In this document: one piece after another, positions 1-64,000 of the stretch
How the letters are laid out: each line of letters starts with the position of its first letter
How positions within the stretch are numbered: position 1 is the first letter of the stretch
NCBI RefSeq assembly: GCF_004328625.1
Contig: NZ_CP032229.1
Coordinates: forward strand, 2,976,001-3,040,000
Length of the DNA stretch: 64,000 bases
Reading direction: 5' to 3'
Origin: Streptomyces seoulensis
GTDB lineage: Bacteria > Actinomycetota > Actinomycetes > Streptomycetales > Streptomycetaceae
Notes under the pieces: model-generated
Told to the model about the DNA's origin: nothing
Seen by the model: the letters and a program-made list of their open reading frames with translations, nothing else
Databases searched by the model: none
Program-made: the position numbers and the translations under genes

Positions 1-630
1 CTGTGGGAGGCGGAGCGGGCGCGGGAGGTCCAGGCCCGGCTCGCGGTCGCGGAGGAACGGCTGCGGTTCGGCCGGGACCTGCACGACGTGCTGGGCCGGA
101 ACCTGTCGGTGATCGCCCTCAAGAGCGAGCTGGCCGTCCAGCTGGCCCGGCGCGGCCGGCCGGAGGCGATGGAGCAGATGGCCGAGGTCCAGCGCATCGC
201 CCAGGAGTCGCAGCGCGAGCTCCGCGAGGTCGTACGCGGTTACCGGGAAGCCGACCTGACGGCCGAACTGGCGGGCGCGAAGGGCGTGTTGGATGCCGCC
301 GGGATCGAGTGCTCGGTGCGCGCCGAGGACGTGGTGCTGCCGGTGCCGGTGCAGTCGGCGCTGGCGTGGGTGGTGCGCGAGGCGGCGACCAATGTGCTGC
401 GGCACGGGGACGCGCGGCACTGCGCGGTGGAACTGGTGACGGGGAAGGACCATGTGGTGCTGACGGTCGAGAACGACGGCGCGGGCGAGGCGGCCGGGAG
501 CGGGGGCTCCGGTCTGGCCGGGCTGCGGGAGCGGCTGGCCGCCGTCGGGGGCACGCTGACGGCGGGCCCGGCGGGCGAGGACCGGTTCCGGCTCGATGCG
601 CGGGTGCCGGTGGACGGGGTGAGCGCGTGA
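1..630 (+). CDS. sensor histidine kinase, NarL/DesK type (5' end outside window)
   Basis: The window opens inside this gene, so only the last 209 codons are visible. They form the cytoplasmic end of a NarL/DesK-type sensor kinase. A HisKA_3 dimerisation helix carries the phospho-acceptor motif RDLHDVLGRNL, with its His at about base 82. An HATPase domain follows, with an N-box (AATNVLRHG) and a glycine box (GSGLAGLRERL). The TGA stop shares four bases (GTGA) with the GTG start of the response regulator downstream, so the two are translationally coupled and very probably partners. The sensing and membrane parts lie outside the window, so the signal cannot be inferred. The GTG at 88 is an internal codon, not the start. 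Confidence 0.9.
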   Translation: MWEAERAREVQARLAVAEERLRFGRDLHDVLGRNLSVIALKSELAVQLARRGRPEAMEQMAEVQRIAQESQRELREVVRGYREADLTAELAGAKGVLDAAGIECSVRAEDVVLPVPVQSALAWVVREAATNVLRHGDARHCAVELVTGKDHVVLTVENDGAGEAAGSGGSGLAGLRERLAAVGGTLTAGPAGEDRFRLDARVPVDGVSA

Positions 631-1241
631 GCGGGCCGGTGCGGCTGCTGCTCGCCGACGACGAGCATCTGATCCGGGGCGCGCTGGCCGCCCTGCTCTC
701 CCTGGAGGACGACCTGGCCGTCGTCGCGGAGGCGGCGAGCGGACCGGAGGCGCTGGCGATGGCGCGGGCCCACACCCCCGACGTGGCGGTGCTGGACCTC
801 CAGATGCCGGGCGCCGACGGTGTGAGGGTCGCCACAGCCCTGCGGGCCGAACTGCCCGGCTGCCAGGTGCTGATCGTGACCGGGCACGGACGGCCGGGCC
901 ACCTGAAACGGGCGCTCGCGGCCGGGGTGCGGGGGTTCGTGCCGAAGACGGTCAGCGCCGGACGGCTCGCCGAGATCATCCGTACCGTGCACGCCGGAAA
1001 CCGCTATGTCGACCCCGAGTTGGCCGCCGACGCGATCTCCGCCGGTGACTCCCCGCTGACCGCGCGGGAGGCCGAGGTGCTGGAACTGGCGGCCGACGGG
1101 GCGCCGGTCACGGAGATCGCCGAGCGGGCCGCGCTGTCCCCGGGAACGGTACGGAACTACCTCTCCTCCGCCGTCACCAAGCTGGGCGCGGAGAACCGGC
1201 ACACCGCGGTGCGTCTCGCACGCGACCGGGGTTGGGTATAG
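627..1241 (+). CDS. LuxR/NarL-family response regulator
   Basis: This 204-residue response regulator should be phosphorylated by the kinase encoded just upstream and then act as a DNA-binding transcription factor. The N-terminal receiver domain has the acidic pair D11/D12, phospho-acceptor D57 (VLDLQMPG), a conserved Thr (IVTGHG) and a Lys (VPKTVS). A C-terminal LuxR helix-turn-helix covers about residues 143-200 (LTAREAEVLELAADG, then SPGTVRNYLSSAVTKLG). The GTG start at 627 overlaps the kinase stop and gives a receiver domain of normal length. Longer upstream reading in the same frame runs through the kinase gene and is not credible. The target genes are unknown. tRNA-Gly follows 23 bases downstream. 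Confidence 0.93.
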   Translation: MSGPVRLLLADDEHLIRGALAALLSLEDDLAVVAEAASGPEALAMARAHTPDVAVLDLQMPGADGVRVATALRAELPGCQVLIVTGHGRPGHLKRALAAGVRGFVPKTVSAGRLAEIIRTVHAGNRYVDPELAADAISAGDSPLTAREAEVLELAADGAPVTEIAERAALSPGTVRNYLSSAVTKLGAENRHTAVRLARDRGWV

Positions 1242-1264
1242 TTGGCTCCGCGCCACGGCGCACT

Positions 1265-1340
1265 GCGGACGTAGCTCAGTTGGTAGAGCGCAACCTTGCC
1301 AAGGTTGAGGTCGCGAGTTCGAGCCTCGTCGTCCGCTCCA
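1265..1340 (+). tRNA. tRNA-Gly (GCC)
   Basis: Complete cloverleaf. The acceptor arms GCGGACG and CGTCCGC pair, the D-arm has GCTCAGTTGGTAGAGC, the anticodon loop TTGCCAA gives GCC (glycine), and the T-arm contains GTTCGAG. The 3' CCA is encoded at 1338-1340. A strong terminator hairpin follows directly. Confidence 0.97.
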
Positions 1341-1344
1341 TGAA

Positions 1345-1374
1345 GAAGCCCCCGGTTTTCGAACCGGGGGCTTC
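1345..1374 (+). terminator. Rho-independent terminator after tRNA-Gly
   Basis: A perfect 13-bp inverted repeat (GAAGCCCCCGGTT and its complement) with a 4-base loop. It lies between tRNA-Gly on the plus strand and the purC stop on the minus strand, so it can serve both. Confidence 0.85.
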
Positions 1375-1381
1375 CTTCGTC

Positions 1382-2281
1382 TCAGCTCCAGCGGGTGCCG
1401 GTCAGGCGCTCGTACGCCTCGATGTACTTGGCGCGGGTCGCCTCCACCACCTGCTCGGGCAGCGCGGGCGGCGGCTGCTCGCTCTCGCGGTCCCAGCCGG
1501 ACTCGGGGCCGGTCAGCCAGTCCCGCACGAACTGCTTGTCGTACGACGGCTGGGCGTGCCCCGGCTCCCAGGTCTCGGCCGGCCAGAAGCGGGACGAGTC
1601 GGGGGTGAGCACCTCGTCGGCGAGGACCAGGGTGTCGCCGTCGAAGCCGAACTCGAACTTGGTGTCCGCCAGCACGATCCCCCGCTCCCGGGCGATGTCC
1701 CGGGCACGGCCGTACACCGCGAGGGTGAGCTGGCGGAGCTGGGCGGCGGTCTCCGCGCCGACCTGGCGGGCCACCTCCTCGTACGACACGTTCTCGTCGT
1801 GCTCGCCGACCTCGGCCTTGGTGGCCGGGGTGAAGATCGGGCCGGGCAGCTCCGAGCCGTCCACCAGCCCCTCGGGCAGCGCGAGCCCGCAGACCGTGCG
1901 CGACTCCCGGTACTCAGCGAGGCCCGAGCCGGTCAGGTAGCCGCGCGCCACGCACTCCACCGGGACCATGTCCAGCGACTTGCAGACCAGGGTGCGGCCC
2001 GCCCAGTCGGCCGGGGCGCCCTTGGGCAGCTCGGTGCTGATGACATGGCTCGGCGCCAGGTCACGGAGCTTGTCGAACCACCACAGGGACAGCTGGGTAA
2101 GCACCCGGCCCTTGTCGGGGATCTCGGTGGGCAGCACCCAGTCGTACGCGGAGATGCGGTCGCTGGCGACCATCACGAGGTCGCCCGCCTCGTCGCGGTA
2201 CAGCTCGCGCACCTTGCCGGTGTGCAGGTGCACCAGACCCGGAACCTGGATCGGCTCGGGCTTTTCTACGAATCCGGACAC
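1382..2281 (-). CDS. purC: phosphoribosylaminoimidazole-succinocarboxamide synthase
   Basis: SAICAR synthetase joins CAIR and L-aspartate using ATP, in de novo purine synthesis in the cytoplasm. The 299-residue protein has the family signatures near the N-terminus: the nucleotide-binding stretch HTGKVRELY, then [14 protein letters not shown], then [14 protein letters not shown]. Further on it has [10 protein letters not shown] and [14 protein letters not shown]. The GTG start at 2281 is chosen because GGGAGG lies at good distance upstream and the protein then starts with the usual [15 protein letters not shown] end. purD lies 4 kb away on the same strand, but the genes between them are unrelated, so this is not a pur operon. 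Confidence 0.96.
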
Positions 2282-2352
2282 GGTTCCTCCCCGTGGTTCT
2301 GTCCAACTGCCTCGATTCTCCCGTATGCCGGGGACGGGGCAGGTGGCAGGGG

Positions 2353-3864
2353 TCAGTCCCGCTTGCAGATACGGTCCAGCAGGTTGGCGGTGGCGCGCTG
2401 GACACGGGCGTCCACATGGCCGGGCCGGTCCAGCGCGGGGGACCAGGCGAAGGTGCCGGAGGCGAAGACCCAGGCGCCGGAGGGGGCGCGGTACAGGGAG
2501 GTCTCCTGGTGGCGCCGGACGCCCTCGCCGTCGATGTAGGGGGAGTGCGCGAGCAGGACGCGCTCCTCGTGCTCGGGCAGCGCGGTGCGCGGGAAGTACC
2601 GGTCGGCCTCGCCCGCGACCAGGCCCGCGATCTCGTCGCCCTCGCGGGCACCGGTGGCGTCCCACAGCCAGTGGTCGGCGTTGCGGACGATCAGCGGGTG
2701 CGGCTCGGGCACCCGGCCCGCGTACTGGATGCCGATCACCTGCTGCTCGGGGCGGTCGATCTCCCGCCAGAGCACCGGTCTGCCGGGGCCCTTGCGCTTG
2801 CGGCAGGTCAGCAGCCGGTCCGGCACCCCGGACGCGGAGGGCGACAACTCCACCTGCCAGTACATGGTGTTGGCCGACAGGAAGACCAGCGAGGTCCCCC
2901 GGTCGCGGGCCTCCTCCACCGCCCGCCGCATCGGCACCGACCAGTACTCGTCGTGGCCGGGGAAGACCAGGCCCCGGTACCGGGTGGGGTCGATCCGGCC
3001 GGCGTGCAGATCGCGGGCGTCCGCGTAGGCGAGGTCGTAGCCGTAGCGCTCGGCCCAGCGGATGAAGTCGTAGGCGTGGCCCACGTGCAGGGGCAGGCCC
3101 GCGCCCGCGTAGGGGCGGTCGAAGGAGACGGTGGTGGCCGCGTCGGCCTCGCCGAGCAGCGAGCCGTCCTCGTCCCAGGCGTGGTAGAGGCTTGCCCCGG
3201 TGCGGCCGTCCTCCGGGTAGAGGTTGTACGCCTGCCAGGTGATGTCCGGGAGCAGCAGGAGCAGGTCGGCGGGCTCGTCGTCGCGGACCGTGAAGGGGAC
3301 GTGGGAGCGGTAGCCGTCGGCGGTGGTGAGGACCGCGACGTACGCCCCGACCCGCCACTCGGCGGGCACCTGGAGGCGCCAGGAGAGCCACCAGTGGTGG
3401 CAGGAGACCGTACGGTCGGCGGCGAGCGGCGCGGACTGGACGATGCCGGAGAGCCGGGGGCTGGTGGTGATCTTCGCGGCGCCGTGCCCGGCGTAGTGGC
3501 CGATCCGGTAGATGTCGACGCTGAACTCCTGCGGCGGGTCGACCGTGATGTGGAAGTCGATCGCCTCGCCGGGCGCCACCGCGCCGGTGGACGCGAACCC
3601 CTTGATCTGGCGGCCCACGTCGTCGGCCGAGCGCGGTCCGGGACCGGCCGAACGCGGCGCCGGGACACGCGCGCCGGGACGGCCGTACCGGGTGGTGGCC
3701 GGGGCCGGCTGGATGGGGTCGACGTACCAGGGCACCACGTGTCCGGTGTCGTCGAAGTAGGTCTCACTGCCGCGCAGCCAGGGCACCGGGCCCAGGCCGA
3801 AAGGGTCGGTGACGGCGTGCGCGAGCGCTCCCGACTCCCACCGGCGGATGTGTTCCGAGGTCAT
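2353..3864 (-). CDS. N,N-dimethylformamidase large-subunit-like protein
   Basis: This 503-residue protein resembles the C-terminal region of the large (beta) subunit of bacterial N,N-dimethylformamidase. Conserved-looking blocks are [14 protein letters not shown], the aromatic region [25 protein letters not shown] and [11 protein letters not shown]. The N-terminal 150 residues form an immunoglobulin-like beta region ([23 protein letters not shown]). No small amidase subunit gene is adjacent, so dimethylformamide hydrolysis should not be assumed. ATG 3864 is preferred because GGGAGGGGGCG lies just upstream; an extension to 4059 would lack a ribosome site. The 295 bases upstream are non-coding and should hold its promoter. 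There is no clear signal peptide. Confidence 0.8.
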
Positions 3865-4159
3865 GGACGCCCCCTCCCTCGTGTCCCCCGTTGCCATGAT
3901 GGCGTTGTCTGTGGTGCCAGGACCGGAACCCGGTGTCGTCGCTTGCGCTCTCGGGTGTGCTCGGTGCACCGGATCGCTCGGCCGTGTGGGCGTGTGTCGT
4001 ATGCCCGTGCCATGTGCGTGTCGCTCCCAGCACATCACATAACGCACGACTCCGGTCACTGTTCGTTGTGAATTGGCCTGAAGTGGAAGGTGCTGCTCCG
4101 TTACAGCGGTGGACGGCCGGGGCTCCTGGTGCCGGGTGACGGCTTCTGTGCCGCCTGGC

Positions 4160-5953
4160 TCAGACCAGCCGGACCGGCTTCTCCGGCCGTATCCCGGACT
4201 CGGCCAGCCACGCGCGCAGCGGGCCCGGATCGCCCTCCTCGATCAGGGTGAGCACCTTCGGGGTGAGGTCGGCGGCGCGCTCGCCGTCCAACAGCAGGGT
4301 GGGGCCGTCCAGCCAGTCCAGACCGGGGGCGGCTCCGGCGGTGTCGACGGCCGCGCAGCAGATCATCGCGGTGATGTGCGCGGCGAGCAGTTCGCGTCCG
4401 GTGCGCGGGGGCTGGAGGGGGAACAGGGGGAGGTCGCCGTCCTCCCAGAGCGCCCTGTCCGGTCCCTGCGCCCGCGCGCCCGGCTTCACGGCGCTCTCCT
4501 CGCGCTCCTCGCGGGCGAGGGCCGCGCTGAGGCCGGCGGCGAGGAGGGCGCTGCGCTCGGTGGCGGGGTCGGGGTCGGCGTCGGCGGTGTCTGTGGTGTC
4601 TGCGCGGTGGTCTTCGTTGTCGAGGGGCGGGGTCGGGGCCGGGACCGTGGGGACGCTGTCGGTGGCGGGCTCGGTGAGGTGGTCCAGGACGCGGGCCAGG
4701 GTCGGGCCGCCGGGGTCCGGGGTGGCCGGGTCCAGGCTGGGGCTGACGCCCAGGGAGTCCAGGACCCGGTGCAGCCGGGCCGCCTCCGCGCGCCAGGTGC
4801 GGTCCACGACCTCCTCCGGGTACGCCTGCCAGTCCACCGGCGCCCAGTTCGGGCCCGACTCCGCCGGACCGCCGTGGAAGAGGCGGGCGGTGAGCAGGGA
4901 CACCGCCTCGTCCACCGCGCCGGGCTCCTCCAGCAGGTCGCACGCGGGGCGCTCGCCGAGCCGGGCGGCGAAGCCGTCGGCCAGCCGGTCGCGCCGGGAC
5001 AGTTCGGTCAGCGCGGCGGCCACGCCCACGTCCAGCCGGGACGGCCAGCGGCCCATCCGCCAGGCGGGCAGCGCCACCTTGGTCAGCAGCCGGTCCCAGC
5101 CCGCGTACGCCAGGCCGACCTGTTCCTGGGCGGCGATCCGGGGTCCGTAGTCCACGGCTTGGGCGCGCTCGGCGGCTGCCGTGGCCACCCCGCGCTCCAT
5201 CAGCGCCGCGTGCTCACGGCAGCCGCGCAGCAGCAGCCGGGCCACCCGGCCCAGGGCCGCGTACACCCACCGGGTCAGCGGGCCCCGGCCCGGCGCGTCG
5301 GCGACCGCCACCGCGGCGTCGAGCCCGCGCACGAAGCGCCGGGCGGCGGCTATGTCGGGCTGCGCGGACGGGCCCGTACCGGCGACGACCGGGGCCAGCA
5401 CCGCGCGCAGTTCCGCCACCCGCATCCACCACAGGAACGGCGAGCCGATCACCAGCACCGGCGCCGGGACGACCGGCCGCCGCTCGGGGCGGGCACCGGG
5501 GACCACCGGCCCGTCGTGCGCGCGGGTGACGGGCGGGGCGTGCGCGGGGTGCGTACGGTCCTCCAGCCAGCTGTCGCAGTCCGGGGTGAGCGCTATCGCG
5601 GAGGGGGCGGGCACGTCCAGCCGCTCGGCCAGGTCGCGCACCATCCGGTACAGGTCGGGGGCGGAGCGCTCGGACACCGGGACCGTGGGGCTCGCGGCGG
5701 GGCGCGCGCGGGCCACCACCAGGGCGATGCCGGCGGCGGCCAGCAGCACCAGCACCGCGAGGACGCCCACCACCCAGCGGGCGGTGTCCCACCCCTCGCC
5801 GGCGAACTGGCCGGTGGCCGCACCGGTCAGCAGGATCACCTCGGCGGCCGCGGGCAGCAGCGCCACGGCCAGCGCCCGGCTGCGCACCCGCAGCACGGCC
5901 AGCGCGCGCGAACGCGCGGCCCTGGCGCCCAGCTCCCCACCGGTTCCGGTCAT
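4160..5953 (-). CDS. membrane protein resembling M48 peptidase, zinc motif lost
   Basis: A 597-residue protein with two hydrophobic segments near residues 27-49 and 60-82, then a cytoplasmic region laid out like an HtpX/M48 zinc peptidase. LYRMVRDLAERLDVPAP (101-117) corresponds to the M48 region after the membrane hairpin. PVLVIGSPFLWWMRVAELRAVLAPVVAG (split here as two blocks, about 165-178 and 179-192) corresponds to the strand plus active-site helix. Where active enzymes read HExxH, this protein reads PVVAG (188-192), so both zinc-ligand histidines are missing. Catalytic activity is therefore unlikely. The C-terminal 250 residues are Pro/Asp/Ala-rich and I do not recognise them. Transcription is on the same strand as purD, from its own upstream region of 280 bases. 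The function is unknown; a scaffold or regulatory pseudo-protease is an inference. Confidence 0.7.
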   Translation of the reverse strand: MTGTGGELGARAARSRALAVLRVRSRALAVALLPAAAEVILLTGAATGQFAGEGWDTARWVVGVLAVLVLLAAAGIALVVARARPAASPTVPVSERSAPDLYRMVRDLAERLDVPAPSAIALTPDCDSWLEDRTHPAHAPPVTRAHDGPVVPGARPERRPVVPAPVLVIGSPFLWWMRVAELRAVLAPVVAGTGPSAQPDIAAARRFVRGLDAAVAVADAPGRGPLTRWVYAALGRVARLLLRGCREHAALMERGVATAAAERAQAVDYGPRIAAQEQVGLAYAGWDRLLTKVALPAWRMGRWPSRLDVGVAAALTELSRRDRLADGFAARLGERPACDLLEEPGAVDEAVSLLTARLFHGGPAESGPNWAPVDWQAYPEEVVDRTWRAEAARLHRVLDSLGVSPSLDPATPDPGGPTLARVLDHLTEPATDSVPTVPAPTPPLDNEDHRADTTDTADADPDPATERSALLAAGLSAALAREEREESAVKPGARAQGPDRALWEDGDLPLFPLQPPRTGRELLAAHITAMICCAAVDTAGAAPGLDWLDGPTLLLDGERAADLTPKVLTLIEEGDPGPLRAWLAESGIRPEKPVRLV

Positions 5954-6171
5954 GCGCGACGCTCACCCCCTCCGTGCCGATCGCGTGCTTGCCTGGCGGT
6001 GCCCACTCCCCCACTGTGGCACCCGTCACTGACATCGCAATGCCGGTGGGCCAAGTGCCGGACCGCTTGCGCCGCACCATAGTTGGGGCCCCGGCCCCCG
6101 TCAGCCGGATGGCGCATTGCTCACTCGATGGAATGGCCTTGGTCAGAGCTGGGTGACAGACGGCAAAGGTC

Positions 6172-6199
6172 AGGCCCCGGATTTCGGGGTCCGGGGCCT
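6172..6199 (-). terminator. terminator hairpin downstream of purD
   Basis: Inverted repeat AGGCCCCGGA / TCCGGGGCCT with an 8-base loop, 35 bases past the purD stop on the transcribed strand. Confidence 0.75.
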
Positions 6200-6233
6200 G
6201 GGGTGGAGCGGGGGTCTCTCAGACAGAGGTCTC

Positions 6234-7499
6234 TCAGGCGACGGTCGTGGCCGTGTCCGCCGCCTTCGCCGCGATGTCCGTGCGGTGGTGCGAGCCGTCG
6301 AGACCGATCCGGGCCACCGCGCGGTACGCCCGCTCGCGGGCCTCGGCGAGGCCCTCGCCGGTTGCCGTGACGGACAGCACGCGGCCGCCCGCGCTGACGA
6401 CGTCCGCGCCCTCCTGCCTCGTCCCCGCGTGCAGGACGTAGGCGTGCGGGGCGTCCTCGGCGGCCACCTCGGCCAGGCCGGTGATCGGGTCGCCGGTGCG
6501 CGGGGTGGCGGGGTAGTTGTGCGAGGCCACGACCACGGTGACGGCCGCGTCCTCGCTCCAGCGCAGCGGCTCCAGGTCGGCGAGGGTGCCGTTGGCGGAG
6601 GCGAGCAGGAGGGAGGCGAGCGGGGACTTCAGGCGGGCCAGCACGACCTGGGTCTCGGGGTCGCCGAAACGGGCGTTGAACTCGATGACCCGTACCCCGC
6701 GCGAGGTCATGGCGAGCCCCGCGTACAGCAGTCCGGAGAAGGGGGTGCCGCGCCGGCGAAGCTCGTCCACGGTCGGCTGGAGCACGGTGCGCAGCACGTC
6801 GTCCACCAGCTCGGGATCGGCCCACGGCAGCGGGGAGTACGCGCCCATGCCACCGGTGTTGGGGCCCTCGTCGCCGTCCAGCGCGCGCTTGAAGTCCTGC
6901 GCGGGCTGGAGCGGTACGACCGTCTCGCCGTCGGTCACCGCGAAGAGCGAGACCTCGGGGCCGTCGAGGAACTCCTCGATCACCACCCGCTCGCACCCGG
7001 CCGCGTGCGCCTTGGCCTCCTCGACGTCCGAGGTGACGACGACGCCCTTGCCCGCGGCGAGCCCGTCGTCCTTGACGACGTACGGCGCCCCGAACGCGGC
7101 CAGCGCCTCGGCGACCTCGTCGGGGGTGGTGCAGACGTACGAGCGCGCGGTGGGCACCCCGGCGGTGGCCATGACGTCCTTCGCGAACGCCTTCGAGCCC
7201 TCCAGTACGGCGGCCTCGCGGGACGGCCCGAACACCGGGAACCCCGCCTCGCGCACGGCGTCGGCGACGCCCGCCACCAGCGGGGCCTCCGGGCCGATCA
7301 CCACCAGACCGGCCTCCAGCTCGGTGGCGAGCGCCGCGACAGCCTTGCCGTCGAGCGCGTCCACCTGATGCTGCTGGGCCACCTCCGCGATGCCCGCGTT
7401 CCCGGGCGCGCAGTGCAGTTCGGTGACGTCGGGGTCGAGGGACAAGGAGCGGCACAGGGCGTGTTCGCGGGCGCCGCCGCCGATGACGAGGACCTTCAC
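6234..7499 (-). CDS. purD: phosphoribosylamine-glycine ligase
   Basis: GAR synthetase joins phosphoribosylamine and glycine using ATP, the second step of purine synthesis. The 421-residue protein has the N-terminal [14 protein letters not shown] fold, the ATP-grasp region with [16 protein letters not shown] and [23 protein letters not shown], and the late RFGDPETQ motif that binds Mg-ATP. The length matches the family. The start is GTG 7499; the reading frame stays open far upstream, but there it loses all similarity and would run through a repeat-bearing intergenic region. The flanking 266-base gap to dnaX carries a long inverted repeat. Confidence 0.96.
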
Positions 7500-7608
7500 G
7501 GGGGTCAGCCTATCGGCTGGGTTGCCGAAGGTCGGGGGGTGGGGAAGTTGTACGAACGTACAAGGGGCTTGCGGGGGGCTGGGGTTCGTCGGCGGCTGCG
7601 GGTGCGGG

Positions 7609-7718
7609 GTGGCTTGTCGCGCAGTTCCCCGCGCCCCTGGGTCGGCACGGCTGAAGGGGGTCGACGGGTCAGCGGGCAGCCACTGTCCACGGGCGCGGGG
7701 AACTGCGCGACAAGCCAC
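7609..7718. repeat. long inverted repeat (REP-like intergenic element) between purD and dnaX
   Basis: Two perfect 28-base arms, 7609-7636 and 7691-7718, face each other. The core of each is TGGCTTGTCGCGCAGTTCCC or its complement. After one mismatch the arms extend inward by about three more pairs, leaving a loop of about 45 bases. The region lies between two minus-strand genes (dnaX stop, purD start) and has no coding potential. The arm sequence, with GCGCAGTTCCCCGCGCCCCT, is one I recall as recurrent in Streptomyces intergenic DNA. It could act as a terminator for dnaX or be a remnant of a mobile repeat. Confidence 0.8.
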
Positions 7719-7765
7719 GACGGGCCGGCAGCCGCATACGTGCCCCCGCGCGCGCAGCGGTGCCG

Positions 7766-9949
7766 CTACTGGTCGTGGGAGAACTCGTCCAGGACCGTCG
7801 CGCCCAGCTCGCGGACGATCAGGTCGCGGCCGGAGAGGGCGGACTCGTCGAGGTCGGGGTCGTCGTCGGCGGGGGTGTCGTCCTCCAGGGAGACGGAGGG
7901 CGGCTCGGGAGCCGGGGGTCTCGGGGGCGGGGCCGGCTGGGAGTTCTGGGAGGGGGCGCTCTGCTGGGGGGCGGCGGGGCGGGAGGGGGCTGCCGGGGCG
8001 CCGTAGCCACCCGCGCCGCCTCCGCCGAAGCCGGAGCCACCTCCCGGGGGCGGGGGCGCCGAGCCGCCAGCGGAGGGGTCGATGACCGCCTCGATCTTCC
8101 ACTGCACGTTGAACTGCTCGGCCAGCGCCTGCCGGAGTACGTCCTCGCTGCCACTGGCGGAGAAGTTGTCACGGGCACCGGCACTGGCGAAGCCGAGCTG
8201 GAGGGTGGTGCCGTCGAATCCGCTCACCTGGGCGTTCTGGCTGAGCAGAATCCAGGTGAAGCGACGGCGGTTCTTCACGGCCTCCAGGATGTTCGGCCAG
8301 AGCATCCGGGGGTCGAGGCCGCCGGAGGGGGCGGGCGCGGGCGCCGTCGGCTGCTGCGGCTGACTCGGGGCCTGCGGCCGGCCGGCCGGGGCCTGCTGCT
8401 GGGGCTGGGACTGGGGCTGGCTCGGGCCCTGACCCGCCGGGGTGGCGGTCGGCCACGCACCGGAGCGACGGCCGCCACCGGCCGAGGCGGCGGTGGGCCA
8501 GGCACCGGGAGCGGCGGGGGCGGTTTCCGGAGCCGGGGCGGGAGCGGGCGCGGGCGCGGGCGGCGGGGTCGGCGCGGGGGCCTGCACGGCCGGAGCCGGG
8601 GTGGGGGCAGGCGCAGGGGCCGTACCCGCACCAGGACCACCGGGACCACCGGGGTTCCGTACGGCCGCGCGGGCAGCGGCGGGACCCCCGCCGGGCGCCG
8701 CGGGAGCCTCCGCCGGGGCCACCGCGCCCGGGTGGGCGTCCGGCGCGGGCACGTACTGCATGGGCGGAGCGCCCGTACCCGCAGAGAAGTTCACGCCCCG
8801 CTCGATGCGGTCGAGGCGGGCCATGACGGAGCGCTCGTCGCCGTACGCGGCGGGCAGCATCACGCGCGCGCAGATGAGTTCGAGCTGGAGGCGGGGCGAG
8901 TTGGCGCCGCGCATCTCGGTGAGGCCCTCGTTGACGAGGTCGGCGGCGCGGCTCAGCTCGGCGGCGCCGAAGATCTCGGCCTGGGCCTGCATGCGCTCCA
9001 GGACGTCGGCCGGGGCGTCGATGAGCCCCTTCTCGGCGGCGTCGGGCACGGCCGCGAGGATCACCAGGTCGCGCAGCCGCTCCAACAGGTCGGCGACGAA
9101 GCGACGGGGGTCGTTGCCGCCCTCGATGACATGGTCGACGACCTCGAAGGCCGCGGCGCCGTCCCCGGTGGCGAAGGCTTCGACGACGGAGTCGAGCAGG
9201 GAGCCGTCGGTGTAGCCGAGGAGGGAGGTGGCCATGGGGTACGTCACACCGTCGGCGCCGGCGCCCGCGAGGAGCTGGTCCATGACGGACATGGAGTCAC
9301 GCACGGAACCCTGGCCCGCGCGCACGACCAGCGGGAGAACGCCCTCCGCGACCGGGATGTCCTCCTTCTGGCACACCTCGCCGAGGTACTCGCGCAGGGT
9401 GCCGGGCGGGACGAGCCGGAAGGGGTAGTGGTGCGTACGCGACCGGATGGTCCCGATGACCTTCTCGGGCTCGGTGGTGGCGAAGATGAACTTGAGGTGC
9501 TCCGGCGGCTCCTCGACGACCTTCAGCAGCGCGTTGAAGCCGGCCGACGTGACCATGTGGGCCTCGTCGATGATGTAGATCTTGTACCGGCTGCCGGCGG
9601 GCCCGAAGAACGCCTTCTCGCGCAGCTCACGGGCGTCGTCCACACCACCGTGGGACGCGGCGTCGATCTCGATGACGTCGATCGAACCCGGGCCGTTGCG
9701 CGCGAGGTCCTGGCAGGACCGGCACTCGCCGCAGGGGGTGGGGGTGGGACCCTGCTCACAGTTGAGACAGCGGGCCAGGATGCGGGCGCTGGTCGTCTTG
9801 CCGCAGCCGCGCGGCCCGCTGAACAGGTACGCGTGATTGACCCGGTTGTTCCGCAGCGCCTGCTGCAGCGGGTCGGTTACGTGCTCCTGCCCGATGACCT
9901 CGGCAAAGGTCTCCGGGCGATAGCGGCGGTACAAGGCGAGAGACGACAC
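7766..9949 (-). CDS. dnaX: DNA polymerase III subunits gamma and tau
   Basis: The clamp-loader ATPase of the replisome, 727 residues. Residues 1-240 hold the AAA+ core. The Walker A motif GPRGCGKT is at 45-52, and the zinc module has Cys 64, 73, 76 and 79. Further on are [11 protein letters not shown] (Walker B) and a sensor region with [20 protein letters not shown] clamp-loader C-terminal domain follows. From about residue 370 a long Pro/Ala/Gln-rich linker precedes a tau-like C-terminal domain. The GTG start at 9949 gives the usual [15 protein letters not shown] beginning; ATG or GTG codons further upstream have no support. No internal slippage heptamer for a short gamma form was obvious. 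The SRP RNA gene lies 134 bases upstream on the same strand. Confidence 0.95.
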
Positions 9950-10083
9950 GCATACGAGGTTATAGGCGCCCACGGACATCCGGACTCGGCGCAGGTCAGA
10001 GGGGTACGCGACTCCTCGTCGGCCGTACACCCACCCGGGTCACCCGGCCCCGGCCGCGATCTCCCGCCCCCGGAAACACAAGG

Positions 10084-10169
10084 GCCCCCCACGCACCCGC
10101 CAGAGCCGACCTACCCTTGCTGCCTTCCGGCCCTGGGGGAGTTCAGTCAGATAGCGCCGCGTGAGGGGC
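10084..10169 (-). ncRNA. ffs: signal recognition particle RNA, small bacterial type
   Basis: Read on the minus strand, 5' GCCCCTCACGC pairs with 3' GCGTGGGGGGC to close the helix. The apical domain contains GGCCGGAAGGCAGCAAGGG, the conserved GGAA tetraloop and asymmetric-loop region that binds Ffh. Ends are set by the closing stem and may be off by a few bases. It sits directly upstream of dnaX, a common actinobacterial arrangement. Confidence 0.9.
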
Positions 10170-10245
10170 TGCGCAAAGAGTACCTGATCCGGGGGCGTGG
10201 GGACGAGTTCGCGACCACTCCTTCCGGTCATGTAATGTCTCCCTC

Positions 10246-10333
10246 GGAGGATTCGCCTAGAGGCCTAGGGCGCACGCTTGGAAAGCGTGTTGGGGGCAAC
10301 CCCTCACGAGTTCGAATCTCGTATCCTCCGCCA
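10246..10333 (+). tRNA. tRNA-Ser (GGA)
   Basis: Type II tRNA with a long variable arm (TTGGGGGCAACCCC). Acceptor arms GGAGGAT and ATCCTCC pair, the anticodon loop TTGGAAA gives GGA (serine), the T-arm contains GTTCGAATC, and CCA is encoded at 10331-10333. Confidence 0.96.
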
Positions 10334-10350
10334 GTGCCTCACCGGGCACT

Positions 10351-10394
10351 AACGTCGAAGGGCCCCGCTGCTTGCAGCGGGGCCCTTCGACGTT
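10351..10394 (+). terminator. terminator after tRNA-Ser(GGA)
   Basis: A perfect 20-bp inverted repeat starting AACGTCGAAGGGCCCC with a CTTG loop. It begins 17 bases after the tRNA CCA end. Confidence 0.9.
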
Positions 10395-10400
10395 GTCCTC

Positions 10401-10423
10401 CGACACCGCTGTCAGCGGTGTCG
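10401..10423. promoter_or_regulatory. inverted repeat ahead of the SUKH gene
   Basis: CGACACCGCT GTC AGCGGTGTCG, a perfect 10-bp inverted repeat with a 3-base spacer. It lies between the tRNA terminator and the GTG start at 10470. It could be an operator for the SUKH gene or a second hairpin backing up the terminator; the sequence does not decide. Confidence 0.45.
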
Positions 10424-10469
10424 CGTACGCTCACCGGCACGATGTGAGCCGGCGATCGCGGAGAGACAT

Positions 10470-11669
10470 GTGAGTTCGGACGTAGCTGTCTTCGCCGAGT
10501 CGCACCCGGAGCGGCCGCCGGCGCCCGTCCCGGTCGACTGGACGGCCGTCGAGAGGTGGCTGGGGCTCAGGCTGCCGGGGGAGTACAAGCGGCTGGCCGA
10601 TGCCCACGGCCCGCTGGATTTCGGCGAGTACGTGTGGGTCCACGTGCCCTGCGTCCAAGAGGACAGCTTCGACTACGGACGCTGGCTCGAGGACACCCAC
10701 CGCGAGGCGCGCATCGCGGCCCGGCAGCTGCCGGAGGACCAGCGGCCCCCGATCCACCCGGCCCCGGGCGGCCTCCTCGCCTGGGGATGCACGCGGGGGA
10801 GCGACGTCCTGTTCTGGGACACCTCCGTCTCCGAAGACCCCGACGAGTGGACCGTGGTCGTCAGGCACTCACCCGGCATACCTGGCAACGGTCTGGAGCC
10901 CTGGCACCACTACGACCTCACCCTGGGCGCCTACCTTCGGCACACCGTCCGGACGGAATGGGAACTGCCGTCACCCCCCGGGCCGCTCATCGGACCGCTG
11001 AGCAACACCATCGCGCGCACCGCGTTCCTGCCCAAGGCCGAGGCGTGGGCGCCGCCCGAGCCATCCGCCCCCAGACTCACCGACGGCGAGCGCCGCATCG
11101 CCCTGGAAACGGGCACCGGCCTGGACGCGCTGCGTCTGCTGTGTCCACCGCCCGCGGACCCCTGTCTCGGTGACGGCACCTGGGCCGGGCTGTTCGGCGA
11201 ACTGGGCACAGCTCTGCCGAGCGAGTACGTGACCCTCATGAACCTGTACGGCGCCGGCTACTGGAGTGACTGGCTGCGCTTCTACACTCCCCTCCGTACC
11301 GGTGATCGGCGCTACCTCCAGCACATCGAGTCGACCACGGACGGGTACCGCGATCTCAAGGCCAGCCGGCCAGAGTGGCACCCACTCGTCCCCTGGCCCG
11401 AGCCCGGCGGATTCCTCCCGTTCGCGAACTCCATCGACGGCGACGAACTCGGCTGGCTGACGCAGGGCGACAGCCCCGAGGACTGGCCACTGATCGTCTG
11501 GCCCCGCCATGCGGATCAAGGCCCGCCCCTGCGCACCGGCCTCATCGACACTCTCCTGAGCTGGCTGCGCGGAAAGTTCAGCACCCCGGGCTTGGCTGCG
11601 CTGGACGAGGACGACGACCCCGTCCAGTTCGATGTCTTCAAACCCTGGGACGACAGCGCCTATTGGTAG
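10470..11669 (+). CDS. tandem SUKH (SMI1/KNR4) domain protein, possible immunity protein
   Basis: A 399-residue cytoplasmic protein with two SUKH-like domains. The first is near residues 15-160 (DWTAVERWLGLRLPGEYKRL, then LLAWGCTRGSDVLFW and WTVVV). The second is near 225-375 (LGTALPSEYVTLMNLYG, SDWLRFYTPL, then DELGWLTQG and WPLIVWPRHA). SUKH proteins are a large superfamily in which many members neutralise secreted nuclease or other polymorphic toxins. The gene starts at GTG 10470, eight bases after GGAGAG. It converges on a minus-strand operon encoding WXG100-like and effector-like proteins, which fits an immunity role, but the pairing is inference. No signal peptide or membrane segment is visible. 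Confidence 0.8.
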   Translation: MSSDVAVFAESHPERPPAPVPVDWTAVERWLGLRLPGEYKRLADAHGPLDFGEYVWVHVPCVQEDSFDYGRWLEDTHREARIAARQLPEDQRPPIHPAPGGLLAWGCTRGSDVLFWDTSVSEDPDEWTVVVRHSPGIPGNGLEPWHHYDLTLGAYLRHTVRTEWELPSPPGPLIGPLSNTIARTAFLPKAEAWAPPEPSAPRLTDGERRIALETGTGLDALRLLCPPPADPCLGDGTWAGLFGELGTALPSEYVTLMNLYGAGYWSDWLRFYTPLRTGDRRYLQHIESTTDGYRDLKASRPEWHPLVPWPEPGGFLPFANSIDGDELGWLTQGDSPEDWPLIVWPRHADQGPPLRTGLIDTLLSWLRGKFSTPGLAALDEDDDPVQFDVFKPWDDSAYW

Positions 11670-11734
11670 CCGAACGGCGTCTGCGCCCAGGCGAGCGGCA
11701 GCCCGGGGAAGCCGGCGGGATCAAGGGCCGTCAC

Positions 11735-12373
11735 TCAGTTCTCCGGGAGCGGGCTGATGCCCGGTTCGTAGTGGGCGCGGATGTAGATGCGGGTGTGGGT
11801 CGGGGTGTAGGCGTGGGCGTAGAGGTTCACGCACTGGGGGTCGGAGGTGGCGTACGGGTCGTCCGTGGTGTCGGTGGCGCCGGGGCAGACGTCGCCGTAG
11901 CGCATGCCGGTGGTGAGTGTTTCCGGTTCGGGGAGGCCCAGGTGGGCGAAGTCGTGTGGGAGCTTGGACGGTTGGGACGGCGAGGGGGTGAGCCACTTGC
12001 CGTCCGGGGGGTACTTCGCCAGGAACTTCTCCGCTTGCGCCCGCGTCAGGGTGAAGGTCAGCAGGCCCGTGTCGAAGCGGGACGTCGTCTCGTACGCCGC
12101 CTGGGGGGACTGCGCGGTCTTCGGGATCTCCAGGCCCATGTGGGTGCTCATCCACCCCGGAGTGATGCCCTTGGCCCACCGGCCGTCCGTCACCCGGGGG
12201 GCGGCGGAGGTTCCGCTCCGGTCACCGAGGTACCAGGCCGTCGTGGCGGCACCGCCCGAGAGAACCAGTACCCCCAGGACGGCTCCGGCGATGAGCCGGC
12301 CCTTCCGGGGTCCGTCCTTCCCCGCGCCGGGCTGTTCCGGGGTGTACGCGTAGGCGTCGTTCACCTCGTTCAT
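11735..12373 (-). CDS. single-pass membrane protein, third gene of WXG100-type operon
   Basis: A 212-residue protein with a short charged N-terminus, one transmembrane helix at about residues 26-48 (LIAGAVLGVLVLSGGAATTAW) and an extracytoplasmic domain of about 160 residues. The outer domain has two Cys (DVCPG and PQCVN), which could form a disulfide. I do not recognise the family. ATG 12373 overlaps the stop of the effector-like gene by four bases (ATGA), so the two are made together. This suggests the membrane protein acts with the large upstream product, for example as a tether, receptor or surface immunity factor. That role is inference only. Confidence 0.75.
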   Translation of the reverse strand: MNEVNDAYAYTPEQPGAGKDGPRKGRLIAGAVLGVLVLSGGAATTAWYLGDRSGTSAAPRVTDGRWAKGITPGWMSTHMGLEIPKTAQSPQAAYETTSRFDTGLLTFTLTRAQAEKFLAKYPPDGKWLTPSPSQPSKLPHDFAHLGLPEPETLTTGMRYGDVCPGATDTTDDPYATSDPQCVNLYAHAYTPTHTRIYIRAHYEPGISPLPEN

Positions 12374-13881
12374 CGGCCGGCCGCCCGGTGCACGGCGCCC
12401 TGCGTGCGTCCATGCTGCTGCTCACGGGTGGGGTTCGTACGGCCGTCCCGGCTCTCCTCGGAGTCGGGCAGCGGGGAGGCACCGGATGCCGATGAACCGA
12501 GGTCGTGGTGCTTCACGTCGCTGCTCCCGGACATGTCGAACTCCTGGGCGAGGCCCACGCGGTGGAGCTTGGCCATCTGGCCGTCGGGGATGTCCAGCGG
12601 ACCCACCTTCACGCCCTTTCCCTCGTCCCAGTTGTACCGGTCCCAGACGTTCACCTGGTAGTCGACGGAGACCTTCGGGGCACCGTGCTCGTCCGGGACG
12701 GCCGTCACCACCCCGGTCACATTGCTGTTGGCCCCGCCGACCGCATAGAACCAGTTCGGGTCGTCCTCCTGGCTGAAGTAGAAGCTGGGGCGCCGCTTGA
12801 CCTCCACCGGGAAGGCGACCGGCTTGCCGCCGTTCTCCTTGAACTCCTTGAGGGCCTGCGCACGCCAGGCGTCCTGGTGGAGCGTGACGGTGCCGTCGAC
12901 GTACTGCTTGAAGGCGGGTACGTCCGCCATCATCTTGTCCACCGGCAAGGTCATCGGTGCTCCGCTGTTGCCCAGGTAGTGCGACATGTTGCGGGACGCG
13001 TCCGTCATGCCCTTCCAGTCCGCCCCCTCGGCCAGCAGCCTCATCTTCTCCTTGGTGGACCAGTCCCCCGTGCCCGGTGACTCGGAGCCGTGCCGCCCTG
13101 CTCCCGCGTCCGCCGCGACCTGCTGCATGGTGGGGCTGAGGATGCCCGCCGCCTCCAGGTCCTTCTGCTGCGCGAGCCAGAGCCGGGCCCGCGCCTCGGG
13201 GCTCAGGGACTCCCAGAGACGGCGCAGTTCGGCCCGCTGCGCGGGCTTCGCGTCGGCGCCGAGCCCGGCGAGCTTCCGGGCTCGGGGAAGCTGCTCCTCG
13301 TCCAGCGAGGTGTACCGGGAGTGCCCGGCGTTGCCCGGATCGGTGCCGTGGCTTCCGCGCAGGGCGCGCACGGCCGCCGCGTCGACCTCCGCCGCGTGCT
13401 GGACGATTCCGGTGAGGGTGTCCGCGTACCACCGCATCCGGTCCTTGGTGCGCTGGTCGGGGCCTTCGGGCGTGCACAGCATCTCCATGACGCGAACCGT
13501 GCCGCCGGGGCCCTCGCCGACCATCAGCCCGGGGTCCGGCGGCTGGTGCTTCGGGTCGCCGTGACGGGCCGCGTCGGTGAGGGTCCTGGCCTGCTTCTGG
13601 TACCGCACCAGCTCGTCGTGCGCATCCGTGAGCACATTGGCGATGCTCAGCGCCTCCGTATGGAGATCGCCGAACTCCTTGACGGTCCTGCGGACGAACT
13701 CCCTGCTGACGTCGGCGTTGACGCCCTTCCAACGGGCCCCGTCCGCCTTCTTCGCCAGGCCGTCCCGCGCGTCGGTCGCCAGCTTGTCCAGCGCACTCGC
13801 CATGGAGCGCCAGTGCGAGGCCGATGCGCCCAGCCCGGCCAGGTCCACGGTCATCAGGTCCGAGTACGTGAGGTCTGCCAT
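12370..13881 (-). CDS. large WXG100-like secreted-effector candidate
   Basis: A 503-residue protein with no signal peptide. The N-terminal 110 residues are helical and WXG100/LXG-like: HWRSMASALDKL, then GARWKGVNADVSREFV, and a helical hairpin ending VRYQKQARTLTDAAR. The middle (about 150-330) is helical. A C-terminal domain at about 340-470 is beta-rich and aromatic (SFYFSQEDDPNWFYAVGG, VWDRYNWDEGKGV, LHRVGLAQEFDMSGSSDVKHH). This arrangement, a WXG-type N-terminus and a distinct C-terminus, is typical of type VII-secreted effectors and polymorphic toxins of Gram-positive bacteria. I recall similar C-termini in other Streptomyces proteins, but know no activity for them. It lies 8 bases after a small WXG-like gene. 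No ESX core component is nearby. Confidence 0.75.
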   Translation of the reverse strand: MADLTYSDLMTVDLAGLGASASHWRSMASALDKLATDARDGLAKKADGARWKGVNADVSREFVRRTVKEFGDLHTEALSIANVLTDAHDELVRYQKQARTLTDAARHGDPKHQPPDPGLMVGEGPGGTVRVMEMLCTPEGPDQRTKDRMRWYADTLTGIVQHAAEVDAAAVRALRGSHGTDPGNAGHSRYTSLDEEQLPRARKLAGLGADAKPAQRAELRRLWESLSPEARARLWLAQQKDLEAAGILSPTMQQVAADAGAGRHGSESPGTGDWSTKEKMRLLAEGADWKGMTDASRNMSHYLGNSGAPMTLPVDKMMADVPAFKQYVDGTVTLHQDAWRAQALKEFKENGGKPVAFPVEVKRRPSFYFSQEDDPNWFYAVGGANSNVTGVVTAVPDEHGAPKVSVDYQVNVWDRYNWDEGKGVKVGPLDIPDGQMAKLHRVGLAQEFDMSGSSDVKHHDLGSSASGASPLPDSEESRDGRTNPTREQQHGRTQGAVHRAAGR

Positions 13882-13889
13882 CGGGCCCC

Positions 13890-14354
13890 CTACCTGAAGT
13901 CCTTGTCCAGATCCGAGACAGGCACCGGCCCGCTACGGCCGCTGAGATCAGCGACGATCTTCGCGTCCTCCGCCGTGTGCCGCTTCTTGGTGTAGTCGAG
14001 GTGGTTCGAGATGTGCGCGCAGGCTTGCAAGACGTGCTTGACCTGCGAGGTCCAGATCTCGACCGTCGTCTCCAGTTCGCCACCGAGGCCGAAGTGGTGG
14101 CTCTTGAGCGTCGCGGCGGCACGCATCGTGGAGCCGGAGCCGTCCTTGTCCAGGCCGGCCCCCGCTATGTCGGCCTTCTTCTTCAGCTCACCGTGCAGCA
14201 CGAACGCCTCATGCCCGACGCCGCCCAGATCGTCCTGGTGGACCACCAGATCGTGGTCGTCCGTACCCGCCGCGCCGACACCGTTCAGACGCGTACGGGA
14301 CTCCCTGGCCTCCCGCGCCCCGGCCTTCGCGTTCTCCCATTCCTGCCAGACCAT
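13890..14354 (-). CDS. small helical WXG100/ESX-partner-like protein
   Basis: A 154-residue, mostly helical cytoplasmic protein starting MVWQEWENAKAG and containing WTSQVKHVLQACAHISNHLDYTKK near the C-terminus. Its size, helical hairpin pattern and place immediately ahead of a large WXG100-like gene fit the small partner of a type VII effector pair, as in EsxA/EsxB-type heterodimers. The exact W-x-G turn is not convincing, so family membership is inferred from context. It is the first gene of a three-gene operon (8-base gap, then ATGA overlap). The ATG start at 14354 is preceded on its strand by a GGGGGAGA-like ribosome site and, further up, a 17-base palindrome. Confidence 0.65.
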   Translation of the reverse strand: MVWQEWENAKAGAREARESRTRLNGVGAAGTDDHDLVVHQDDLGGVGHEAFVLHGELKKKADIAGAGLDKDGSGSTMRAAATLKSHHFGLGGELETTVEIWTSQVKHVLQACAHISNHLDYTKKRHTAEDAKIVADLSGRSGPVPVSDLDKDFR

Positions 14355-14419
14355 GTCTCCCCCGTCCAGACCCGCCGTTGCGAGGCCAGCCCCCGTCGAC
14401 GGGTCGGACCCGCCACCTT

Positions 14420-14436
14420 GGAAGTTATCAACTTCC
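14420..14436. promoter_or_regulatory. palindromic operator candidate upstream of the WXG100-type operon
   Basis: GGAAGTT ATC AACTTCC, perfect 7-bp arms, 66 bases ahead of the operon start. A TTGTCA box lies just upstream on the minus strand. No regulator gene is adjacent, so the binding protein is unknown. Confidence 0.5.
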
Positions 14437-14459
14437 TTTTTGACAAACGAGGTTGTAGC

Positions 14460-15053
14460 TCACCGGAGGTGGAAACCGGACTCGGTGATCAACCGAATTC
14501 CTGCCGTCAGAGCGTCCACGACGGCCTGGGGCGGGATCTCCGGAGCGGTCGGCGCCGGGGCGGTCGTGCGGGCCAGGACCGGTAGTTCCAGTTGGACGCC
14601 GCCGTGGCTGGTCTGGTTGACCGGGTTGTCGGGGTGGAGGCCGCGTAGGGGGTGGGGGATGTCGGCGAGGGTGGTGATCGGGGTGAAGGGGGAGTTGGTC
14701 AGGGCGGTGGCCAGGATGCGGGCTGCCGGGCGGTGGGAGCCGCCTGCGTAGATCGTCCGGGGGGTGGCGCGGCGGTTGTGGCCGTGGAGGGAGACGGTCA
14801 GGGTGGTGTGGGTGAGGAAGGTGGTGAGGGGTGCGCAGGGGCCGATGCGGGTGGAGGGGATGTGGGTGGGGGGACCCTCCGGCTGGGTGAAGGTCAGGAG
14901 GGTGGCGCCGGTGCGGGCCGCCACCTCGGTCGCCAGTTCCGCCGTGCCGCCCTCGACGCCGCCGTGCAGGGCCAGCAGGCCGATGGGGCCCGCCAGGCGC
15001 AGCGTGGTCAGGAAGGCCGTGCCCTCGATCGTCACTCGTTCCGTGTGCATCAA
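14460..15053 (-). CDS. poly-gamma-glutamate hydrolase family protein
   Basis: A 197-residue protein of the phage-type poly-gamma-glutamate hydrolase family (DUF867). These are zinc hydrolases related to carboxypeptidases that cut poly-gamma-glutamate. Visible motifs are LALHGGVEGGT (metal-binding His and Glu), VSLHGHN (second metal His), TIYAGGSHR, and the late NQTSHGGVQLELP with the catalytic-type Glu. No signal peptide is present, so it acts in the cytoplasm or leaves with a lysing cell. It begins only 3 bases after the copper-protein stop and is surely co-transcribed with it, though the link between the two functions is unclear. A second ATG follows the first directly. Confidence 0.85.
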   Translation of the reverse strand: MMHTERVTIEGTAFLTTLRLAGPIGLLALHGGVEGGTAELATEVAARTGATLLTFTQPEGPPTHIPSTRIGPCAPLTTFLTHTTLTVSLHGHNRRATPRTIYAGGSHRPAARILATALTNSPFTPITTLADIPHPLRGLHPDNPVNQTSHGGVQLELPVLARTTAPAPTAPEIPPQAVVDALTAGIRLITESGFHLR

Positions 15054-15056
15054 CCG

Positions 15057-16787
15057 TCAGCGTGCCACCCGGACCGTGCGGGACACCGTCACCTGGTCCA
15101 GGTCCGACACCCGTACCGTCACCTTCATCGTCCACGTGCCGGGGATCGGCAGGTCGAAGGAGTTCGTGGCCCAGTAGCCGCCCCGGTCGGTGATGCCGGT
15201 GTCCAGGGGGCCCAGCCGCTGGGCCGGGAGGGTCATGGTGATGCGGAGTTCGGGGACGGCCGCCAGGGCGCCGTTCGCGCCGTAGACCACCGCCTGGACC
15301 GAGTTGGAGCCCACCCGGCCGGGGTCGAAGGTGATCTGGACCTTGCCCCGGCCGCTCTCGCCCACCGTGAACGGGACCGTGGTGACCGACGCCGCCGGGA
15401 TGCCCGTCTCCGCCGAGGCCGCCTCCTCCGCCGCCCGGCCAGGCAACGTGCTGGTCAGCAGGGTCGTCAGGACCAGGACCACCACACCTACGGCCGCCTC
15501 CGCCAGCACCGTGCGGCGCAGCCTGCGTACCGGGAGGCCGGGTTCGGGGGCGGGAGGTTCCGGGGGGAGCGCGGGGCCGCCCGCAGGCTGCAAGACCTGT
15601 ACCTGCGCCTGCACCGCCGTCGACAACCGTCCCGTCCACCTCCGCGACCACGCCGCCGCCCCCAGCAGCACGGCCACCGCCGCCAGCTTCGCCAGCAGCA
15701 CGCGCCCGTACGTCGTGTCCGTCAGTGCCTGCCAGGTGCCGAGGCCGCGCCAGGACTGGTAGACGCCGGTCACGACCAGGACGGTCACCGAGGTCAGGGC
15801 GAGGCGGGAGAAGCGGTTCACCACCCGCGGCGGGACGTCCGGCGCGCGCAGGGTGAGGAGCAGGGCCGCCAGGCCGCCCAGCCAGGCCGCCGTCGCCAGC
15901 AGGTGGAGGGTGGTGGAGGCGATGGCGAACGGGACCTGGATGCCGGCCGAGGCGTGTTCGGCGGCCGACCAGGTCAGGGCGAGGGCCACGGCGAGAACCG
16001 CGCCCGTCGTCACAGCTGCGGGGCGCAATACGGGCCGGCGGCGCAGCACCAGCCCGAAGACCACCGCCAGCACCAGCAACGCCAGCCGGGCGAGCAGGAG
16101 TTCGCCGGGGCGCGTGGTCAGCGTGCGGCCCAGCGAGGTCAACTCCGGTGCGGTGCCCTCCTCGTACGGGCCGCGCAGCACGAGCAGCGCCAGCGTGGAG
16201 CCGAAAGACGCGATGACGCCGGTGACGAACAGCGTTCGTAGGGGCGCTCGTTGGGACGGACGGCAGTACGCGATGAACGCGGCCGCGCCCAGTACGAGCG
16301 CGACCGCGAGGTACGCCAGGTAGCGGGCGATGTTGTAGAGGCTGGTGGTGGTCGGGTTCTCGGTCTGCGCGGAAGCCGTCGCCGCCGTCACCGTCCGCTC
16401 GCCCACCGAGAAGGTGAGCGCGCCGGAGACGGGGTGGCTGTCGGCGGACACCACGCGCCACGCGACCACGTACGTGCCCTTCGCCATCCGCGCAGGCAGC
16501 GGGACGCGCACCGTGTCCGCCCGGCCGGGGGCGTGGTCGGCCTGGCCGGTGGTGAGGCGGTGGTTCTCGGGGTCGAAGACGCGGAACGAGTCGGCGAGCA
16601 GGCCGACCGACTCGGTGTACGTCAGGGTCAGCGTGCGCGGGGCGCGCTGGAGGACCGTCCCGTCCTCGGGGTCGGTCGCGCGCAGGGCCGCGTGCGCGGA
16701 GGCGGGGGAGGCCGTGCCGAGGAGGAGCAGGAGCAGGCTCGCGGCAGCCAACAGCACGCGCCGCAGCGCTCTTTCACGGTCGCGCAC
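15057..16787 (-). CDS. copper resistance CopC-CopD fusion protein
   Basis: A 576-residue exported membrane protein. A signal peptide ends at SPASA, so the mature protein starts with His in HAALRATDPEDGTVL, the CopC copper site. The second CopC ligand lies in SADSHPVSGALTF. After the CopC domain (to about residue 125) come eight or nine membrane helices of CopD type. A C-terminal extracellular beta domain of about 150 residues follows (PFTVGESGRGKVQITFDPGRVG). Such fusions, like YcnJ, take part in copper uptake or tolerance. Start GTG 16787 gives a clean signal peptide. It heads a two-gene operon with the poly-gamma-glutamate hydrolase. Confidence 0.9.
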   Translation of the reverse strand: MRDRERALRRVLLAAASLLLLLLGTASPASAHAALRATDPEDGTVLQRAPRTLTLTYTESVGLLADSFRVFDPENHRLTTGQADHAPGRADTVRVPLPARMAKGTYVVAWRVVSADSHPVSGALTFSVGERTVTAATASAQTENPTTTSLYNIARYLAYLAVALVLGAAAFIAYCRPSQRAPLRTLFVTGVIASFGSTLALLVLRGPYEEGTAPELTSLGRTLTTRPGELLLARLALLVLAVVFGLVLRRRPVLRPAAVTTGAVLAVALALTWSAAEHASAGIQVPFAIASTTLHLLATAAWLGGLAALLLTLRAPDVPPRVVNRFSRLALTSVTVLVVTGVYQSWRGLGTWQALTDTTYGRVLLAKLAAVAVLLGAAAWSRRWTGRLSTAVQAQVQVLQPAGGPALPPEPPAPEPGLPVRRLRRTVLAEAAVGVVVLVLTTLLTSTLPGRAAEEAASAETGIPAASVTTVPFTVGESGRGKVQITFDPGRVGSNSVQAVVYGANGALAAVPELRITMTLPAQRLGPLDTGITDRGGYWATNSFDLPIPGTWTMKVTVRVSDLDQVTVSRTVRVAR

Positions 16788-16854
16788 GTCGTCCCGCCTC
16801 TGTCGTCCGGCCCTGCCCTGTCCCCCGCCTGTACGGATGCCGGCGGCGGGGCGC

Positions 16855-17463
16855 TCAAACCGTACCGGTGGCCTCCGCGAAGGCGGTCTCGCGGGTGAGG
16901 AAGGCGAGACGGGCGCGCTTCTCCGGCAGGTACGCGTCCGGCAGGTCGATCTCCGGGAGGACGACCTCGGGGCCGGTGGCGAAGCCCTGGCGTTCGAAGC
17001 GGGTGATGGCCTTGGTGTTGCGGACGTCCGGGTCGACCACGACGCGGGTGCGGTCCAGTACGCGCAGCACGTAGTGCGCGACCACGGTCAGCAGGGCCGA
17101 GGTCCAGCCGGGGCGGTGGGCGCCTGGGGCGGCGGGGGCGAGGAGGAGGTGGACGCCTATGTCTCCCGGGCGGACCTCGTAGCACTCGCTCACGCGGTCG
17201 GCCGCCGGGTCGTAGGTCTGGAGGAGGGCCGCGGGTTCGCCGTCCTTGGTGACGAGGTGGGCGTGGTGGGTGTCGAGGGTGGCCATGTGGGCGTAGGTCT
17301 CGGCCACTTGGGCCTCGGTGAGGTTGGTCATGCCCCAGAAGGCGGCTCTCTCCTCGCTGACCCAGGCGTGGATCACCCGGGCGTCCGTCTCCGGGTCCAG
17401 GGGACGGAGGGCGATGGTGCCGTAGCCGGGGATGTGCTGTTCGTGGCGGGCGGTCTCAGGCAT
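16855..17463 (-). CDS. siderophore-type GNAT acetyltransferase (IucB/RhbD-like)
   Basis: A 202-residue GNAT enzyme of the Acetyltransf_8 group that acylates N-hydroxylated lysine or diamine units in hydroxamate siderophores. Evidence is the N-terminal RPLDPETDARVIHAW, the block ECYEVRPGDIGVHLLLAP, and the acyl-CoA region through VVDPDVRNTKAITRFERQGF. The start overlaps the end of the penicillin-acylase gene by 8 bases, and both lie behind an iron box. The pair is therefore probably expressed under iron starvation. I recall a penicillin-amidase-like gene and a GNAT gene (called desG and desH) being linked to arylated desferrioxamines in Streptomyces, and this pair could be equivalent. No desABCD genes are in the window. 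Confidence 0.85.
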   Translation of the reverse strand: MPETARHEQHIPGYGTIALRPLDPETDARVIHAWVSEERAAFWGMTNLTEAQVAETYAHMATLDTHHAHLVTKDGEPAALLQTYDPAADRVSECYEVRPGDIGVHLLLAPAAPGAHRPGWTSALLTVVAHYVLRVLDRTRVVVDPDVRNTKAITRFERQGFATGPEVVLPEIDLPDAYLPEKRARLAFLTRETAFAEATGTV

Positions 17464-19825
17464 GCGCTTCCTCTGCGATGTCGGTGAGGTCGGTGTGTTC
17501 GAGGGTGAGTCGGGTCCAGTCGGTGACGACCTGGACGAGATCTCCCCTGAGCCACAGGGGGAGTTGGTCGCGGTGATGGACGTTGCCGGGTACGCCGTCC
17601 GCGCCGAAGGGGACGATCCAGCGGCTGTTGTCGCGGTCGTCGAGGTCCCAGACGTAGCGGGCGGCGGGGCCTCGGGCGGCGAGGTCGGTGATGCCGGGGA
17701 CGGCGGTGGTGCAGTTGACGCAGTCGTGGTCGCCGGACAACCCCGGTTCCGCGTACGGGGGTTCGGGGAGGGCGCGCCAAGGAGCCACGCGGTGGGTCTC
17801 CGACCAGGGGCCGGTGGGAGGTGCTTCCGCGATCTCCTCCAGGGCTTCCCGTACGGTCTCGCGGCGGTCGATGCCGTACAACTCCTGTGCTTTCAGGAAG
17901 TGTTCCAAGGCGAAGCCGATGCGGGCCGTGAGGGACATCCAGGGGAGGAGGACCTCCGGGTAGGCCGGGGGATCGGTGAGGGGCGTGAAGGCCGGGTGGG
18001 CGGCGAGGCGGCGGACGACTGCTGTGCGGAGGGCCGCGTATACGGCCGCTTCGGTGCTGTCGGCGTCCATGTGGCGGTTCCAGGACAGCAGGCGGTCGCG
18101 CAGGCGGGCGGGCTCCGGGGGGAGGCCGGTCAGGGCGGCGAGGTGGGTCAGGAGGGGGGTTGCCGAGGCCAGGTGGGTGTCGGTGTGGATGGCGGGGAGG
18201 TCGGTGGCGGACCAGGTGGGGCGCTGTTCGAGGAGGGCGCGGATGCGGTTCGCCCGGTGGGGCGGGGCGAACTCGATGCCGAGGGGGGTGGCGGGGCCGC
18301 GCTGGTTCGCCATCACGGCGATTCCGTTGTCCAGCGTGGCGTACGGGGGTGTGTGCCAGCCCTGCCATTCGTGGCCCTCTTCCCAGGCGGGGACCACGCG
18401 GAGGCTGTTGGTACGGGGGCGTACGGGGACTCGGCCGGCGACTCTGTGGAGTACGGCGCCTGTGGTGTCGGCGGCCTGTACGACGTTGACGGGCTCGGTC
18501 CAGGCGTCCAGGGCGCGGTCCACGTCGGCGACTGTGCGGGCTCTGAGGAGGGGGAGGAGGGCGCTGAAGCCGAGGTCTTCTGTGACGCGGGGTGGGTAGC
18601 GCAGGGCGACGGCTGTGGCGGGGGGTTCCGCCTCGGCTTCGCCTTCGGCGGGGATTTGGTTCCCACCCGCACCACCCGCACCACCCGTGCAACTTTCGTC
18701 GTCGGGTGCGGGTGGCCCCTGTGGGGCGGACTCGCCGTCGGCGGCCGTCGGGAGGGGGATGGGGGAAGGGACGGGGGTGTGGAGCGAGCCCGGACCGGCG
18801 GGCGCGCTGGATCCGACAGGAGACTGGGCCCCGCCGGGCACACCCGCCTCGCCGTTCACGTCGGGAACTGAGAAAACCTCCGCCCCCTCCAGCCCCCCAA
18901 GCCCCTCGGGCCCGCCGGCGATCACCGGCCCCCGTTCCGTCTCGATGACCTCGATCTCCACCGAGCCCTCCCCCGCGACCTCGATGACCTCCACGTGCCG
19001 GGTCGCCCGCTGCCAGGCTCCCTGCGGGGACAGCGCCTCCACGCCCGCGCCCGTTCGGCGGAGGCGTTCTCGGTAGAGGTCCTGGTAGTCGGCCATGGCG
19101 TTGGTGATGGACCAGGCGACGGGGCCGGTGTGGGCGAAGTGGGCTATGCCGGGGACGCCGGGGACGGCGAGGCCGATGACGTCGAACTCGGGGCAGGAGA
19201 GGCGGATTTGCTGGTAGACGCCGGGCTCCTCCAGGAAGCGGTGGGGGTCGCCGGCGAGGAGGGGGAGGCCGGTGGTGGTGCGGGTGCCGTCGAGGAGCCA
19301 GCCGTTGCTGCCCGCCGTGCCGGGGCCGTCCGTGGCGAAGAGGCCGACCGCGTCGGGACCGAGGTGCCGTATCGCCTCCTCGCGCCACAGCTTGGCCGGG
19401 AAGCCGGCGAACAGGATGTGCGTGCCGAGCCAGACGCCGAGGGGAGTCCAGGGCTCCCAGCGGCCGGAGGTCAGGCCCGCTCGCGCGAACTCCGGTGCGC
19501 GCGCGGCCCCTTCGGGCAGGCCCGCGTTGACGCCGTCGACGTAGGCGCGGACCCAGTCCGCCGTCTCCGGGTCCCGGCTCTCCAGCGCGGCGAAGCAGCG
19601 CCTCGCGGTGTCGTCGAGGCGCGCGCGGCGGGCGAAGACGTCCCAGGGGAGCGCGGAGGCGCCGAGGAAGGACGCCGAGGTGCCCTGCGCGCGGTGCCGT
19701 TCGACCTCCAGCTGCCAGGCGCGGTCGGCCGCCGTCACCCGCCCCTGGGCGTGGGCGAGTTCGCGGGCGCTGGTGGCCCGCAGATGGGGGATGCCCCAGG
19801 CATCGCGGTAGGTCTCGGTGGTCAC
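17456..19825 (-). CDS. penicillin acylase family Ntn-hydrolase, cytoplasmic
   Basis: A 789-residue precursor of the penicillin acylase family. These N-terminal nucleophile hydrolases cleave themselves and then cut or make amide bonds. The nucleophile is Ser173 in GTAGSNGWLLDG; a preceding alpha chain of 172 residues starts TYRDAWGIPHLRA. The LLAGDPHR motif and the FAHTGPVAWSITNAMADYQDLY block are typical. A low-complexity Gly/Pro/Glu-rich insert lies at about residues 315-400. No signal peptide is present, unlike classic periplasmic penicillin acylases, so it works in the cytoplasm. It begins 20 bases from the iron box and is followed by the siderophore acetyltransferase. A role in acyl exchange on a hydroxamate siderophore is inference. 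Confidence 0.88.
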   Translation of the reverse strand: MTTETYRDAWGIPHLRATSARELAHAQGRVTAADRAWQLEVERHRAQGTSASFLGASALPWDVFARRARLDDTARRCFAALESRDPETADWVRAYVDGVNAGLPEGAARAPEFARAGLTSGRWEPWTPLGVWLGTHILFAGFPAKLWREEAIRHLGPDAVGLFATDGPGTAGSNGWLLDGTRTTTGLPLLAGDPHRFLEEPGVYQQIRLSCPEFDVIGLAVPGVPGIAHFAHTGPVAWSITNAMADYQDLYRERLRRTGAGVEALSPQGAWQRATRHVEVIEVAGEGSVEIEVIETERGPVIAGGPEGLGGLEGAEVFSVPDVNGEAGVPGGAQSPVGSSAPAGPGSLHTPVPSPIPLPTAADGESAPQGPPAPDDESCTGGAGGAGGNQIPAEGEAEAEPPATAVALRYPPRVTEDLGFSALLPLLRARTVADVDRALDAWTEPVNVVQAADTTGAVLHRVAGRVPVRPRTNSLRVVPAWEEGHEWQGWHTPPYATLDNGIAVMANQRGPATPLGIEFAPPHRANRIRALLEQRPTWSATDLPAIHTDTHLASATPLLTHLAALTGLPPEPARLRDRLLSWNRHMDADSTEAAVYAALRTAVVRRLAAHPAFTPLTDPPAYPEVLLPWMSLTARIGFALEHFLKAQELYGIDRRETVREALEEIAEAPPTGPWSETHRVAPWRALPEPPYAEPGLSGDHDCVNCTTAVPGITDLAARGPAARYVWDLDDRDNSRWIVPFGADGVPGNVHHRDQLPLWLRGDLVQVVTDWTRLTLEHTDLTDIAEEAHA

Positions 19826-19844
19826 CCTGGAGCACCCTTCCGTT

Positions 19845-19863
19845 TTAGGTTAGCCTTGCCTAA
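19845..19863. promoter_or_regulatory. iron box (DmdR1/IdeR/DtxR-type operator) in a divergent promoter
   Basis: TTAGGTTAGCCTTGCCTAA matches the 19-bp actinobacterial iron box, TTAGGTTAGGCTnACCTAA, at nearly all positions. It lies between the penicillin-acylase gene (minus) and the siderophore-interacting protein gene (plus), 20 and 45 bases from their starts. Both sides should be repressed when iron is plentiful. Confidence 0.88.
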
Positions 19864-19908
19864 CTTCACAGCCAAGTGAAGGAATCGTACGCGAGGGGTG
19901 GAGACACG

Positions 19909-20631
19909 ATGGGTCAGGGTCGGGGCTGGGAGGGCGCGGTACTCAAACTGCTGCGGGCGAAGGACTTCACGTTCACGGTGACCGGCGCCGAGGACGTCGC
20001 CCCGCACTACCGGCGGCTGCGGATGACCGACGGCGGGCTGCTCGCGGCGACCGGGGTGCACCCCACGATGTGGGTCCGCCTGTGGTTCTCCGACGACGGC
20101 CGCCCCCACCAGCGCGCGTACACGCTCGTCGACCCCGACCCGGAGACCGGCACCTTCGCCCTGGAGTTCGCCCTGCACGAGGGCGTCGCCTCCGACTGGG
20201 CCCGCGCTGCCAAGGAGGGCGACACCGTCGAGGCGACCGTCCAGGGCACCGGCTTCCAGCGCCCCGAGCCCGACCCCTCGCACGTCCTGGTGGTCGGCGA
20301 CACCGCCTCGCTGCCCGCGATCAACTCCCTGCTGACGGAGTTGGGTTCGGCCCCGGCGACCGTCTGGTTCGAGGGCACGCTCGTCGGGCTGCCGTCCGGC
20401 GCCGACCCGGAGCGGCACGAGATCCGCGAGACACCGCGCCAGAAGGCCGGGAAGCAGCTGGTCGAGCGGGTCCGCGCCGAGCTGCCGGAGATCCTGTCCG
20501 GCACCGAGCACCCGTACGTGTGGATCGCCTGCGACACCGCGACCACCCGCGCCCTGGGCTCGTACGTCCGCAAGGAGCTGGGCGTGCCCAGGCAGCGGGT
20601 GCACGCGCTGGGGTACTGGCGGGCGGACTGA
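19909..20631 (+). CDS. siderophore-interacting protein (FAD ferric-siderophore reductase)
   Basis: A 240-residue flavin reductase of the ViuB/SIP family, which releases iron from imported ferric siderophores. The FAD site is in RLWFSDDGRPHQRAYTL (RxYT), followed by LEFALHEGVASDWARAAKEGD and the NAD(P)H-binding region VLVVGDTASLPAI. The C-terminal WIACDTATTRALGSYVRKELG and GYWRAD ends are typical. ATG 19909 is chosen because GAGGGGTGGAG precedes it; a GTG 33 bases earlier lacks this. The gene is divergent from the acylase/acetyltransferase pair and shares their iron box. Confidence 0.93.
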   Translation: MGQGRGWEGAVLKLLRAKDFTFTVTGAEDVAPHYRRLRMTDGGLLAATGVHPTMWVRLWFSDDGRPHQRAYTLVDPDPETGTFALEFALHEGVASDWARAAKEGDTVEATVQGTGFQRPEPDPSHVLVVGDTASLPAINSLLTELGSAPATVWFEGTLVGLPSGADPERHEIRETPRQKAGKQLVERVRAELPEILSGTEHPYVWIACDTATTRALGSYVRKELGVPRQRVHALGYWRAD

Positions 20632-20655
20632 TCCCGCGCGCGGGATCATGGACGC

Positions 20656-21255
20656 ATGGACGTCACCCTGCACCTCGCCCAGGACCCCGACGCCGACGCG
20701 CTGCTTAGCCGCAGCCCGCTCGCCGCGCTCACCGGGATGCTGCTGGACCAGCAGATCCCGATGGAGTGGGCGTTCAAGGGCCCGGAGACGATCGCGCGCC
20801 GCATGGGCGCCGACGACCTGGACGCGCACGACATCGCCGCCCGCGACCCCGAGGAGTTCGCCGCCCTGCTCTCCGAGAAGCCGGCCGTGCACCGCTACCC
20901 GGGGTCGATGGCCAAGCGGGTGCAGACACTGTGCCAGTACCTGGTCGAGCACTACGACGGGGACGCCGAGGCCGTGTGGCGGGACGCCGGCAGCGGCCCT
21001 GAGCTGCTGAAGCGGCTGGAGGCGCTGCCGGGGTTCGGCAAGCAGAAGGCGCAGATCTTCCTCGCCCTGCTCGGCAAGCAGCTCGGGGTGACGCCCCAGG
21101 GATGGCGGGAGGCGGCCGGGGCCTACGGCGAGGCCAAGTCGTACCGCTCCGTCGCCGACATCACCGGGCCGGAGTCGCTGGCCAAGGTACGGGCGCACAA
21201 GCAGGAGATGAAGGCGGCGACCAAGGCGGCGAAGGCCGCCAAGGCGACGGAGTAG
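20656..21255 (+). CDS. HhH-GPD type base excision DNA repair protein
   Basis: A 199-residue protein of the helix-hairpin-helix GPD DNA glycosylase superfamily. LAALTGMLLDQQIPMEWAF is the N-terminal conserved helix pair, and LEALPGFGKQKAQIFLALLG is the HhH motif that grips DNA. The catalytic Asp usually placed after the hairpin is not obvious in GWREAAGAYGE, so glycosylase activity is uncertain. There is no iron-sulfur Cys set. A basic Ala/Lys-rich tail (KAATKAAKAAKATE) ends the protein. It starts 24 bases after the siderophore-reductase gene, but the shared transcription is probably incidental. Confidence 0.88.
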   Translation: MDVTLHLAQDPDADALLSRSPLAALTGMLLDQQIPMEWAFKGPETIARRMGADDLDAHDIAARDPEEFAALLSEKPAVHRYPGSMAKRVQTLCQYLVEHYDGDAEAVWRDAGSGPELLKRLEALPGFGKQKAQIFLALLGKQLGVTPQGWREAAGAYGEAKSYRSVADITGPESLAKVRAHKQEMKAATKAAKAAKATE

Positions 21256-21312
21256 CACCCGTCGAGCGCCCCCCGAGTGGCGGAATGTCCCCGTTCGGTC
21301 CAAGCATGGAAC

Positions 21313-22038
21313 ATGACCGAGCCTCCCATCGGCGGCCCCACGCAGGGCGGCCCGTACGACCCGAACGCCGGCGCGGGCGAAGCCCAGCCCGGCACCGCTC
21401 CCGGACCCGACGCGGTCCGGATGGACAAGGACCGTGAGCACGCGGAACGGGGGCGCCACGACACCGAGGAGCCGTTCGAGGGACCGCTGCACATGCTGTC
21501 CCAGGCTGCCTGGCAGGTCGTGCTGCTCACCGGCGTCGCCTCGCTGATCCTCGGCATCCTGGTGCTGATCTGGCCGGGGGCCACCCTGGTCGCGGTCGGC
21601 GTGCTGTTCGGCGTCTATCTGCTGGTCAGCGGTGTCTTCCAGCTGGTGTCCGCCTTCGGCACGCACACCAGGACCTCGCTGCGGGTGCTGGCCTTCCTCA
21701 GCGGCGGTCTGTCGATCCTGCTGGGCCTGCTCTGCTTCCGGGGGCCGATGCAGTCGATCCTGCTGCTGGCGCTTTGGATCGGCATCGGCTGGCTGATCCG
21801 GGGCGTCACCCAGACCATGGCCGCCATCTCCGACAAGGGGATGCCCGCGCGCGGCTGGCACATCTTCCTCGGCATCGTCACCTTCATCGCCGGCATCGTG
21901 CTGATCGACTCGCCCTTCGAGTCGGTGGCCGTGCTGACACTGGTCGGCGGCTGGTGGCTGATCGTCGTCGGCATCGTCGAGATCATCACCTCCATCCGGA
22001 TCAAGAGCCGCGCCAAGGACATCCCCCAGACGGTCTGA
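21313..22038 (+). CDS. HdeD family membrane protein
   Basis: A 241-residue membrane protein of the DUF308/HdeD family. After a hydrophilic, Pro-rich N-terminus of about 60 residues come six transmembrane helices in three similar pairs. Each pair has the pattern seen in VVLLTGVASLILGILVLIWPG followed by a helix such as VGVLFGVYLLVSGVFQLVSAF. HdeD proteins are linked to acid tolerance in enterobacteria; the role in actinobacteria is unknown. ATG 21313 starts MTEPPIGG; an earlier GTG at 21277 adds a poor-looking extension. Neither has a strong ribosome site. Confidence 0.85.
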   Translation: MTEPPIGGPTQGGPYDPNAGAGEAQPGTAPGPDAVRMDKDREHAERGRHDTEEPFEGPLHMLSQAAWQVVLLTGVASLILGILVLIWPGATLVAVGVLFGVYLLVSGVFQLVSAFGTHTRTSLRVLAFLSGGLSILLGLLCFRGPMQSILLLALWIGIGWLIRGVTQTMAAISDKGMPARGWHIFLGIVTFIAGIVLIDSPFESVAVLTLVGGWWLIVVGIVEIITSIRIKSRAKDIPQTV

Positions 22039-22170
22039 CCCCTGGCTCCCCCGCTCCCCGGCTCCTTCGCTCCCCTCCGGTCGTCAACCCTCCGCCGTCG
22101 TCGTACGCCGTGCGGGCGGACTTCGGCGGCCGGAGGGGCGGCGGGGGGCTTAGGCGGGGAGAGGACCGGT

Positions 22171-22494
22171 GTGAGCACCGCGCGTCCTCGTGCCTCGCGC
22201 GCCCGGAGCTGGTTCCGGGCGCTCGTGCTGCTGCTCGCCCTGTCGGTGCCCGGCGGCCATGTGGCCCTCGCGCAGACCGGGCCGGTACCGGGCATGGCCC
22301 AGGAGTGCGAGCACGACCTGCCCGCCACCCCGGCCCGCCCCGGCGCCCGTACCCGGCACCACGCCGACCTCCCCGACCGCACCGCTCCCCCGCCCGCCCC
22401 CGCGTCCGGCCCGGCCGGCGCGCACGCGGACCCGGAGCGCACGCGGCCCCCGTCCACCGCACCCCTCCTGAGCACGGTCGTCCTGCGCTGCTGA
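22171..22494 (+). CDS. small secreted or membrane-anchored Pro-rich protein
   Basis: A 107-residue protein with a signal-like N-terminus (SWFRALVLLLALSVPGG, cleavage possible after HVALA) and a Pro/Ala/His-rich remainder with Cys in AQECEHD and a final Cys two residues from the end of VVLRC. I do not recognise a family. The GTG start at 22171 has a good ribosome site (GGGGAGAGG) 7 bases ahead, and a second small gene follows 56 bases later. Confidence 0.55.
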   Translation: MSTARPRASRARSWFRALVLLLALSVPGGHVALAQTGPVPGMAQECEHDLPATPARPGARTRHHADLPDRTAPPPAPASGPAGAHADPERTRPPSTAPLLSTVVLRC

Positions 22495-22550
22495 CCGGGC
22501 CGAGCAGTCGGCCCCGCACACATCAGCTCAGCTGCAGGAGGACCACACCC

Positions 22551-22667
22551 ATGCCCACCGACCCTTACGCGGTCCTGCGCGCCCTGCTGCGCGCCGAGGC
22601 CCGCCGCAACGCCACCGACCAGCGTGACAAGACGGCGCAGCGCGCCCCGGAGGAGAAGCGCCGCTGA
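22551..22667 (+). CDS. 38-residue conserved-looking small protein
   Basis: Sequence begins MPTDPYAVLRALLRAEARR and ends in a basic tail (PEEKRR). It is strongly charged and should form an amphipathic helix. The start ATG has an excellent ribosome site (CAGGAGGACCACACCC). I recall similar tiny proteins in other Streptomyces genomes but no function. The MITE-like element begins 21 bases after its stop. Confidence 0.65.
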   Translation: MPTDPYAVLRALLRAEARRNATDQRDKTAQRAPEEKRR

Positions 22668-22687
22668 CGCACCGGCGGGGGCGGGTC

Positions 22688-22909
22688 AGGGGGTGTCGTC
22701 TGGATCAGGTCGACGGAGGGATACGGCGCCTCTTGGCCGACCCGAGTGGGGTCTGGTGCGTGCAGCTGCAAGGCGGAGGAGGGAGTCGACGCGATGGGGG
22801 TCCCCCCGCGCGAGCGCAGCCGAGCGTGGGGGAGTCGGGGACCGACGACAACGCCGCAGATGTGCGTGCCAGACCCCGCGTCGTCGAGCTGATCCAGACG
22901 ACACCCCCT
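22688..22909. mobile_element. MITE-like element, copy A (222 bp)
   Basis: Non-coding element bounded by perfect 21-bp terminal inverted repeats (AGGGGGTGTCGTCTGGATCA and one further base G). After one mismatch the repeats match for six more bases. The body is nearly identical to copy B at 55434-55619 over the block GTCTGGTGCGTGCAGCTGCA onward and through CGACGACAACGCCGCAGATG. No transposase is encoded, so it would need one supplied elsewhere. No clear target duplication is visible. Copy A contains an extra 41-base insertion (see nested repeat). Its right end overlaps the stop codon of the HerA-like gene. Confidence 0.85.
22794..22834. repeat. nested G/C-rich hairpin repeat inside MITE copy A
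   Basis: ATGGGGGTCCCCCC, then GCGCGAGCGCAGCCGAGC, then GTGGGGGAG. Copy B has only GAGCG at this point. I recall this motif as a very frequent Streptomyces intergenic repeat, so it probably inserted into, or recombined with, copy A. Confidence 0.7.
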
Positions 22910-24491
22910 ATCTCCCCCGCCGGGCCGTGCCGAACAGCGAACGGGTGATCTCGCGGCCCAGCTGGGTGCCCACCGAGCGGGCCAGCGACTTGAACATCCC
23001 GCTGCCGACGACCTGTTCCACCAGCGAGGGGTCCTCGGCGGGGGCCTTCTCCCGCTTCGCCCTGGGTGCCTTCGGGGCCTCGGCGGGGGCCTGGGCCTGG
23101 GCCTGGGCCGCCGTCAGTTTCTCGTACGCCGACTCGCGGTCCACAGCCTGTGCATAACGTCCGTACAGCGGGGACTCCCGTACCGCCCGGTCCAGCTCGG
23201 CCGGGTCCACCGGGCCCATCAGGGACTCCGGGGCGCGCAGCCGGGTCGCGGCGACCGGGGTGGGGGCGCCGTTCTCGCTGAGCACGGTGATGACGGCCTC
23301 GCCGGTGCCCAGGCCGGTGAGGAGTTCCTCCAGGTCGTACGGGGAGTCGGGGAAGGTCTTCACGGTCGCCTTCAGCGCCTTCTGGTCGTCCGGGGTGAAG
23401 GCGCGCAGGGCGTGCTGGACGCGGTTGCCGAGCTGGCCGAGCACGTCGGAGGGGACGTCCTTCGGGGTCTGGGTCACGAAGAAGACGCCGACGCCCTTGG
23501 ACCGGATCAGCCGCACGGTCTGCGTGATGGCGTCCAGGAAGGCGTCCGAGGCGTCGTGGAAGAGCAGATGCGCCTCGTCGAAGAAGAACACCAGCTTGGG
23601 CTTGTCGACGTCCCCCACCTCGGGCAGGTCGTGGAAGAGGTCGGCCAGCAGCCACATCAGGAACGTGGAGAACAGCTGCGGTTTGTCCTGCACCGCGGGC
23701 AGCTCCAGCACGGAGACCAGGCCCCGCCCGTCCGGCGCCAGGCGCAGCAGGTCGGCGGTGTCGAACTCGGGCTCGCCGAAGAAGTCCGCCATGCCCTGCG
23801 CCTCGAAGGCGGTCAGCGAGCGCAGGATCACCCCGGCCGTGGCGGTGGAAAGGCCGCCGATGCCCTTGAGTTCGGGCTTGCCCTCGTCGGAGGTGAGGAA
23901 GGCGACGACCGCGCGGAGGTCCTTGAGGTCGATCAGCTCCAGGCCCTTGGTGTCGGCGTAGTGGAAGATCAGGCCGAGGGACTGCTCCTGAGTGCGGTTC
24001 AGGCCCAGCACCTTGGACAGCAGCACCGGCCCGAAGCTGGTGACGGTGGCCCGCACCGGGATGCCGTGGCCGATCCCGCCGAGCGCCAGGAACTCCACCG
24101 GGAAGCCCTCCGCCGACCAGCTCTGCCCGGTCTCCGCCGCGCGGGTGCTCACCCGGTCGCCGCCCTGGCCGGGCCGGGCGATGCCGGAGAGGTCGCCCTT
24201 GACGTCCGCGAGGAACACCGGGACGCCCTGCGCGGAGAGTTGCTCGGCGATGAGCTGGAGCGTCTTGGTCTTGCCGGTGCCGGTGGCGCCCGCGACGAGC
24301 CCGTGCCGGTTCAGCATCGGGAGCGGCACGCGTACCGGCGCCTGCGGGTGGCACACCCCGTCCCACAGCAGCGCGCCGAGGTCCAGCGCCGGGCCGGTGA
24401 AGGCGTAGCCGGCCGCGATCGGGCGGGCCGGCTCGGGCAGTTGTGCCGGGCCGGAGCCGTCGGGGGCGGGCGTGGTCGCGCTGTCGCTCAT
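22908..24491 (-). CDS. HerA-like ATPase (DUF853)
   Basis: A 527-residue ATP-binding protein of the HerA/FtsK superfamily, DUF853 group. Walker A is GATGTGKT (residues 68-75) and Walker B is LVFFFDEAHLLFHD near 305. A later motif GVGVFFVTQTPKDVPSDVLGQL resembles the sensor strand. HerA helicases work in DNA-end processing with NurA; DUF853 proteins are stand-alone and their substrate is not known. The C-terminal 70 residues are Ala/Lys-rich with a predicted amphipathic end. ATG 24491 (MSDSATTPAP) is preceded by GAGGGG. The stop TAG is made partly by MITE copy A: the T is genomic and the AG is the element's end. Confidence 0.9.
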   Translation of the reverse strand: MSDSATTPAPDGSGPAQLPEPARPIAAGYAFTGPALDLGALLWDGVCHPQAPVRVPLPMLNRHGLVAGATGTGKTKTLQLIAEQLSAQGVPVFLADVKGDLSGIARPGQGGDRVSTRAAETGQSWSAEGFPVEFLALGGIGHGIPVRATVTSFGPVLLSKVLGLNRTQEQSLGLIFHYADTKGLELIDLKDLRAVVAFLTSDEGKPELKGIGGLSTATAGVILRSLTAFEAQGMADFFGEPEFDTADLLRLAPDGRGLVSVLELPAVQDKPQLFSTFLMWLLADLFHDLPEVGDVDKPKLVFFFDEAHLLFHDASDAFLDAITQTVRLIRSKGVGVFFVTQTPKDVPSDVLGQLGNRVQHALRAFTPDDQKALKATVKTFPDSPYDLEELLTGLGTGEAVITVLSENGAPTPVAATRLRAPESLMGPVDPAELDRAVRESPLYGRYAQAVDRESAYEKLTAAQAQAQAPAEAPKAPRAKREKAPAEDPSLVEQVVGSGMFKSLARSVGTQLGREITRSLFGTARRGR

Positions 24492-24610
24492 CTCAAGGCC
24501 CCTCGTCCCGGTGACCGCCACTGCCGGTAGTCGCCGTAATGCCCGCTTTGCCGTGTCTTTTTCAGCGTCGCACTCCGCCGCCATGGCTGCGCCCGGAACG
24601 TCTGGGCCGG

Positions 24611-24616
24611 TAGGCT
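24611..24616 (+). promoter_or_regulatory. -10 box for a leaderless transcript
   Basis: TAGGCT ends 6 bases before the GTG start at 24623, placing transcription start on or next to the first codon. No Shine-Dalgarno sequence fits in between. Confidence 0.55.
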
Positions 24617-24622
24617 TTCCGT

Positions 24623-24919
24623 GTGATCTTCAAGCGCATCGGAAACGGCCGGCCGTACCCCGACCACGGCCGGGAGAGCACCCGGCAGTGGGCGGACGTC
24701 GCGCCGCGCCCGGTCCGCCTCGATCAGCTCGTGACCACCAAGCAGCAGCTCGACCTCGAGACGCTGCTCGCCGAGGACTCCACGTTCTACGGCGACCTCT
24801 TCGCCCACGTCGTGAAGTGGCAGGGCGACCTCTATCTGGAGGACGGGCTGCACCGCGCGGTCCGCGCCGCGCTCCAGCAGCGCCAGGTGCTGCACGCCCG
24901 CGTCCTCGAACTGGGCTGA
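24623..24919 (+). CDS. small ParB/sulfiredoxin-fold-like conserved protein
   Basis: A 98-residue protein starting MIFKRIGNGRPYPDHG. The stretch VRLDQLVTTKQQLDLETLL followed by LYLEDGLHRAVRAALQQ resembles the ParB/sulfiredoxin nuclease-like fold, where a G-H-R type motif binds nucleotide. This likeness is my inference. Some databases label relatives as VapB-like antitoxins, which I cannot support from the sequence. The GTG start at 24623 sits 7 bases after TAGGCT, a -10 box, so the transcript is probably leaderless. Confidence 0.75.
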   Translation: MIFKRIGNGRPYPDHGRESTRQWADVAPRPVRLDQLVTTKQQLDLETLLAEDSTFYGDLFAHVVKWQGDLYLEDGLHRAVRAALQQRQVLHARVLELG

Positions 24920-25040
24920 CGGGCGCCTCGCGGCTCTTTCGGCAAGCCCGACTGGCCCGTACGGGCCGCCGGTTACCCCTTTCGGGTTCGGCTACGCCGG
25001 ATGGACTGATCATCTAATAGGCATCGCGGCCTCGGCGCAC

Positions 25041-25046
25041 TACGCT
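25041..25046 (+). promoter_or_regulatory. -10 box for a leaderless transcript (LytR_C gene)
   Basis: TACGCT ends 6 bases before the ATG at 25053, the same spacing as at 24611-24623 and 35606-35618. The intervening bases GCGCTC contain no ribosome site. Confidence 0.55.
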
Positions 25047-25052
25047 GCGCTC

Positions 25053-25694
25053 ATGAGCATGCTGACTCCCCCCGGCATGGGCGGTAAATACCGGATCACA
25101 GGGGACACCTACCCTCGGATGCGCCCGCCCCGGCGACGCGGCAGGCTCGTCGCCGCCGTCGTGGCCTCCGTGGCCGCGCTGGGCGTCGCAGGCTGGGGCA
25201 CGCTGCAGCTCATCGACGTCTTCACCGGCGGCGACGGCTCGGTGTCCGGTCACGCGGCGGACTGCCGCACCAAGGTCGCCAAGGCGGCTCCGGTCAAGGC
25301 CCTGCCCAAGCCCGGCACCATCACCGTGAACGTCTACAACGCCACCACGCGCTCCGGGCTCGCCAAGCAGACGGCGGACGAGTTGAAGAAGCGCGGCTTC
25401 AAGATCGGCGACGTGGGCAACGCGGACAAGCAGTTCGACAAGAAGGTCAAGGGCACCGGGATGCTGATCGGTCCCACCACCGCCCTCGACACCACGCTCC
25501 CGGTGCTGAGCACCCAGCTCACGGACGCCGAGCGGCGCACCGACGCGGCCCGCAAGGGCGCGGTGCTGGACCTGGTCATCGGGGACAGGTTCAAGTCCCT
25601 GACCCAGCGGCCGGCCGCCGACAGCGCGGTGACCAAGCTGACGGCACCGGAACAGGTGGCCGCGGTCACGACCACCAAGAAGAAGACCTGCTGA
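25053..25694 (+). CDS. LytR C-terminal domain membrane protein
   Basis: A 213-residue protein anchored by one N-terminal transmembrane helix at about residues 31-52 (LVAAVVASVAALGVAGWGTL). The outer part holds a LytR_C domain: ITVNVYNATTRSGLAKQTADEL, RGFKIGDVGNAD, and VLDLVIGDRFKSL. LytR_C domains accompany cell-wall glycopolymer ligases of the LCP family, but no LCP domain is present here, so this is a stand-alone LytR_C protein whose partner is unknown. It ends with KKKTC. Translation starts at ATG 25053 on a probably leaderless message. Confidence 0.88.
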   Translation: MSMLTPPGMGGKYRITGDTYPRMRPPRRRGRLVAAVVASVAALGVAGWGTLQLIDVFTGGDGSVSGHAADCRTKVAKAAPVKALPKPGTITVNVYNATTRSGLAKQTADELKKRGFKIGDVGNADKQFDKKVKGTGMLIGPTTALDTTLPVLSTQLTDAERRTDAARKGAVLDLVIGDRFKSLTQRPAADSAVTKLTAPEQVAAVTTTKKKTC

Positions 25695-25706
25695 AGCGGC
25701 AGAACG

Positions 25707-25745
25707 GGAAGGGGGGCCACCCAGCCGGGCGGCCCCCCCTTCTTC
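25707..25745. terminator. bidirectional terminator between LytR_C gene and upp
   Basis: Stem AAGGGGGGCC / GGCCCCCCCTT with a 12-base loop, between two convergent genes. A T-rich stretch (TTCTTCTGCTTT) follows on the plus strand. Confidence 0.8.
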
Positions 25746-25761
25746 TGCTTTCGCTCCGTGC

Positions 25762-26397
25762 CTACTCGGCCGCGCCGTACAGGCGGTCGCCCGCGTCGCC
25801 CAGGCCCGGGACGATGTAGCCCTGCTCGTTGAGGCGCTCGTCCACCGCGGCGGTGACCACGGTGACCGGGGTGCCGGCCAGGTCCCGCTCCAGGATCTCC
25901 ACGCCCTCGGGGGAGGCCAGCAGGACCACGGCGGTCACGTCGTCGGCGCCGCGGCCGATCAGCTCGCGGATGGCCGCGACCAGGGTGCCGCCCGTGGCCA
26001 GCATCGGGTCCAGGACGTACACCTGGCGGCCGGAGAGGTCGTCCGGCATACGGGAGGCGTAGGTCTCCGCCTGGAGCGTCTCCTCGTTGCGGATCATGCC
26101 CAGGAAGCCCACCTCGGCGGTCGGCAGCAGCCGGACCATGCCGTCCAGCATGCCGAGGCCGGCGCGCAGGATCGGCACCACCAGCGGGCGCGGGCGGGCG
26201 AGCTTGACGCCGGTGGTCCGGGCGACCGGGGTCTGGATGTCGACGGCCTCGGTGCGCACGTCCCGCGTGGCCTCGTAGGCGAGCAGGGTGACCAGCTCGT
26301 CGGCGAGACGGCGGAAGGTCGCGGAGTCGGTGCGCTGGTCGCGCAGCGTGGTGAGCTTGTGAGCGACCAGGGGGTGGTCGACGACGTGGAGACGCAT
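25762..26397 (-). CDS. upp: uracil phosphoribosyltransferase
   Basis: Makes UMP from uracil and PRPP in pyrimidine salvage. The 211-residue protein has the usual length and motifs: [20 protein letters not shown] at the start, [15 protein letters not shown], the PRPP-binding loop [14 protein letters not shown], and the C-terminal uracil-binding region [19 protein letters not shown] 26397 is the standard start; an upstream extension to 26907 is not supported. Confidence 0.97.
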
Positions 26398-26493
26398 GTC
26401 TTCAACAGTAACCGTGCCCGCCCTGTGCCTCGTGTCGGCATCAAACCGCCCGTCCGGGGGAATGCGCTTGAGACCGACCGGGGTGGTGAAACC

Positions 26494-26718
26494 GTGGCTG
26501 ACCTGCCGAACCTGCCGAACAACGGCCCGGCGACGACCGGGGAGATCGGGCCGTTCAGGCCCCCACAGCCCGAGACGGACGCCGAACGCAGGCGCCGCCG
26601 GGCCCAGTTCCTCCGCGACCTGGCCGAGGCCCGGCAGCTGCGCGACCGGGTCCAGCCGCGCCGCGCCAAGGCGGCCCGGCTGCGCCACGCCATGCGCATG
26701 CGAACGTTCCGCTGGTAG
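26494..26718 (+). CDS. small basic protein between upp and the tadA locus
   Basis: A 74-residue protein, Pro-rich in the first third ([19 protein letters not shown]) and then very basic and helical ([35 protein letters not shown]). The GTG start follows GGGTGGTG. It is divergent from upp. The position corresponds, from memory, to a small conserved gene next to upp in S. coelicolor. The function is unknown; nucleic-acid binding would fit the charge. Confidence 0.6.
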
Positions 26719-26930
26719 CCCCACCCGTCGTACGGTCCTGTCATCGGCGCTCGCGACGCCGCGTACGATCCGCAGGTGACGGCAGCAGGGAGCCGAAGAC
26801 GTCCCCTGAGCGACTTGTTTTCTGCCACGATTCCCAGTGGGCGGACCCCGGAGCGCACCTGCTCCCCCGCCCGGACCTCCGCCGGGGGGACCCCCCGACC
26901 GGCACACCTATGACCAGTGGGAGAGTCACG

Positions 26931-27467
26931 GTGTACTTCGCCGCACTGCTCGCGCGCACCGAAGACGGGTGGGAAGCGAGCGACACGGAGCTCGACGATG
27001 TGGAGACCCTGTCCGATCTGGCCGACCTCGCCCGCGAGGCGTCGCCGGAGGAGGACACGGTGCTCGTCCTGATCGAGCAGGAGGACTCCTGGTTCGGGGT
27101 CGTCCGGGTGGACGGGGAGGAGGACCCCCGTATCTACGTCTCCGACGCCGCCGCCGCCGCCCGCAGCGCCTACGGGGAGCTGCTCCTCACCGATGAGCTG
27201 CTGGGCCGCGCGCCCGGCGCGGACGACGGGCCCGACCTGGACTCCCTGGACCTCGACGGCACCGAGGACGGCGAGTCCGAGGAGTCCGAGGACGGCGAGG
27301 AGTCCCCGGACGACGACGCCGTCCCGCACAGCCCGGTCGGCGACCGCGAGATCCTCGGCGATCTCGGGATCGGCGAGAAGGAGCTGCGCGCCCTGGACGC
27401 GGACGACGCCCTGGGCACGATCGCCGAGGTGCTGGGCGCCTCGGAGGTACTGGAGACCGTCCGCTGA
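26931..27467 (+). CDS. tRNA adenosine deaminase-associated protein
   Basis: A 178-residue acidic protein of the actinobacterial family that is always found next to tadA. It begins MYFAALLARTEDGWEASDTEL and has WFGVVRVDGEEDPRIYVSDAAAAARSAYGELLL. A very acidic linker (ESEESEDGEESPDDD) leads to a conserved C-terminus (GDREILGDLGIGEKELRAL). GTG 26931 is preferred because GGGAGAG is 5 bases ahead; ATG 26910 would add seven residues. It lies 44 bases ahead of tadA in the same direction. A role in tRNA editing is implied only by the constant association. Confidence 0.85.
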   Translation: MYFAALLARTEDGWEASDTELDDVETLSDLADLAREASPEEDTVLVLIEQEDSWFGVVRVDGEEDPRIYVSDAAAAARSAYGELLLTDELLGRAPGADDGPDLDSLDLDGTEDGESEESEDGEESPDDDAVPHSPVGDREILGDLGIGEKELRALDADDALGTIAEVLGASEVLETVR

Positions 27468-27511
27468 CCGCGCCGCACGAGACCCCGAGGCCCCCGAGGA
27501 ACACGGACCCG

Positions 27512-27967
27512 GTGCGCGACCCCTGGCGGCCCGCGATGCGGCTCGCCCTGGCCGAGGCCGGGCGGGCCGCGCTCGGCGGTGACGTCCCGGTGGGCGCCGT
27601 CGTGCTCGGCCCGGACGGCACCACCGTGCTGGGCGCCGGGCACAACGAGCGCGAGGCGACCGGTGATCCGACCGCTCACGCCGAGGTGCTGGCGCTGCGC
27701 CGGGCCGCCGCCGCGCTCGGCGAGTGGCGGCTGACCGGCTGCACGCTGGTGGTGACGCTGGAGCCGTGCACGATGTGCGCGGGCGCCCTGGTCCAGTCCC
27801 GCGTCGACCGGGTCGTCTACGGCGCCCGCGACGACAAGGCGGGCGCGGCCGGCTCGCTCTGGGACGTCGTACGCGACCGGCGGCTCAACCACCGGCCGGA
27901 GGTGGTGGAGGGCGTGCTCGCCGAGGAGTGCGCCCGGCCGCTGACGGAGTTCTTCAGAGGGCGCTGA
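27512..27967 (+). CDS. tadA: tRNA-specific adenosine-34 deaminase
   Basis: Converts A34 to inosine in the tRNA-Arg(ACG) anticodon, a tRNA that is itself encoded in this window at 48004-48076. The 151-residue cytidine-deaminase-fold protein has the zinc and catalytic motif HAEVLALR (His56, Glu58) and PCTMC (Cys86, Cys89). DVPVGAVVLGPDG and the YGARDDKAGAAGSLWDV loop are typical of TadA. GTG 27512 is used; GAGGAACA lies ahead of it. Confidence 0.94.
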   Translation: MRDPWRPAMRLALAEAGRAALGGDVPVGAVVLGPDGTTVLGAGHNEREATGDPTAHAEVLALRRAAAALGEWRLTGCTLVVTLEPCTMCAGALVQSRVDRVVYGARDDKAGAAGSLWDVVRDRRLNHRPEVVEGVLAEECARPLTEFFRGR

Positions 27968-28047
27968 ACAGGCGCCGAAAGCCCTGCTGGGAGGGGCTGC
28001 GGCCATCGATTTCTGCCGATGGGGCACCTTGCTGTAAGGTCTCCCTC

Positions 28048-28132
28048 GGTAGCGTGTCCGAGCGGCCGAAGGAGCTCGCCTCGAAAGCGAGTGTGGCGCA
28101 AGTCACCGAGGGTTCAAATCCCTCCGCTACCG
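28048..28132 (+). tRNA. tRNA-Ser (CGA)
   Basis: Type II tRNA. Acceptor arms GGTAGCG and CGCTACC pair, the anticodon loop CTCGAAA gives CGA (serine), a long variable arm is present, and the T-arm contains GGTTCAAATCC. CCA is not encoded. Confidence 0.95.
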
Positions 28133-28137
28133 CTTGA

Positions 28138-28167
28138 GAAGGGCCCCGTCTTCGGACGGGGCCCTTC
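28138..28167 (+). terminator. terminator after tRNA-Ser(CGA)
   Basis: GAAGGGCCCCGTC TTCG GACGGGGCCCTTC, perfect 13-bp stem with a stable TTCG loop, starting 6 bases after the tRNA. Confidence 0.9.
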
Positions 28168-28306
28168 GTGCGTCCCGGCGGAGAGCCCCGACCGGGAGCC
28201 CTCAATTGACAATCGTGTGCGTCCTGTTGGGTACGCGAAGGCCCATGGCGGTTACACTCGCCGCCGCAGGCAGGTCAGTGGGGCCGATGGGACAGGGGAG
28301 GCCGCG

Positions 28307-28486
28307 GTGGCGGTGAACGCCAAGAAGATCGTCGTGTTCGCGCTCGTGGTCTTCGCCATGTACGTGATCATCACCGACCCCGCCAAGGCGGCCGACTACG
28401 TCCAGATAGCCTTCGAGGGCATATCGGACGCCGCCGGGGCCATCGGGGACTTCATGACCTGGGTCGTGGACGGCGCCAAGAACTGA
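28307..28486 (+). CDS. 59-residue single-pass membrane protein
   Basis: Starts MAVNAKKIVVFALVVFAMYV, giving one transmembrane helix at about residues 6-24, then IITDPAKAADYVQIAFEGIS and a second amphipathic helix. The GTG start at 28307 has GGGGAGG upstream. The sequence looks highly conserved in Streptomyces, from memory; no function is known to me. It is 28 bases ahead of a Dabb-domain gene in the same direction. A TTGACA box at 28206 with GGGTAC 17 bases later may be its promoter. Confidence 0.75.
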   Translation: MAVNAKKIVVFALVVFAMYVIITDPAKAADYVQIAFEGISDAAGAIGDFMTWVVDGAKN

Positions 28487-28514
28487 CCGGCCGCAAGAGC
28501 AAGAGGTACGCCGC

Positions 28515-28808
28515 ATGATCCGGCATCTGGTCCTGTTCAAGCTCGACGAGGGTGTGGAGCGCGACGAGCCGCGCGTCCAGGAGGGCGTGGCCGCCTTCCG
28601 CGCGCTGGGCGGGCAGATCGACGAGCTGCGCTCCTGGGAGTGCGGCTGGAACGTCACCGACCGCCCCATCGCCTACGACTTCGCCATCAACTCCTCCGTC
28701 GAGGACACCGGCGCCCTCCAGCGCTACCTGGACCACCCCGCCCATCAGGCGGGCGTCGCGCTGTGGCGGGAGTTCGCCACGTGGGTGATCGCCGACTACG
28801 AGTTCTGA
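28515..28808 (+). CDS. Dabb (stress-response A/B barrel) family protein
   Basis: A 97-residue dimeric ferredoxin-like alpha/beta-barrel protein. MIRHLVLFKLDEG is the signature first strand, and RYLDHPAHQAGVALW is the conserved HPxH-type segment. Members are found in stress responses and in some polyketide cyclases; the substrate here is unknown. Closely spaced with the small membrane protein ahead of it and ended by a strong terminator. Confidence 0.9.
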   Translation: MIRHLVLFKLDEGVERDEPRVQEGVAAFRALGGQIDELRSWECGWNVTDRPIAYDFAINSSVEDTGALQRYLDHPAHQAGVALWREFATWVIADYEF

Positions 28809-28831
28809 GGGCCGGACCGGCCCGGACAGCG

Positions 28832-28862
28832 AGCCCTCCGCCGTTACGGCGGGGGGCTTTTC
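28832..28862 (+). terminator. terminator after the Dabb gene
   Basis: AGCCCTCCGCCG TTA CGGCGGGGGGCT (one wobble pair) followed by a T run (TTTTCC). Confidence 0.85.
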
Positions 28863-28999
28863 CGTGTCCGGCGATCCATCCATTGGCGTCGTTTGAGGCC
28901 CAACACGACGTTATGCGGTGCTTGCACACAGTGCACATGTCTTGTGATGCTATGACCGCTTTTGACGGATGATTGACCGATGAAGAGGTGGCGTTGACC

Positions 29000-29857
29000 G
29001 TGTCGGCCAGTACTGCGCCGCCCCAGGCGGAGGCGCCCGCGACCCTCCCCGAGCCCTCCGCCGAGCCCGCCGCCGCACCCCCTCCCGAGAAGCGCCGGGG
29101 CGCCGACACCCGGGCCCTGACCCAGGTGCTCTTCGGCGAGCTGAAGAACCTCACCCCCGGCACCCCGGAGCACAACCGGGTCCGCGGGGCGCTCATCGAG
29201 GCCAACCTCCCGCTGGTGCGCTACGCCGCCGCCCGCTTCCGCTCCCGCAACGAGCCGATGGAGGACGTGGTCCAGGTCGGCACCATCGGGCTGATCAACG
29301 CCATCGACCGCTTCGACCCCGACCGGGGCGTGCAGTTCCCGACCTTCGCCATGCCGACCGTGGTCGGCGAGATCAAGCGGTATTTCCGGGACAACGTCCG
29401 CACCGTGCACGTACCGCGCCGGCTGCACGAGCTGTGGGTGCAGGTGAACGGGGCCACCGAGGACCTCACCACCGCGCTCGGCAGATCGCCCTCCACCGCC
29501 GAGATCGCCGAACGCCTCAGGATCAGCGAGGAGGAGGTGCTGTCCTGCATCGAGGCGGGACGCTCGTACCACGCCACCTCGCTGGAGGCCGCGCAGGAGG
29601 GCGACGGGCTGCCCGGACTGCTGGACCGCATCGGCTACGAGGACCCGGCGCTGGACGGCGTGGAGCACCGCGACCTGGTCCGGCACCTGCTGGTCCAGCT
29701 CCCCGAGCGCGAGCAGCGCATCCTGCTGCTCCGCTACTACAGCAACCTGACCCAGTCGCAGATCAGCGCCGAACTCGGTGTCTCCCAGATGCACGTCTCC
29801 CGGCTGCTCGCCCGGAGCTTCCAGCGGCTCAGATCGGCCAACCGGATCGAGGCATGA
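29000..29857 (+). CDS. sigF: SigB/SigF/SigG-family RNA polymerase sigma factor
   Basis: A 285-residue sigma factor of the SigB/F/G subfamily, controlling stress or sporulation genes. Region 2 includes [38 protein letters not shown] and [19 protein letters not shown]. Region 3 contains VPRRLHEL and region 4 [20 protein letters not shown], the helix-turn-helix for the -35 box. The Pro-rich N-terminus resembles S. coelicolor SigF. The GTG at 29000 is chosen for its AGAGGTGG ribosome site and the matching length; a TTG at 28973 is a weaker choice. Gene order with upp, tadA and the next sigma gene matches my memory of sigF (SCO4035). Confidence 0.85.
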
Positions 29858-30171
29858 CCGGCGCACGGGAGCACGGAACGGAAAACCGCAGGTAGCGGCC
29901 GTTCGCATGCGGGATCGAATGATCACCGTCAGGAGCGAATCACGGCACGTCGACAGTGTCGGCAATTGTGCGCCGAAAGCCCGTCAGACCCCGTTCTGCC
30001 AGGGCTTCTTGGCGTCTCACGTGTCGACATGTCACTACAGCGCGTTGCCGACATGTGACATTCTGCGGGAAGCGCGTTTGCCGGGGCTTCGGCGCCGGTA
30101 ATTCAGGTGAAGGCCGCGCTGTTCGATCAGGACAGCGCGCCGCGACCGTCCCGCGACCCAAAGGGGGTGGC
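29858..30171. promoter_or_regulatory. sigF-sigN intergenic region with possible SigB-type promoter
   Basis: 314 bases without a gene. GTTTGC at 30076 and GGTAAT 15 bases later resemble a SigB/SigF-type promoter (GTTT - 14/15 bases - GGGTAT) about 70 bases ahead of sigN, which would fit autoregulation known for sigN. Two related short motifs, CGACATGTCAC and CGACATGTGAC, lie between 30024 and 30062. They could be an operator; nothing else stands out. Confidence 0.35.
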
Positions 30172-31131
30172 ATGTCCGCAGAACAGGGCAGCTCGAAGGT
30201 GCTCACGAAGACCGTGGCAGCGCCGCAGAAGCTCGACGCTCTCGACGTCCTCGACGGCTTCGAGGGTGCTCCGGCCCTCGACGCCGCGCCCGCCCCCGCC
30301 GTCCCGGCACCGGCGCCCGACACGGCCCCGGCGGCCGAGGAGGCCGTCCAACTGCCGTTGTCCTCGGGGGACATCGACACCCGCACGCTGTCCCGCTCCC
30401 TGTTCCTGCGGCTCGCCGCGCTCGGCGAGGACAGCCCCGAGCGGGGTTACGTCCGGGACACCCTGATCGAGCTGAACCTCCCGCTGGTGCGGTACGCGGC
30501 GGCCCGCTTCCGCTCGCGCAACGAGCCGATGGAGGACATCGTCCAGGTCGGCACCATCGGGCTGATCAAGGCGATCGACCGCTTCGACTGCGAACGGGGC
30601 GTGGAGTTCCCGACGTTCGCGATGCCGACGGTCGTGGGCGAGATCAAGCGGTTCTTCCGCGACACCTCGTGGTCGGTGCGGGTGCCGCGCCGGCTGCAGG
30701 AGCTGCGCCTGGCGCTGACCAAGGCGAGCGACGAGCTGTCCCAGCGGCTCGACCGCTCCCCGACCGTGCCGGAGCTGGCGGTCGCGCTCGGAGTCTCCGA
30801 GGAGGACGTGGTCGACGGTCTGGCGGTGGGCAACGCCTACACCGCCTCCTCGCTCGACTCCCCGGCCCCCGAGGACGACGGCGGCGAGGGCTCCCTGGCC
30901 GACCGCCTCGGCTACGAGGACACGGCGCTGGAGGGCGTGGAGTACCGGGAGTCGCTCAAGCCGCTGCTGGCCAAGCTGCCGCCGCGCGAGCGCCGGATCA
31001 TCATGCTGCGCTTCTTCGCCAACATGACCCAGTCACAGATCGGCGAGGAGGTCGGCATCTCGCAGATGCACGTCTCGCGGCTGCTGACCCGCACGCTGTC
31101 CCAGCTCCGCGAGGGTCTCGTCTCCGACTGA
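30172..31131 (+). CDS. sigN: second SigB/SigF/SigG-family sigma factor
   Basis: A 319-residue paralogue of the preceding sigma factor. It has an Ala/Pro-rich N-terminal extension of about 65 residues, then region 2 ([36 protein letters not shown]), region 3 ([12 protein letters not shown]) and region 4 ([20 protein letters not shown], then SQMHVSRLL). It starts at ATG 30172 behind a very strong AAGGGGGTGG. Position right after sigF and length agree with S. coelicolor sigN (SCO4034), recalled as acting in sporulation-linked development. No anti-sigma gene is next to either sigma gene. Confidence 0.82.
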
Positions 31132-31162
31132 CGGACCCGGGGAAGACGAGGGAAGATCTGCC

Positions 31163-31199
31163 CGGCCCGTGTCGCGCGCTTCGGCGCCGACGCGGGCCG
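31163..31199 (+). terminator. probable sigN terminator
   Basis: CGGCCCGTGTCG pairs with CGACGCGGGCCG (one G-T pair) around a 13-base loop, 31 bases after the sigN stop. There is no T run. Confidence 0.6.
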
Positions 31200-31236
31200 C
31201 GGCCTTTGGAGGGGGGCTCCGGGACGGAGCCCGAGG

Positions 31237-31431
31237 TCACTTCAGCGCGAGCCAGGCGACGGCCGCGACGACGGCCACGGCCACGACGATGCCGATGATC
31301 AGGCCGACGCGGGGGCCGGAGGAAACGGCCTCCTGCTGGCGAGCCGGGGGAGTCTCGTCGACGAACGCGCGGAACATCTGGGTGCTGCCTGCGGGGTCGT
31401 AATTGCCCTGGGGGCCCTGGGTGTTAGCCAT
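31237..31431 (-). CDS. 64-residue tail-anchored membrane protein
   Basis: Starts MANTQGPQGNYDPAGSTQMF, followed by a short acidic stretch (RAFVDETPPAR) and a single C-terminal transmembrane helix (VGLIIGIVVAVAVVAAVAWL). This is the layout of a tail-anchored protein. It resembles small Streptomyces proteins of unknown function. It faces sigN and diverges from the MarR gene. An upstream in-frame start at 31503 lacks support. Confidence 0.7.
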   Translation of the reverse strand: MANTQGPQGNYDPAGSTQMFRAFVDETPPARQQEAVSSGPRVGLIIGIVVAVAVVAAVAWLALK

Positions 31432-31577
31432 GGGCCGAGACACTAGCGAATCCGGGTGCCCACCCCAAGTGCGGGGCCATGGGGACAGAGACGGGCAGGT
31501 CACCCGCGTCCACCTGCGTATTTACGATCGCAATACTTGCCTTTGCCAAGTTTTTGCGCCGTCGCCCATCGATTTAT

Positions 31578-31619
31578 TTGCCTACAGCAACCAAGCATCT
31601 CTATGGTTGCCCAAAGCAA
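31578..31619. promoter_or_regulatory. paired MarR operator candidates
   Basis: TTGCCTACAGCAA (31578-31590) and TTGCCCAAAGCAA (31607-31619) share the form TTGCCnnnAGCAA, set 29 bp apart, roughly three helical turns. A looser relative, TTGCCTTTGCCAA, is at 31537-31549. The DNA here is AT-rich for this genome. The second copy ends 17 bases ahead of the MarR start. Confidence 0.65.
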
Positions 31620-31636
31620 CGAATACGGGAGGTGTG

Positions 31637-32128
31637 ATGGCCGAGCAGGCGCAGTTCGAGGAGCTGGCACGTCAGCTCAGTGCCGTCGGCGCCGTGAAGC
31701 GCGACATCGGGCGGATACTCCCGCCCGACTGCCCGGCAGGTTCGGCCGCCGTGCTGACCCTGCTCGGCCGCCACGAGGAGATGCGCATGAGCAAGCTCGC
31801 CGAGCTGCTCGCCGTCGATCTGTCGGTGACCAGCAGGCATGTCGCCCACGTGGCCGCGCGCGGCTGGATCGAGCGGTCGCCGGACCCGGCGGACAAGCGC
31901 TCGCGCATCCTGCGCCTGACGCCCGCCGGCCACGACCAGCTCATGGAGCTGTCGCTGCGCACCAGCCGGCTGCTCGAAGAGCGGCTGAGCGACTGGACCG
32001 ACGACGAGGTCGCCCAGCTCATCCAGCTCATGACCCGGCTGCGCGCGTCGTTCGGCGACTGCCGCTCCGGCGTGCCGAGGCCGGCCGCCCCCGTTTCCGC
32101 AGAAACCCGTACACCCGCGATCACGTAA
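31637..32128 (+). CDS. MarR-family regulator
   Basis: A 163-residue winged-helix regulator. LARQLSAVGAVKRDIGRIL forms the first helix, then the DNA-reading part MRMSKLAELLAVDLSVTSRHVAH and the wing SPDPADKRSRILRLTPAG. It starts at ATG 31637 with GGGAGG ahead. The gene ends 13 bases before a large MFS-transporter gene, so they form one operon, and the TTGCCnnnAGCAA pair upstream is the likely autoregulatory site. The inducer is probably a transported drug-like ligand, as for EmrR/MexR types. Confidence 0.9.
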   Translation: MAEQAQFEELARQLSAVGAVKRDIGRILPPDCPAGSAAVLTLLGRHEEMRMSKLAELLAVDLSVTSRHVAHVAARGWIERSPDPADKRSRILRLTPAGHDQLMELSLRTSRLLEERLSDWTDDEVAQLIQLMTRLRASFGDCRSGVPRPAAPVSAETRTPAIT

Positions 32129-32141
32129 GTAAAGGAAGCCC

Positions 32142-34670
32142 ATGGCAACGACCACACCATCCGGTGTGCGGGCTCACGCCAAGCACGGGGGCGGGGCCGA
32201 CGAGGCCCCGATGACCCACCGGCAGATCATGGAGGCGCTCTCCGGGCTGCTGCTCGGCATGTTCGTGGCGATCCTGTCGTCCACGATCGTCTCCAACGCC
32301 CTCCCGCACATCATCGGTGACCTCGGCGGCGGCCAGTCCGCCTACACCTGGGTCGTCACCGCGGCCCTGCTGTCGATGACGGCCGCCACCCCCCTGTGGG
32401 GCAAGCTCGCCGACCTGTACAGCAAGAAGGCGCTCGTCCAGATAGCCCTGGTCATCTACGTCGTCGGCTCGATGGCGGCCGGTCTGTCGCAGAACCCCGG
32501 CATGCTGATCGCCTGCCGTGTCGTCCAGGGCATCGGCGTCGGCGGTCTGTCCGCCCTGGCGCAGATCGTCATGGCGGCGATGATCTCCCCGCGTGAGCGC
32601 GGCCGTTACTCCGGCTACCTCGGCGCGACCTTCGCCGTCGCCACCGTCGGCGGCCCGCTGCTCGGCGGTGTCATCACCGACACCTCGTGGCTCGGCTGGC
32701 GCTGGTGCTTCTACGTCGGTGTCCCGTTCGCGGTCATCGCGCTGATCGTCCTGCAGAAGACCCTGCACCTGCCCGTGGTCAAGCGTGAGGTGAAGGTCGA
32801 CTGGGGCGGCGCCGCGCTGATCTCGGCGGCCGTCTCGCTGCTGCTGGTCTGGGTCACCTTCGCCGGTGACAAGTACGACTGGCTGTCCTGGCAGACCTAC
32901 GCGATGGTGGCCGGCTCGATCGTGCTCGGCGCGCTGTTCGTGCTGGTCGAGACCAAGGCCAGCGAGCCGATCATCCCGCTGCGCCTGTTCAAGAACCGCA
33001 CCATCACGCTGGCCTCGCTCGCCTCGCTGTTCGTCGGCGTGGCCATGTTCAGCGGCACCGTGTTCTTCAGCCAGTACTTCCAGCTCGCCCGCGACAAGTC
33101 GCCGACGATGTCCGGTGTCCTGACCATCCCGATGATCGGTGGTCTGTTCATCTCCTCGACCGTCTCGGGCCAGTTCATCACCCGTACCGGCCGCTGGAAG
33201 GCGTGGCTGGTCAGCGGTGGCGTCCTGGTCACCGCCGGACTCCTCCTGCTGGGCGGCATCCGGTACGACACGGACTACTGGAAGATGGCCATCTTCATGG
33301 CCCTGCTGGGTCTCGGCATCGGCATGATGATGCAGAACCTGGTGCTCGCCACGCAGAACCAGGTGGCGCCGTCCGACCTCGGCTCGGCCAGTTCCACGGT
33401 CACCTTCTTCCGCTCCCTGGGCGGCGCGGTGGGCGTCTCGGCGCTCGGCGCGGTGATGGCCCACCGGATCACGCACTACGTCACGGACGGCATCGGTTCG
33501 CTGAGCCCGAAGTACCAGGCCGCGATGGCCAAGTCCGGCTCGACGGACACCATCCCGGACATGAACAGCCTCCCGGGTCCGATCCGGAACCTGCTGGAGA
33601 GCGCGTACGGCCACGGCATCGCCGATGTCTTCTTCATCGCCGGCTGCCTCGCCGCCCTCGCCTTCCTGATCACGCTGTTCATCAAGGAGGTCCCGCTGCG
33701 GACGAAGGGCGCGCTCGCGCAGTCCGCCGAGTCCGAGGCCCCGGTCACCGACCCGGCCACCGCCCCCGCGGTCGCCGAGGCCCAGCAGGTCCCGGCCATG
33801 GCCTTCGCCACCACCGAGGGCGCCCCCTCGGCCGACGGCACGGCCACCGCGGCCGCGACCGCCCCGCAGATGACGGCCGTCGCCATGGCCGGGGACACCC
33901 CGCCGGCCGGCGGCACCCCGCTGCACGGCTTCGTGCGCGGCGCCGAGAGCGCCCCGGTCCCGGGCGCCGCGGTCACGCTGATCTCGCTGGCCGGCCGCCA
34001 GCTCGGCCGCTCGGTCGCGCAGGCCGACGGCTCCTACGCGCTGGCCGCCCCCGGCACCGGCTCGTACGTGCTGATCGCCTCCGCGGACGGCTTCCAGCCG
34101 CAGGCGTCCACCGTCGTGGTGGGCGAGGAGGCGCTGTCGTACGACATCCTGCTCAGCGGCACCAGCGGGCTGACCGGTGTGGTCCGGGCGGCCGGGAGCG
34201 CGCTGCCGGTGAAGGACGCGATGGTCGTCGTCACCGATGTGCGCGGTGATCTGCTGGCCGCCGCGCAGACCGGCGAGCAGGGCGAGTTCGGGTTCACCGA
34301 GCTGGTGCCCGGCACCGTGACGATCGCGGTCAACGCCGCCGGCTACCGGCCGCGCGCGCTGCCCGTGGAGGTCGCCACCACCGGGGTCACCCGGGTGGAG
34401 GTCGACCTGGACACCGGCGCGCTGCTCAGCGGTGTCGTCCGGGCCCCGCACGGGCCGCTGGCCGACGCCCGCGTCACCCTGGTCGACCAGGCGGGCAACG
34501 TGGTCGGCACCGCCACCACCGGTGCGGACGGCGCGTACGCCTTCACCGACCTGGACGGCGGCGAGTACACCGTGATCGCCACGGGTTACCCGCCGGTGGC
34601 CACCGCGCTGACCGTCGCCGGTACCGGCACGGACGGCCACGACATCGCACTCGCCCACCCCGGCGAGTAG
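32142..34670 (+). CDS. MFS (EmrB/QacA, DHA2) transporter fused to carboxypeptidase-regulatory-like repeats
   Basis: An 842-residue fusion. Residues about 25-530 form a 14-helix EmrB/QacA proton-drug antiporter. Motif A is WGKLADLYSKKAL, motif C is GYLGATFAVATVGGPLLGG, and a later block is ASSTVTFFRSLGGAVGVS. After an Ala/Pro-rich linker, residues about 585-840 hold three CarboxypepD_reg (transthyretin-like) beta-sandwich repeats. Each has the pattern GxVR..PxPxAxVTL followed by G(S/E/A)Y.F..L..G.Y.v.A.GY: GFVRGAESAPVPGAAVTLIS, GVVRAAGSALPVKDAMVVVT, and GVVRAPHGPLADARVTLVDQ. If the helices number 14, the C-terminus is cytoplasmic. The regulator and the YceI gene flanking it suggest one functional unit. 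A start at ATG 32142 follows AAAGGAAG. Confidence 0.88.
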   Translation: MATTTPSGVRAHAKHGGGADEAPMTHRQIMEALSGLLLGMFVAILSSTIVSNALPHIIGDLGGGQSAYTWVVTAALLSMTAATPLWGKLADLYSKKALVQIALVIYVVGSMAAGLSQNPGMLIACRVVQGIGVGGLSALAQIVMAAMISPRERGRYSGYLGATFAVATVGGPLLGGVITDTSWLGWRWCFYVGVPFAVIALIVLQKTLHLPVVKREVKVDWGGAALISAAVSLLLVWVTFAGDKYDWLSWQTYAMVAGSIVLGALFVLVETKASEPIIPLRLFKNRTITLASLASLFVGVAMFSGTVFFSQYFQLARDKSPTMSGVLTIPMIGGLFISSTVSGQFITRTGRWKAWLVSGGVLVTAGLLLLGGIRYDTDYWKMAIFMALLGLGIGMMMQNLVLATQNQVAPSDLGSASSTVTFFRSLGGAVGVSALGAVMAHRITHYVTDGIGSLSPKYQAAMAKSGSTDTIPDMNSLPGPIRNLLESAYGHGIADVFFIAGCLAALAFLITLFIKEVPLRTKGALAQSAESEAPVTDPATAPAVAEAQQVPAMAFATTEGAPSADGTATAAATAPQMTAVAMAGDTPPAGGTPLHGFVRGAESAPVPGAAVTLISLAGRQLGRSVAQADGSYALAAPGTGSYVLIASADGFQPQASTVVVGEEALSYDILLSGTSGLTGVVRAAGSALPVKDAMVVVTDVRGDLLAAAQTGEQGEFGFTELVPGTVTIAVNAAGYRPRALPVEVATTGVTRVEVDLDTGALLSGVVRAPHGPLADARVTLVDQAGNVVGTATTGADGAYAFTDLDGGEYTVIATGYPPVATALTVAGTGTDGHDIALAHPGE

Positions 34671-34678
34671 TTCCCCCC

Positions 34679-34722
34679 GACCGGCCCGTGGCCCGCCCCT
34701 CAGCGCGGGCCACGGGCCGGTC
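34679..34722 (+). terminator. strong hairpin between the MFS fusion and YceI genes
   Basis: Perfect 18-bp stem starting GACCGGCCCGTGGCCCGC with an 8-base loop. It separates the transporter transcript from the next gene, so the YceI gene may need its own promoter or read-through. Confidence 0.85.
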
Positions 34723-34764
34723 CCCTGATCTACGCGCGCTCAGCCGCGCAGGGAGAAGAACGCC

Positions 34765-35586
34765 ATGGCACTGACCGCGAGGATCCGCACCCGTGACGGC
34801 TGGGCCGTCTCGCACGCGGTGGTCACGGTGGCCGACATGACCGGTACGCAGGTGCTGCGGGCCGAGGCCGACGCCGAGGGCGTGGTGCGCGACGACACCG
34901 CGCTGGCTCCGGGGGCGTACACGGTGATCATCACCGCCGTCGGATACGCGCCCGTCGCCTCCAGCGCGCTGGTCACCGCGAGCGGCCGGGCCGAGGTCGG
35001 CGCGGTCACCCTGGCCCGGCAGGGCGGCAGCGAGCTGCCGCCGCCCGGACCGTGGACCATCGACCCGGTGCACTCCTCGGTCGGCGCGGTCGCGCAGCAC
35101 CTGGGCATCTCCAGCGTGCGGGGCCGGTTCACCGAGTTCGGCGGGGGCATCGAGATCGCGCCCGACGACATCACCAAGTCCCGTGTGGAGGCGGTCATCC
35201 GGGCCGAGTCCATCGACACCGGCAACGGGATGCGGGACACCCACCTGCGTTCCGCGGACTTCCTGGACGTGGAGAAGTACCCCGAGCTGACCTACCGCTC
35301 GGCCGGGCTGACCCAGGCCGGCCCGGACCGGTGGACCGTGCACGGCGAGCTGTCGATGCGCGGGATCGTCCGCCCGGTCGACCTGGACCTCGCCTACCTC
35401 GGCACCGGCGCCGACCCCTGGGGCGGCACGCGGGCCGCGTTCCGCGCGACGGCCGAGCTGCACCGGGACGACTTCGCCATGAACTACAACCAGGTCCTCC
35501 AGGCCGGCATCGCCGCCATCGGCACCACCCTGCGGATCGAGCTGGACATCCAGGCGGTCCAGGGCGACGCGCTGCCGTCGCTCTGA
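34765..35586 (+). CDS. carboxypeptidase-regulatory-like/YceI fusion protein
   Basis: A 273-residue cytoplasmic protein. Residues about 5-85 form a single CarboxypepD_reg-type domain (GWAVSHAVVTVADMTGTQV, LAPGAYTVIITAVGYAPVA), the same kind as in the preceding transporter. Residues about 95-270 are a YceI lipocalin-like domain (WTIDPVHSSVGAVAQHLG, VRGRFTEFGGGIEI, LRSADFLDVEKYPELTYRS, GELSMRGIVRPVDLDL). YceI proteins bind isoprenoid-like lipids. ATG 34765 has CAGGGAGAAG ahead. The shared domain type links it to the MFS fusion. No signal peptide is present. Confidence 0.88.
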   Translation: MALTARIRTRDGWAVSHAVVTVADMTGTQVLRAEADAEGVVRDDTALAPGAYTVIITAVGYAPVASSALVTASGRAEVGAVTLARQGGSELPPPGPWTIDPVHSSVGAVAQHLGISSVRGRFTEFGGGIEIAPDDITKSRVEAVIRAESIDTGNGMRDTHLRSADFLDVEKYPELTYRSAGLTQAGPDRWTVHGELSMRGIVRPVDLDLAYLGTGADPWGGTRAAFRATAELHRDDFAMNYNQVLQAGIAAIGTTLRIELDIQAVQGDALPSL

Positions 35587-35605
35587 CGGACACGCCGGTA
35601 CGTCC

Positions 35606-35611
35606 TAGGCT
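35606..35611 (+). promoter_or_regulatory. -10 box for a leaderless transcript (PPOX gene)
   Basis: TAGGCT ends 6 bases before ATG 35618, with no ribosome site between. The same geometry occurs at 24611 and 25041. Confidence 0.55.
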
Positions 35612-35617
35612 CGGCGC

Positions 35618-36088
35618 ATGGCTCCCAACATCGCTACGAACACCAAAGTGACCCTGCCGGAACTGCTGGACTTCGTACGACCCCGCCATCGCGCCATCCT
35701 GCTGACCCGGCGCTCGGACGGCTCCCCGCAGGGCTCCCCGCTGACCTGCGGGGTGGACGACTCCGGGCGGATCGTGGCCTCCACCTATCCGGAGCGGGCC
35801 AAGACGCGGAACGCCAAGCGGGACGAGCGGGTCAGCCTGATCGTGCTGAGCGACGAGTGGAACGGGCCCTGGGTCCAGATCGACGGCACGGCCGAGGTGC
35901 TGGACACCCCGGACTCCGTCGAGCCGCTGGTCGAGTACTACCGGAACATCGCCGGTGAGCACCCGGACTGGGACGAGTACCGCACGGCCATGGCCGAGCA
36001 GGGCAAGTCCATCATCCGGGTGACGCCGGAGCGGTGGGGGCCGGTGGCGACCGGCGGGTTCCCGGCCCGGCTCGCGTCCGGCTCGTAG
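35618..36088 (+). CDS. PPOX-class F420-dependent flavin/deazaflavin enzyme
   Basis: A 156-residue split-barrel protein of the pyridoxamine-oxidase-like family, in the F420-dependent group (TIGR03618 type). LLDFVRPRHRAILLTRRSDG, GVDDSGRIVASTYPERAKTR, and VSLIVLSDEWNGPWVQIDG are the family blocks; the K-T-R-N segment binds the cofactor phosphate. It would reduce a small molecule with F420H2, but the substrate is unknown. The transcript is probably leaderless. A shared terminator separates it from the convergent TetR gene. Confidence 0.9.
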   Translation: MAPNIATNTKVTLPELLDFVRPRHRAILLTRRSDGSPQGSPLTCGVDDSGRIVASTYPERAKTRNAKRDERVSLIVLSDEWNGPWVQIDGTAEVLDTPDSVEPLVEYYRNIAGEHPDWDEYRTAMAEQGKSIIRVTPERWGPVATGGFPARLASGS

Positions 36089-36096
36089 AGCAGTCC

Positions 36097-36147
36097 GATG
36101 GTGGCCCGTGGCCGACTCCCGCGAGGGGTCAGCCGCGGGCCACCATC
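36097..36147. terminator. bidirectional hairpin overlapping the TetR gene end
   Basis: GATGGTGGCCCGTGGC pairs with GCCGCGGGCCACCATC (one mismatch). It lies between convergent genes, and its right arm includes the last codons of the TetR gene. Confidence 0.75.
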
Positions 36148-36902
36148 GCTTCGATGCCCGCGATCAGCAGGTCCAGGGCGAAGACGAAGTCCCGGTCGAG
36201 CATCTCCTGCACGGTGTCCCCGCCGCGCGCGGCCATGAGGGCGTAGGACTCCTTCATCACCTCGGAGGTGCCGGCCACCTCGGAGGCGACGGTGAGGGAC
36301 TGCTGGAAGTACTCCTCCGCGCTCAGCCCGGTGTCGGCGATACGGGCGTGGAAGTGGCCCTCGATCGTGCCGTAGCCGTACACGAACTGGAAGACGGCCG
36401 AGATCGCGCCCGTCACCCCGTGCGCGGGCAGCCCGGCCCGGCCGACGACCCGCTGCACCGCTCGGGAGAAGGCCAGGGAGTGCGGGCCGATGTTGAGGAA
36501 GCGGCCCGCGATCGGGGACAGCCAGGGGTGGCGGACCATCATCGCCCGGTACTCGGTCGCCAGCGCCCGCAGCTGATCGCGCCAGTCGGCCGCCGTGTCC
36601 TCCGCGTCGGGCAGCGAGAGCTCGCCGAAGGCGGTGTCCAGGGCGAGTTCGAGCAGATCGTCCTTGGTGTCGACGTACCAGTACAGGGACATCGCGGTCA
36701 CGTTCAGCTCGCCCGCCAGGCGGCGCATGGAGAAGCGGTCCAGGCCCTCGGCGTCCAGCAGGGCGACCGAGGTCGCGGTGATCCGGTCCCGGTCCAGGCC
36801 GGAGGGCTGGCCGCCCCGGGCGCGCCGCTCCTTGCCGCCGCTCCGCCAGACGCTGCCGCGTGCCTTGGGGCGGTCCTCAGGGGGGCCGACTTCCTTCACC
36901 AC
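36129..36902 (-). CDS. TetR/AcrR-family regulator of the adjacent MFS gene
   Basis: A 257-residue regulator. The N-terminal helix-turn-helix covers about residues 38-85 (DRDRITATSVALLDAEG, FSMRRLAGELNVTAMSLYWYV). The C-terminal TetR_C-type ligand domain follows (HPWLSPIAGRFLNIGPHSLA). GTG 36902 is chosen for a GGAGGG ribosome site. It lies 69 bases after the MFS stop on the same strand, so both may be in one transcript. The perfect inverted repeat in front of the MFS gene is its probable operator. Confidence 0.88.
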   Translation of the reverse strand: MVKEVGPPEDRPKARGSVWRSGGKERRARGGQPSGLDRDRITATSVALLDAEGLDRFSMRRLAGELNVTAMSLYWYVDTKDDLLELALDTAFGELSLPDAEDTAADWRDQLRALATEYRAMMVRHPWLSPIAGRFLNIGPHSLAFSRAVQRVVGRAGLPAHGVTGAISAVFQFVYGYGTIEGHFHARIADTGLSAEEYFQQSLTVASEVAGTSEVMKESYALMAARGGDTVQEMLDRDFVFALDLLIAGIEAMVARG

Positions 36903-36971
36903 CGGGCTTCCCTCCGCAGGCCGTCGCTCACCGCACACCTTGCCAGGTCCGGGCGGCTCAACCACCCCGGC

Positions 36972-38411
36972 TCAGACGGCATCGCGCTGGGCCCGCTTGA
37001 GCAGGGCCGCCGCGACCAGGCCACCGGCCAGCACGGAGACGGCGCCGACCAGTTGCCCGGCGCTGAGCCCGGCCGACAGGGTGCGCCCGGAGGCCAGGAA
37101 GGAGCTGAGCACCGCGCCCAGCACGGCCACCCCGAGCCCGTTGCCGAACTCGGCCAGCGTGCCGTTGATCCCGGCGCCGACCCCGGCCTTCTCCGCCGGG
37201 ATGGCGCTCATGATGGCGTGCGCCATGGCCGGGTTGGCCAGCGCGCACCCGGCGCCGATCAGCACCAGCCCGAGCAGTGTCCCGGCGTACCCGGAGGAGG
37301 CCAGCCCGGCGATGGAGACCAGGCCGCCCGCCATCAGCGCCATGCCCAGCGCGATCGCCACCGGGGTGCCCAGACTGGCCGCGCACTTCGAGGACAGCCC
37401 GCTGAAGTTGAGCAGGACCACGGTGAGCGCCAGCGGTGCGGTGCGCGCGCCGGCCTCCAGGGGGCCGTAGCCGAGGACCAGTTGGAGGTGCTGGGTGAGC
37501 AGGAACAGGGCGCCGCCCATGCCGAAGGTGATGAGCACCGCGCCCGCGACCGCGCCGGTGAACCTGCGGTCCCGGAAGAACGCGAGGTCGAGCATGGGCT
37601 CCTCGACCCGGCTCTCCCAGTACGCGAAGAGGGCCAGCACGGCCACCGCGACGGCCGACGAGCCGAGCACGCGGGGCGAGGTCCAGCCGTGGTGCGGGCC
37701 GGAGATGACCGCGAAGACCAGGGCGGTCATTCCGATCGTGGAGAGCAGCGCGCCCAGCAGGTCGGGGCGGGCGGGCTCGCCCGTGGCGCCGACGGCGCGG
37801 GTCGCCTTGGACTCGGGGACCAGCGCGACCACGGCGACCAGGCCGAGGGCGGCCACGGGCAGGTTGATCAGGAAGATCGCACCCCACCAGAAGTGGTCGA
37901 GCACGAAGCCGCCGATCAGCGGGCCGGCCGCGAAGCCGAGCGAGTTGACCGCGGCCCAGATGCCGATCGCCTTCGGCTGCTCCTCGGGCGCGAAGATCTG
38001 CATGGCGACCGCGAGGGTGGTGGTCAGCAGCAGCGCGCCGCCGATGCCCATGCCCGCGCGGGCGGCGATCAACTGGCCGGTGGTGGTGGAGAGTCCGGCG
38101 GCCAGCGAGCCGAGGCCGAACACCGCGAGGCCCGCGATCAGCATCTTCTTGCGGCCGTACCGGTCGGCGGCGCTGCCCGCGGTGAGCAGCAGGCCGGACT
38201 GGACCAGGGAGTACGCGTTGATCATCCACTGGATGTCGGAGGTGGCCGCGTGCAGCCGGTGGGTGAGCGAGGGGATCGCCACGTTCAGCACGGTGTTGTC
38301 GAGCAGCACGGTGAGCTGGGCGAGGCAGATCACGCCGAGGATCAGCCAGCGGCGCGGGTGGCCCTGGGGGGCCTTCGTGAGCGGTGGTGCCGAGACGTCG
38401 GGAGCGGACAT
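36972..38411 (-). CDS. MFS drug-efflux transporter (DHA2)
   Basis: A 479-residue 14-helix proton-drug antiporter. LTVLLDNTVLNVAIPSLTHR is motif D1 in helix 1, GSAADRYGRKKMLIAG is motif A, and WAAVNSLGFAAGPLIGGFV is motif C. It is likely to export a drug or toxic metabolite and be induced by it through the TetR protein encoded next. The ATG at 38411 is immediately adjacent to the operator and has no Shine-Dalgarno sequence, so the message is probably leaderless; a GTG nine bases upstream is possible. Confidence 0.92.
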   Translation of the reverse strand: MSAPDVSAPPLTKAPQGHPRRWLILGVICLAQLTVLLDNTVLNVAIPSLTHRLHAATSDIQWMINAYSLVQSGLLLTAGSAADRYGRKKMLIAGLAVFGLGSLAAGLSTTTGQLIAARAGMGIGGALLLTTTLAVAMQIFAPEEQPKAIGIWAAVNSLGFAAGPLIGGFVLDHFWWGAIFLINLPVAALGLVAVVALVPESKATRAVGATGEPARPDLLGALLSTIGMTALVFAVISGPHHGWTSPRVLGSSAVAVAVLALFAYWESRVEEPMLDLAFFRDRRFTGAVAGAVLITFGMGGALFLLTQHLQLVLGYGPLEAGARTAPLALTVVLLNFSGLSSKCAASLGTPVAIALGMALMAGGLVSIAGLASSGYAGTLLGLVLIGAGCALANPAMAHAIMSAIPAEKAGVGAGINGTLAEFGNGLGVAVLGAVLSSFLASGRTLSAGLSAGQLVGAVSVLAGGLVAAALLKRAQRDAV

Positions 38412-38451
38412 GCTGTACACCGTATAGTGAGTTTCCTATACGGTGTACAGC
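38412..38451. promoter_or_regulatory. TetR operator: perfect 16-bp inverted repeat
   Basis: GCTGTACACCGTATAG, 8-base spacer, CTATACGGTGTACAGC. It abuts the MFS start codon and contains TATACG/CTATAC, which may be the -10 region, so a bound TetR dimer pair would block transcription directly. Confidence 0.85.
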
Positions 38452-38475
38452 ATTATCGGCCGAGGGTGTTTCCGG

Positions 38476-40689
38476 TCAGCCCGCCCTCTTCTCGGTGAGG
38501 TCGTAGAAGGTGGCCGAACCGACCGTCACCTTCTTGAAGTTGGCCTCGACCCAGGTGCTGATGGCGGAGGCGGTGCCGCTGTTGCCGCCCATGCCCCCGA
38601 AGCCGCCGCGGGCCTCGCCGGTGCGGCCCATGCCGCCACCCATGCCGCCGCCCGCGATGTAGTAGTGGATCTGGCCCTTGCTGACGTACTGCTTGAACTG
38701 GGCCAGGGTCGGGGACGGGTCGGTGCCGTTGAAGCCGCCGATCGCCATCACCGCCTTGTTGGTGGCGAGTTGGTAGCTGGCCGCGTTCTGCGAACCGGTG
38801 GACGCGGCGACCCAGGTGTAGGAATCGGCGTCGGCCAGGAGGAGCTTCTTGGCCTTGGCGGAGACGGTGGCGCCGTCGAGCAGGCCGCCCGCGCCTCCGG
38901 CGCCGCCCATGCGGCCGGATTCGCCGGTGCGGGTGTTGCCGGGGAAGCCCTGGGCGCCCGGGAAACCCTGGCCGTTCCGACCGCCCTGGCCCTTGCTCTG
39001 CCCGTTGCCCTGACCGCCCTGGCCGGGGAAACCCGGGCCCGCCGCGCCACCGGGCGGGATCTGGCCCTGGCCCTGGCCCTGGCCCCGCTGGCCCTGCCCG
39101 CCCGGCATCCCGCCGGGGAAGCCGCCGCGCATGCCCTCGCCCCGGGCGCCCGGACGGCCGAAGCCCATCATGCTGGCCCCCGCCGGTCCGGCCGTCGGAA
39201 TCGAGCCGGTGTGAGCGGAGTTCACCGTGCTCAGCGTGTACGCGGTCGGCCCGGCCAGTGCCGCGACCAGGCCCAGCGAGGCCGCGCCGAGCGCCAGGTT
39301 CCGGGGAGCGCGGCCGAGGAACAGCAGGCCGAGCGCGGCGAGCAGACCGCCGACCAGCACCAGCCACTTCAGCCAGGGCAGGTAGTCGGAGGTGCGGCCC
39401 AGCAGCACGTACCCCCACGCCCCGGACGCCACCGAGGTGACCGCCAGCGCGGCACCGGCCCAGGTCTCCTCGCGGCGCTCCCACAGCAGCCCGGCGCCCA
39501 TGCCGACCACGGCGGCGAGGTACGGCGCGAGGGCGATCGTGTAGTACTGGTGGAAGATGCCGGCCATGAAGCTGAACACCGCCATGGTGATCAGCAGCGA
39601 GCCGCCCCAGACCAGGAACGACGCGCGGGTGACCGAGGTGCGGCCCAGCTTGCGGGTGGCCCAGAGGCCCGCGATCAGCAGGATCAGCGCGGCCGGGAGC
39701 AGCCAGGAGACCTGGCCGCCGACCTCGGCGCCGAACATCCGGTCCCAGCCGGTCGAGCCCCAGCGGCCCCCGCCGCCGCCCATGCCGCCGCCCCCGCCGC
39801 CGACGCTGCCGGTCTCGTCACCGTTGATCCGGCCGAGCCCGTTGTAGCCGAAGGTCAGCTCCAGGAAGCTGTTGTGCTGCGAGCCGCCGATGTACGGGCG
39901 GGACGAGGCCGGCCACAGCTCGACCACCGCGACCCACCAACCGCCCGACACCACCAGCGCGAGCGTGGCCAGCGCGAGCTGCCCCAGCCGCCTGCCGAAC
40001 CGCACCGGCGCGCAGACCGCGTGGACGATCGCCAGCGGAGGCAGGACCAGGAACGCCTGGAGGGTCTTGGCGAGGAAGGCGAAGCCGATGGCCACGCCCG
40101 CCCAGACCAGCCACCGGGTCCGGCCGTCCTCGACCGCGCGGACGGTGAAGTAGCAGGCCAGCGCCATCAGCAGGGCCAGCATCGCGTCCGGGTTGTTGAA
40201 CCGGAACATCATCGCCGCGACCGGGGTGAGCGCCAGCACCGCGCCCGCGACCAGTCCGGCCACCGCGCTGAACCGGCGCCGTACCGCCGCGTACACGACC
40301 GCCACCGCGCCGGTGCCCATGAGGACCTGGGGGACCAGGACCGCCCAGGAGTTCAGGCCGAAGATCCGGACCGACAGCTCCATGGGCCACAGGAACGCCG
40401 AGGGCTTGTCGACGGTGATGGCGTTGCCGCCGTCCAGCGAGCCGAAGAAGAAGGCCTTCCAGGAGGTGCTGCCCGCCTGCACGGCCGCCGAGTAGAAGGA
40501 GTTGGCGAAGCCGGAGGCACTCAGGCTGCAGAGGTAGAGCACGAAGGTCGCGGCGAGCAGCGCCCAGAAGGCGGGGCGGGCCCAGCTCGGGTCCTCGGGC
40601 CGGCCGCGCCACGCCCGCCGGGCGAGCGGGGCCCGTGGCGCGGGCGGCACCACGGCAACCTGCGGGGGCTGGTCGTACTGGGTGGTCAT
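38476..40689 (-). CDS. GT39-family (ArnT/PMT-like) membrane glycosyltransferase
   Basis: A 737-residue GT-C type enzyme that moves a sugar from a polyprenyl-phosphate donor to an outer acceptor. It has about 11-12 membrane helices. The acidic loop-1 motif of GT-C enzymes may be in the loop FFGSLDGGNAITVDKPSAFL. MMFRFNNPDAMLALLMALAC is the typical second block. A Gly-rich loop near residue 295 and a very Gly/Gln/Pro-rich linker at about 530-620 (GGMPGGQGQRGQGQGQGQIP) lead to a soluble C-terminal domain (DADSYTWVAASTGSQNAASY, QYVSKGQIHYYIAGGGMGGG). The ATG overlaps the stop of the GT2-GtrA gene. The sugar and acceptor are not deducible. Confidence 0.88.
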   Translation of the reverse strand: MTTQYDQPPQVAVVPPAPRAPLARRAWRGRPEDPSWARPAFWALLAATFVLYLCSLSASGFANSFYSAAVQAGSTSWKAFFFGSLDGGNAITVDKPSAFLWPMELSVRIFGLNSWAVLVPQVLMGTGAVAVVYAAVRRRFSAVAGLVAGAVLALTPVAAMMFRFNNPDAMLALLMALACYFTVRAVEDGRTRWLVWAGVAIGFAFLAKTLQAFLVLPPLAIVHAVCAPVRFGRRLGQLALATLALVVSGGWWVAVVELWPASSRPYIGGSQHNSFLELTFGYNGLGRINGDETGSVGGGGGGMGGGGGRWGSTGWDRMFGAEVGGQVSWLLPAALILLIAGLWATRKLGRTSVTRASFLVWGGSLLITMAVFSFMAGIFHQYYTIALAPYLAAVVGMGAGLLWERREETWAGAALAVTSVASGAWGYVLLGRTSDYLPWLKWLVLVGGLLAALGLLFLGRAPRNLALGAASLGLVAALAGPTAYTLSTVNSAHTGSIPTAGPAGASMMGFGRPGARGEGMRGGFPGGMPGGQGQRGQGQGQGQIPPGGAAGPGFPGQGGQGNGQSKGQGGRNGQGFPGAQGFPGNTRTGESGRMGGAGGAGGLLDGATVSAKAKKLLLADADSYTWVAASTGSQNAASYQLATNKAVMAIGGFNGTDPSPTLAQFKQYVSKGQIHYYIAGGGMGGGMGRTGEARGGFGGMGGNSGTASAISTWVEANFKKVTVGSATFYDLTEKRAG

Positions 40690-42002
40690 CGGGGGTCCCC
40701 CGTAGAGATGGTGGTGGGTTCGGCGTACGCGGGCGCGGTCGGGGCGGGCACCGGCGCGGGGTCGCGGCGGTCCGGGAAGACCCAGGCGCGGAAGAGGAGG
40801 AAGCGCAGGACGGTCGCGGCGAGGTTGGCGACGACCAGGACGGCGATCTCTGCGGTGTGCGCGGGGCTGGTGGTGGCCGCGTTCAGGGCGGCCAGCGAGC
40901 CGCTGGTCAGGGCGAGGCCGATGGCGAAGACGACCAGGCCCTGCGCCTGGTGGCGTACCGCTCCGCCCCGGCCGCGCACCCCGAAGGTGAGGCGCCGGTT
41001 CGCGGCCGTGTTGGCGAGCGCGGAGAGCAGCAGGGCGAGCGCGTTGGCCGCCTGCGAGCCGCAGAACTGCCGGAAGCCGCTGTAGAGCAGCAGATAGAAC
41101 AGGGTGGAGAGACCGCCGACCACGCAGAACCCGACGAGCTGGCGGGCCAGCCCCTTGGGCACGTCGGTGATCTCGCGGTCCCGGGGGTCGTCGCCGAACG
41201 GCCGGGCCAGCCGGTCCAGCGGCAGCGAACCGGTGGTGAGCGCCCGCCCCACCCGCCACACCCCCTTCAGGTCGTCGGTCGCGGTGCGCACGAGGTGCAC
41301 GGTGGAGTCCGGGTCGTCGACCCAGTCGACCGGCACCTCGTGGATGCGCAGCCCGGCCCGCTCGGCCAGCACCAGCATCTCGGTGTCGAAGAACCAGCCG
41401 GTGTCCTCCACCAGCGGCAGCAGCACCTGGGCCACCTCGCGCCGGATCGCCTTGAAGCCGCACTGGGCGTCGGAGAAGCGCGCCTGGAGCGAGCCGCGCA
41501 GGATCAGGTTGTAGGCCCGGCTGATGAACTCCCGCTTCGTCCCGCGCACCACCCGCGAGGTCCGGCTGAGCCGGGAGCCGATCGCCAGGTCGGAGTGGCC
41601 CGAGATCAGCGGGGCGACCAGCGGGAGCAGGGCGTTGAGGTCGGTGGAGAGGTCGACGTCCATGTACGCGAGGACCGGCGCGTCGGAGGCGGACCACACC
41701 GTGCGCAGGGCGCGTCCCCGGCCCTTGCGCTCCAGCCGGACGCCGGCCACCTCCGGGTACCGGGCGGCGAGTTCGGCGGCGATGAGCGGGGTGCCGTCGG
41801 TGGAGGCGTTGTCCGCGATGGTGACCCGGAAGGCGTAGGGGAAGGTGCGCGCCAGGTGCTCCCGCAGTCTGAGCACACACCGGCGCAGGTCCTTCTCCTC
41901 GTTGTAGACGGGGATCACCACGTCCAGCACCGGGGTGCCGGCGGCCGTGGCCGGGAGGTGCTCCCGTGCCGGGAGGGTGCCGGGAGAAGAGTCGGTTCGC
42001 AT
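40686..42002 (-). CDS. GT2 glycosyltransferase-GtrA fusion protein
   Basis: A 438-residue fusion. Residues about 25-265 are a GT2 dolichyl-phosphate-sugar-type transferase: VVIPVYNEEKDLRRCV, NASTDGTPLIAAEL, YMDVDLSTDLNALLPL (DxD) and SDAQCGFKAIRREVA. Residues about 300-415 are a four-helix GtrA domain (LVGFCVVGGLSTLFYLLLYS), which is thought to carry lipid-linked sugars across the membrane. Together they would make and flip a polyprenyl-phosphate sugar for the GT39 enzyme encoded next. ATG 42002 follows the kinase stop by 14 bases. Confidence 0.9.
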   Translation of the reverse strand: MRTDSSPGTLPAREHLPATAAGTPVLDVVIPVYNEEKDLRRCVLRLREHLARTFPYAFRVTIADNASTDGTPLIAAELAARYPEVAGVRLERKGRGRALRTVWSASDAPVLAYMDVDLSTDLNALLPLVAPLISGHSDLAIGSRLSRTSRVVRGTKREFISRAYNLILRGSLQARFSDAQCGFKAIRREVAQVLLPLVEDTGWFFDTEMLVLAERAGLRIHEVPVDWVDDPDSTVHLVRTATDDLKGVWRVGRALTTGSLPLDRLARPFGDDPRDREITDVPKGLARQLVGFCVVGGLSTLFYLLLYSGFRQFCGSQAANALALLLSALANTAANRRLTFGVRGRGGAVRHQAQGLVVFAIGLALTSGSLAALNAATTSPAHTAEIAVLVVANLAATVLRFLLFRAWVFPDRRDPAPVPAPTAPAYAEPTTISTGDPR

Positions 42003-42016
42003 GGGACCGACTCTTC

Positions 42017-43603
42017 TCAACTCCCCTGTCGCGCCCGTGTGCTGACGCTGTGGCCCGGCTGTGAGCGCACCACCGGCTCGGGTCCGGCGGCGGGCAGCCG
42101 TACGGTGAACACGGTCCGGCCGGGCGCGCTCTCGACGGCCACGGTGCCGCCGTGCGCGGTGACGACGGCCCGCACGATGGCGAGGCCGAGCCCGGTGGAG
42201 CCGGTGGCGCGGGTGCGGGCGGAGTCGCCGCGCGCGAAGCGTTCGAAGACGTGCGGCAGCAGCGTGGCCGGGATGCCGGGTCCGTCGTCCTCCACCTGGA
42301 CGCACATCCGGTCCCCCTGCCGGCGCACCCGCGCGGTCACCGTGGTGCCCGGCGGGGTGTGGCTGCGGGCGTTGCCCAGCAGGTTGACCAGGATCTGCTG
42401 GAGCCGGGCCGCGTCGGCGGTCACCGGCGCCGGATCGTCGGGCAGGTCGAGCCGCCAGACGTGGGCGAGGCCGGCCGCGCGGGCGTCGCTGACGGTGTCC
42501 ACGACGAGCGGGACCAGATCGGTGCGGCCGAACTGGAGCGGGCGGCCCGCGTCCAGCCGGGCCAGCAGCAGCAGGTCCTCCACCAGCAGGGTCATCCGGC
42601 CCGCCTCGGACTCGATCCGGGCCAGCGCGTGCCGGGTGTCCGGGCCGACCTGCTCCCCGCCGCGCCGGGTCAGCTCGGCGTAGCCGCGTATCGAGGCCAG
42701 CGGGGTACGCAGCTCGTGGCTGGCGTCGGCGACGAAGCGCCGGACCCGGGTCTCGCTCTCCTGGCGGGCGTGCAGGGCGCCGTTGACGTGGTCGAGCATC
42801 CGGTTGAGCGCGGCGCCGACCCGGCCGACCTCGGTGTGCGGGTCGCACTCGGACTCCGGGACACGCTCGCTGAGGTTCACCTCGCCGGAGTGCAGGGGGA
42901 GTTCGGAGACCCGGGTGGCGGTGCGGGCGACCCGGCGCAGGGGGCGGGTGGCGACGCCGACGATGACCGTGCCGGCCAGCGAGGCCGCGAGGAGACCGGC
43001 GACGGTGACGCAGACCTCGACCAGGATCAGGGTGTCGACGACACCGTCCATGTCGGCGGTGGGGAGGGCGACGTAGTACCGGTCGGCGCTGTCGTGGCTC
43101 TCCGCGTACCGGGCGAGGTAGTCGCCGAGGCCGGGGAGGTGCACGGTGTGGGCGGCGCCGTCCTGGGGGACGGTGGCGAGGGCGTCGGTCTGGGCCTTGC
43201 TGAGCTGGGCGGCGCGCATGCGGCGGAAGATGCCACTGCCGTCCTTCTGCTCCTCGGAGATGGCCCCGGAGACGATCGAGCCGCCGCGCACGCAGGCGGC
43301 GACGGTCTGATTCTGGGTGGGCCCCCGGGTCAGCAGGGTGGTGACCCGTTCGGCGGGGCTCTCGGTCGCCACGCCCGCGGCGAGGGCGGCGGCGGCCGGG
43401 TCCGGCGCGCCGGGGTTCAGGCGCGGGCGGCCGACCGCCCGCTCGGCCATGTCCTTCACCTTGCCGTTGAGTTGCTGGTACAGGTGCTCGTGCAGGGCGA
43501 GCGTGGTGACCGTGCCGATCACCGCGCAGACCACGGCGATCAGCACGACGGACGCGACCACCAGCCGCGTCCGCAGGGTGCGCGGGGTGCCCGCGCGGCG
43601 CAT
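42017..43603 (-). CDS. sensor histidine kinase, two-helix membrane type
   Basis: A 528-residue kinase. Two transmembrane helices, at about residues 13-36 and 190-217, bracket an outer sensor domain of about 150 residues. HAMP, HisKA and HATPase domains follow. The phospho-acceptor is His296 in VADASHELRTPL; N-box (LVNLLGNARSHT), G1 (EDDGPGIP) and G2 (STGLGLAIVRAVV) are intact. It pairs with the OmpR-type regulator whose stop lies 5 bases upstream. A GTG at 43612 overlapping that stop is an alternative start. The downstream glycosyltransferase genes are probably in the same operon. Confidence 0.92.
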   Translation of the reverse strand: MRRAGTPRTLRTRLVVASVVLIAVVCAVIGTVTTLALHEHLYQQLNGKVKDMAERAVGRPRLNPGAPDPAAAALAAGVATESPAERVTTLLTRGPTQNQTVAACVRGGSIVSGAISEEQKDGSGIFRRMRAAQLSKAQTDALATVPQDGAAHTVHLPGLGDYLARYAESHDSADRYYVALPTADMDGVVDTLILVEVCVTVAGLLAASLAGTVIVGVATRPLRRVARTATRVSELPLHSGEVNLSERVPESECDPHTEVGRVGAALNRMLDHVNGALHARQESETRVRRFVADASHELRTPLASIRGYAELTRRGGEQVGPDTRHALARIESEAGRMTLLVEDLLLLARLDAGRPLQFGRTDLVPLVVDTVSDARAAGLAHVWRLDLPDDPAPVTADAARLQQILVNLLGNARSHTPPGTTVTARVRRQGDRMCVQVEDDGPGIPATLLPHVFERFARGDSARTRATGSTGLGLAIVRAVVTAHGGTVAVESAPGRTVFTVRLPAAGPEPVVRSQPGHSVSTRARQGS

Positions 43604-43608
43604 GAACC

Positions 43609-44349
43609 TCACGACACGGCGGGCTTGATCAGATAGCCAGCTCCCCGGCGGGTGTGGATCATCGGCTCCCGGCCGGCGTCGATCTTCCGGCGCAGATAGG
43701 AGATGTACAGCTCCACGACGTTCGCCTGCCCGCCGAAGTCGTACGACCAGACCCGGTCCAGTATCTGCGCCTTGCTCAGCACCCGGCGCGGGTTGCGCAT
43801 CAGGAAGCGGAGCAGCTCGAACTCGGTGGCGGTCAGGTGGATGGAGTCCTCGCCCCGCCACACCTCGTGGCTGTCCTCGTCCAGGCTGAGGTCGCCCACC
43901 ACCAGCACGGAGTCCGGGCGCCGGTCGGTGGCGCCGGAGCGCCGGATCAGCCCGCGCAGCCGGGCCACGACCTCCTCCAGGCTGAACGGCTTGGTGACGT
44001 AGTCGTCCCCGCCCGCCGTGAGTCCGGCGATACGGTCCTCCACCGCGTCCTTGGCGGTGAGGAACAGCACGGGTACGTCAGGGAGTTCACGGCGCAGCCG
44101 GCTCAGCACGGTCAGGCCGTCCATGTCCGGCAGCATCATGTCCAGGACCACGGCGTCCGGCCGGAACTCGCGCGCCGCGCGCAGCGCGCCCTGCCCGTCC
44201 CCGGCACTCCTTATCCGCCAGCCCTCGTAGCGCAGCGCCATGCTCAGGAGTTCGGTGATCGACAGCTCGTCGTCCACCACCAGCACGCGGACGGGGCTGC
44301 CGTCCGGCCTCAGCAGTTCGGTGCGCCCCTGGGGCGAGATCGTGGTCAT
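43609..44349 (-). CDS. OmpR/PhoB-family response regulator
   Basis: A 246-residue regulator. The receiver has D26/D27, phospho-acceptor D70 (VVLDMMLPDMDG), a conserved Thr (LFLTAKDA) and Lys (VTKPFSLEE). The winged-helix C-terminus has DSHEVWRGEDSIHLTATEFEL and GAGYLIKPAVS. It is the first gene of a four-gene operon (regulator, kinase, GT2-GtrA, GT39). CTGAGA occurs at 44372 and 44405 in front of its start, 33 bases apart, and could be a phospho-regulator site for autoregulation. Confidence 0.94.
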   Translation of the reverse strand: MTTISPQGRTELLRPDGSPVRVLVVDDELSITELLSMALRYEGWRIRSAGDGQGALRAAREFRPDAVVLDMMLPDMDGLTVLSRLRRELPDVPVLFLTAKDAVEDRIAGLTAGGDDYVTKPFSLEEVVARLRGLIRRSGATDRRPDSVLVVGDLSLDEDSHEVWRGEDSIHLTATEFELLRFLMRNPRRVLSKAQILDRVWSYDFGGQANVVELYISYLRRKIDAGREPMIHTRRGAGYLIKPAVS

Positions 44350-44422
44350 GGTGAGACCTTGTCCGCAGCCTCTGAGAGAGCCCTTTCGGCAGTCTGTGAT
44401 TTCGCTGAGAAAGGGGTGAGAG

Positions 44423-45298
44423 TCAGAAGAGGCCGTCCTGGCGGGCGGCGAAGTCCTTTACCGGCACGGTGATTTCGCCGTCCTGCTGAGCCGGGATCAG
44501 CTCCCAGCCGGGGAGCAGACGGGTGTCGAGCACCAGTACGCCTCTGGGTCCGCCGGTGTCCAGGTGCAGGTCGGGCCCTGCGGCGGCGACGAGTTCCCCT
44601 GCCACGCGTCCTCCGGCGACCAGCTCGGTGACGGCGCCGGTGGCGGGCTCGGCGTGCCGGAGGTGGAAGTCACCCATGTGGTCGACGACTTGACACGGTT
44701 CTCGCCTCACGGACTCCGGCCAGTTCCCGAGTGCGACGGCCCGTGCGTGCAGCTCCCGCACCTCCGCCGCCCGCTCCTCGGGACCGGCGGGGAGGGCGGC
44801 CCGTACGGCGCGCTTCTGGGCGTACGGAATCCGGTCCGGGACGCCGAGCGCGGCCCGCAGCAGCTCCTCGGTGCGCCGGGCGGCCATCAGCGGGCCGGTA
44901 CCGAGCCAGCTGAAACTGACGGCGCCCTGCTCCAGCAGCCGCGCCGGCCCGCGCTCTTCGGCGGTGATGCCGACCTTGACCATGCCGGGGCCGAACCAGG
45001 CGAGGTAGACGCGGTACGGGCGGGGGTCGTCGGCGATCGTGTCGGCGGCCACGGAGTGCGCGCGGTCCAGCCTGGCGCACTCCTCGCAGCGGGCGCCGGT
45101 GCTGCGCGCCGGTACGGGGGTGCGGGTGGGGCACGCGTGGCCCCGGGCGCCCACGCACCTCCGTACGGTGTCCTCCCGGACGCCGAAGGCGACCCGCTTC
45201 CCCCACGTCAGCGCGCTGCGCCGGCCACCGGACCAGACCAGCTCCGGCCCCTCCGGGGACCAGCGCAGTCCCGTACACGTCCACATCTGTGCTGCCAT
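44423..45298 (-). CDS. DUF2797 family protein
   Basis: A 291-residue protein of the DUF2797 family. It has a Cys-rich zinc-like region (RRCVGARGHACPTRT and GARCEECARLDR) near residues 50-85, and then a GIY-YIG-like strand YLAWFGPGMVKVGITAEERG. The latter suggests a GIY-YIG nuclease-like fold, but a catalytic set is not visible. The rest (LVLDTRLLPGWELIPAQQ) is typical of the family. ATG 45298 is preferred to the GTG three bases earlier or longer extensions. It has its own promoter region shared with the antirepressor terminator. Confidence 0.82.
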   Translation of the reverse strand: MAAQMWTCTGLRWSPEGPELVWSGGRRSALTWGKRVAFGVREDTVRRCVGARGHACPTRTPVPARSTGARCEECARLDRAHSVAADTIADDPRPYRVYLAWFGPGMVKVGITAEERGPARLLEQGAVSFSWLGTGPLMAARRTEELLRAALGVPDRIPYAQKRAVRAALPAGPEERAAEVRELHARAVALGNWPESVRREPCQVVDHMGDFHLRHAEPATGAVTELVAGGRVAGELVAAAGPDLHLDTGGPRGVLVLDTRLLPGWELIPAQQDGEITVPVKDFAARQDGLF

Positions 45299-45364
45299 CA
45301 CTCGTGAGGGTAGGAGATGCCGCCGACATCGCCTGTCGGGCGGCGGGGGCGGGTACGGTACGTG

Positions 45365-45405
45365 AAGAGCCCGAAGCCGCATCCTCTGAGTGCGACTTCG
45401 GGCTC
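45365..45405 (-). terminator. terminator after the antirepressor gene
   Basis: AGAGCCCGAAG and CTTCGGGCTCT, perfect 11-bp arms with a 19-base loop, 12 bases after the antirepressor stop on the minus strand. Confidence 0.75.
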
Positions 45406-45416
45406 TGTCTCTTCGG

Positions 45417-46409
45417 CTACGGGAGCGTGTAGACGGGGACGCCGTCCGCCACGCTGCCGCTCTGCCGTACACAGCCCCGCTTGATCAGCATGCGTACACA
45501 GTCGTGGACGCGGGCGAGCGTGAGGCCGGTGCGGGTGGCCACGTCCTCCAGGCGGCAGGCGACGGGGCCGCGGACCAGGCCGGGGGCCAGGTGCGCGGCC
45601 ACCGCGTGCACGTCCTCGGTGACGACGAGGTTGCGGTCGCGCCAGGTGGCGAGGAGGTGCTGGGCGGTGAGCGGGGGGTCTTGGGGCGTCGGGGCGGGGC
45701 GCATGCGGTCGACGATCTGGTCCAGGGCGTCGGCGATGCGGGTGAGGACGTGCTGGACGCCGGTCACTTGGTGGGTGAGGGTGCCCAGCTGTTCGGTCTG
45801 CCGGGCCAGGTGCTCGCTGACCTTGCCGCGCTCGTCGTTCGCCCGGCGGAGTTCCGCGAGGTGTTCTTCCTGGGCGGCGGCGAGTGCCTCGTCGGCCCGG
45901 AGGTTGCGCTCCTCCAGGCGGACGATGGCGTCGGCGACCTGTGCGGGCATGACGTAGGAGGTGCCCGGGGTGGTCTGGAGGGGGGCGGGGTCGAGGCTGT
46001 AGGTGCCGTCGCGCTGGATGGTGACGATGACTTCGGAGACCCAGGCTTTGAAGGGGGCACACTCTGGCTTGGTGCAGGCGTTCACGAGGGTGATCAGAGA
46101 TCGGAGATTCACCATCCGCATCGACTTCTTGAGCCCGCGACCTGCGATTTTGCGCAAAGTGTCTTCTCCATAGACGCTTCGTGCAAGATCTTCGAGGCTC
46201 TGGTGCCCATCCGTCGGGACATGGTGCAGCAGGGCCTGCCGGGTGTTCACGTAGCCCAGCCTCGTCGCCACGTCCACGGCCGGGAACCAGTGTTCACCGT
46301 CCGGCGTGGTCAGCCTCCGCACCCGGGCTCCAGTCGCCGCGAAGACGAAGTCGTCGATGTCGATCGCGTCCCGCTCGGGCAGCCTGGTCGTGTCGTAGTG
46401 CTCGTACAT
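45417..46409 (-). CDS. BRO-N domain antirepressor-like protein
   Basis: A 330-residue protein. Residues about 20-130 are a BRO-N domain (VRRLTTPDGEHWFPAVDVATRLGY, YGEDTLRKIAGRGLKKSMRMVN, NLRSLITLVNACTKPECAPFK). This DNA-binding domain is common in phage and virus antirepressors. A coiled coil follows (about 160-230; RLEERNLRADEALAAAQEEH). The C-terminus resembles a winged helix (LEDVATRTGLTLARVHDCVRML). No other phage genes are near. In Streptomyces such genes also occur outside prophages, so this may be a domesticated regulator. Confidence 0.85.
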   Translation of the reverse strand: MYEHYDTTRLPERDAIDIDDFVFAATGARVRRLTTPDGEHWFPAVDVATRLGYVNTRQALLHHVPTDGHQSLEDLARSVYGEDTLRKIAGRGLKKSMRMVNLRSLITLVNACTKPECAPFKAWVSEVIVTIQRDGTYSLDPAPLQTTPGTSYVMPAQVADAIVRLEERNLRADEALAAAQEEHLAELRRANDERGKVSEHLARQTEQLGTLTHQVTGVQHVLTRIADALDQIVDRMRPAPTPQDPPLTAQHLLATWRDRNLVVTEDVHAVAAHLAPGLVRGPVACRLEDVATRTGLTLARVHDCVRMLIKRGCVRQSGSVADGVPVYTLP

Positions 46410-46476
46410 CGAGCATCACCTCCACACCGGAAGCTAGGGATGCCCGATCAGCAACTACGTCCGTTGTAGGGCACGT

Positions 46477-46827
46477 TCACTCGATAGAAGACAGAGGTAT
46501 CGATTCGGCACGGTTGACCACGGGCGCGGCGGCCGGACGCCGGCCCGCCAGAGCACAGCCCACACACCCGGGGTGCCCAGTACGGGCCTGCGTGTCCCGC
46601 ACCCCCAGCCGCCATTCCTCCCGCGGCCGGACGCCGGGCGGCTTCCCCCACCCACTCAGGTGGAGCACCCAGGTGACCAGCACGCTGCCCGCGACGAGCA
46701 CCGCCCCACCCACCAGCGCGGGCACCGACCCCGTACACACGCCCGCGCCCACGACACCGCTGCCGAGGGTGGCGACGGCGCACCCGGTCCACCCCGCGAT
46801 CGTGTGACCCTCGTCGTACAGACTCAT
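46477..46827 (-). CDS. HGxxPAAW-like small membrane protein
   Basis: A 116-residue protein with N-terminal EGHTIAGWTG, a variant of the HGxxPAAW motif of a Streptomyces membrane protein family. Two transmembrane helices follow (VATLGSGVVGAGVC, ALVGGAVLVAGSVLVTWVLH). A cytoplasmic tail contains GHPGCVGCALAGRRP with two close Cys. The function is unknown. It diverges from a MarR gene, with two direct repeats between them. Confidence 0.75.
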   Translation of the reverse strand: MSLYDEGHTIAGWTGCAVATLGSGVVGAGVCTGSVPALVGGAVLVAGSVLVTWVLHLSGWGKPPGVRPREEWRLGVRDTQARTGHPGCVGCALAGRRPAAAPVVNRAESIPLSSIE

Positions 46828-46847
46828 GGAACGGCCTCCTACAGGTC

Positions 46848-46893
46848 TCTCACGTTCTAAGAGATTTACCTCTCGAATATCTCACGCACTAAG
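46848..46893. promoter_or_regulatory. direct repeat operator candidate between HGxxPAAW-like and MarR genes
   Basis: TCTCACGTTCTAAG (46848-46861) and TCTCACGCACTAAG (46880-46893) share TCTCACGnnCTAAG, 32 bp apart (three helical turns). The second copy ends 12 bases before the MarR start. Confidence 0.6.
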
Positions 46894-46905
46894 GAATCAA
46901 GGAAG

Positions 46906-47376
46906 ATGGACGGCAAGTCCCGCCCGCCCGCGACCCCCGCACAGGCGCTGACCGCGATGGACGACCTCATCGCCGCGCACCTGATCGGCCAGCAGGAGAT
47001 GGCCCGGCGGCTGAACCTGACCGTCACCGACCTCACCTGCTTCGGCTACGTCCTCCAGGCGGGCCCCGACCTGCTGACCGCCGGCGACCTCGCCGCCCGC
47101 ATCCAGGTCACGACGGGCGCGGTGACGGGCATCCTCAACCGCCTGGAACGCGCGGGCTACGTAACCCGCCGCCCCGACCCCACGGACCGCCGCCGGGTCC
47201 GAGTGGCAGCGGTCCCGGCGGCGGTGGCCCGCGTCGAAGCCGCCTACGGCCCCCACTACACCCGCCTGATGACCCTGTTCGCGGACTACACCCCGACCGA
47301 ACTGGCAGTCATCACCGACTGGTTCACCCGCGCGACAGCCCTGGCCCACGAGTCGAGAGCGGAACAGTCGCCCTGA
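46906..47376 (+). CDS. MarR-family regulator
   Basis: A 156-residue winged-helix regulator. LIGQQEMARRLNLTVTDLTC is helix 1-2 (a MarR-type oligomer region), LLTAGDLAARIQVTTGAVTG is the recognition helix, and VTRRPDPTDRRRVRVAAVP is the wing. The ATG at 46906 sits right behind AAGGAAG, slightly closer than usual. It faces the HGxxPAAW-like gene and probably regulates it and itself through the TCTCACGnnCTAAG pair. Confidence 0.9.
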   Translation: MDGKSRPPATPAQALTAMDDLIAAHLIGQQEMARRLNLTVTDLTCFGYVLQAGPDLLTAGDLAARIQVTTGAVTGILNRLERAGYVTRRPDPTDRRRVRVAAVPAAVARVEAAYGPHYTRLMTLFADYTPTELAVITDWFTRATALAHESRAEQSP

Positions 47377-47572
47377 CCCGAGACCCCACCGCGACCGTCC
47401 CTCCATGCCCCGCCCCCTCGAAGATGAAGCACCGGGGACCCTACGACCCGACCTGCCCGCCCCAAGCCCTCTTCACGAAACCGCAAGAGGCGATGGCTGG
47501 CCGGCGCAGTGCATCTCGATCCCGGCGCCGGGCATCCGGGCTTCGTTTCCCTACCGAGGAGGACAGACGCCC

Positions 47573-47669
47573 ATGACCTCCGCTCGCCTACCGGGGTGCG
47601 GCCTACAAGGTCGGTGAGTTCCCCTGGGTCGGTTCGGTGCAGCTCGCCGTCGAGGACGGTCACTCCTGA
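47573..47669 (+). pseudogene. short frameshifted gene remnant
   Basis: ATG 47573 has a good ribosome site (GAGGACAG), but its frame stops within 15 codons. One base over, a protein-like run begins at about 47577: PPLAYRGAAYKVGEFPWVGS, then VQLAVEDGHS and a stop at 47667. The second frame has the codon quality of a real gene but no start. A single-base change in the start region would fuse the two, giving about 31 residues. Its end overlaps the stop of the convergent gene. It may be only the first part of a once longer gene. Confidence 0.35.
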
Positions 47670-47929
47670 GGTGCGGTTTGCTTCGCCGCCAGGTTCCGGG
47701 CGTGGGCCTCGCGTCGTAGGCGGCGTTCGTAGTCGGCGATCTGGTGGGGCACGGAGGCGTGGGTGGGCAGGCCGATCAATCGCTCGTTGTCACGGTCGAC
47801 CAGGAAGGGGCCGTTGCCGCCCAGCAGGGGGCGGCGGCCGTCCCGGACCGCGCCCCAGTAGAAGATCCAGCCGAAGGGCAGTGCTTCCACCCGCTGGATC
47901 TGAAGGTCGTACGCGACGCGGCTCCGCAT
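47660..47929 (-). CDS. Imm35/YrhB-like small protein
   Basis: An 89-residue protein starting MRSRVAYDLQIQRVEALPFG. WIFYWGAVRDGRRPLLGGNG followed by FLVDRDNERLIGLPT is the core of the YrhB/immunity-protein-35 fold (W-x-F-x-W, then G-N-G-P, then VDR). Such proteins are often immunity factors for polymorphic toxins, but no toxin gene is adjacent. A longer start at 47959 reads into the tRNA terminator and is less likely. No signal peptide is present. Confidence 0.65.
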   Translation of the reverse strand: MRSRVAYDLQIQRVEALPFGWIFYWGAVRDGRRPLLGGNGPFLVDRDNERLIGLPTHASVPHQIADYERRLRREAHARNLAAKQTAPQE

Positions 47930-47970
47930 GGTGCGGATTCGCCCAGTCCCACTTCCCACCGCAAACGCAA

Positions 47971-47996
47971 GAGGCCCCGGATTTCTCCGGGGCCTC
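47971..47996 (-). terminator. terminator of tRNA-Arg
   Basis: GAGGCCCCGGA TTTC TCCGGGGCCTC, perfect 11-bp stem, beginning 8 bases after the tRNA 3' end on the minus strand. Confidence 0.85.
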
Positions 47997-48003
47997 TTTA
48001 CTG

Positions 48004-48076
48004 TGCACTCGGCAGGATTCGAACCTGCAACCTTCTGATCCGTAGTCAGATGCTCTATCCGTTAAGCTACGAGTGC
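48004..48076 (-). tRNA. tRNA-Arg (ACG)
   Basis: Read on the minus strand, acceptor arms GCACTCG and CGAGTGC pair, the anticodon loop CTACGGA gives ACG (arginine), and the T-arm contains GGTTCGAATCC. CCA is not encoded. A34 of this tRNA is the substrate of TadA, encoded at 27512-27967. Confidence 0.95.
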
Positions 48077-48249
48077 TTGTTCTTTTGTTTTTGTCTCCGT
48101 TTCCTTGGCCTTTCGGCCTGTCCCGGCGACAGGAAGAACATTACATGACTGCCGCCGTCATGTGAAATCCGTTCCCCGCACCCGGCCTGACCTGCGGAAA
48201 CGTCGAAACCTAGATCGAACGACCGCACCCGGAGCGACCCCGGACAACA

Positions 48250-48283
48250 CCGAAGCCCCGGTCCAAGTGGACCGGGGCTTCGG
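48250..48283 (-). terminator. terminator of tRNA-Ser(GCT)
   Basis: CCGAAGCCCCGGTCC AAGT GGACCGGGGCTTCGG, perfect 15-bp stem, 7 bases past the tRNA 3' end on the minus strand. The 170 bases between it and tRNA-Arg hold a hairpin-like ACATGAC/GTCATGT pair near 48142 but no gene. Confidence 0.85.
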
Positions 48284-48290
48284 ATCAGGG

Positions 48291-48381
48291 CGGAGGCGGA
48301 GGGATTTGAACCCTCGATGGGCTTTAAGACCCAAACCGCATTAGCAGTGCGGCGCCATAGACCGGACTAGGCGACGCCTCC
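48291..48381 (-). tRNA. tRNA-Ser (GCT)
   Basis: Type II tRNA on the minus strand. Acceptor arms GGAGGCG and CGCCTCC pair, the anticodon loop CTGCTAA gives GCT (serine AGC/AGT), a long variable arm is present, and the T-arm contains GGTTCAAATCC. Confidence 0.95.
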
Positions 48382-48581
48382 AGCACAACCAGTCCCGCGA
48401 GCGCGCGAATGGTGCGTGCAGATGATGACACAGGTAAGCGCGGTGTCACCAATCGCCCCCCACGGTACTAGGCACCCGGCCCGCAGGGCAAAGGGCTTCT
48501 CCCGGCGAGGCGCGGGCCGCTTCCGCGGGCGGTGGGGGAGGCGGGGCGCAACGTCCGGCGGGGGTGCGCGTTGGGGTGGGT

Positions 48582-49160
48582 ATGAGTGCACTCCCGCGGC
48601 GCGGCATCGCGTCCCTCGCCGTCTCCGCCGTCTCGCTCCTCTGCGGCCTCGCCGCCGCCCCGGCCGACGCTGCCCCCGCCCTCGCATCCACTTCGAGCCA
48701 CGCGCGCCCGGCCGCCCCGGCCCAGGCCATCCCCACCGTCCCGGTCCGCACGATCCTCACCCCCACCTCCACTCCGGCCCCTGCCCTCACCACCCCCGCC
48801 CTCCCCCCGCCCCCACTCCCCGACGACCGCACCGGCGATCACCTCACCCTCGTAGTCCACGGCGCCGGCGACGGCCGGGACGGCGTACGGCAGCTCTTCT
48901 GCCATCCGGAGGCCGGTGATCACCCCGACCCCGCTGCCGCCTGCCGCGTCCTGGACGAGAACACCCGGTGGGGGCGAGACACCTTCGCCCCCGTCCCCCC
49001 GGACAGCATCTGCACGATGATCGACGGCGGGACCGCCACCGCTCATGTCACCGGGTACTGGGCCGGCCGCCCCGTGGACGCGGAGTTCAGCCGGCGCGAC
49101 GGGTGCGAGATCGACCGGTGGGACCGGCTGGTGCCGTTCCTGCCGGGTGCCGGGTCGTAG
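48582..49160 (+). CDS. SSI-family secreted protease inhibitor
   Basis: A 192-residue exported protein. The signal peptide starts MSALPRRGIASLAVSAVSLL with cleavage probably after PADA. A Pro/Thr-rich linker of about 50 residues leads to a subtilisin-inhibitor-like domain. It has four Cys in the SSI pattern: RQLFCHPEAGDHPDPAAACR, then DSICTMIDGG, then RRDGCEID. The reactive-site loop follows ICTMI, so P1 is probably Met. SSI proteins block extracellular subtilisins and often delay protease-driven processes such as morphogenesis. The linker is unusual in length. GTG 48564 is an alternative start. Confidence 0.88.
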   Translation: MSALPRRGIASLAVSAVSLLCGLAAAPADAAPALASTSSHARPAAPAQAIPTVPVRTILTPTSTPAPALTTPALPPPPLPDDRTGDHLTLVVHGAGDGRDGVRQLFCHPEAGDHPDPAAACRVLDENTRWGRDTFAPVPPDSICTMIDGGTATAHVTGYWAGRPVDAEFSRRDGCEIDRWDRLVPFLPGAGS

Positions 49161-49426
49161 AAATTGCCGTAAAGGTCCCGCGAAGGTCTCAGGGAGTGGT
49201 CGGGGGCCCGAGGAGGCCACGTCAGCGGCAAGTCGTGGGCGTGGAAAGGCGACCCGTGGCGGGATGCGGGCATATGTTCGGCGTCACTTCGTCGTGGTAC
49301 CTCCCTCCCATCCGGCGGCGTGCGCGCGGGCGGAGCCCTTAGACTCCCTCGCGTGACACCCCGCGGGCCGCTTGGCAAGATGGCCCGAGCGGTCGGCAAG
49401 GTGCGGTGACAGGGAGGAAGCGTCTC

Positions 49427-52400
49427 GTGAGCAGCAGGCCATCCCGAGGCGCTGCTCGCCTCGCAGCCATACTCGACGCCCTGCCCGACGCGTTGCTCCT
49501 GGTCAACGCCAACGGCACGGTCGTCAACGCCAACACCATCGCCCTGGAGGCGTTCGAGGCACCCGGTACGGCACTCGTGGGGCGGGGCCTGCTCGATCTG
49601 CTTCCGCAGTTCGACTCCAAGCTGATCCCCGGCTCGATGCGCCGCCCCGACCACATGGACCCGGCCGGCCGCACCAAGCCGACCCGGATGGTGGCCCGAC
49701 GCACCGACGGCACCGAGTTCCCGGTCGAGGTCACCAGCGCCAACCTGGAGAACCCCCAGCAGGCGTACGACGGTTCGGCGTACACCGGTGACGAGCTGCT
49801 GATGCTCGTCGTGCGGGACCTCTCCGGGACCGTCGACACCGAGGCCGAACTCGCCCGTTCGCAGCGGCAGACCGAGATGATCCTGCGGGCCGCCTCCGAG
49901 GGCGTCGTCGGCACGGACACCGACGGCCGGATCGTGCTGGTCAACCCCGCCGCCGCACAGATCCTCGGCTACCGCGCCGGTGAGCTGGGCGGCCGCGAGC
50001 TGCACACCCTCGTCCTGCACTCCCGCGCCGACGGCTCCCCCTTCCCGTACGACGAGTCGCCGCTCGCCGACACCCTGCGCTCCGGGCGCAAGCACCGGGT
50101 GCGCGGGCAGGTGCTGTGGTCCAAGGCCGGGGACGAGGTCTCCGTCGACCTGACCACCGCCCCGGTGCGCGACGGCGACCAGCTCGTCGGAGCCGTCATG
50201 ACCTTCACCGACCGGCGCCCGTACCAGTCCCTCGCCGACGAGAAGGAGGCGCTGGAGCAGGCACACGCGAAGGAGCTGGAGCGGATCGCCGAGGAGCACG
50301 CCGCCGACCTCACCGCGCTGCGCCAGAAGCACGCGACCGAGGTCGAGGAGCTGACCGAGCGCGGCGCCGCCGAGCTGACCGAACTGCGCGAGAAGCTCCA
50401 GGAGGAACTGGCCGCGGGCGAGGAGCGGTACGCCGCCCTCGGCGAGCGCGAGAAGGACCGGTACGACGCCCTCGCCGGGCGCCACGAGCAGCTGCTCACC
50501 CTCCTCGCCTCCTCCCTGCGCGGCCCGCTGGACGAGCTGCGGCGCGAACTGGCCGCCCTCGCCGCCGACGACGCGGGCCAACTCTGGCCCGAGGCCAACC
50601 AGGTGCTGCACCACCTCTCGGCCGGGTACGCCCGCATCACCGCCCTCATCGACAACGTCCTCGGCTTCCAGCGCCTGGACTCCGGCACCGACGACATCGC
50701 CCGTACCAAGGTGATGCTGGACGCGGTCGTCGCGGCCGGTGTCGACGGTGCCGTGGAGCTGATCGGGCCGGGACGCGTGCAGTTCGCCGTGCACGCGCCG
50801 CCCATCGAGGCCGAGGTCGACCCGCAGCGGCTCGCCACCGCGCTGGCCCACCTCGTGGCGGACGTCGCGGGCGTGGACGCCACCGGCAACGCCCCCGTCT
50901 CGTCGGCCGGTTACCTGGACAACACCGTGGTGGTCGCGGCCGCCCAGCGCGGCGAGGTCGCGCGCATCGAGGTGCGCGGGCCGTACGCCGGGGGCGACCC
51001 GGTGCACGAGCCGATCGTGCGGGGCATCGTCCGGGCGCACGGAGGTGTGCTCCAGACACATGAAGTACCGGGCATGAGTGGGCGTGCCTACGTCCTCGAA
51101 GTCCCGCTGGGCGGTGGCGCCGGTACGGTCGCCGCGCCTGTCCCGGACCCGCGCGCGGCCGTGTCGAGCGGCGCCGAGGTCGCCCTCGTGGGCGACGCGG
51201 GCGAGCAGGGCGGCCGGCGGCGGGCGCGGCGGTCCTCGACCGACGCGTTCCTTCAGAGCGAGGTCGCGGGCGCCGAGGCGCCGGGCGCGGCCGCGCCCAC
51301 CGGGCGGCGCCGCAGGCGCGGTGCCCCGGCGGCCGAGGAACTGGCCCCGGCCGCGATCGAGAGCGCGGAGCCGGCCTCCAGCGGCACCGGCCGACGGCGG
51401 GGCCGTCCCGCCGAGGTCGGCGACGGGGTGGCGGCGGAGGGTGCCGTGATGACGGCGGCCGAGCACGCCGCCGGAACGGCCGCTTCGAACACCGGACTTG
51501 GCGGCGCGGTGCCGCCGCAGGGCGTACCGGTGCCCGCCGGGCAGCGGGCTCCGCAGGGCGCCGGTGAGCAGGCGGCACTGCCGCCCGCGCTGCCCGCGCC
51601 GAGCGCCGAGGGCGTTGAGAACACCGACGGCACCGACGGCGCCGAGGACGCGTCCGAGGATGCCCAGCCGACCGGCCGTCGCCGCCGTGCGCTGGCCGCC
51701 GCGGCCGAGCGTGCGGCCGCGCAGGACACGGGTGCGCGTACGGTCTTCGCCCTGCCGCCCGCCGAGGCGGACCGGGCGCCCGAGCCGGAGACGCCGGGCG
51801 TGCGGGTGGGTCCGCTCGCGGAGGCTCAGGTTCCCGGCGCGGGTACGGCCGCGGGGGCCGGGGTCGCTCCCGGGCTGGCCGTGAACGCCGGGCCGGTTCC
51901 GGTGCGGGGGCTCGGGCAGGGTGTGGGGCCGGTTCCGGCGCAGGGTGCGGCTCCGGCTCAGATGCCGGGCGTCGCTCCGGGTCCCGTTCCGGCGCAGGCT
52001 CCCGCCCCGATGCCGGGCGTCGCTCCGACTCCCGTTCCGGCACAGGCTCCCGCCCCGGCCCCCGTGGCCCCCCTCGCGGCACAGGCTCAGCCCCCCGTAC
52101 CCCCGCAGCCCCCCGCCGAGGTCGAACCCGGTGACGGTGGGCGGCACGACGCGGTGCCCGTGGACCAGTCCGAGGACCACACGCCGCCGCAGCCGCATCC
52201 GACCACCGCGCCCACCGGCAGGCGCCGCCGGGCCGTGGCCCAGCCGGCGCAGCAGCAGGAGGCGGCGATCCCGGCCCAGGCTGCCGCGCCCCCGGCCCAG
52301 CCCCTCCCCGTACCGGCGCAGGCGACCGCCCCCGAGGCGGCCGTACCCGCGCAGCCGCTGCCCGCCGAGGCGGCGGCCCCCGCACCGGCACCGGCCGCTC

Positions 52401-53632
52401 CCGGACCCGTTCCGCAGCCGTGGCCCGACGACGAGGACGACGACACGGCGGGCGCGGGTCTGCCCAGGGCCGCGCTGCCGCCGCAGTTCACGCCGCAGGC
52501 GCGGGCCGCTCAGCCGCTGCCCGCCGAGGCGCCCGACGCCACCCAGGGCCGCGCGATCAGCGTGCGCACGCTGGGCCAGGGCGTGCCGTTCGTACGGCAG
52601 GCCGCGCAGGTGCAGCAGCCGACCGCGACCCCGCCCCCGCACGCCACCAACGGCAGCGGGCGGCGCCGCAAGCTGGGCACCCCGCCGCCGCGCCCGGAGG
52701 CGCAGCCCGAGGCGGGCGCCCGTCCGCACCCCGAGGCCGCACCGGCGGCCGCGCAGCCGCGCCGGGCGCCGGGTACCGAGGGCGTCGGCCGGTCGTACGC
52801 CATAGGGGCACCGGACGCGAACGCCGCCGAGGGGCCCGAGCCGCTGGACGGTCCCGGGGGCGCGGTGGAGGTCGCGGACACCCCGCGTCCGCAGCCGATG
52901 GACGACGAGCTGCCCCCGGAGCCGCTGGACAACCCGCGCCGGCTGCTGGTGTGGCCCGCGCCGGACGTGACCACCTCGGAGGCGCTGAGCACCCGTGGCT
53001 ACCGGCCGGTGGTGGTGCACTCGCGCGAGGAGGTCGACGCGCAGATCGCGGCTTTCCCCGCCGCGCTGTTCGTGGACCCGCTGACCGGCCCGATCACCCG
53101 GACCGCGCTCCAGTCGCTGCGCCAGGCGGCGGTGGCCGCCGAGGTGCCGGTGCTGGTGACGGCCGGGCTCGGCCAGGCGAGCCGCGAGGCGGCGTACGGC
53201 GCCGACCCGGCCGTACTGCTGAAGGCGCTGGCGCCGCGGGACAGCGAGCAGCATCCGCCCCGGGTGCTGCTGGTCGAGGAGCACGCGGAGATCGCGCTGG
53301 CGCTGACCGCGACGCTGGAGCGGCGCGGGATGCAGGTGGCGCGGGCCGCGAGCGACGCCGACGCGGTGACGCTGGCCGGGCAGTTCCGGCCGAACCTCGT
53401 GGTGATGGACCTGATGCAGGCCAAGCAGCGCCAGGCCGGGATCGTGGACTGGCTGCGCGCCAACGGGCAGCTGGACCGGACCCCGCTGGTCGTCTACACG
53501 GCGGCGGTCGAGCAGGCGGACCTGCCGAAGCTGGCGTCGGGCGAGACGGTGCTGTTCCTCGCGGAGCGGTCCACCAGCGACGAGGTGCAGGGGCGGATCG
53601 TGGACCTGCTGGCCCGGATCGGCACCAACTGA
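49427..53632 (+). CDS. PAS/pseudo-histidine kinase/receiver-like giant protein
   Basis: A 1,401-residue cytoplasmic protein. Two PAS domains cover about residues 10-135 (ILDALPDALLLVNANGTVV) and 145-265 (ILRAASEGVVGTDTDGRIVL). A coiled coil covers about 268-350. A kinase-like region at 352-565 reads LASSLRGPLDEL where active kinases have the H-E-L-R-x-P-L box, so the phospho-acceptor His is replaced by Ser. The ATP-binding domain lacks clear N and G boxes. About 600 residues of Ala/Pro/Gly/Gln-rich sequence follow. Two receiver-like domains end the protein; the last keeps Asp in VVMDLMQ but replaces the acidic pair (VEEH) and the conserved Lys. The GTG at 49427 has GGGAGG ahead. It looks like a scaffold or signal integrator, not a kinase. 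Confidence 0.82.
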   Translation: MSSRPSRGAARLAAILDALPDALLLVNANGTVVNANTIALEAFEAPGTALVGRGLLDLLPQFDSKLIPGSMRRPDHMDPAGRTKPTRMVARRTDGTEFPVEVTSANLENPQQAYDGSAYTGDELLMLVVRDLSGTVDTEAELARSQRQTEMILRAASEGVVGTDTDGRIVLVNPAAAQILGYRAGELGGRELHTLVLHSRADGSPFPYDESPLADTLRSGRKHRVRGQVLWSKAGDEVSVDLTTAPVRDGDQLVGAVMTFTDRRPYQSLADEKEALEQAHAKELERIAEEHAADLTALRQKHATEVEELTERGAAELTELREKLQEELAAGEERYAALGEREKDRYDALAGRHEQLLTLLASSLRGPLDELRRELAALAADDAGQLWPEANQVLHHLSAGYARITALIDNVLGFQRLDSGTDDIARTKVMLDAVVAAGVDGAVELIGPGRVQFAVHAPPIEAEVDPQRLATALAHLVADVAGVDATGNAPVSSAGYLDNTVVVAAAQRGEVARIEVRGPYAGGDPVHEPIVRGIVRAHGGVLQTHEVPGMSGRAYVLEVPLGGGAGTVAAPVPDPRAAVSSGAEVALVGDAGEQGGRRRARRSSTDAFLQSEVAGAEAPGAAAPTGRRRRRGAPAAEELAPAAIESAEPASSGTGRRRGRPAEVGDGVAAEGAVMTAAEHAAGTAASNTGLGGAVPPQGVPVPAGQRAPQGAGEQAALPPALPAPSAEGVENTDGTDGAEDASEDAQPTGRRRRALAAAAERAAAQDTGARTVFALPPAEADRAPEPETPGVRVGPLAEAQVPGAGTAAGAGVAPGLAVNAGPVPVRGLGQGVGPVPAQGAAPAQMPGVAPGPVPAQAPAPMPGVAPTPVPAQAPAPAPVAPLAAQAQPPVPPQPPAEVEPGDGGRHDAVPVDQSEDHTPPQPHPTTAPTGRRRRAVAQPAQQQEAAIPAQAAAPPAQPLPVPAQATAPEAAVPAQPLPAEAAAPAPAPAAPGPVPQPWPDDEDDDTAGAGLPRAALPPQFTPQARAAQPLPAEAPDATQGRAISVRTLGQGVPFVRQAAQVQQPTATPPPHATNGSGRRRKLGTPPPRPEAQPEAGARPHPEAAPAAAQPRRAPGTEGVGRSYAIGAPDANAAEGPEPLDGPGGAVEVADTPRPQPMDDELPPEPLDNPRRLLVWPAPDVTTSEALSTRGYRPVVVHSREEVDAQIAAFPAALFVDPLTGPITRTALQSLRQAAVAAEVPVLVTAGLGQASREAAYGADPAVLLKALAPRDSEQHPPRVLLVEEHAEIALALTATLERRGMQVARAASDADAVTLAGQFRPNLVVMDLMQAKQRQAGIVDWLRANGQLDRTPLVVYTAAVEQADLPKLASGETVLFLAERSTSDEVQGRIVDLLARIGTN

Positions 53633-53642
53633 TCGGCATCAA

Positions 53643-53688
53643 CCGACAGAGGGGCCGGGGGTGTTCGTACCCCCGGCCCCTCTGTCGG
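53643..53688. terminator. bidirectional terminator between PAS protein and acyl-CoA ligase
   Basis: CCGACAGAGGGGCCGGGGGT and its complement form a perfect 20-bp stem with a 6-base loop between convergent genes. Confidence 0.92.
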
Positions 53689-53698
53689 CTCAAAAGGC

Positions 53699-55351
<1,653 letters not shown>

Positions 55352-55411
55352 GGCGGGCGTCCTCCCCGGCAGCGTTGCCTGTACGGAAGTAGAGTCGCGC
55401 TGATTCTGCGC

Positions 55412-55429
55412 ACATACCGCGCGGTATGT
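55412..55429. promoter_or_regulatory. perfect 18-bp palindrome, operator candidate for acyl-CoA ligase
   Basis: ACATACCGCGCGGTATGT is fully self-complementary. The ATACCG..CGGTAT form is typical of TetR-family lipid regulators in actinobacteria. It lies 61 bases ahead of the ligase start and 4 bases from MITE copy B. No TetR gene is adjacent. Confidence 0.75.
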
Positions 55430-55433
55430 CACT

Positions 55434-55619
55434 AGGGGGTGTCGTCCGGATCAGGTCGATGGGGGGATACGTCGCATTCTGACCTACCCGAGCGGGGTCT
55501 GGTGCGTGCAGCTGCAAGGCGGAGGAGGGAGTCGACGCGGAGCGTCGGGGACCGACGACAACGCCGCAGATGTGCGTGCCAGGGCCCGCGTCGTCGAGCT
55601 GATCCAGACGACACCCCCT
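55434..55619. mobile_element. MITE-like element, copy B (186 bp)
   Basis: Second copy of the element at 22688-22909, in the same orientation. Its terminal inverted repeats are AGGGGGTGTCGTCCGGATCA and its complement with one mismatch. It lacks the nested 41-base insertion of copy A and has GAGCG instead. The left inner part differs more (GATGGGGGGATACGTCGCAT). It contains no open gene of note. It lies between the operator of the acyl-CoA ligase and the ECF sigma gene. Confidence 0.85.
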
Positions 55620-55665
55620 GAGGGCAGCGAAAGTCGCGCAGTGGGCTGCGCCTCGCGGCGGCCGC

Positions 55666-56256
55666 TCAGCGGGCCAGGCTCAGCTCGGGGTCCTCGCGGA
55701 GCTTGCCGAGGGCGCGGGAGACGGCGGACTTCACGGTGCCGACGGAGACGCCGAGCTGCTCGGCGGTCTGGGCCTCGCTGAGGTCCTCGTAGTAGCGCAG
55801 GACGACCATCGCCCGCTGGCGCGCGGGCAGGCGCATGATCGCCCGCCACATCGCGTCGCGCAGGGCCTGCCGTTCGGCCGGGTCGTCGGCACCGGGACGC
55901 GGCTCGGGCTCGGGCAGCTCGTCGCAGGCGAACTCGTCCACCCGCCGTCTGCGCCACTGCGAGGTACGGGTGTTGAGCAGGGCGCGTCGCACATAGCCGT
56001 CCAGCGCCCGGTGGTCCTCGATGCGCTCCCAGGCGACGTACGTCTTGGCCAGCGCGGTCTGCAGCAGGTCCTCGGCGTCGCTCGGATTGGCGGTGAGCGA
56101 GCGGGCGGTGCGCAGCAGGGCGGGGTGGCGGGCGCGGACGTAGGAGGCGAAGGAGGGGTAGAGCGAAGGGGTGGCCGGGGCGAGCCGGGGGTGGGGAAGA
56201 GTCTGCCGCGCTGGTGCGGCGGCGGCCGAGGCGCTGGTGCAGACGGGTGCGGTCAT
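55666..56256 (-). CDS. ECF sigma factor, SigE/SigE-family type
   Basis: A 196-residue group IV sigma factor of the SigE family (TIGR02983 type). Region 2 is SFASYVRARHPALLRTARSLT, SDAEDLLQTALAKTYVAWERI and region 4 is RLPARQRAMVVLRYYEDLSE, AEQLGVSVGTVKSAVSRALG. There is a 30-residue N-terminal Ala/Pro-rich extension. No anti-sigma gene is adjacent, so control is not evident. The stop lies 46 bases from MITE copy B. Confidence 0.9.
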   Translation of the reverse strand: MTAPVCTSASAAAAPARQTLPHPRLAPATPSLYPSFASYVRARHPALLRTARSLTANPSDAEDLLQTALAKTYVAWERIEDHRALDGYVRRALLNTRTSQWRRRRVDEFACDELPEPEPRPGADDPAERQALRDAMWRAIMRLPARQRAMVVLRYYEDLSEAQTAEQLGVSVGTVKSAVSRALGKLREDPELSLAR

Positions 56257-56546
56257 GTCTCCACGCTAGGAGCGGGCACGGCTCAAGGGATCGGCCGGAG
56301 GTCCCTAAGCCGGGTCCGCCTCAGGTTGTAGGGGTGGGGTTCGCCGGACCTCCTGAAGGTGGACTGGACCTCCACCCGGCCTGGGGGTTGTCCCGGAGGG
56401 GTCCCAGAAGCGGGGCGCGGGCGGGCGTACGACAGCGGCGCGACGGGCACCGAAGTGCCGGCCGCGCCGCTGTCATGACCCCGAAGCACACCCCGGCGGA
56501 GCCCCTCCCCAGGGACCCCGCCCCCGGCTCACCGGAGAGGTCCGCT
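56257..56546. other. sigma-factor upstream region with a long hairpin
   Basis: 290 bases without a well-supported gene. At 56431-56474 GACAGCGGCGCG pairs with CGCGCCGCTGTC, and an inner CGGGCAC/GTGCCGG pair continues it, giving a long stem with a small loop. There is no T run. It could be a structured RNA or an insertion scar. Promoters for the ECF sigma gene must lie within the first 100 bases. Confidence 0.55.
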
Positions 56547-56705
56547 GTGACTGCTGTCCATGTCTTCCTCCAGAACCAACTACGGCGTGAATCGGGGCGG
56601 TTGGCCGACCATCCCGACTCGTTCTCCTGCGGCGTCGCACCGGAGTACTGCCCGCCCCACCCCGCCCCAATCTCCCCAGGAGACAGGATTACCACGCAAG
56701 CGTGA
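56547..56705 (+). CDS. 52-residue hypothetical peptide
   Basis: GTG 56547 follows GGAGAGG by 6 bases. The product begins MTAVHVFLQNQLRRESGRLA and continues SFSCGVAPEYCPPHPAPISP, with two Cys. The codons have the usual GC-rich third positions. I know no family. The Cys/Pro-rich end would suit a secreted or modified peptide, but there is no signal sequence and no modifying enzyme gene nearby. The frame is open further upstream without a good start. Confidence 0.45.
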   Translation: MTAVHVFLQNQLRRESGRLADHPDSFSCGVAPEYCPPHPAPISPGDRITTQA

Positions 56706-56809
56706 CGAGAAGTCGATAAACCCCCATCGCTACATTTCTCGCCCTTGCCGTCGATATCGGCCACCCCCGCCCACTTTCGCTCATCGAACGTTCGTACGAC
56801 CATGGAGCC

Positions 56810-57664
56810 ATGGCCACCTCCCACCGGCAGGCCACACCGCCGGCCCTCGCCCACGCGCTGTCGGCCGCCGCGCGCGGGCTGGCCGTCATCCCCCTGTCCC
56901 GTCGCAAGCTCCCGGCGCTGCGCTCCCCGCACCACGACGACCCCGCGCACCCGCCCTGCCACGGCGAGTGCGGGCGGCTCGGGCACGGGGTGCACGACGC
57001 CTCCGCCGACCCCGCCCGGGTCCGCGCCCTCTTCGCCGCCGCGCCCTGGGCCACCGGGTACGGCATCGCCTGCGGCCTGCCCCCGCACCACCTGATCGGC
57101 GTCGACCTGGACACCAAGCCCGGCACGGACTCCCCGGCCGCGCTGCGCGCCCTCGCGGTACGGCACGAGTTCACGATTCCGGCCACGGTCGTCGTCCTCA
57201 CCCCGAGCGGCGGCCGTCATCTCTGGCTCACCGGGCCCCCGGACGTGGCGGTCCCCAACTCCGCAGGCCGGCTGGCGCCGGGCATCGACATCCGGGGCGC
57301 CGGCGGCTACCTGGTCGGCCCCGGCTCACGGGGCACGCGCGGTACGTACGCCACGGCACCCGGCACGGGCCGTCTCCGCCCGGCGCCCTGTCCCCCGGCC
57401 CTGCTGCGCCTGCTCCTGCCCCCACCGCCCCGCCCCTCGCGGGCCCACTCCGCCTCCGATGGCGCGGCCCTGCTCCACTTCGTCCGCACCGCACACGAGG
57501 GCGAGCGCAACTCCCGCCTGTTCTGGGCGGCGTGCCGGGCGTGGGAACAGGGGGTCGGGGCGGCGCTGGCGGGCCCCCTCCTGGACGCGGCCCGGGACGC
57601 CGGGCTGCCGGAGCCTGAGGCACGGGCGACGCTGGGGTCGGCGGCGCGGAGGGTGGGAGGTTAG
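56810..57664 (+). CDS. bifunctional DNA primase/polymerase-domain protein
   Basis: A 284-residue protein with an N-terminal archaeo-eukaryotic-type Prim-Pol domain. IPLSRRKLPALRSPHHD begins it, GIACGLPPHHLIGVDLDTK carries the catalytic DxD, and VVLTPSGGRHLWLTGPPD the later His. APGIDIRGAGGYLVGPGSR follows. The zinc-like HPPCHGECGRLGHG insert has two Cys and two His. The C-terminal 80 residues (ALLHFVRTAHEGERNSRLFWAA) match the PriCT-type helical region. It is not fused to a helicase as in plasmid replicases. Such single genes are common in Streptomyces chromosomes; the function is unknown. Confidence 0.87.
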   Translation: MATSHRQATPPALAHALSAAARGLAVIPLSRRKLPALRSPHHDDPAHPPCHGECGRLGHGVHDASADPARVRALFAAAPWATGYGIACGLPPHHLIGVDLDTKPGTDSPAALRALAVRHEFTIPATVVVLTPSGGRHLWLTGPPDVAVPNSAGRLAPGIDIRGAGGYLVGPGSRGTRGTYATAPGTGRLRPAPCPPALLRLLLPPPPRPSRAHSASDGAALLHFVRTAHEGERNSRLFWAACRAWEQGVGAALAGPLLDAARDAGLPEPEARATLGSAARRVGG

Positions 57665-57726
57665 GAGCCGTCTCCGGGGCGCGGGCCCGGCACGCCTGGC
57701 GGCGTTGGCGTCGGTCGCAGCCTCCC

Positions 57727-58656
57727 TCACGCTCGGCCGAGGGCACCGTCGGCCGGCTCGTGGCGGGGGCCCTGGCTCTGCGCCACGTCCGCTGCGGCTC
57801 GCACGAACTCCCGTACGCGCGCCGTCGTGTTGCCCTCCCGCCACACCGGCCCCCGGCGGATGGGCGGGGCGTCACGCAGAGGTACGTACGCGATGTCCGG
57901 GCGAGGGTAGTAGCGGCGGGAGTGCTCGCCCACCGGGAGGACGCCGAGGCCCAGGGCGACCAGGGTCAGCATCTCGGAGAACGAGGCACCGGCGGGGCCC
58001 TTGGGTACCGGGCGGCCCGAGGGGGTGCGGTCGGGGGTGCGGTCCCGTTTGAAGGCGGCGGAGGTGACCGCCGGGTACTGCACGACGGGGTGGTCCGCGA
58101 GCACCTCCAGCGAAACGGACTCCTCGCCCGCGAGCGGATGCCCGGCCGGGACGGCGAGCACCCGTCCCTCCACGAGCAGGGGAGCCCCGCAGGCCATGCC
58201 GTCGAAGGGGTACGAGGCGATCAGCACGTCGACCGAGCCGTCGAGCAGGCAGGCACGCGAGTCGGAGAGCTGCGCCTCCCGGACGACGACCCGGCACTCG
58301 GGATGCCGCTCGCGGAACAGCCTGACCGCCTTCAGCAGCGCGGGCGCCGTCCACTCCCCCAGGAAGGCGACCCGCAGCTCACCGGTGATCCCGCGGCTGG
58401 CGTCGGTGGCCCGGCGGAGGGCTTCCGCCATGCCGTCGACCAGGGGAACGAGGTCGTCGGCGAGGCGCTGTCCGACCGCTGTGAGCCGCACGCTCCTGCT
58501 ATTCCGCTCGAACAACGGGCCCCCGATCCGCCGCTCCAGCTTCCTGATCACCTGGCTGACCCGCCCGGTCGTCACGCCCAGCCGCTCGGCGGCCCGCCCG
58601 AAGTGCAGCTCCTCCGCGAGCGTCAGGAAGGACTCGATCTCGAACCGCTCCAACAC
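57727..58656 (-). CDS. LysR-family regulator of the VOC gene
   Basis: A 309-residue LysR-type regulator. The N-terminal winged helix is FLTLAEELHFGRAAERLGV followed by GRVSQVIRKLERRIGGPLFE. The ligand domain (ELRVAFLGEWTAPALLKAVR, then GASFSEMLTLVALGLGVLPV) follows. The start is GTG 58656. The gene is divergent from a VOC-family gene with a perfect inverted repeat between them, the usual LysR layout in which the regulator controls its neighbour. Confidence 0.92.
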   Translation of the reverse strand: MLERFEIESFLTLAEELHFGRAAERLGVTTGRVSQVIRKLERRIGGPLFERNSRSVRLTAVGQRLADDLVPLVDGMAEALRRATDASRGITGELRVAFLGEWTAPALLKAVRLFRERHPECRVVVREAQLSDSRACLLDGSVDVLIASYPFDGMACGAPLLVEGRVLAVPAGHPLAGEESVSLEVLADHPVVQYPAVTSAAFKRDRTPDRTPSGRPVPKGPAGASFSEMLTLVALGLGVLPVGEHSRRYYPRPDIAYVPLRDAPPIRRGPVWREGNTTARVREFVRAAADVAQSQGPRHEPADGALGRA

Positions 58657-58675
58657 GCGTCCCCCCGGTGTTTAG

Positions 58676-58694
58676 TCAGGCTCAACGAGCCTGA
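58676..58694. promoter_or_regulatory. LysR operator candidate
   Basis: TCAGGCTC AAC GAGCCTGA, a perfect 8-bp inverted repeat in the 116-base divergent region between the LysR and VOC genes. Confidence 0.75.
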
Positions 58695-58772
58695 GCAGAT
58701 CAGCGCTTGATGTGACCCCGGCACCGGCGGATCGTGGAAACGTCTCCGCTCCCGCCCCCTCTGGAGGAAAAA

Positions 58773-59162
58773 GTGCCCGCCCTGCGCGTCAAGGCATTCG
58801 ACCACCTGGTCCTCAACGTCGCCGACGTCGAACGCTCCCTCGCCTTCTACACCACCCTCCTCGGCCTCCAGCCCGAGAACGCCGACGAATGGCGCGCCGG
58901 CAAGGCCCCCTTCCCCTCCGTCCGCATCACCCCGGACACCATCATCGACATCGTCGAGGGCCCCCGCTCCGACTCCAACATCGACCACTTCTGCCTGGTC
59001 GTGGACCCCTTGGACTGGCCCGAGGTCATCGCCTCCGGCCGCTTCACCGTCCTGGAGGGCCCGGTCCAACGCTCCGGCGCGCGGGGCGAGGCGACGTCGA
59101 TCTACGTGCGGGACCCGGACGGGAACACGATCGAGCTGCGGTGGTATCCGGAGGACGCGTAG
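58773..59162 (+). CDS. VOC-family (glyoxalase/dioxygenase-fold) protein
   Basis: A 129-residue metal-binding vicinal-oxygen-chelate protein. FDHLVLNVADVERSLAFYTT (metal His) and NIDHFCLVVDPLDWPEV (second metal His), then SIYVRDPDGNTIELRWYPE (metal Glu), give the usual H-H-E set of two repeats. GTG 58773 is preferred since GGAGG lies 5 bases ahead; a start at 58734 is less likely. It may be a glyoxalase, dioxygenase or resistance protein. The divergent LysR gene is its probable regulator. Confidence 0.9.
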   Translation: MPALRVKAFDHLVLNVADVERSLAFYTTLLGLQPENADEWRAGKAPFPSVRITPDTIIDIVEGPRSDSNIDHFCLVVDPLDWPEVIASGRFTVLEGPVQRSGARGEATSIYVRDPDGNTIELRWYPEDA

Positions 59163-59180
59163 CGCCGAACACGCAGAAGG

Positions 59181-59204
59181 GGCGCCCCCCTGATGAGGGG
59201 CGCC
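59181..59204 (+). terminator. terminator after the VOC gene
   Basis: GGCGCCCC CCTGATGA GGGGCGCC, perfect 8-bp stem, 18 bases after the VOC stop. Confidence 0.75.
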
Positions 59205-59267
59205 TGACTATGCGACGCGGTCGTGTGACTTCTGCGGCTCACGCCGCCTCACGGACTGGAGAACACC

Positions 59268-59627
59268 ATGCCCCGCTGGGCAATCGTGATAGCTCACGGA
59301 GACGCGGAATCCTCTAGCTACCACATCCACAAGGAACTGGAAGGGACCGAAGGCGAAGCCCTGGCCGCGCTGTTGAGCACGGTTGAGGCCTTCCAAAAGG
59401 GCTTCCAGAGAGAAATCGATCAAGCGCCAGAGGCGACAAGTCTTCCGTGTCTCTGAGCGCAGCTACTTCGTCCGCGTCATGCACCCGGGCTACTCGGGCC
59501 AAGCCCACTTCACCCTTGCCGAACTCGTAGCCGACACCCACGACGACGACCTTCCCGACACGGTCATGCGGAAGGGGTGCCGCTCCGGAGAGGGCACCCC
59601 TTCTGACCTGCAACCTTCTGACCTCTG
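59268..59627 (+). pseudogene. frameshifted small Streptomyces gene
   Basis: ATG 59268 starts MPRWAIVIAHGDAESSSYHI and runs through ELEGTEGEALAALLSTVEAF, but stops at 59454-59456. In another frame the coding character continues: KRQRRQVFRVSERSYFVRVM, then HPGYSGQAHFTLAELVADTH. Together they look like one about 110-residue protein interrupted near 59410-59440. From memory, related Streptomyces proteins read through as one frame with KRRQVFR-type and FTLAELVAD segments. A sequencing error at one base would explain it equally well. The second frame runs on into tRNA-Ser(TGA), so the true end is unclear. Confidence 0.55.
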
Positions 59628-59714
59628 CGGAGGCGGTGGGATTTGAACCCACGGTGACATCGCTGCCACGACGGTTTTCAAGACCGTTCCCTTAGGCCGC
59701 TCGGGCACGCCTCC
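59628..59714 (-). tRNA. tRNA-Ser (TGA)
   Basis: Type II tRNA on the minus strand. Acceptor arms GGAGGCG and CGCCTCC pair, the anticodon loop CTTGAAA gives TGA (serine), a long variable arm is present, and the T-arm contains GGTTCAAATCC. CCA is not encoded. Confidence 0.95.
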
Positions 59715-59784
59715 CCGCCGCCGCCCACCTGGGGCGGAGCGGGGTACAGCGTACCGGGAGAGGGGAGCGGGCGGGGGAGGTGGC

Positions 59785-61209
59785 TCAGCTGTCGCCGACG
59801 CGGGAGCCGAGGGTGAGGTCGACGGTGTGCTGGTCGCCGCCCCGGGTGTAGGTGACCTTGACCTTGTCGCCGGGCTTGTGGGTCCAGATCTCGCCGATCA
59901 GGGTGGGGCCGCTGTCGATGACGGAGTCGTCCAGCTTGGTGATGACGTCGCCCGGCTTGAGGCCGGCCTTGGCGGCGGGGCCGCCCGACTCGACCGCGTC
60001 CGCGCCGCCCGTGCCCTGGTCGGTGATCTTCGCGCCGTCGGTGGACTCCTCCAGCGAGACCGAGGCGCCGATCTTGGCGTACACCGGCTTGCCGTTCTTG
60101 ATGAGCTGCTGGGCGACGTACTTGGCCTGGTTGATCGGGATGGCGAAGCCGAGGCCGATCGAGCCGGACTGGCCGGAGCCGAAGCTGCCCCCGCTGGTGG
60201 ACTGGATCGCGGAGTTGATGCCGATCACCGCGCCGGAGGCGTTGAGCAGCGGGCCGCCGGAGTTGCCCGGGTTGATCGACGCGTCGGTCTGCAGGGCGCT
60301 CATGTAGGACGCCTTGCTGCTGGAGCTGCCGTCGCTGGAGGCCACCGGGCGGTTCTTGGCGCTGATGATGCCGGTCGTCACCGTGTTGGACAGCCCGAAC
60401 GGGGCGCCGATGGCGATCGTCTCGTCGCCCACCGCGACCTGGTCGGAGTTGCCGAGGGAGAGCGGCTTGAGGTCCGAGGGCGCGTTCTTCAGCTTGATGA
60501 CGGCCACGTCGTAGCCCTGGGCGTGCCCCACGACCTCGGCGGCGTACTTGCGGCCGTCCGGGAAGGTGGCGGACAGCTTGCCGCCGTCGACCGCCTCGGC
60601 GACCACGTGGTTGTTGGTGACGATGTGGCCCTGGGTGTCGAAGACGAACCCGGTGCCCGTGCCGCCCTCGCCGCTGGTGCTCTCCGCCTCGATGGTGACC
60701 GTGCTGGGCAGCGCCTTGGAGGCCACGCCCGCGATGGTGCCCGGCGCCCGCTTGACCTGCGAGGCGCCGTTGTCCGAGGCGGAGACGGTGGTGGAGCCCT
60801 GGCCGTCGTTGTCCTTGGCCAGGGTGTAGCCGAGGCCGCCGCCCAGACCGCCCGCGACCAGCGCGGCCACCAGCACCGCCGCGATCAGGCCGCCGCGCCC
60901 GCCGCCGGCCGGCTTCGGCGCCGGCTGCTGGTACGAGGCACCCCAGCCGCCGCCCGAGCCGCCCGCGCCCGCCTCGCCGTAACCCGGCGTGCCGGGGGGC
61001 GGCGGAGGCGGCCAGGAGCCCTCGGGGGCGCCGTAGGGCTGGTGGGCGCCGGGCCCGTACGGGTGCTGCTGCTCCGGCGGGCCGGGGGGCACCGGCGGAA
61101 GCTGAGCCGTCGCACCCGCGTCACCCTGCGGGGGAGCGGGAGATGCCACCGGCACAGGAGGTGCGGACGGGGCCGGGGGTACCGCGTTGCCCTCGTTCTC
61201 GGTGCTCAC
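59785..61209 (-). CDS. HtrA/DegP-type serine protease (S1C) with PDZ domain
   Basis: A 474-residue membrane-anchored protease of the outer face. The first 100 residues are Pro/Gly-rich and cytoplasmic; one transmembrane helix is at about residues 107-130 ([20 protein letters not shown]). The trypsin-like domain has His in HIVTNNHVV, Asp in GYDVAVIKL and Ser in DASINPGNSGGPLL. A PDZ domain ends the protein (GGPAAKAGLKPGDVITKLDD). Typical for actinobacterial HtrA-like proteases in envelope stress. GTG 61209 is the start. Confidence 0.94.
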   Translation of the reverse strand: MSTENEGNAVPPAPSAPPVPVASPAPPQGDAGATAQLPPVPPGPPEQQHPYGPGAHQPYGAPEGSWPPPPPPGTPGYGEAGAGGSGGGWGASYQQPAPKPAGGGRGGLIAAVLVAALVAGGLGGGLGYTLAKDNDGQGSTTVSASDNGASQVKRAPGTIAGVASKALPSTVTIEAESTSGEGGTGTGFVFDTQGHIVTNNHVVAEAVDGGKLSATFPDGRKYAAEVVGHAQGYDVAVIKLKNAPSDLKPLSLGNSDQVAVGDETIAIGAPFGLSNTVTTGIISAKNRPVASSDGSSSSKASYMSALQTDASINPGNSGGPLLNASGAVIGINSAIQSTSGGSFGSGQSGSIGLGFAIPINQAKYVAQQLIKNGKPVYAKIGASVSLEESTDGAKITDQGTGGADAVESGGPAAKAGLKPGDVITKLDDSVIDSGPTLIGEIWTHKPGDKVKVTYTRGGDQHTVDLTLGSRVGDS

Positions 61210-61620
61210 AGCTCTTCTCTCCTCGATCCACGGCTGTTGTCGTCGGTCGCGCTCGGTCGAACTCGATCATGCTCGGTCGCCACCGGTCGCGTCACGTCGT
61301 ATACGGGTCGCTCACGGTCGCGCAGCTCCATGGTCGGTCATGCCCGTGGCCGCGTGCACGCCCGTCACCCGAGACGCGCGGACCGGCGCGGCAGGGCCGC
61401 GCATGGTCCCGTGTGTGTTCCTGTTGTACGCACTCAGCTTTTCCCACGGGCCGTCAGGGCACCGTAAGCGGTCCCTGTGGGACTGCGGAGACCCTTTATA
61501 TAAGACTTGTCGGGCATAAGTGAGATAAGTATGCACGCAGGGCCGCCCGGTGGCGCACTCCTCCCGGTCGCCTGCCCACGCGCGCGCCGCACCACCCCCG
61601 GTCGGTGGCACCATGACGCG
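61210..61620. other. intergenic region between HtrA and GDPD genes
   Basis: 411 bases without a supported gene. Near 61240-61310 the motif CTCGGTCG or CCGGTCG recurs five or six times (GTCGGTCGCGCTCGGTCG). A short AT-rich stretch near 61495 contains TTTATATAAGAC and further on GATAAGTATGC, which could be a promoter for the GDPD gene. These may be promoter elements; no open frame is convincing. Confidence 0.5.
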
Positions 61621-62439
61621 GTGACCCACGCACCACACCACACGATCCAGGTCGTCGCCCACCGTGGAGCCTCCGAGGACGCGCCCGAACACACCCTCGC
61701 CGCCTACCGCAAGGCCATCGAGGACGGCGCCGACGCCCTGGAGTGCGATGTGCGGCTCACCGCCGACGGACATCTGGTCTGCGTCCACGACCGCCGGGTG
61801 AACCGCACCTCCAACGGCCGGGGCGCCGTCTCCGCCCTGGAGCTGTCCGACCTCTCGGCACTGGACTTCGGCTCCTGGAAGGGCCGCGCGGGCCGGGACG
61901 AGGAGCCCGACTGGGAACACCGGCCCGAGGACCGCGAGGAGACCTCCGTCCTCACCCTGGAACGCCTGCTCCAACTGGTCGCCGACGCCGGACGCCGGGT
62001 CGAGCTGGCCATCGAGACCAAGCACCCCACCCGCTGGGCCGGCCAGGTCGAGGAACGGCTGCTCGCCCTGCTGCGCCGGTACGGGCTGCACGCCCCCGCC
62101 TCCCCCGAAGCCTCCCCGGTGCGCGTGATGAGCTTCTCCGCCCGCTCCCTGCACCGGGTGCACGCCGCCGCCCCGACCCTGCCCCTGGTGCTCCTCGCCC
62201 AGTTCGCCACCCCGCGCCTGCGCGACGGGCGCCTCCCCGAGGGCGTCACCATCGCGGGCCCCTCCCTGCGCATCGCCCGCAGTCACCCGGCGTACGTACG
62301 GCGGCTCAAGGAGGCCGGTCACCAGGTGCACGTCTGGACGGTGAACGAGCCCGCCGACGTGGACCTCTGCGTGGACCTGGGCGTGGACGCCATCATCACC
62401 AACCGCCCGCGCGAGGTGCTCGGCCGCCTCGGCCGCTGA
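61621..62439 (+). CDS. glycerophosphodiester phosphodiesterase
   Basis: A 272-residue TIM-barrel enzyme that splits glycerophosphodiesters into glycerol-3-phosphate and an alcohol. VVAHRGASEDAPEHTLAAYR is the family signature (catalytic His and Glu), LECDVRLTADGHLVCVHD supplies the metal ligands and second His, and the end HVWTVNEPADVDLCVDLGVD, ITNRPREVL is conserved. No signal peptide is present, so this is a cytoplasmic GDPD. GTG 61621 gives a standard beginning; an earlier ATG at 61507 is not supported. Confidence 0.95.
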   Translation: MTHAPHHTIQVVAHRGASEDAPEHTLAAYRKAIEDGADALECDVRLTADGHLVCVHDRRVNRTSNGRGAVSALELSDLSALDFGSWKGRAGRDEEPDWEHRPEDREETSVLTLERLLQLVADAGRRVELAIETKHPTRWAGQVEERLLALLRRYGLHAPASPEASPVRVMSFSARSLHRVHAAAPTLPLVLLAQFATPRLRDGRLPEGVTIAGPSLRIARSHPAYVRRLKEAGHQVHVWTVNEPADVDLCVDLGVDAIITNRPREVLGRLGR

Positions 62440-62497
62440 CCCTTCTCCGGACCCGGGGAGTGCTCCGGCGCGTTCGCCTTCCGCACGGACATGACGA

Positions 62498-63139
62498 ATG
62501 CGTCGCCGGAACGAGACTGGCCGGTTTCCGGTTCAGGCCGATGGGGCATCCACACCGTGGCGTGGGGCGAAGGAGGTCTCGGGGGTGGCGTTGGTGGTGG
62601 CACAGGAAGTGCCCGCGTCGTCGAGCATGGCCGTACCTCATGGCCCTGCCGGCGTGGGGAAGGCGAGGCACCGGATGCGTGCGCAGCTGCGCGGCGGCGG
62701 GGTCCCGGAACCGGTCGTGGACGACGCCGTGCTGATTCTGTCGGAGCTGCTGAGCAACGCGTACCGGCACGGACGCCCGCTGGGCGGCGCCCGCGCGGGC
62801 GACGGCGCGGTGCGCGCGGACTGGCGGATCGACCCGCGCGGACGGCTCATCGTGGAGGTCACCGACGGCGGCGGCCCGACCCGCCCCGCCCCGGCCACCC
62901 CCTCGGTCACCGCACACGGCGGCCGCGGCCTGAGCATCATCGACGCGCTCGCCGACGACTGGGGCGTACGGGACGACGTACCGGGCGAGGTGACGGTCTG
63001 GGTGGTGGTCCACGCCGACGTGCACGATCCCGATGCCGGCGCCCCGCTCGAATCTTTCGCTACGCGCGTCACCACCCCCGCGCCGGTCGCCGCGCTGGCC
63101 GAACTCGGCTTCACGGAGGCGCTGGAGAGCCTGGACTGA
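62498..63139 (+). CDS. HATPase_c_2 (anti-sigma-factor-kinase-like) ATP-binding protein
   Basis: A 213-residue protein with an RsbW/SpoIIAB-like ATP-binding fold. The N-terminal 40 residues are unlike the family. VVDDAVLILSELLSNAYRHG is the N-box region, EVTDGGGPTRPAP the G1-like region, and TAHGGRGLSIIDALADDWGV the G2 box. Streptomyces has dozens of such proteins that may bind sigma or anti-sigma partners. No sigma factor or STAS gene is adjacent. ATG 62498 has no clear ribosome site, so the true start may be a later codon. Confidence 0.85.
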   Translation: MRRRNETGRFPVQADGASTPWRGAKEVSGVALVVAQEVPASSSMAVPHGPAGVGKARHRMRAQLRGGGVPEPVVDDAVLILSELLSNAYRHGRPLGGARAGDGAVRADWRIDPRGRLIVEVTDGGGPTRPAPATPSVTAHGGRGLSIIDALADDWGVRDDVPGEVTVWVVVHADVHDPDAGAPLESFATRVTTPAPVAALAELGFTEALESLD

Positions 63140-63278
63140 ACGGGTGGCCCGGAAAGGCCGGATGTCCACAGGCACCGCCCGCCTCCGACCGCGCTCGTCC
63201 ACAGGTTCCCGTGCCCCATGGCCCGAACGACTAGGCTCCCGCCCGTACGAGACCAGCCGTTACCGGGAGACAGCCACG

Positions 63279-64000
63279 ATGGCCAAGAAGCGACCCCAGA
63301 CCAAGAGCAGCCGCCCGCAGCCGCACGGCGCCGGGGGCGAGGTTCCGGTCGTCGGTGCCCGCGAGGCGTGCCCCTGCGGCAGCGGCCGCCGCTACAAGGC
63401 GTGCCACGGCCGCGCGGCCGCGCACGCGGCGACCGAGCTGGTGCAGCGCCCCTTCGAGGGCCTGCCCGGCGAGTGCGACTGGGTGGCGCTGCGCGAGCTG
63501 GTCCCGGCCGCCACCGTCGAACTGACCCTGAAGGACGGCCTGCCCGAGGGCGTCCCCTCGGTCACGCTGGCCACCGTGCTGCCGATGGCGTGGCCCGCGC
63601 TGCGCCGTGACGACGGCTCGGTGCTGCTGGGCCTGCAGAACGACACCGCCTCCGGGGACATCAGCCGCGACCTGGCCGACACCCTTCAGCGGGCCCTGGT
63701 GGCCGAGCCGGGCACTCCGGTGGAGGGCCGCCGCGCCCCATCCGGCGCGCCCCGGCTCCAGGACCTGCTGGCGGCCGAGGGCGCCTTCGAGCCGGTCGTG
63801 CACAGCGGGTTCGAGTTCTGGGTGCCGGACGCGGAGAACGCGACGCCCGAGGTGGCCGCCTCCCTGGAGCGGGCCAACTCCGCCGCGATCCCCACGGTCA
63901 AGCTGGCCGGGGTGGACGCCGCGTACTGGTGCGAGACCCCGGAGAAGAACCACCTGCGCTGGGTCATGCCGCACGAGGAGGAGCACCTGCTGGACGCCCT
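63279..64000 (+). CDS. DUF5926/SEC-C motif protein (3' end outside window)
   Basis: The visible 240 codons of a DUF5926-family protein. A basic N-terminus (MAKKRPQTKSSRPQ) is followed by a SEC-C metal-binding motif, ACPCGSGRRYKACHG, at about residues 31-45. A family-typical region follows, with VQRPFEGLPGECDWVALREL and GFEFWVPDAENATPEV. SEC-C motifs bind zinc in SecA and unrelated proteins. ATG 63279 follows GGGAGA. The frame is open to the window's last base. Confidence 0.87.
   Translation, partial: MAKKRPQTKSSRPQPHGAGGEVPVVGAREACPCGSGRRYKACHGRAAAHAATELVQRPFEGLPGECDWVALRELVPAATVELTLKDGLPEGVPSVTLATVLPMAWPALRRDDGSVLLGLQNDTASGDISRDLADTLQRALVAEPGTPVEGRRAPSGAPRLQDLLAAEGAFEPVVHSGFEFWVPDAENATPEVAASLERANSAAIPTVKLAGVDAAYWCETPEKNHLRWVMPHEEEHLLDA

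Follow-up and report, generated by a model that had tools for sequence, protein, structure and literature searches.

A strictly neighboring TTR-YceI gene as candidate capture and hand-over partner of a TTR-tailed, MarR-regulated MFS pump in Streptomyces

The window (the whole 64-kb stretch of DNA that was analyzed, G000:C1:2976001-3040000 of a 6.4-Mb genome) holds a MarR gene, a gene for an MFS pump that ends in a tail of three TTR-like domains (TTR3), and a gene that joins one such domain to a YceI barrel (Table 1). The neighborhood of tail and YceI is strict, and the two co-occur far above chance. The reading that we favor, tentatively and a little short of an even chance, is that of an antibiotic-responsive pump under MarR control with a docking tail and a YceI partner for capture and hand-over. 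On binding certain antibiotics, the MarR repressor would come off its operators, and the 14-helix DHA2 efflux pump would thereby be derepressed; TTR3, on its flexible linker, would form a cytoplasmic docking platform to which the TTR domain of the YceI protein would bind; and the YceI barrel would capture an amphiphilic compound, perhaps a foreign antibiotic, a metabolite of the cell itself, or a quinone or isoprenoid, and deliver it to the pump's inner mouth. In the usual picture of MFS drug efflux, the substrate reaches the pump unaided from the membrane or the cytosol; a docking tail with a cytosolic binding partner would, if real, add a capture step to it.

Table 1. Features of the locus, in window coordinates, with the evidence for each
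Feature	Position	Strand	Basis
Small divergent gene, in the position of sav_4188	31237..31503	-	ORF; agrees with published gene order
MarR operator a, TTGCCTTTGCCAA	31537..31549	+	exact match to published SAV4189 consensus TTGCCYKHRSCAA
MarR operator b1	31578..31590	+	one mismatch to SAV4189 consensus
MarR operator b2	31607..31619	+	one mismatch to SAV4189 consensus
MarR-family repressor	31637..32128	+	Pfam MarR, operators, sigF-sigN gene order
Putative DHA2 (EmrB/QacA) MFS efflux pump with C-terminal TTR3 tail, 842 aa	32142..34670	+	Pfam, NCBIfam, AlphaFold2, Foldseek
Pump membrane core, 14 predicted helices, residues 26-512	32217..33677	+	AlphaFold2 helices, positive-inside charge count
Pump linker, predicted disordered, residues 523-589	33708..33908	+	AlphaFold2 pLDDT < 50
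Three TTR-like (CarboxypepD_reg) domains of the pump tail	33909..34655	+	Pfam, AlphaFold2, profile comparison
GC-rich hairpin, 18 bp, between pump and YceI genes	34679..34722	+	stem versus shuffles
TTR-YceI protein, 273 aa; TTR-like 3-83, YceI barrel 97-264	34765..35586	+	Pfam, AlphaFold2
PPOX-class F420-dependent oxidoreductase (TIGR03618)	35618..36088	+	NCBIfam, 130 bits

The proteins of the locus have their closest relatives, among the matches listed, in Streptomyces. Two mutually similar genes at 28973 and 29956, which by gene order we take to be those of the sigma factors SigF and SigN, precede the small divergent gene, which is outside the module, and then come MarR (Pfam, E = 3.1e-12), the pump, and TTR-YceI. 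The order sigF-sigN-small gene-MarR-MFS is matched in the window, S. avermitilis having been compared by order and not by protein alignment. In S. coelicolor, sigN (SCO4034) comes next after sigF (SCO4035) (PMC8346170), SCO4032 is reported as a MarR protein, and SCO4031 as an MFS transporter. The S. avermitilis pair SAV4189-SAV4190 is the same MarR-MFS pair after sigF-sigN, and its three 13-bp operators are shared as well. In the window, the three palindromes before the MarR gene have 0, 1, and 1 mismatches to TTGCCYKHRSCAA and stand as one palindrome followed by a pair, as in the published S. avermitilis layout. Within the 64 kb, five sites with at most one mismatch were observed against 1.27 expected from shuffling, and the exact consensus has two copies in the genome, one at this locus and the other at G000:C1:242795-242807. 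Across 16 other loci scanned, operator a recurs in 5 (L035-L039), b1 and b2 each have a site at matching distance in 10, and two or three sites with at most one mismatch precede the MarR gene in 10 (L035-L043 and L055); three loci have no MarR match, and in a further three (L044, L046, and L057) MarR is distant and operator sites number zero. Gene order and operator layout together mark the MarR-pump pair as the ortholog of SAV4189/SAV4190 (SCO4032/SCO4031).

The pair is thus already known as a published antibiotic-responsive operon. SAV4189 is the repressor of sav_4190 and of its own gene, and hygromycin B and thiostrepton release it (PMC6036246); deletion of sav_4190 in the wild type raised avermectin by about 56-67%. 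Capture and hand-over could help explain that increase, would offer a handle on the compounds that Streptomyces pumps out, and would point strain work in antibiotic producers to a specific target. The tail and YceI, both present in the window, go unaddressed in the main text of that paper, which contains no mention of YceI, sav_4191, carboxypeptidase, C-terminal, topology, or lipid (PMC6036246). Within the open-licence literature, we found no paper treating YceI together with Streptomyces, MarR, and MFS, and none with the Pfam domain names together with MFS and Streptomyces; the term transthyretin-like domain is absent from the top-listed related papers. The sequence-only reading of this DNA had described the set as a system without known counterpart, which can hold only for its tail-YceI part. 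It had also placed a MarR gene with paired operators at the head of the set: the gene and the pair (31578 and 31607) are there, but the sites number three, and the one at 31537 lies outside the interval 31578..35586 that it had drawn.

Whether MarR leads all three genes is a separate matter. The hairpin between the pump and YceI genes of the window is terminator-like and has no T run; 0 of 100 shuffles gave such a stem. In 20 Streptomyces-type loci (the window and L005-L023), the gap between the two genes measures 78-381 nt and contains a perfect stem of at least 12 bp in 11; by shuffling, the stem was reached by at most 1 in 100 in 12 of the 20, and in the other 8 it is not unusual. In five other loci the distance to the homologous YceI start is 20, 20, 20, -1, and 44 nt, and in seven non-Streptomyces named loci it is 6, 6, 26, 77, 181, 192, and 296 nt, the gene at 77 nt having a possible start at -4. 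Outside Streptomyces the gap is therefore at most 44 nt in 8 of 12 loci and 77-296 nt in the remaining 4, so that the coupling of pump and YceI is tight in those 8 and loose within Streptomyces. SCO4032 and SCO4031 are reported among the changed genes in two S. coelicolor transcriptome papers; SCO4030, by gene order presumably the YceI gene of this species, is absent from the main text of those papers and of others in the open-licence literature that cover its neighbors. Because of the hairpin, present in about half of the loci, and this absence, MarR control over all three genes in Streptomyces is uncertain and joint induction of pump and YceI is only putative there.

As the sequence-only reading had recognized, the pump is of the EmrB/QacA type with three CarboxypepD_reg repeats at its C terminus; Pfam, TIGR00711, and the AlphaFold2 model agree on this. 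MFS_1 covers residues 36-431 (E = 9.3e-48, 163 bits), the NCBIfam EmrB family TIGR00711 is matched at 231.4 bits (cut-off 230.2), and CarboxypepD_reg (PF13620) matches the tail in three stretches (E = 1.6e-34, 118.6 bits, over cut-off). The AlphaFold2 model (33 sequences, mean pLDDT 80) has 14 long helices, the disordered linker, and beta domains at 592-835, with domain borders set by eye at about 590-672, 673-757, and 758-838. Homology and helix number assign the pump to the DHA2 (EmrB/QacA) family, for which proton-driven drug export is putative. In a Foldseek search, the first eight solved matches comprise EmrB (the best), EfpA, an Rv1410 homolog, and QacA, and include EfpA with lipids and the Rv1410 homolog called a triacylglyceride transporter; no solved chain listed has a best stretch that covers both core and tail. 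EmrB, QacA, and EfpA share the core fold and family with the window pump, whereas the tail is an extra of the latter. Hydropathy alone gives 13 helices; with helix 2 (68-86) placed by hand, an N-in/C-in arrangement has 23 Lys/Arg residues inside versus 10 outside, and the modeled tail is accordingly predicted to be cytoplasmic.

The next gene joins what is probably a CarboxypepD_reg-type domain to YceI, also as previously read. The YceI domain (PF04264) scores 146.7 bits (E = 8.8e-43, over cut-off), and the N-terminal domain is borderline against the Pfam cut-off of 32.3 bits for CarboxypepD_reg, with 29.8 bits (E = 8e-07), under it, in one scan, 32.2 in a second, and 32.5, just over, when frame neighbors are included. 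By profile comparison it matches tail domain 1 with 98% probability (scores to tail domains 1, 2, and 3 of 73.7, 63.1, and 60.7) and is slightly nearer to the corresponding domain of the other TTR-YceI group (77.8) than to tail domain 1. The protein has no hydrophobic stretch at its start, where 19-residue segments score at most 0.93 within the first 40 residues; a value of 1.7 occurs at residues 54-72, within the TTR domain. With no signal-like start, the protein is predicted to be cytoplasmic, which, together with the 14 helices and the charge count of the pump, bears out as a prediction the earlier placement of repeats and YceI on the same, inner side. A second TTR-YceI protein of the genome (type B; L034 6386-7351, G000:C1:1965406), 45% identical, lies between comEC- and holA-type genes, and its relatives in L049, L051, and L053 have similar surroundings with no TTR pump nearby.

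The AlphaFold2 model of the TTR-YceI protein (29 sequences, pLDDT 79) matches TT1927b and E. coli YceI, and also BcnA/BcnB and an antibiotic sequester of Pseudomonas aeruginosa, with TMt 0.82-0.87 to 1wub, 7bwl, and 1y0g. The closest solved relative is 1wub (TT1927b), titled polyisoprenoid-binding protein; 7bwl is titled antibiotic sequester. TT1927b, 7bwl, and BcnA/BcnB have the same barrel domain as the window protein. YceI-family proteins are reported to bind antibiotics and octaprenyl pyrophosphate: BcnA and BcnB held the latter, and BcnA sequestered antibiotics, gentamicin not among them (PMC5350466). By analogy, binding of a hydrophobic ligand in the YceI barrel of the window is putative. 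Hygromycin B is hydrophilic; since it shares this property with gentamicin, which BcnA did not sequester, it makes an unlikely ligand. Whereas BcnA is a secreted protein with a link to a cytochrome b561 gene, the window protein lacks a signal-like start, carries an N-terminal TTR domain, and is flanked by the pump and the PPOX gene, with no cytochrome b561 gene in the place that one holds in the BcnA-LcoA type. Elsewhere, yceI is reported to adjoin sadA in sulfonamide degraders.

Among known pumps, Rv1410 is reported to work with the lipid-binding lipoprotein LprG (PMC10576003), and like the system proposed here it couples a DHA2 pump to a dedicated protein that binds a hydrophobic ligand. The two differ in that LprG is described as a periplasmic lipoprotein that receives the substrate, whereas the window partner is a YceI barrel, predicted to be cytoplasmic, that lacks a signal-like start, and in the TTR3 that the window pump bears.

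Co-occurrence was assessed in two genome sets, which share some genomes and are not independent. Full-length TTR-YceI genes (at least 49% identity, with the match starting at residue 1-4; tail and YceI positions were compared by eye) number 25 in 296 genomes of the class, all 25 with the TTR3 tail directly upstream on the same strand. In named genomes, the best 80 of at least 579 confirmed loci have the tail upstream of YceI in all 80, with a recognized core on the same strand in 79 and a MarR match in 74. The window's genus accounts for 20 of the 25 class loci; 73 of those best 80 are from Streptomyces and 7 from five other genera (Streptacidiphilus, Nocardioides, Blastococcus, Actinomadura, and Saccharopolyspora). 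Within 28 genomes of the window's genus, both genes are present in 20, the pump only in one (G182), YceI only in none, and neither in seven (Fisher 6.8e-6, kinship ignored). As a control, 12 plain-YceI loci were fetched, and 0 of the 8 that were resolved has a pump-matching gene within two places. The check proposed with the sequence-only reading, co-occurrence of the MFS fusion and the YceI gene, hence came out far above chance. Pumps without YceI are found in G182 and G081, and in G161 (L057) only split remnants of YceI accompany the pump. In G081 (L069 6324-9797) the TTR3-pump frame of 1157 aa continues past the tail into an unrelated stretch and is likely disturbed. The PPOX gene starts 31 nt past the end of the YceI gene in the window and is present in 57 of the best 80 named loci, and G182 (L055) has kept it while missing YceI; this oxidoreductase is a neighbor in many Streptomyces, and its membership in the module is doubtful.

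TTR3 and YceI were retained together in two loci whose membrane core differs. Relative to the window, the locus L163 (Actinomadura) has 28% identity in the core, 58% in TTR3, and 63% in YceI, and L185 (Streptacidiphilus) has 42, 63, and 72%, respectively. Trees of 44 cores and 44 tails are discordant: six tails that fall among the type-A tails ride on other cores, of which L163 and L185 keep an adjacent YceI and the other four (L058, L059, L060, and L063) have none. A clade uniting 21 type-A rows with L163 and L185 is rejected by the core data (p 1e-111). By the tail data, a type A that excludes the six swapped tails is rejected (p 0.0018), as is, at weaker significance, one that excludes only L163 and L185 (p 0.027). 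These tests used a quick LG model on groups named after the trees had been seen.

TTR tails are also found on other pumps. CarboxypepD_reg has 11 matches in the window's own genome, and the 9 domains over the Pfam cut-off are confined to five genes, three for MFS pumps and two for YceI proteins. A same-strand SRPBCC gene (L054 4760-5260, G000:C1:5246759-5247259; Polyketide_cyc2, E = 1.1e-23) precedes the second TTR3 pump (G000:C1:5247394-5249832) by 134 nt. Such a same-strand upstream gene is present in 20 of 20 loci of this group; the other two of the 22 loci examined, L064 and L091, lack it and, with cores only 43 and 33% identical, belong to other groups. Within the 20, L089 (G112) has SRPBCC and then a TTR3 tail with no core match, the pump core seemingly missing, and the core match of L083 starts at a distance of about 0.8 kb. 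With 17 Polyketide_cyc2 (15 over cut-off), 3 YceI, and 111 MFS_1 matches in the genome, a ligand-binding neighbor by chance is unlikely, though possible for one group. MMPL pumps, an unrelated family, bear the same kind of tail: single TTR domains in 6 of 6 tested (L105, L106, L109, L111, L115, and L116) and a three-domain C-terminal tail in L068 2066-5452. The third MFS pump of the genome has a single TTR tail (L103 5644-7392, G000:C1:1756643-1758391) and resembles pumps in L107, L108, L110, L112, L114, and L117. In BLAST, and in Pfam scans of part of the neighbors, the single-TTR MFS, single-TTR MMPL, and other TTR3 groups had no YceI or SRPBCC neighbor, and the idea that every TTR tail needs YceI as its partner was rejected. 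A ligand-binding neighbor for the single-TTR MFS group was considered as well, but the gene that follows the pump in the window's own genome encodes a methyltransferase, so the pattern does not reach this group. It is conceivable, if doubtful, that actinobacterial efflux pumps with several MFS cores, and MMPL pumps too, share the TTR tail as a portable docking cassette on the cytoplasmic side. It would recruit soluble proteins dedicated to ligand binding, YceI in one group and SRPBCC in another, for cytosolic capture and hand-over of drugs or metabolites; if so, the tails and their partners would do in the cytoplasm what adaptor or carrier proteins do in the periplasm.

Several other explanations have to be weighed against capture and hand-over. 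TTR3 might act alone, whether as an intramolecular gate, as a means of clustering, or by anchoring the pump to another protein, with YceI a separately transcribed lipid or quinone binder for stress protection that never contacts the pump. The stems in 11 of 20 Streptomyces loci, the pumps without an intact YceI in G182, G161, and G081, the TTR-pump groups (MMPL included) without adjacent YceI, and the type-B TTR-YceI far from any pump are all as expected for this arrangement; we nevertheless consider it rather unlikely, as it leaves aside the adjacency in 25 of 25 and 80 of 80 loci (the latter the best of at least 579), the gaps of at most 44 nt in 8 of 12 non-Streptomyces loci, the retention of YceI with TTR3 on two other cores, and the plain-YceI loci, where no gene within two places matched these pumps in 8 of the 8 resolved. 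Mere inheritance of a neighborhood without function, by common descent alone, would fit the concentration of the loci in one genus (20 of 25, and 73 of the best 80), but recurrence in five other named genera and the two other cores on which tail and YceI have remained together make it very unlikely.

The sequence-only reading had favored an export role, in which YceI would carry a membrane lipid or an isoprenoid through the cytoplasm to the pump, which would expel it. The title of TT1927b, the presence of EfpA with lipids and of a triacylglyceride transporter among the nearest solved pumps, and the partnership of Rv1410 with a lipid-binding lipoprotein (PMC10576003) lend themselves to this role. 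Against it, the orthologous repressor answers antibiotics and pump deletion raises avermectin (PMC6036246), EmrB is the best structural match of the pump with QacA within the first eight, the YceI family is reported to bind antibiotics too, and Pfam and NCBIfam recognized no lipid pathway gene among the six window genes scanned; no specific support for lipid export emerged, and we regard it as improbable. A tail outside the cell that never meets a YceI protein inside is the least credible arrangement and is given hardly any weight. Domains of the CarboxypepD_reg type are common on secreted proteins, but 14 helices and the charge bias of 23 versus 10 argue for N-in/C-in, and the same kind of tail is found on MMPL pumps, whose C terminus is cytoplasmic.

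Direct fusions of pump and YceI were sought as well. Two candidates were set aside: in L048 the long frame around YceI is in a different frame from the pump, and P0241 (Actinomadura madurae, 839 aa), which comprises the end of an MFS core, TTR domains, and YceI in that order, seems frame-disrupted and was not counted. A database search for longer YceI proteins yielded P0241 alone, and hence no clean fusion. In L177 (Streptomyces macrolidinus), which may be a real rearrangement or an assembly error, a 585-aa open frame (3550-5307) spans TTR3 and YceI, a single case that was not counted; the MFS core stops just before this frame, and a long inverted repeat lies between the two.
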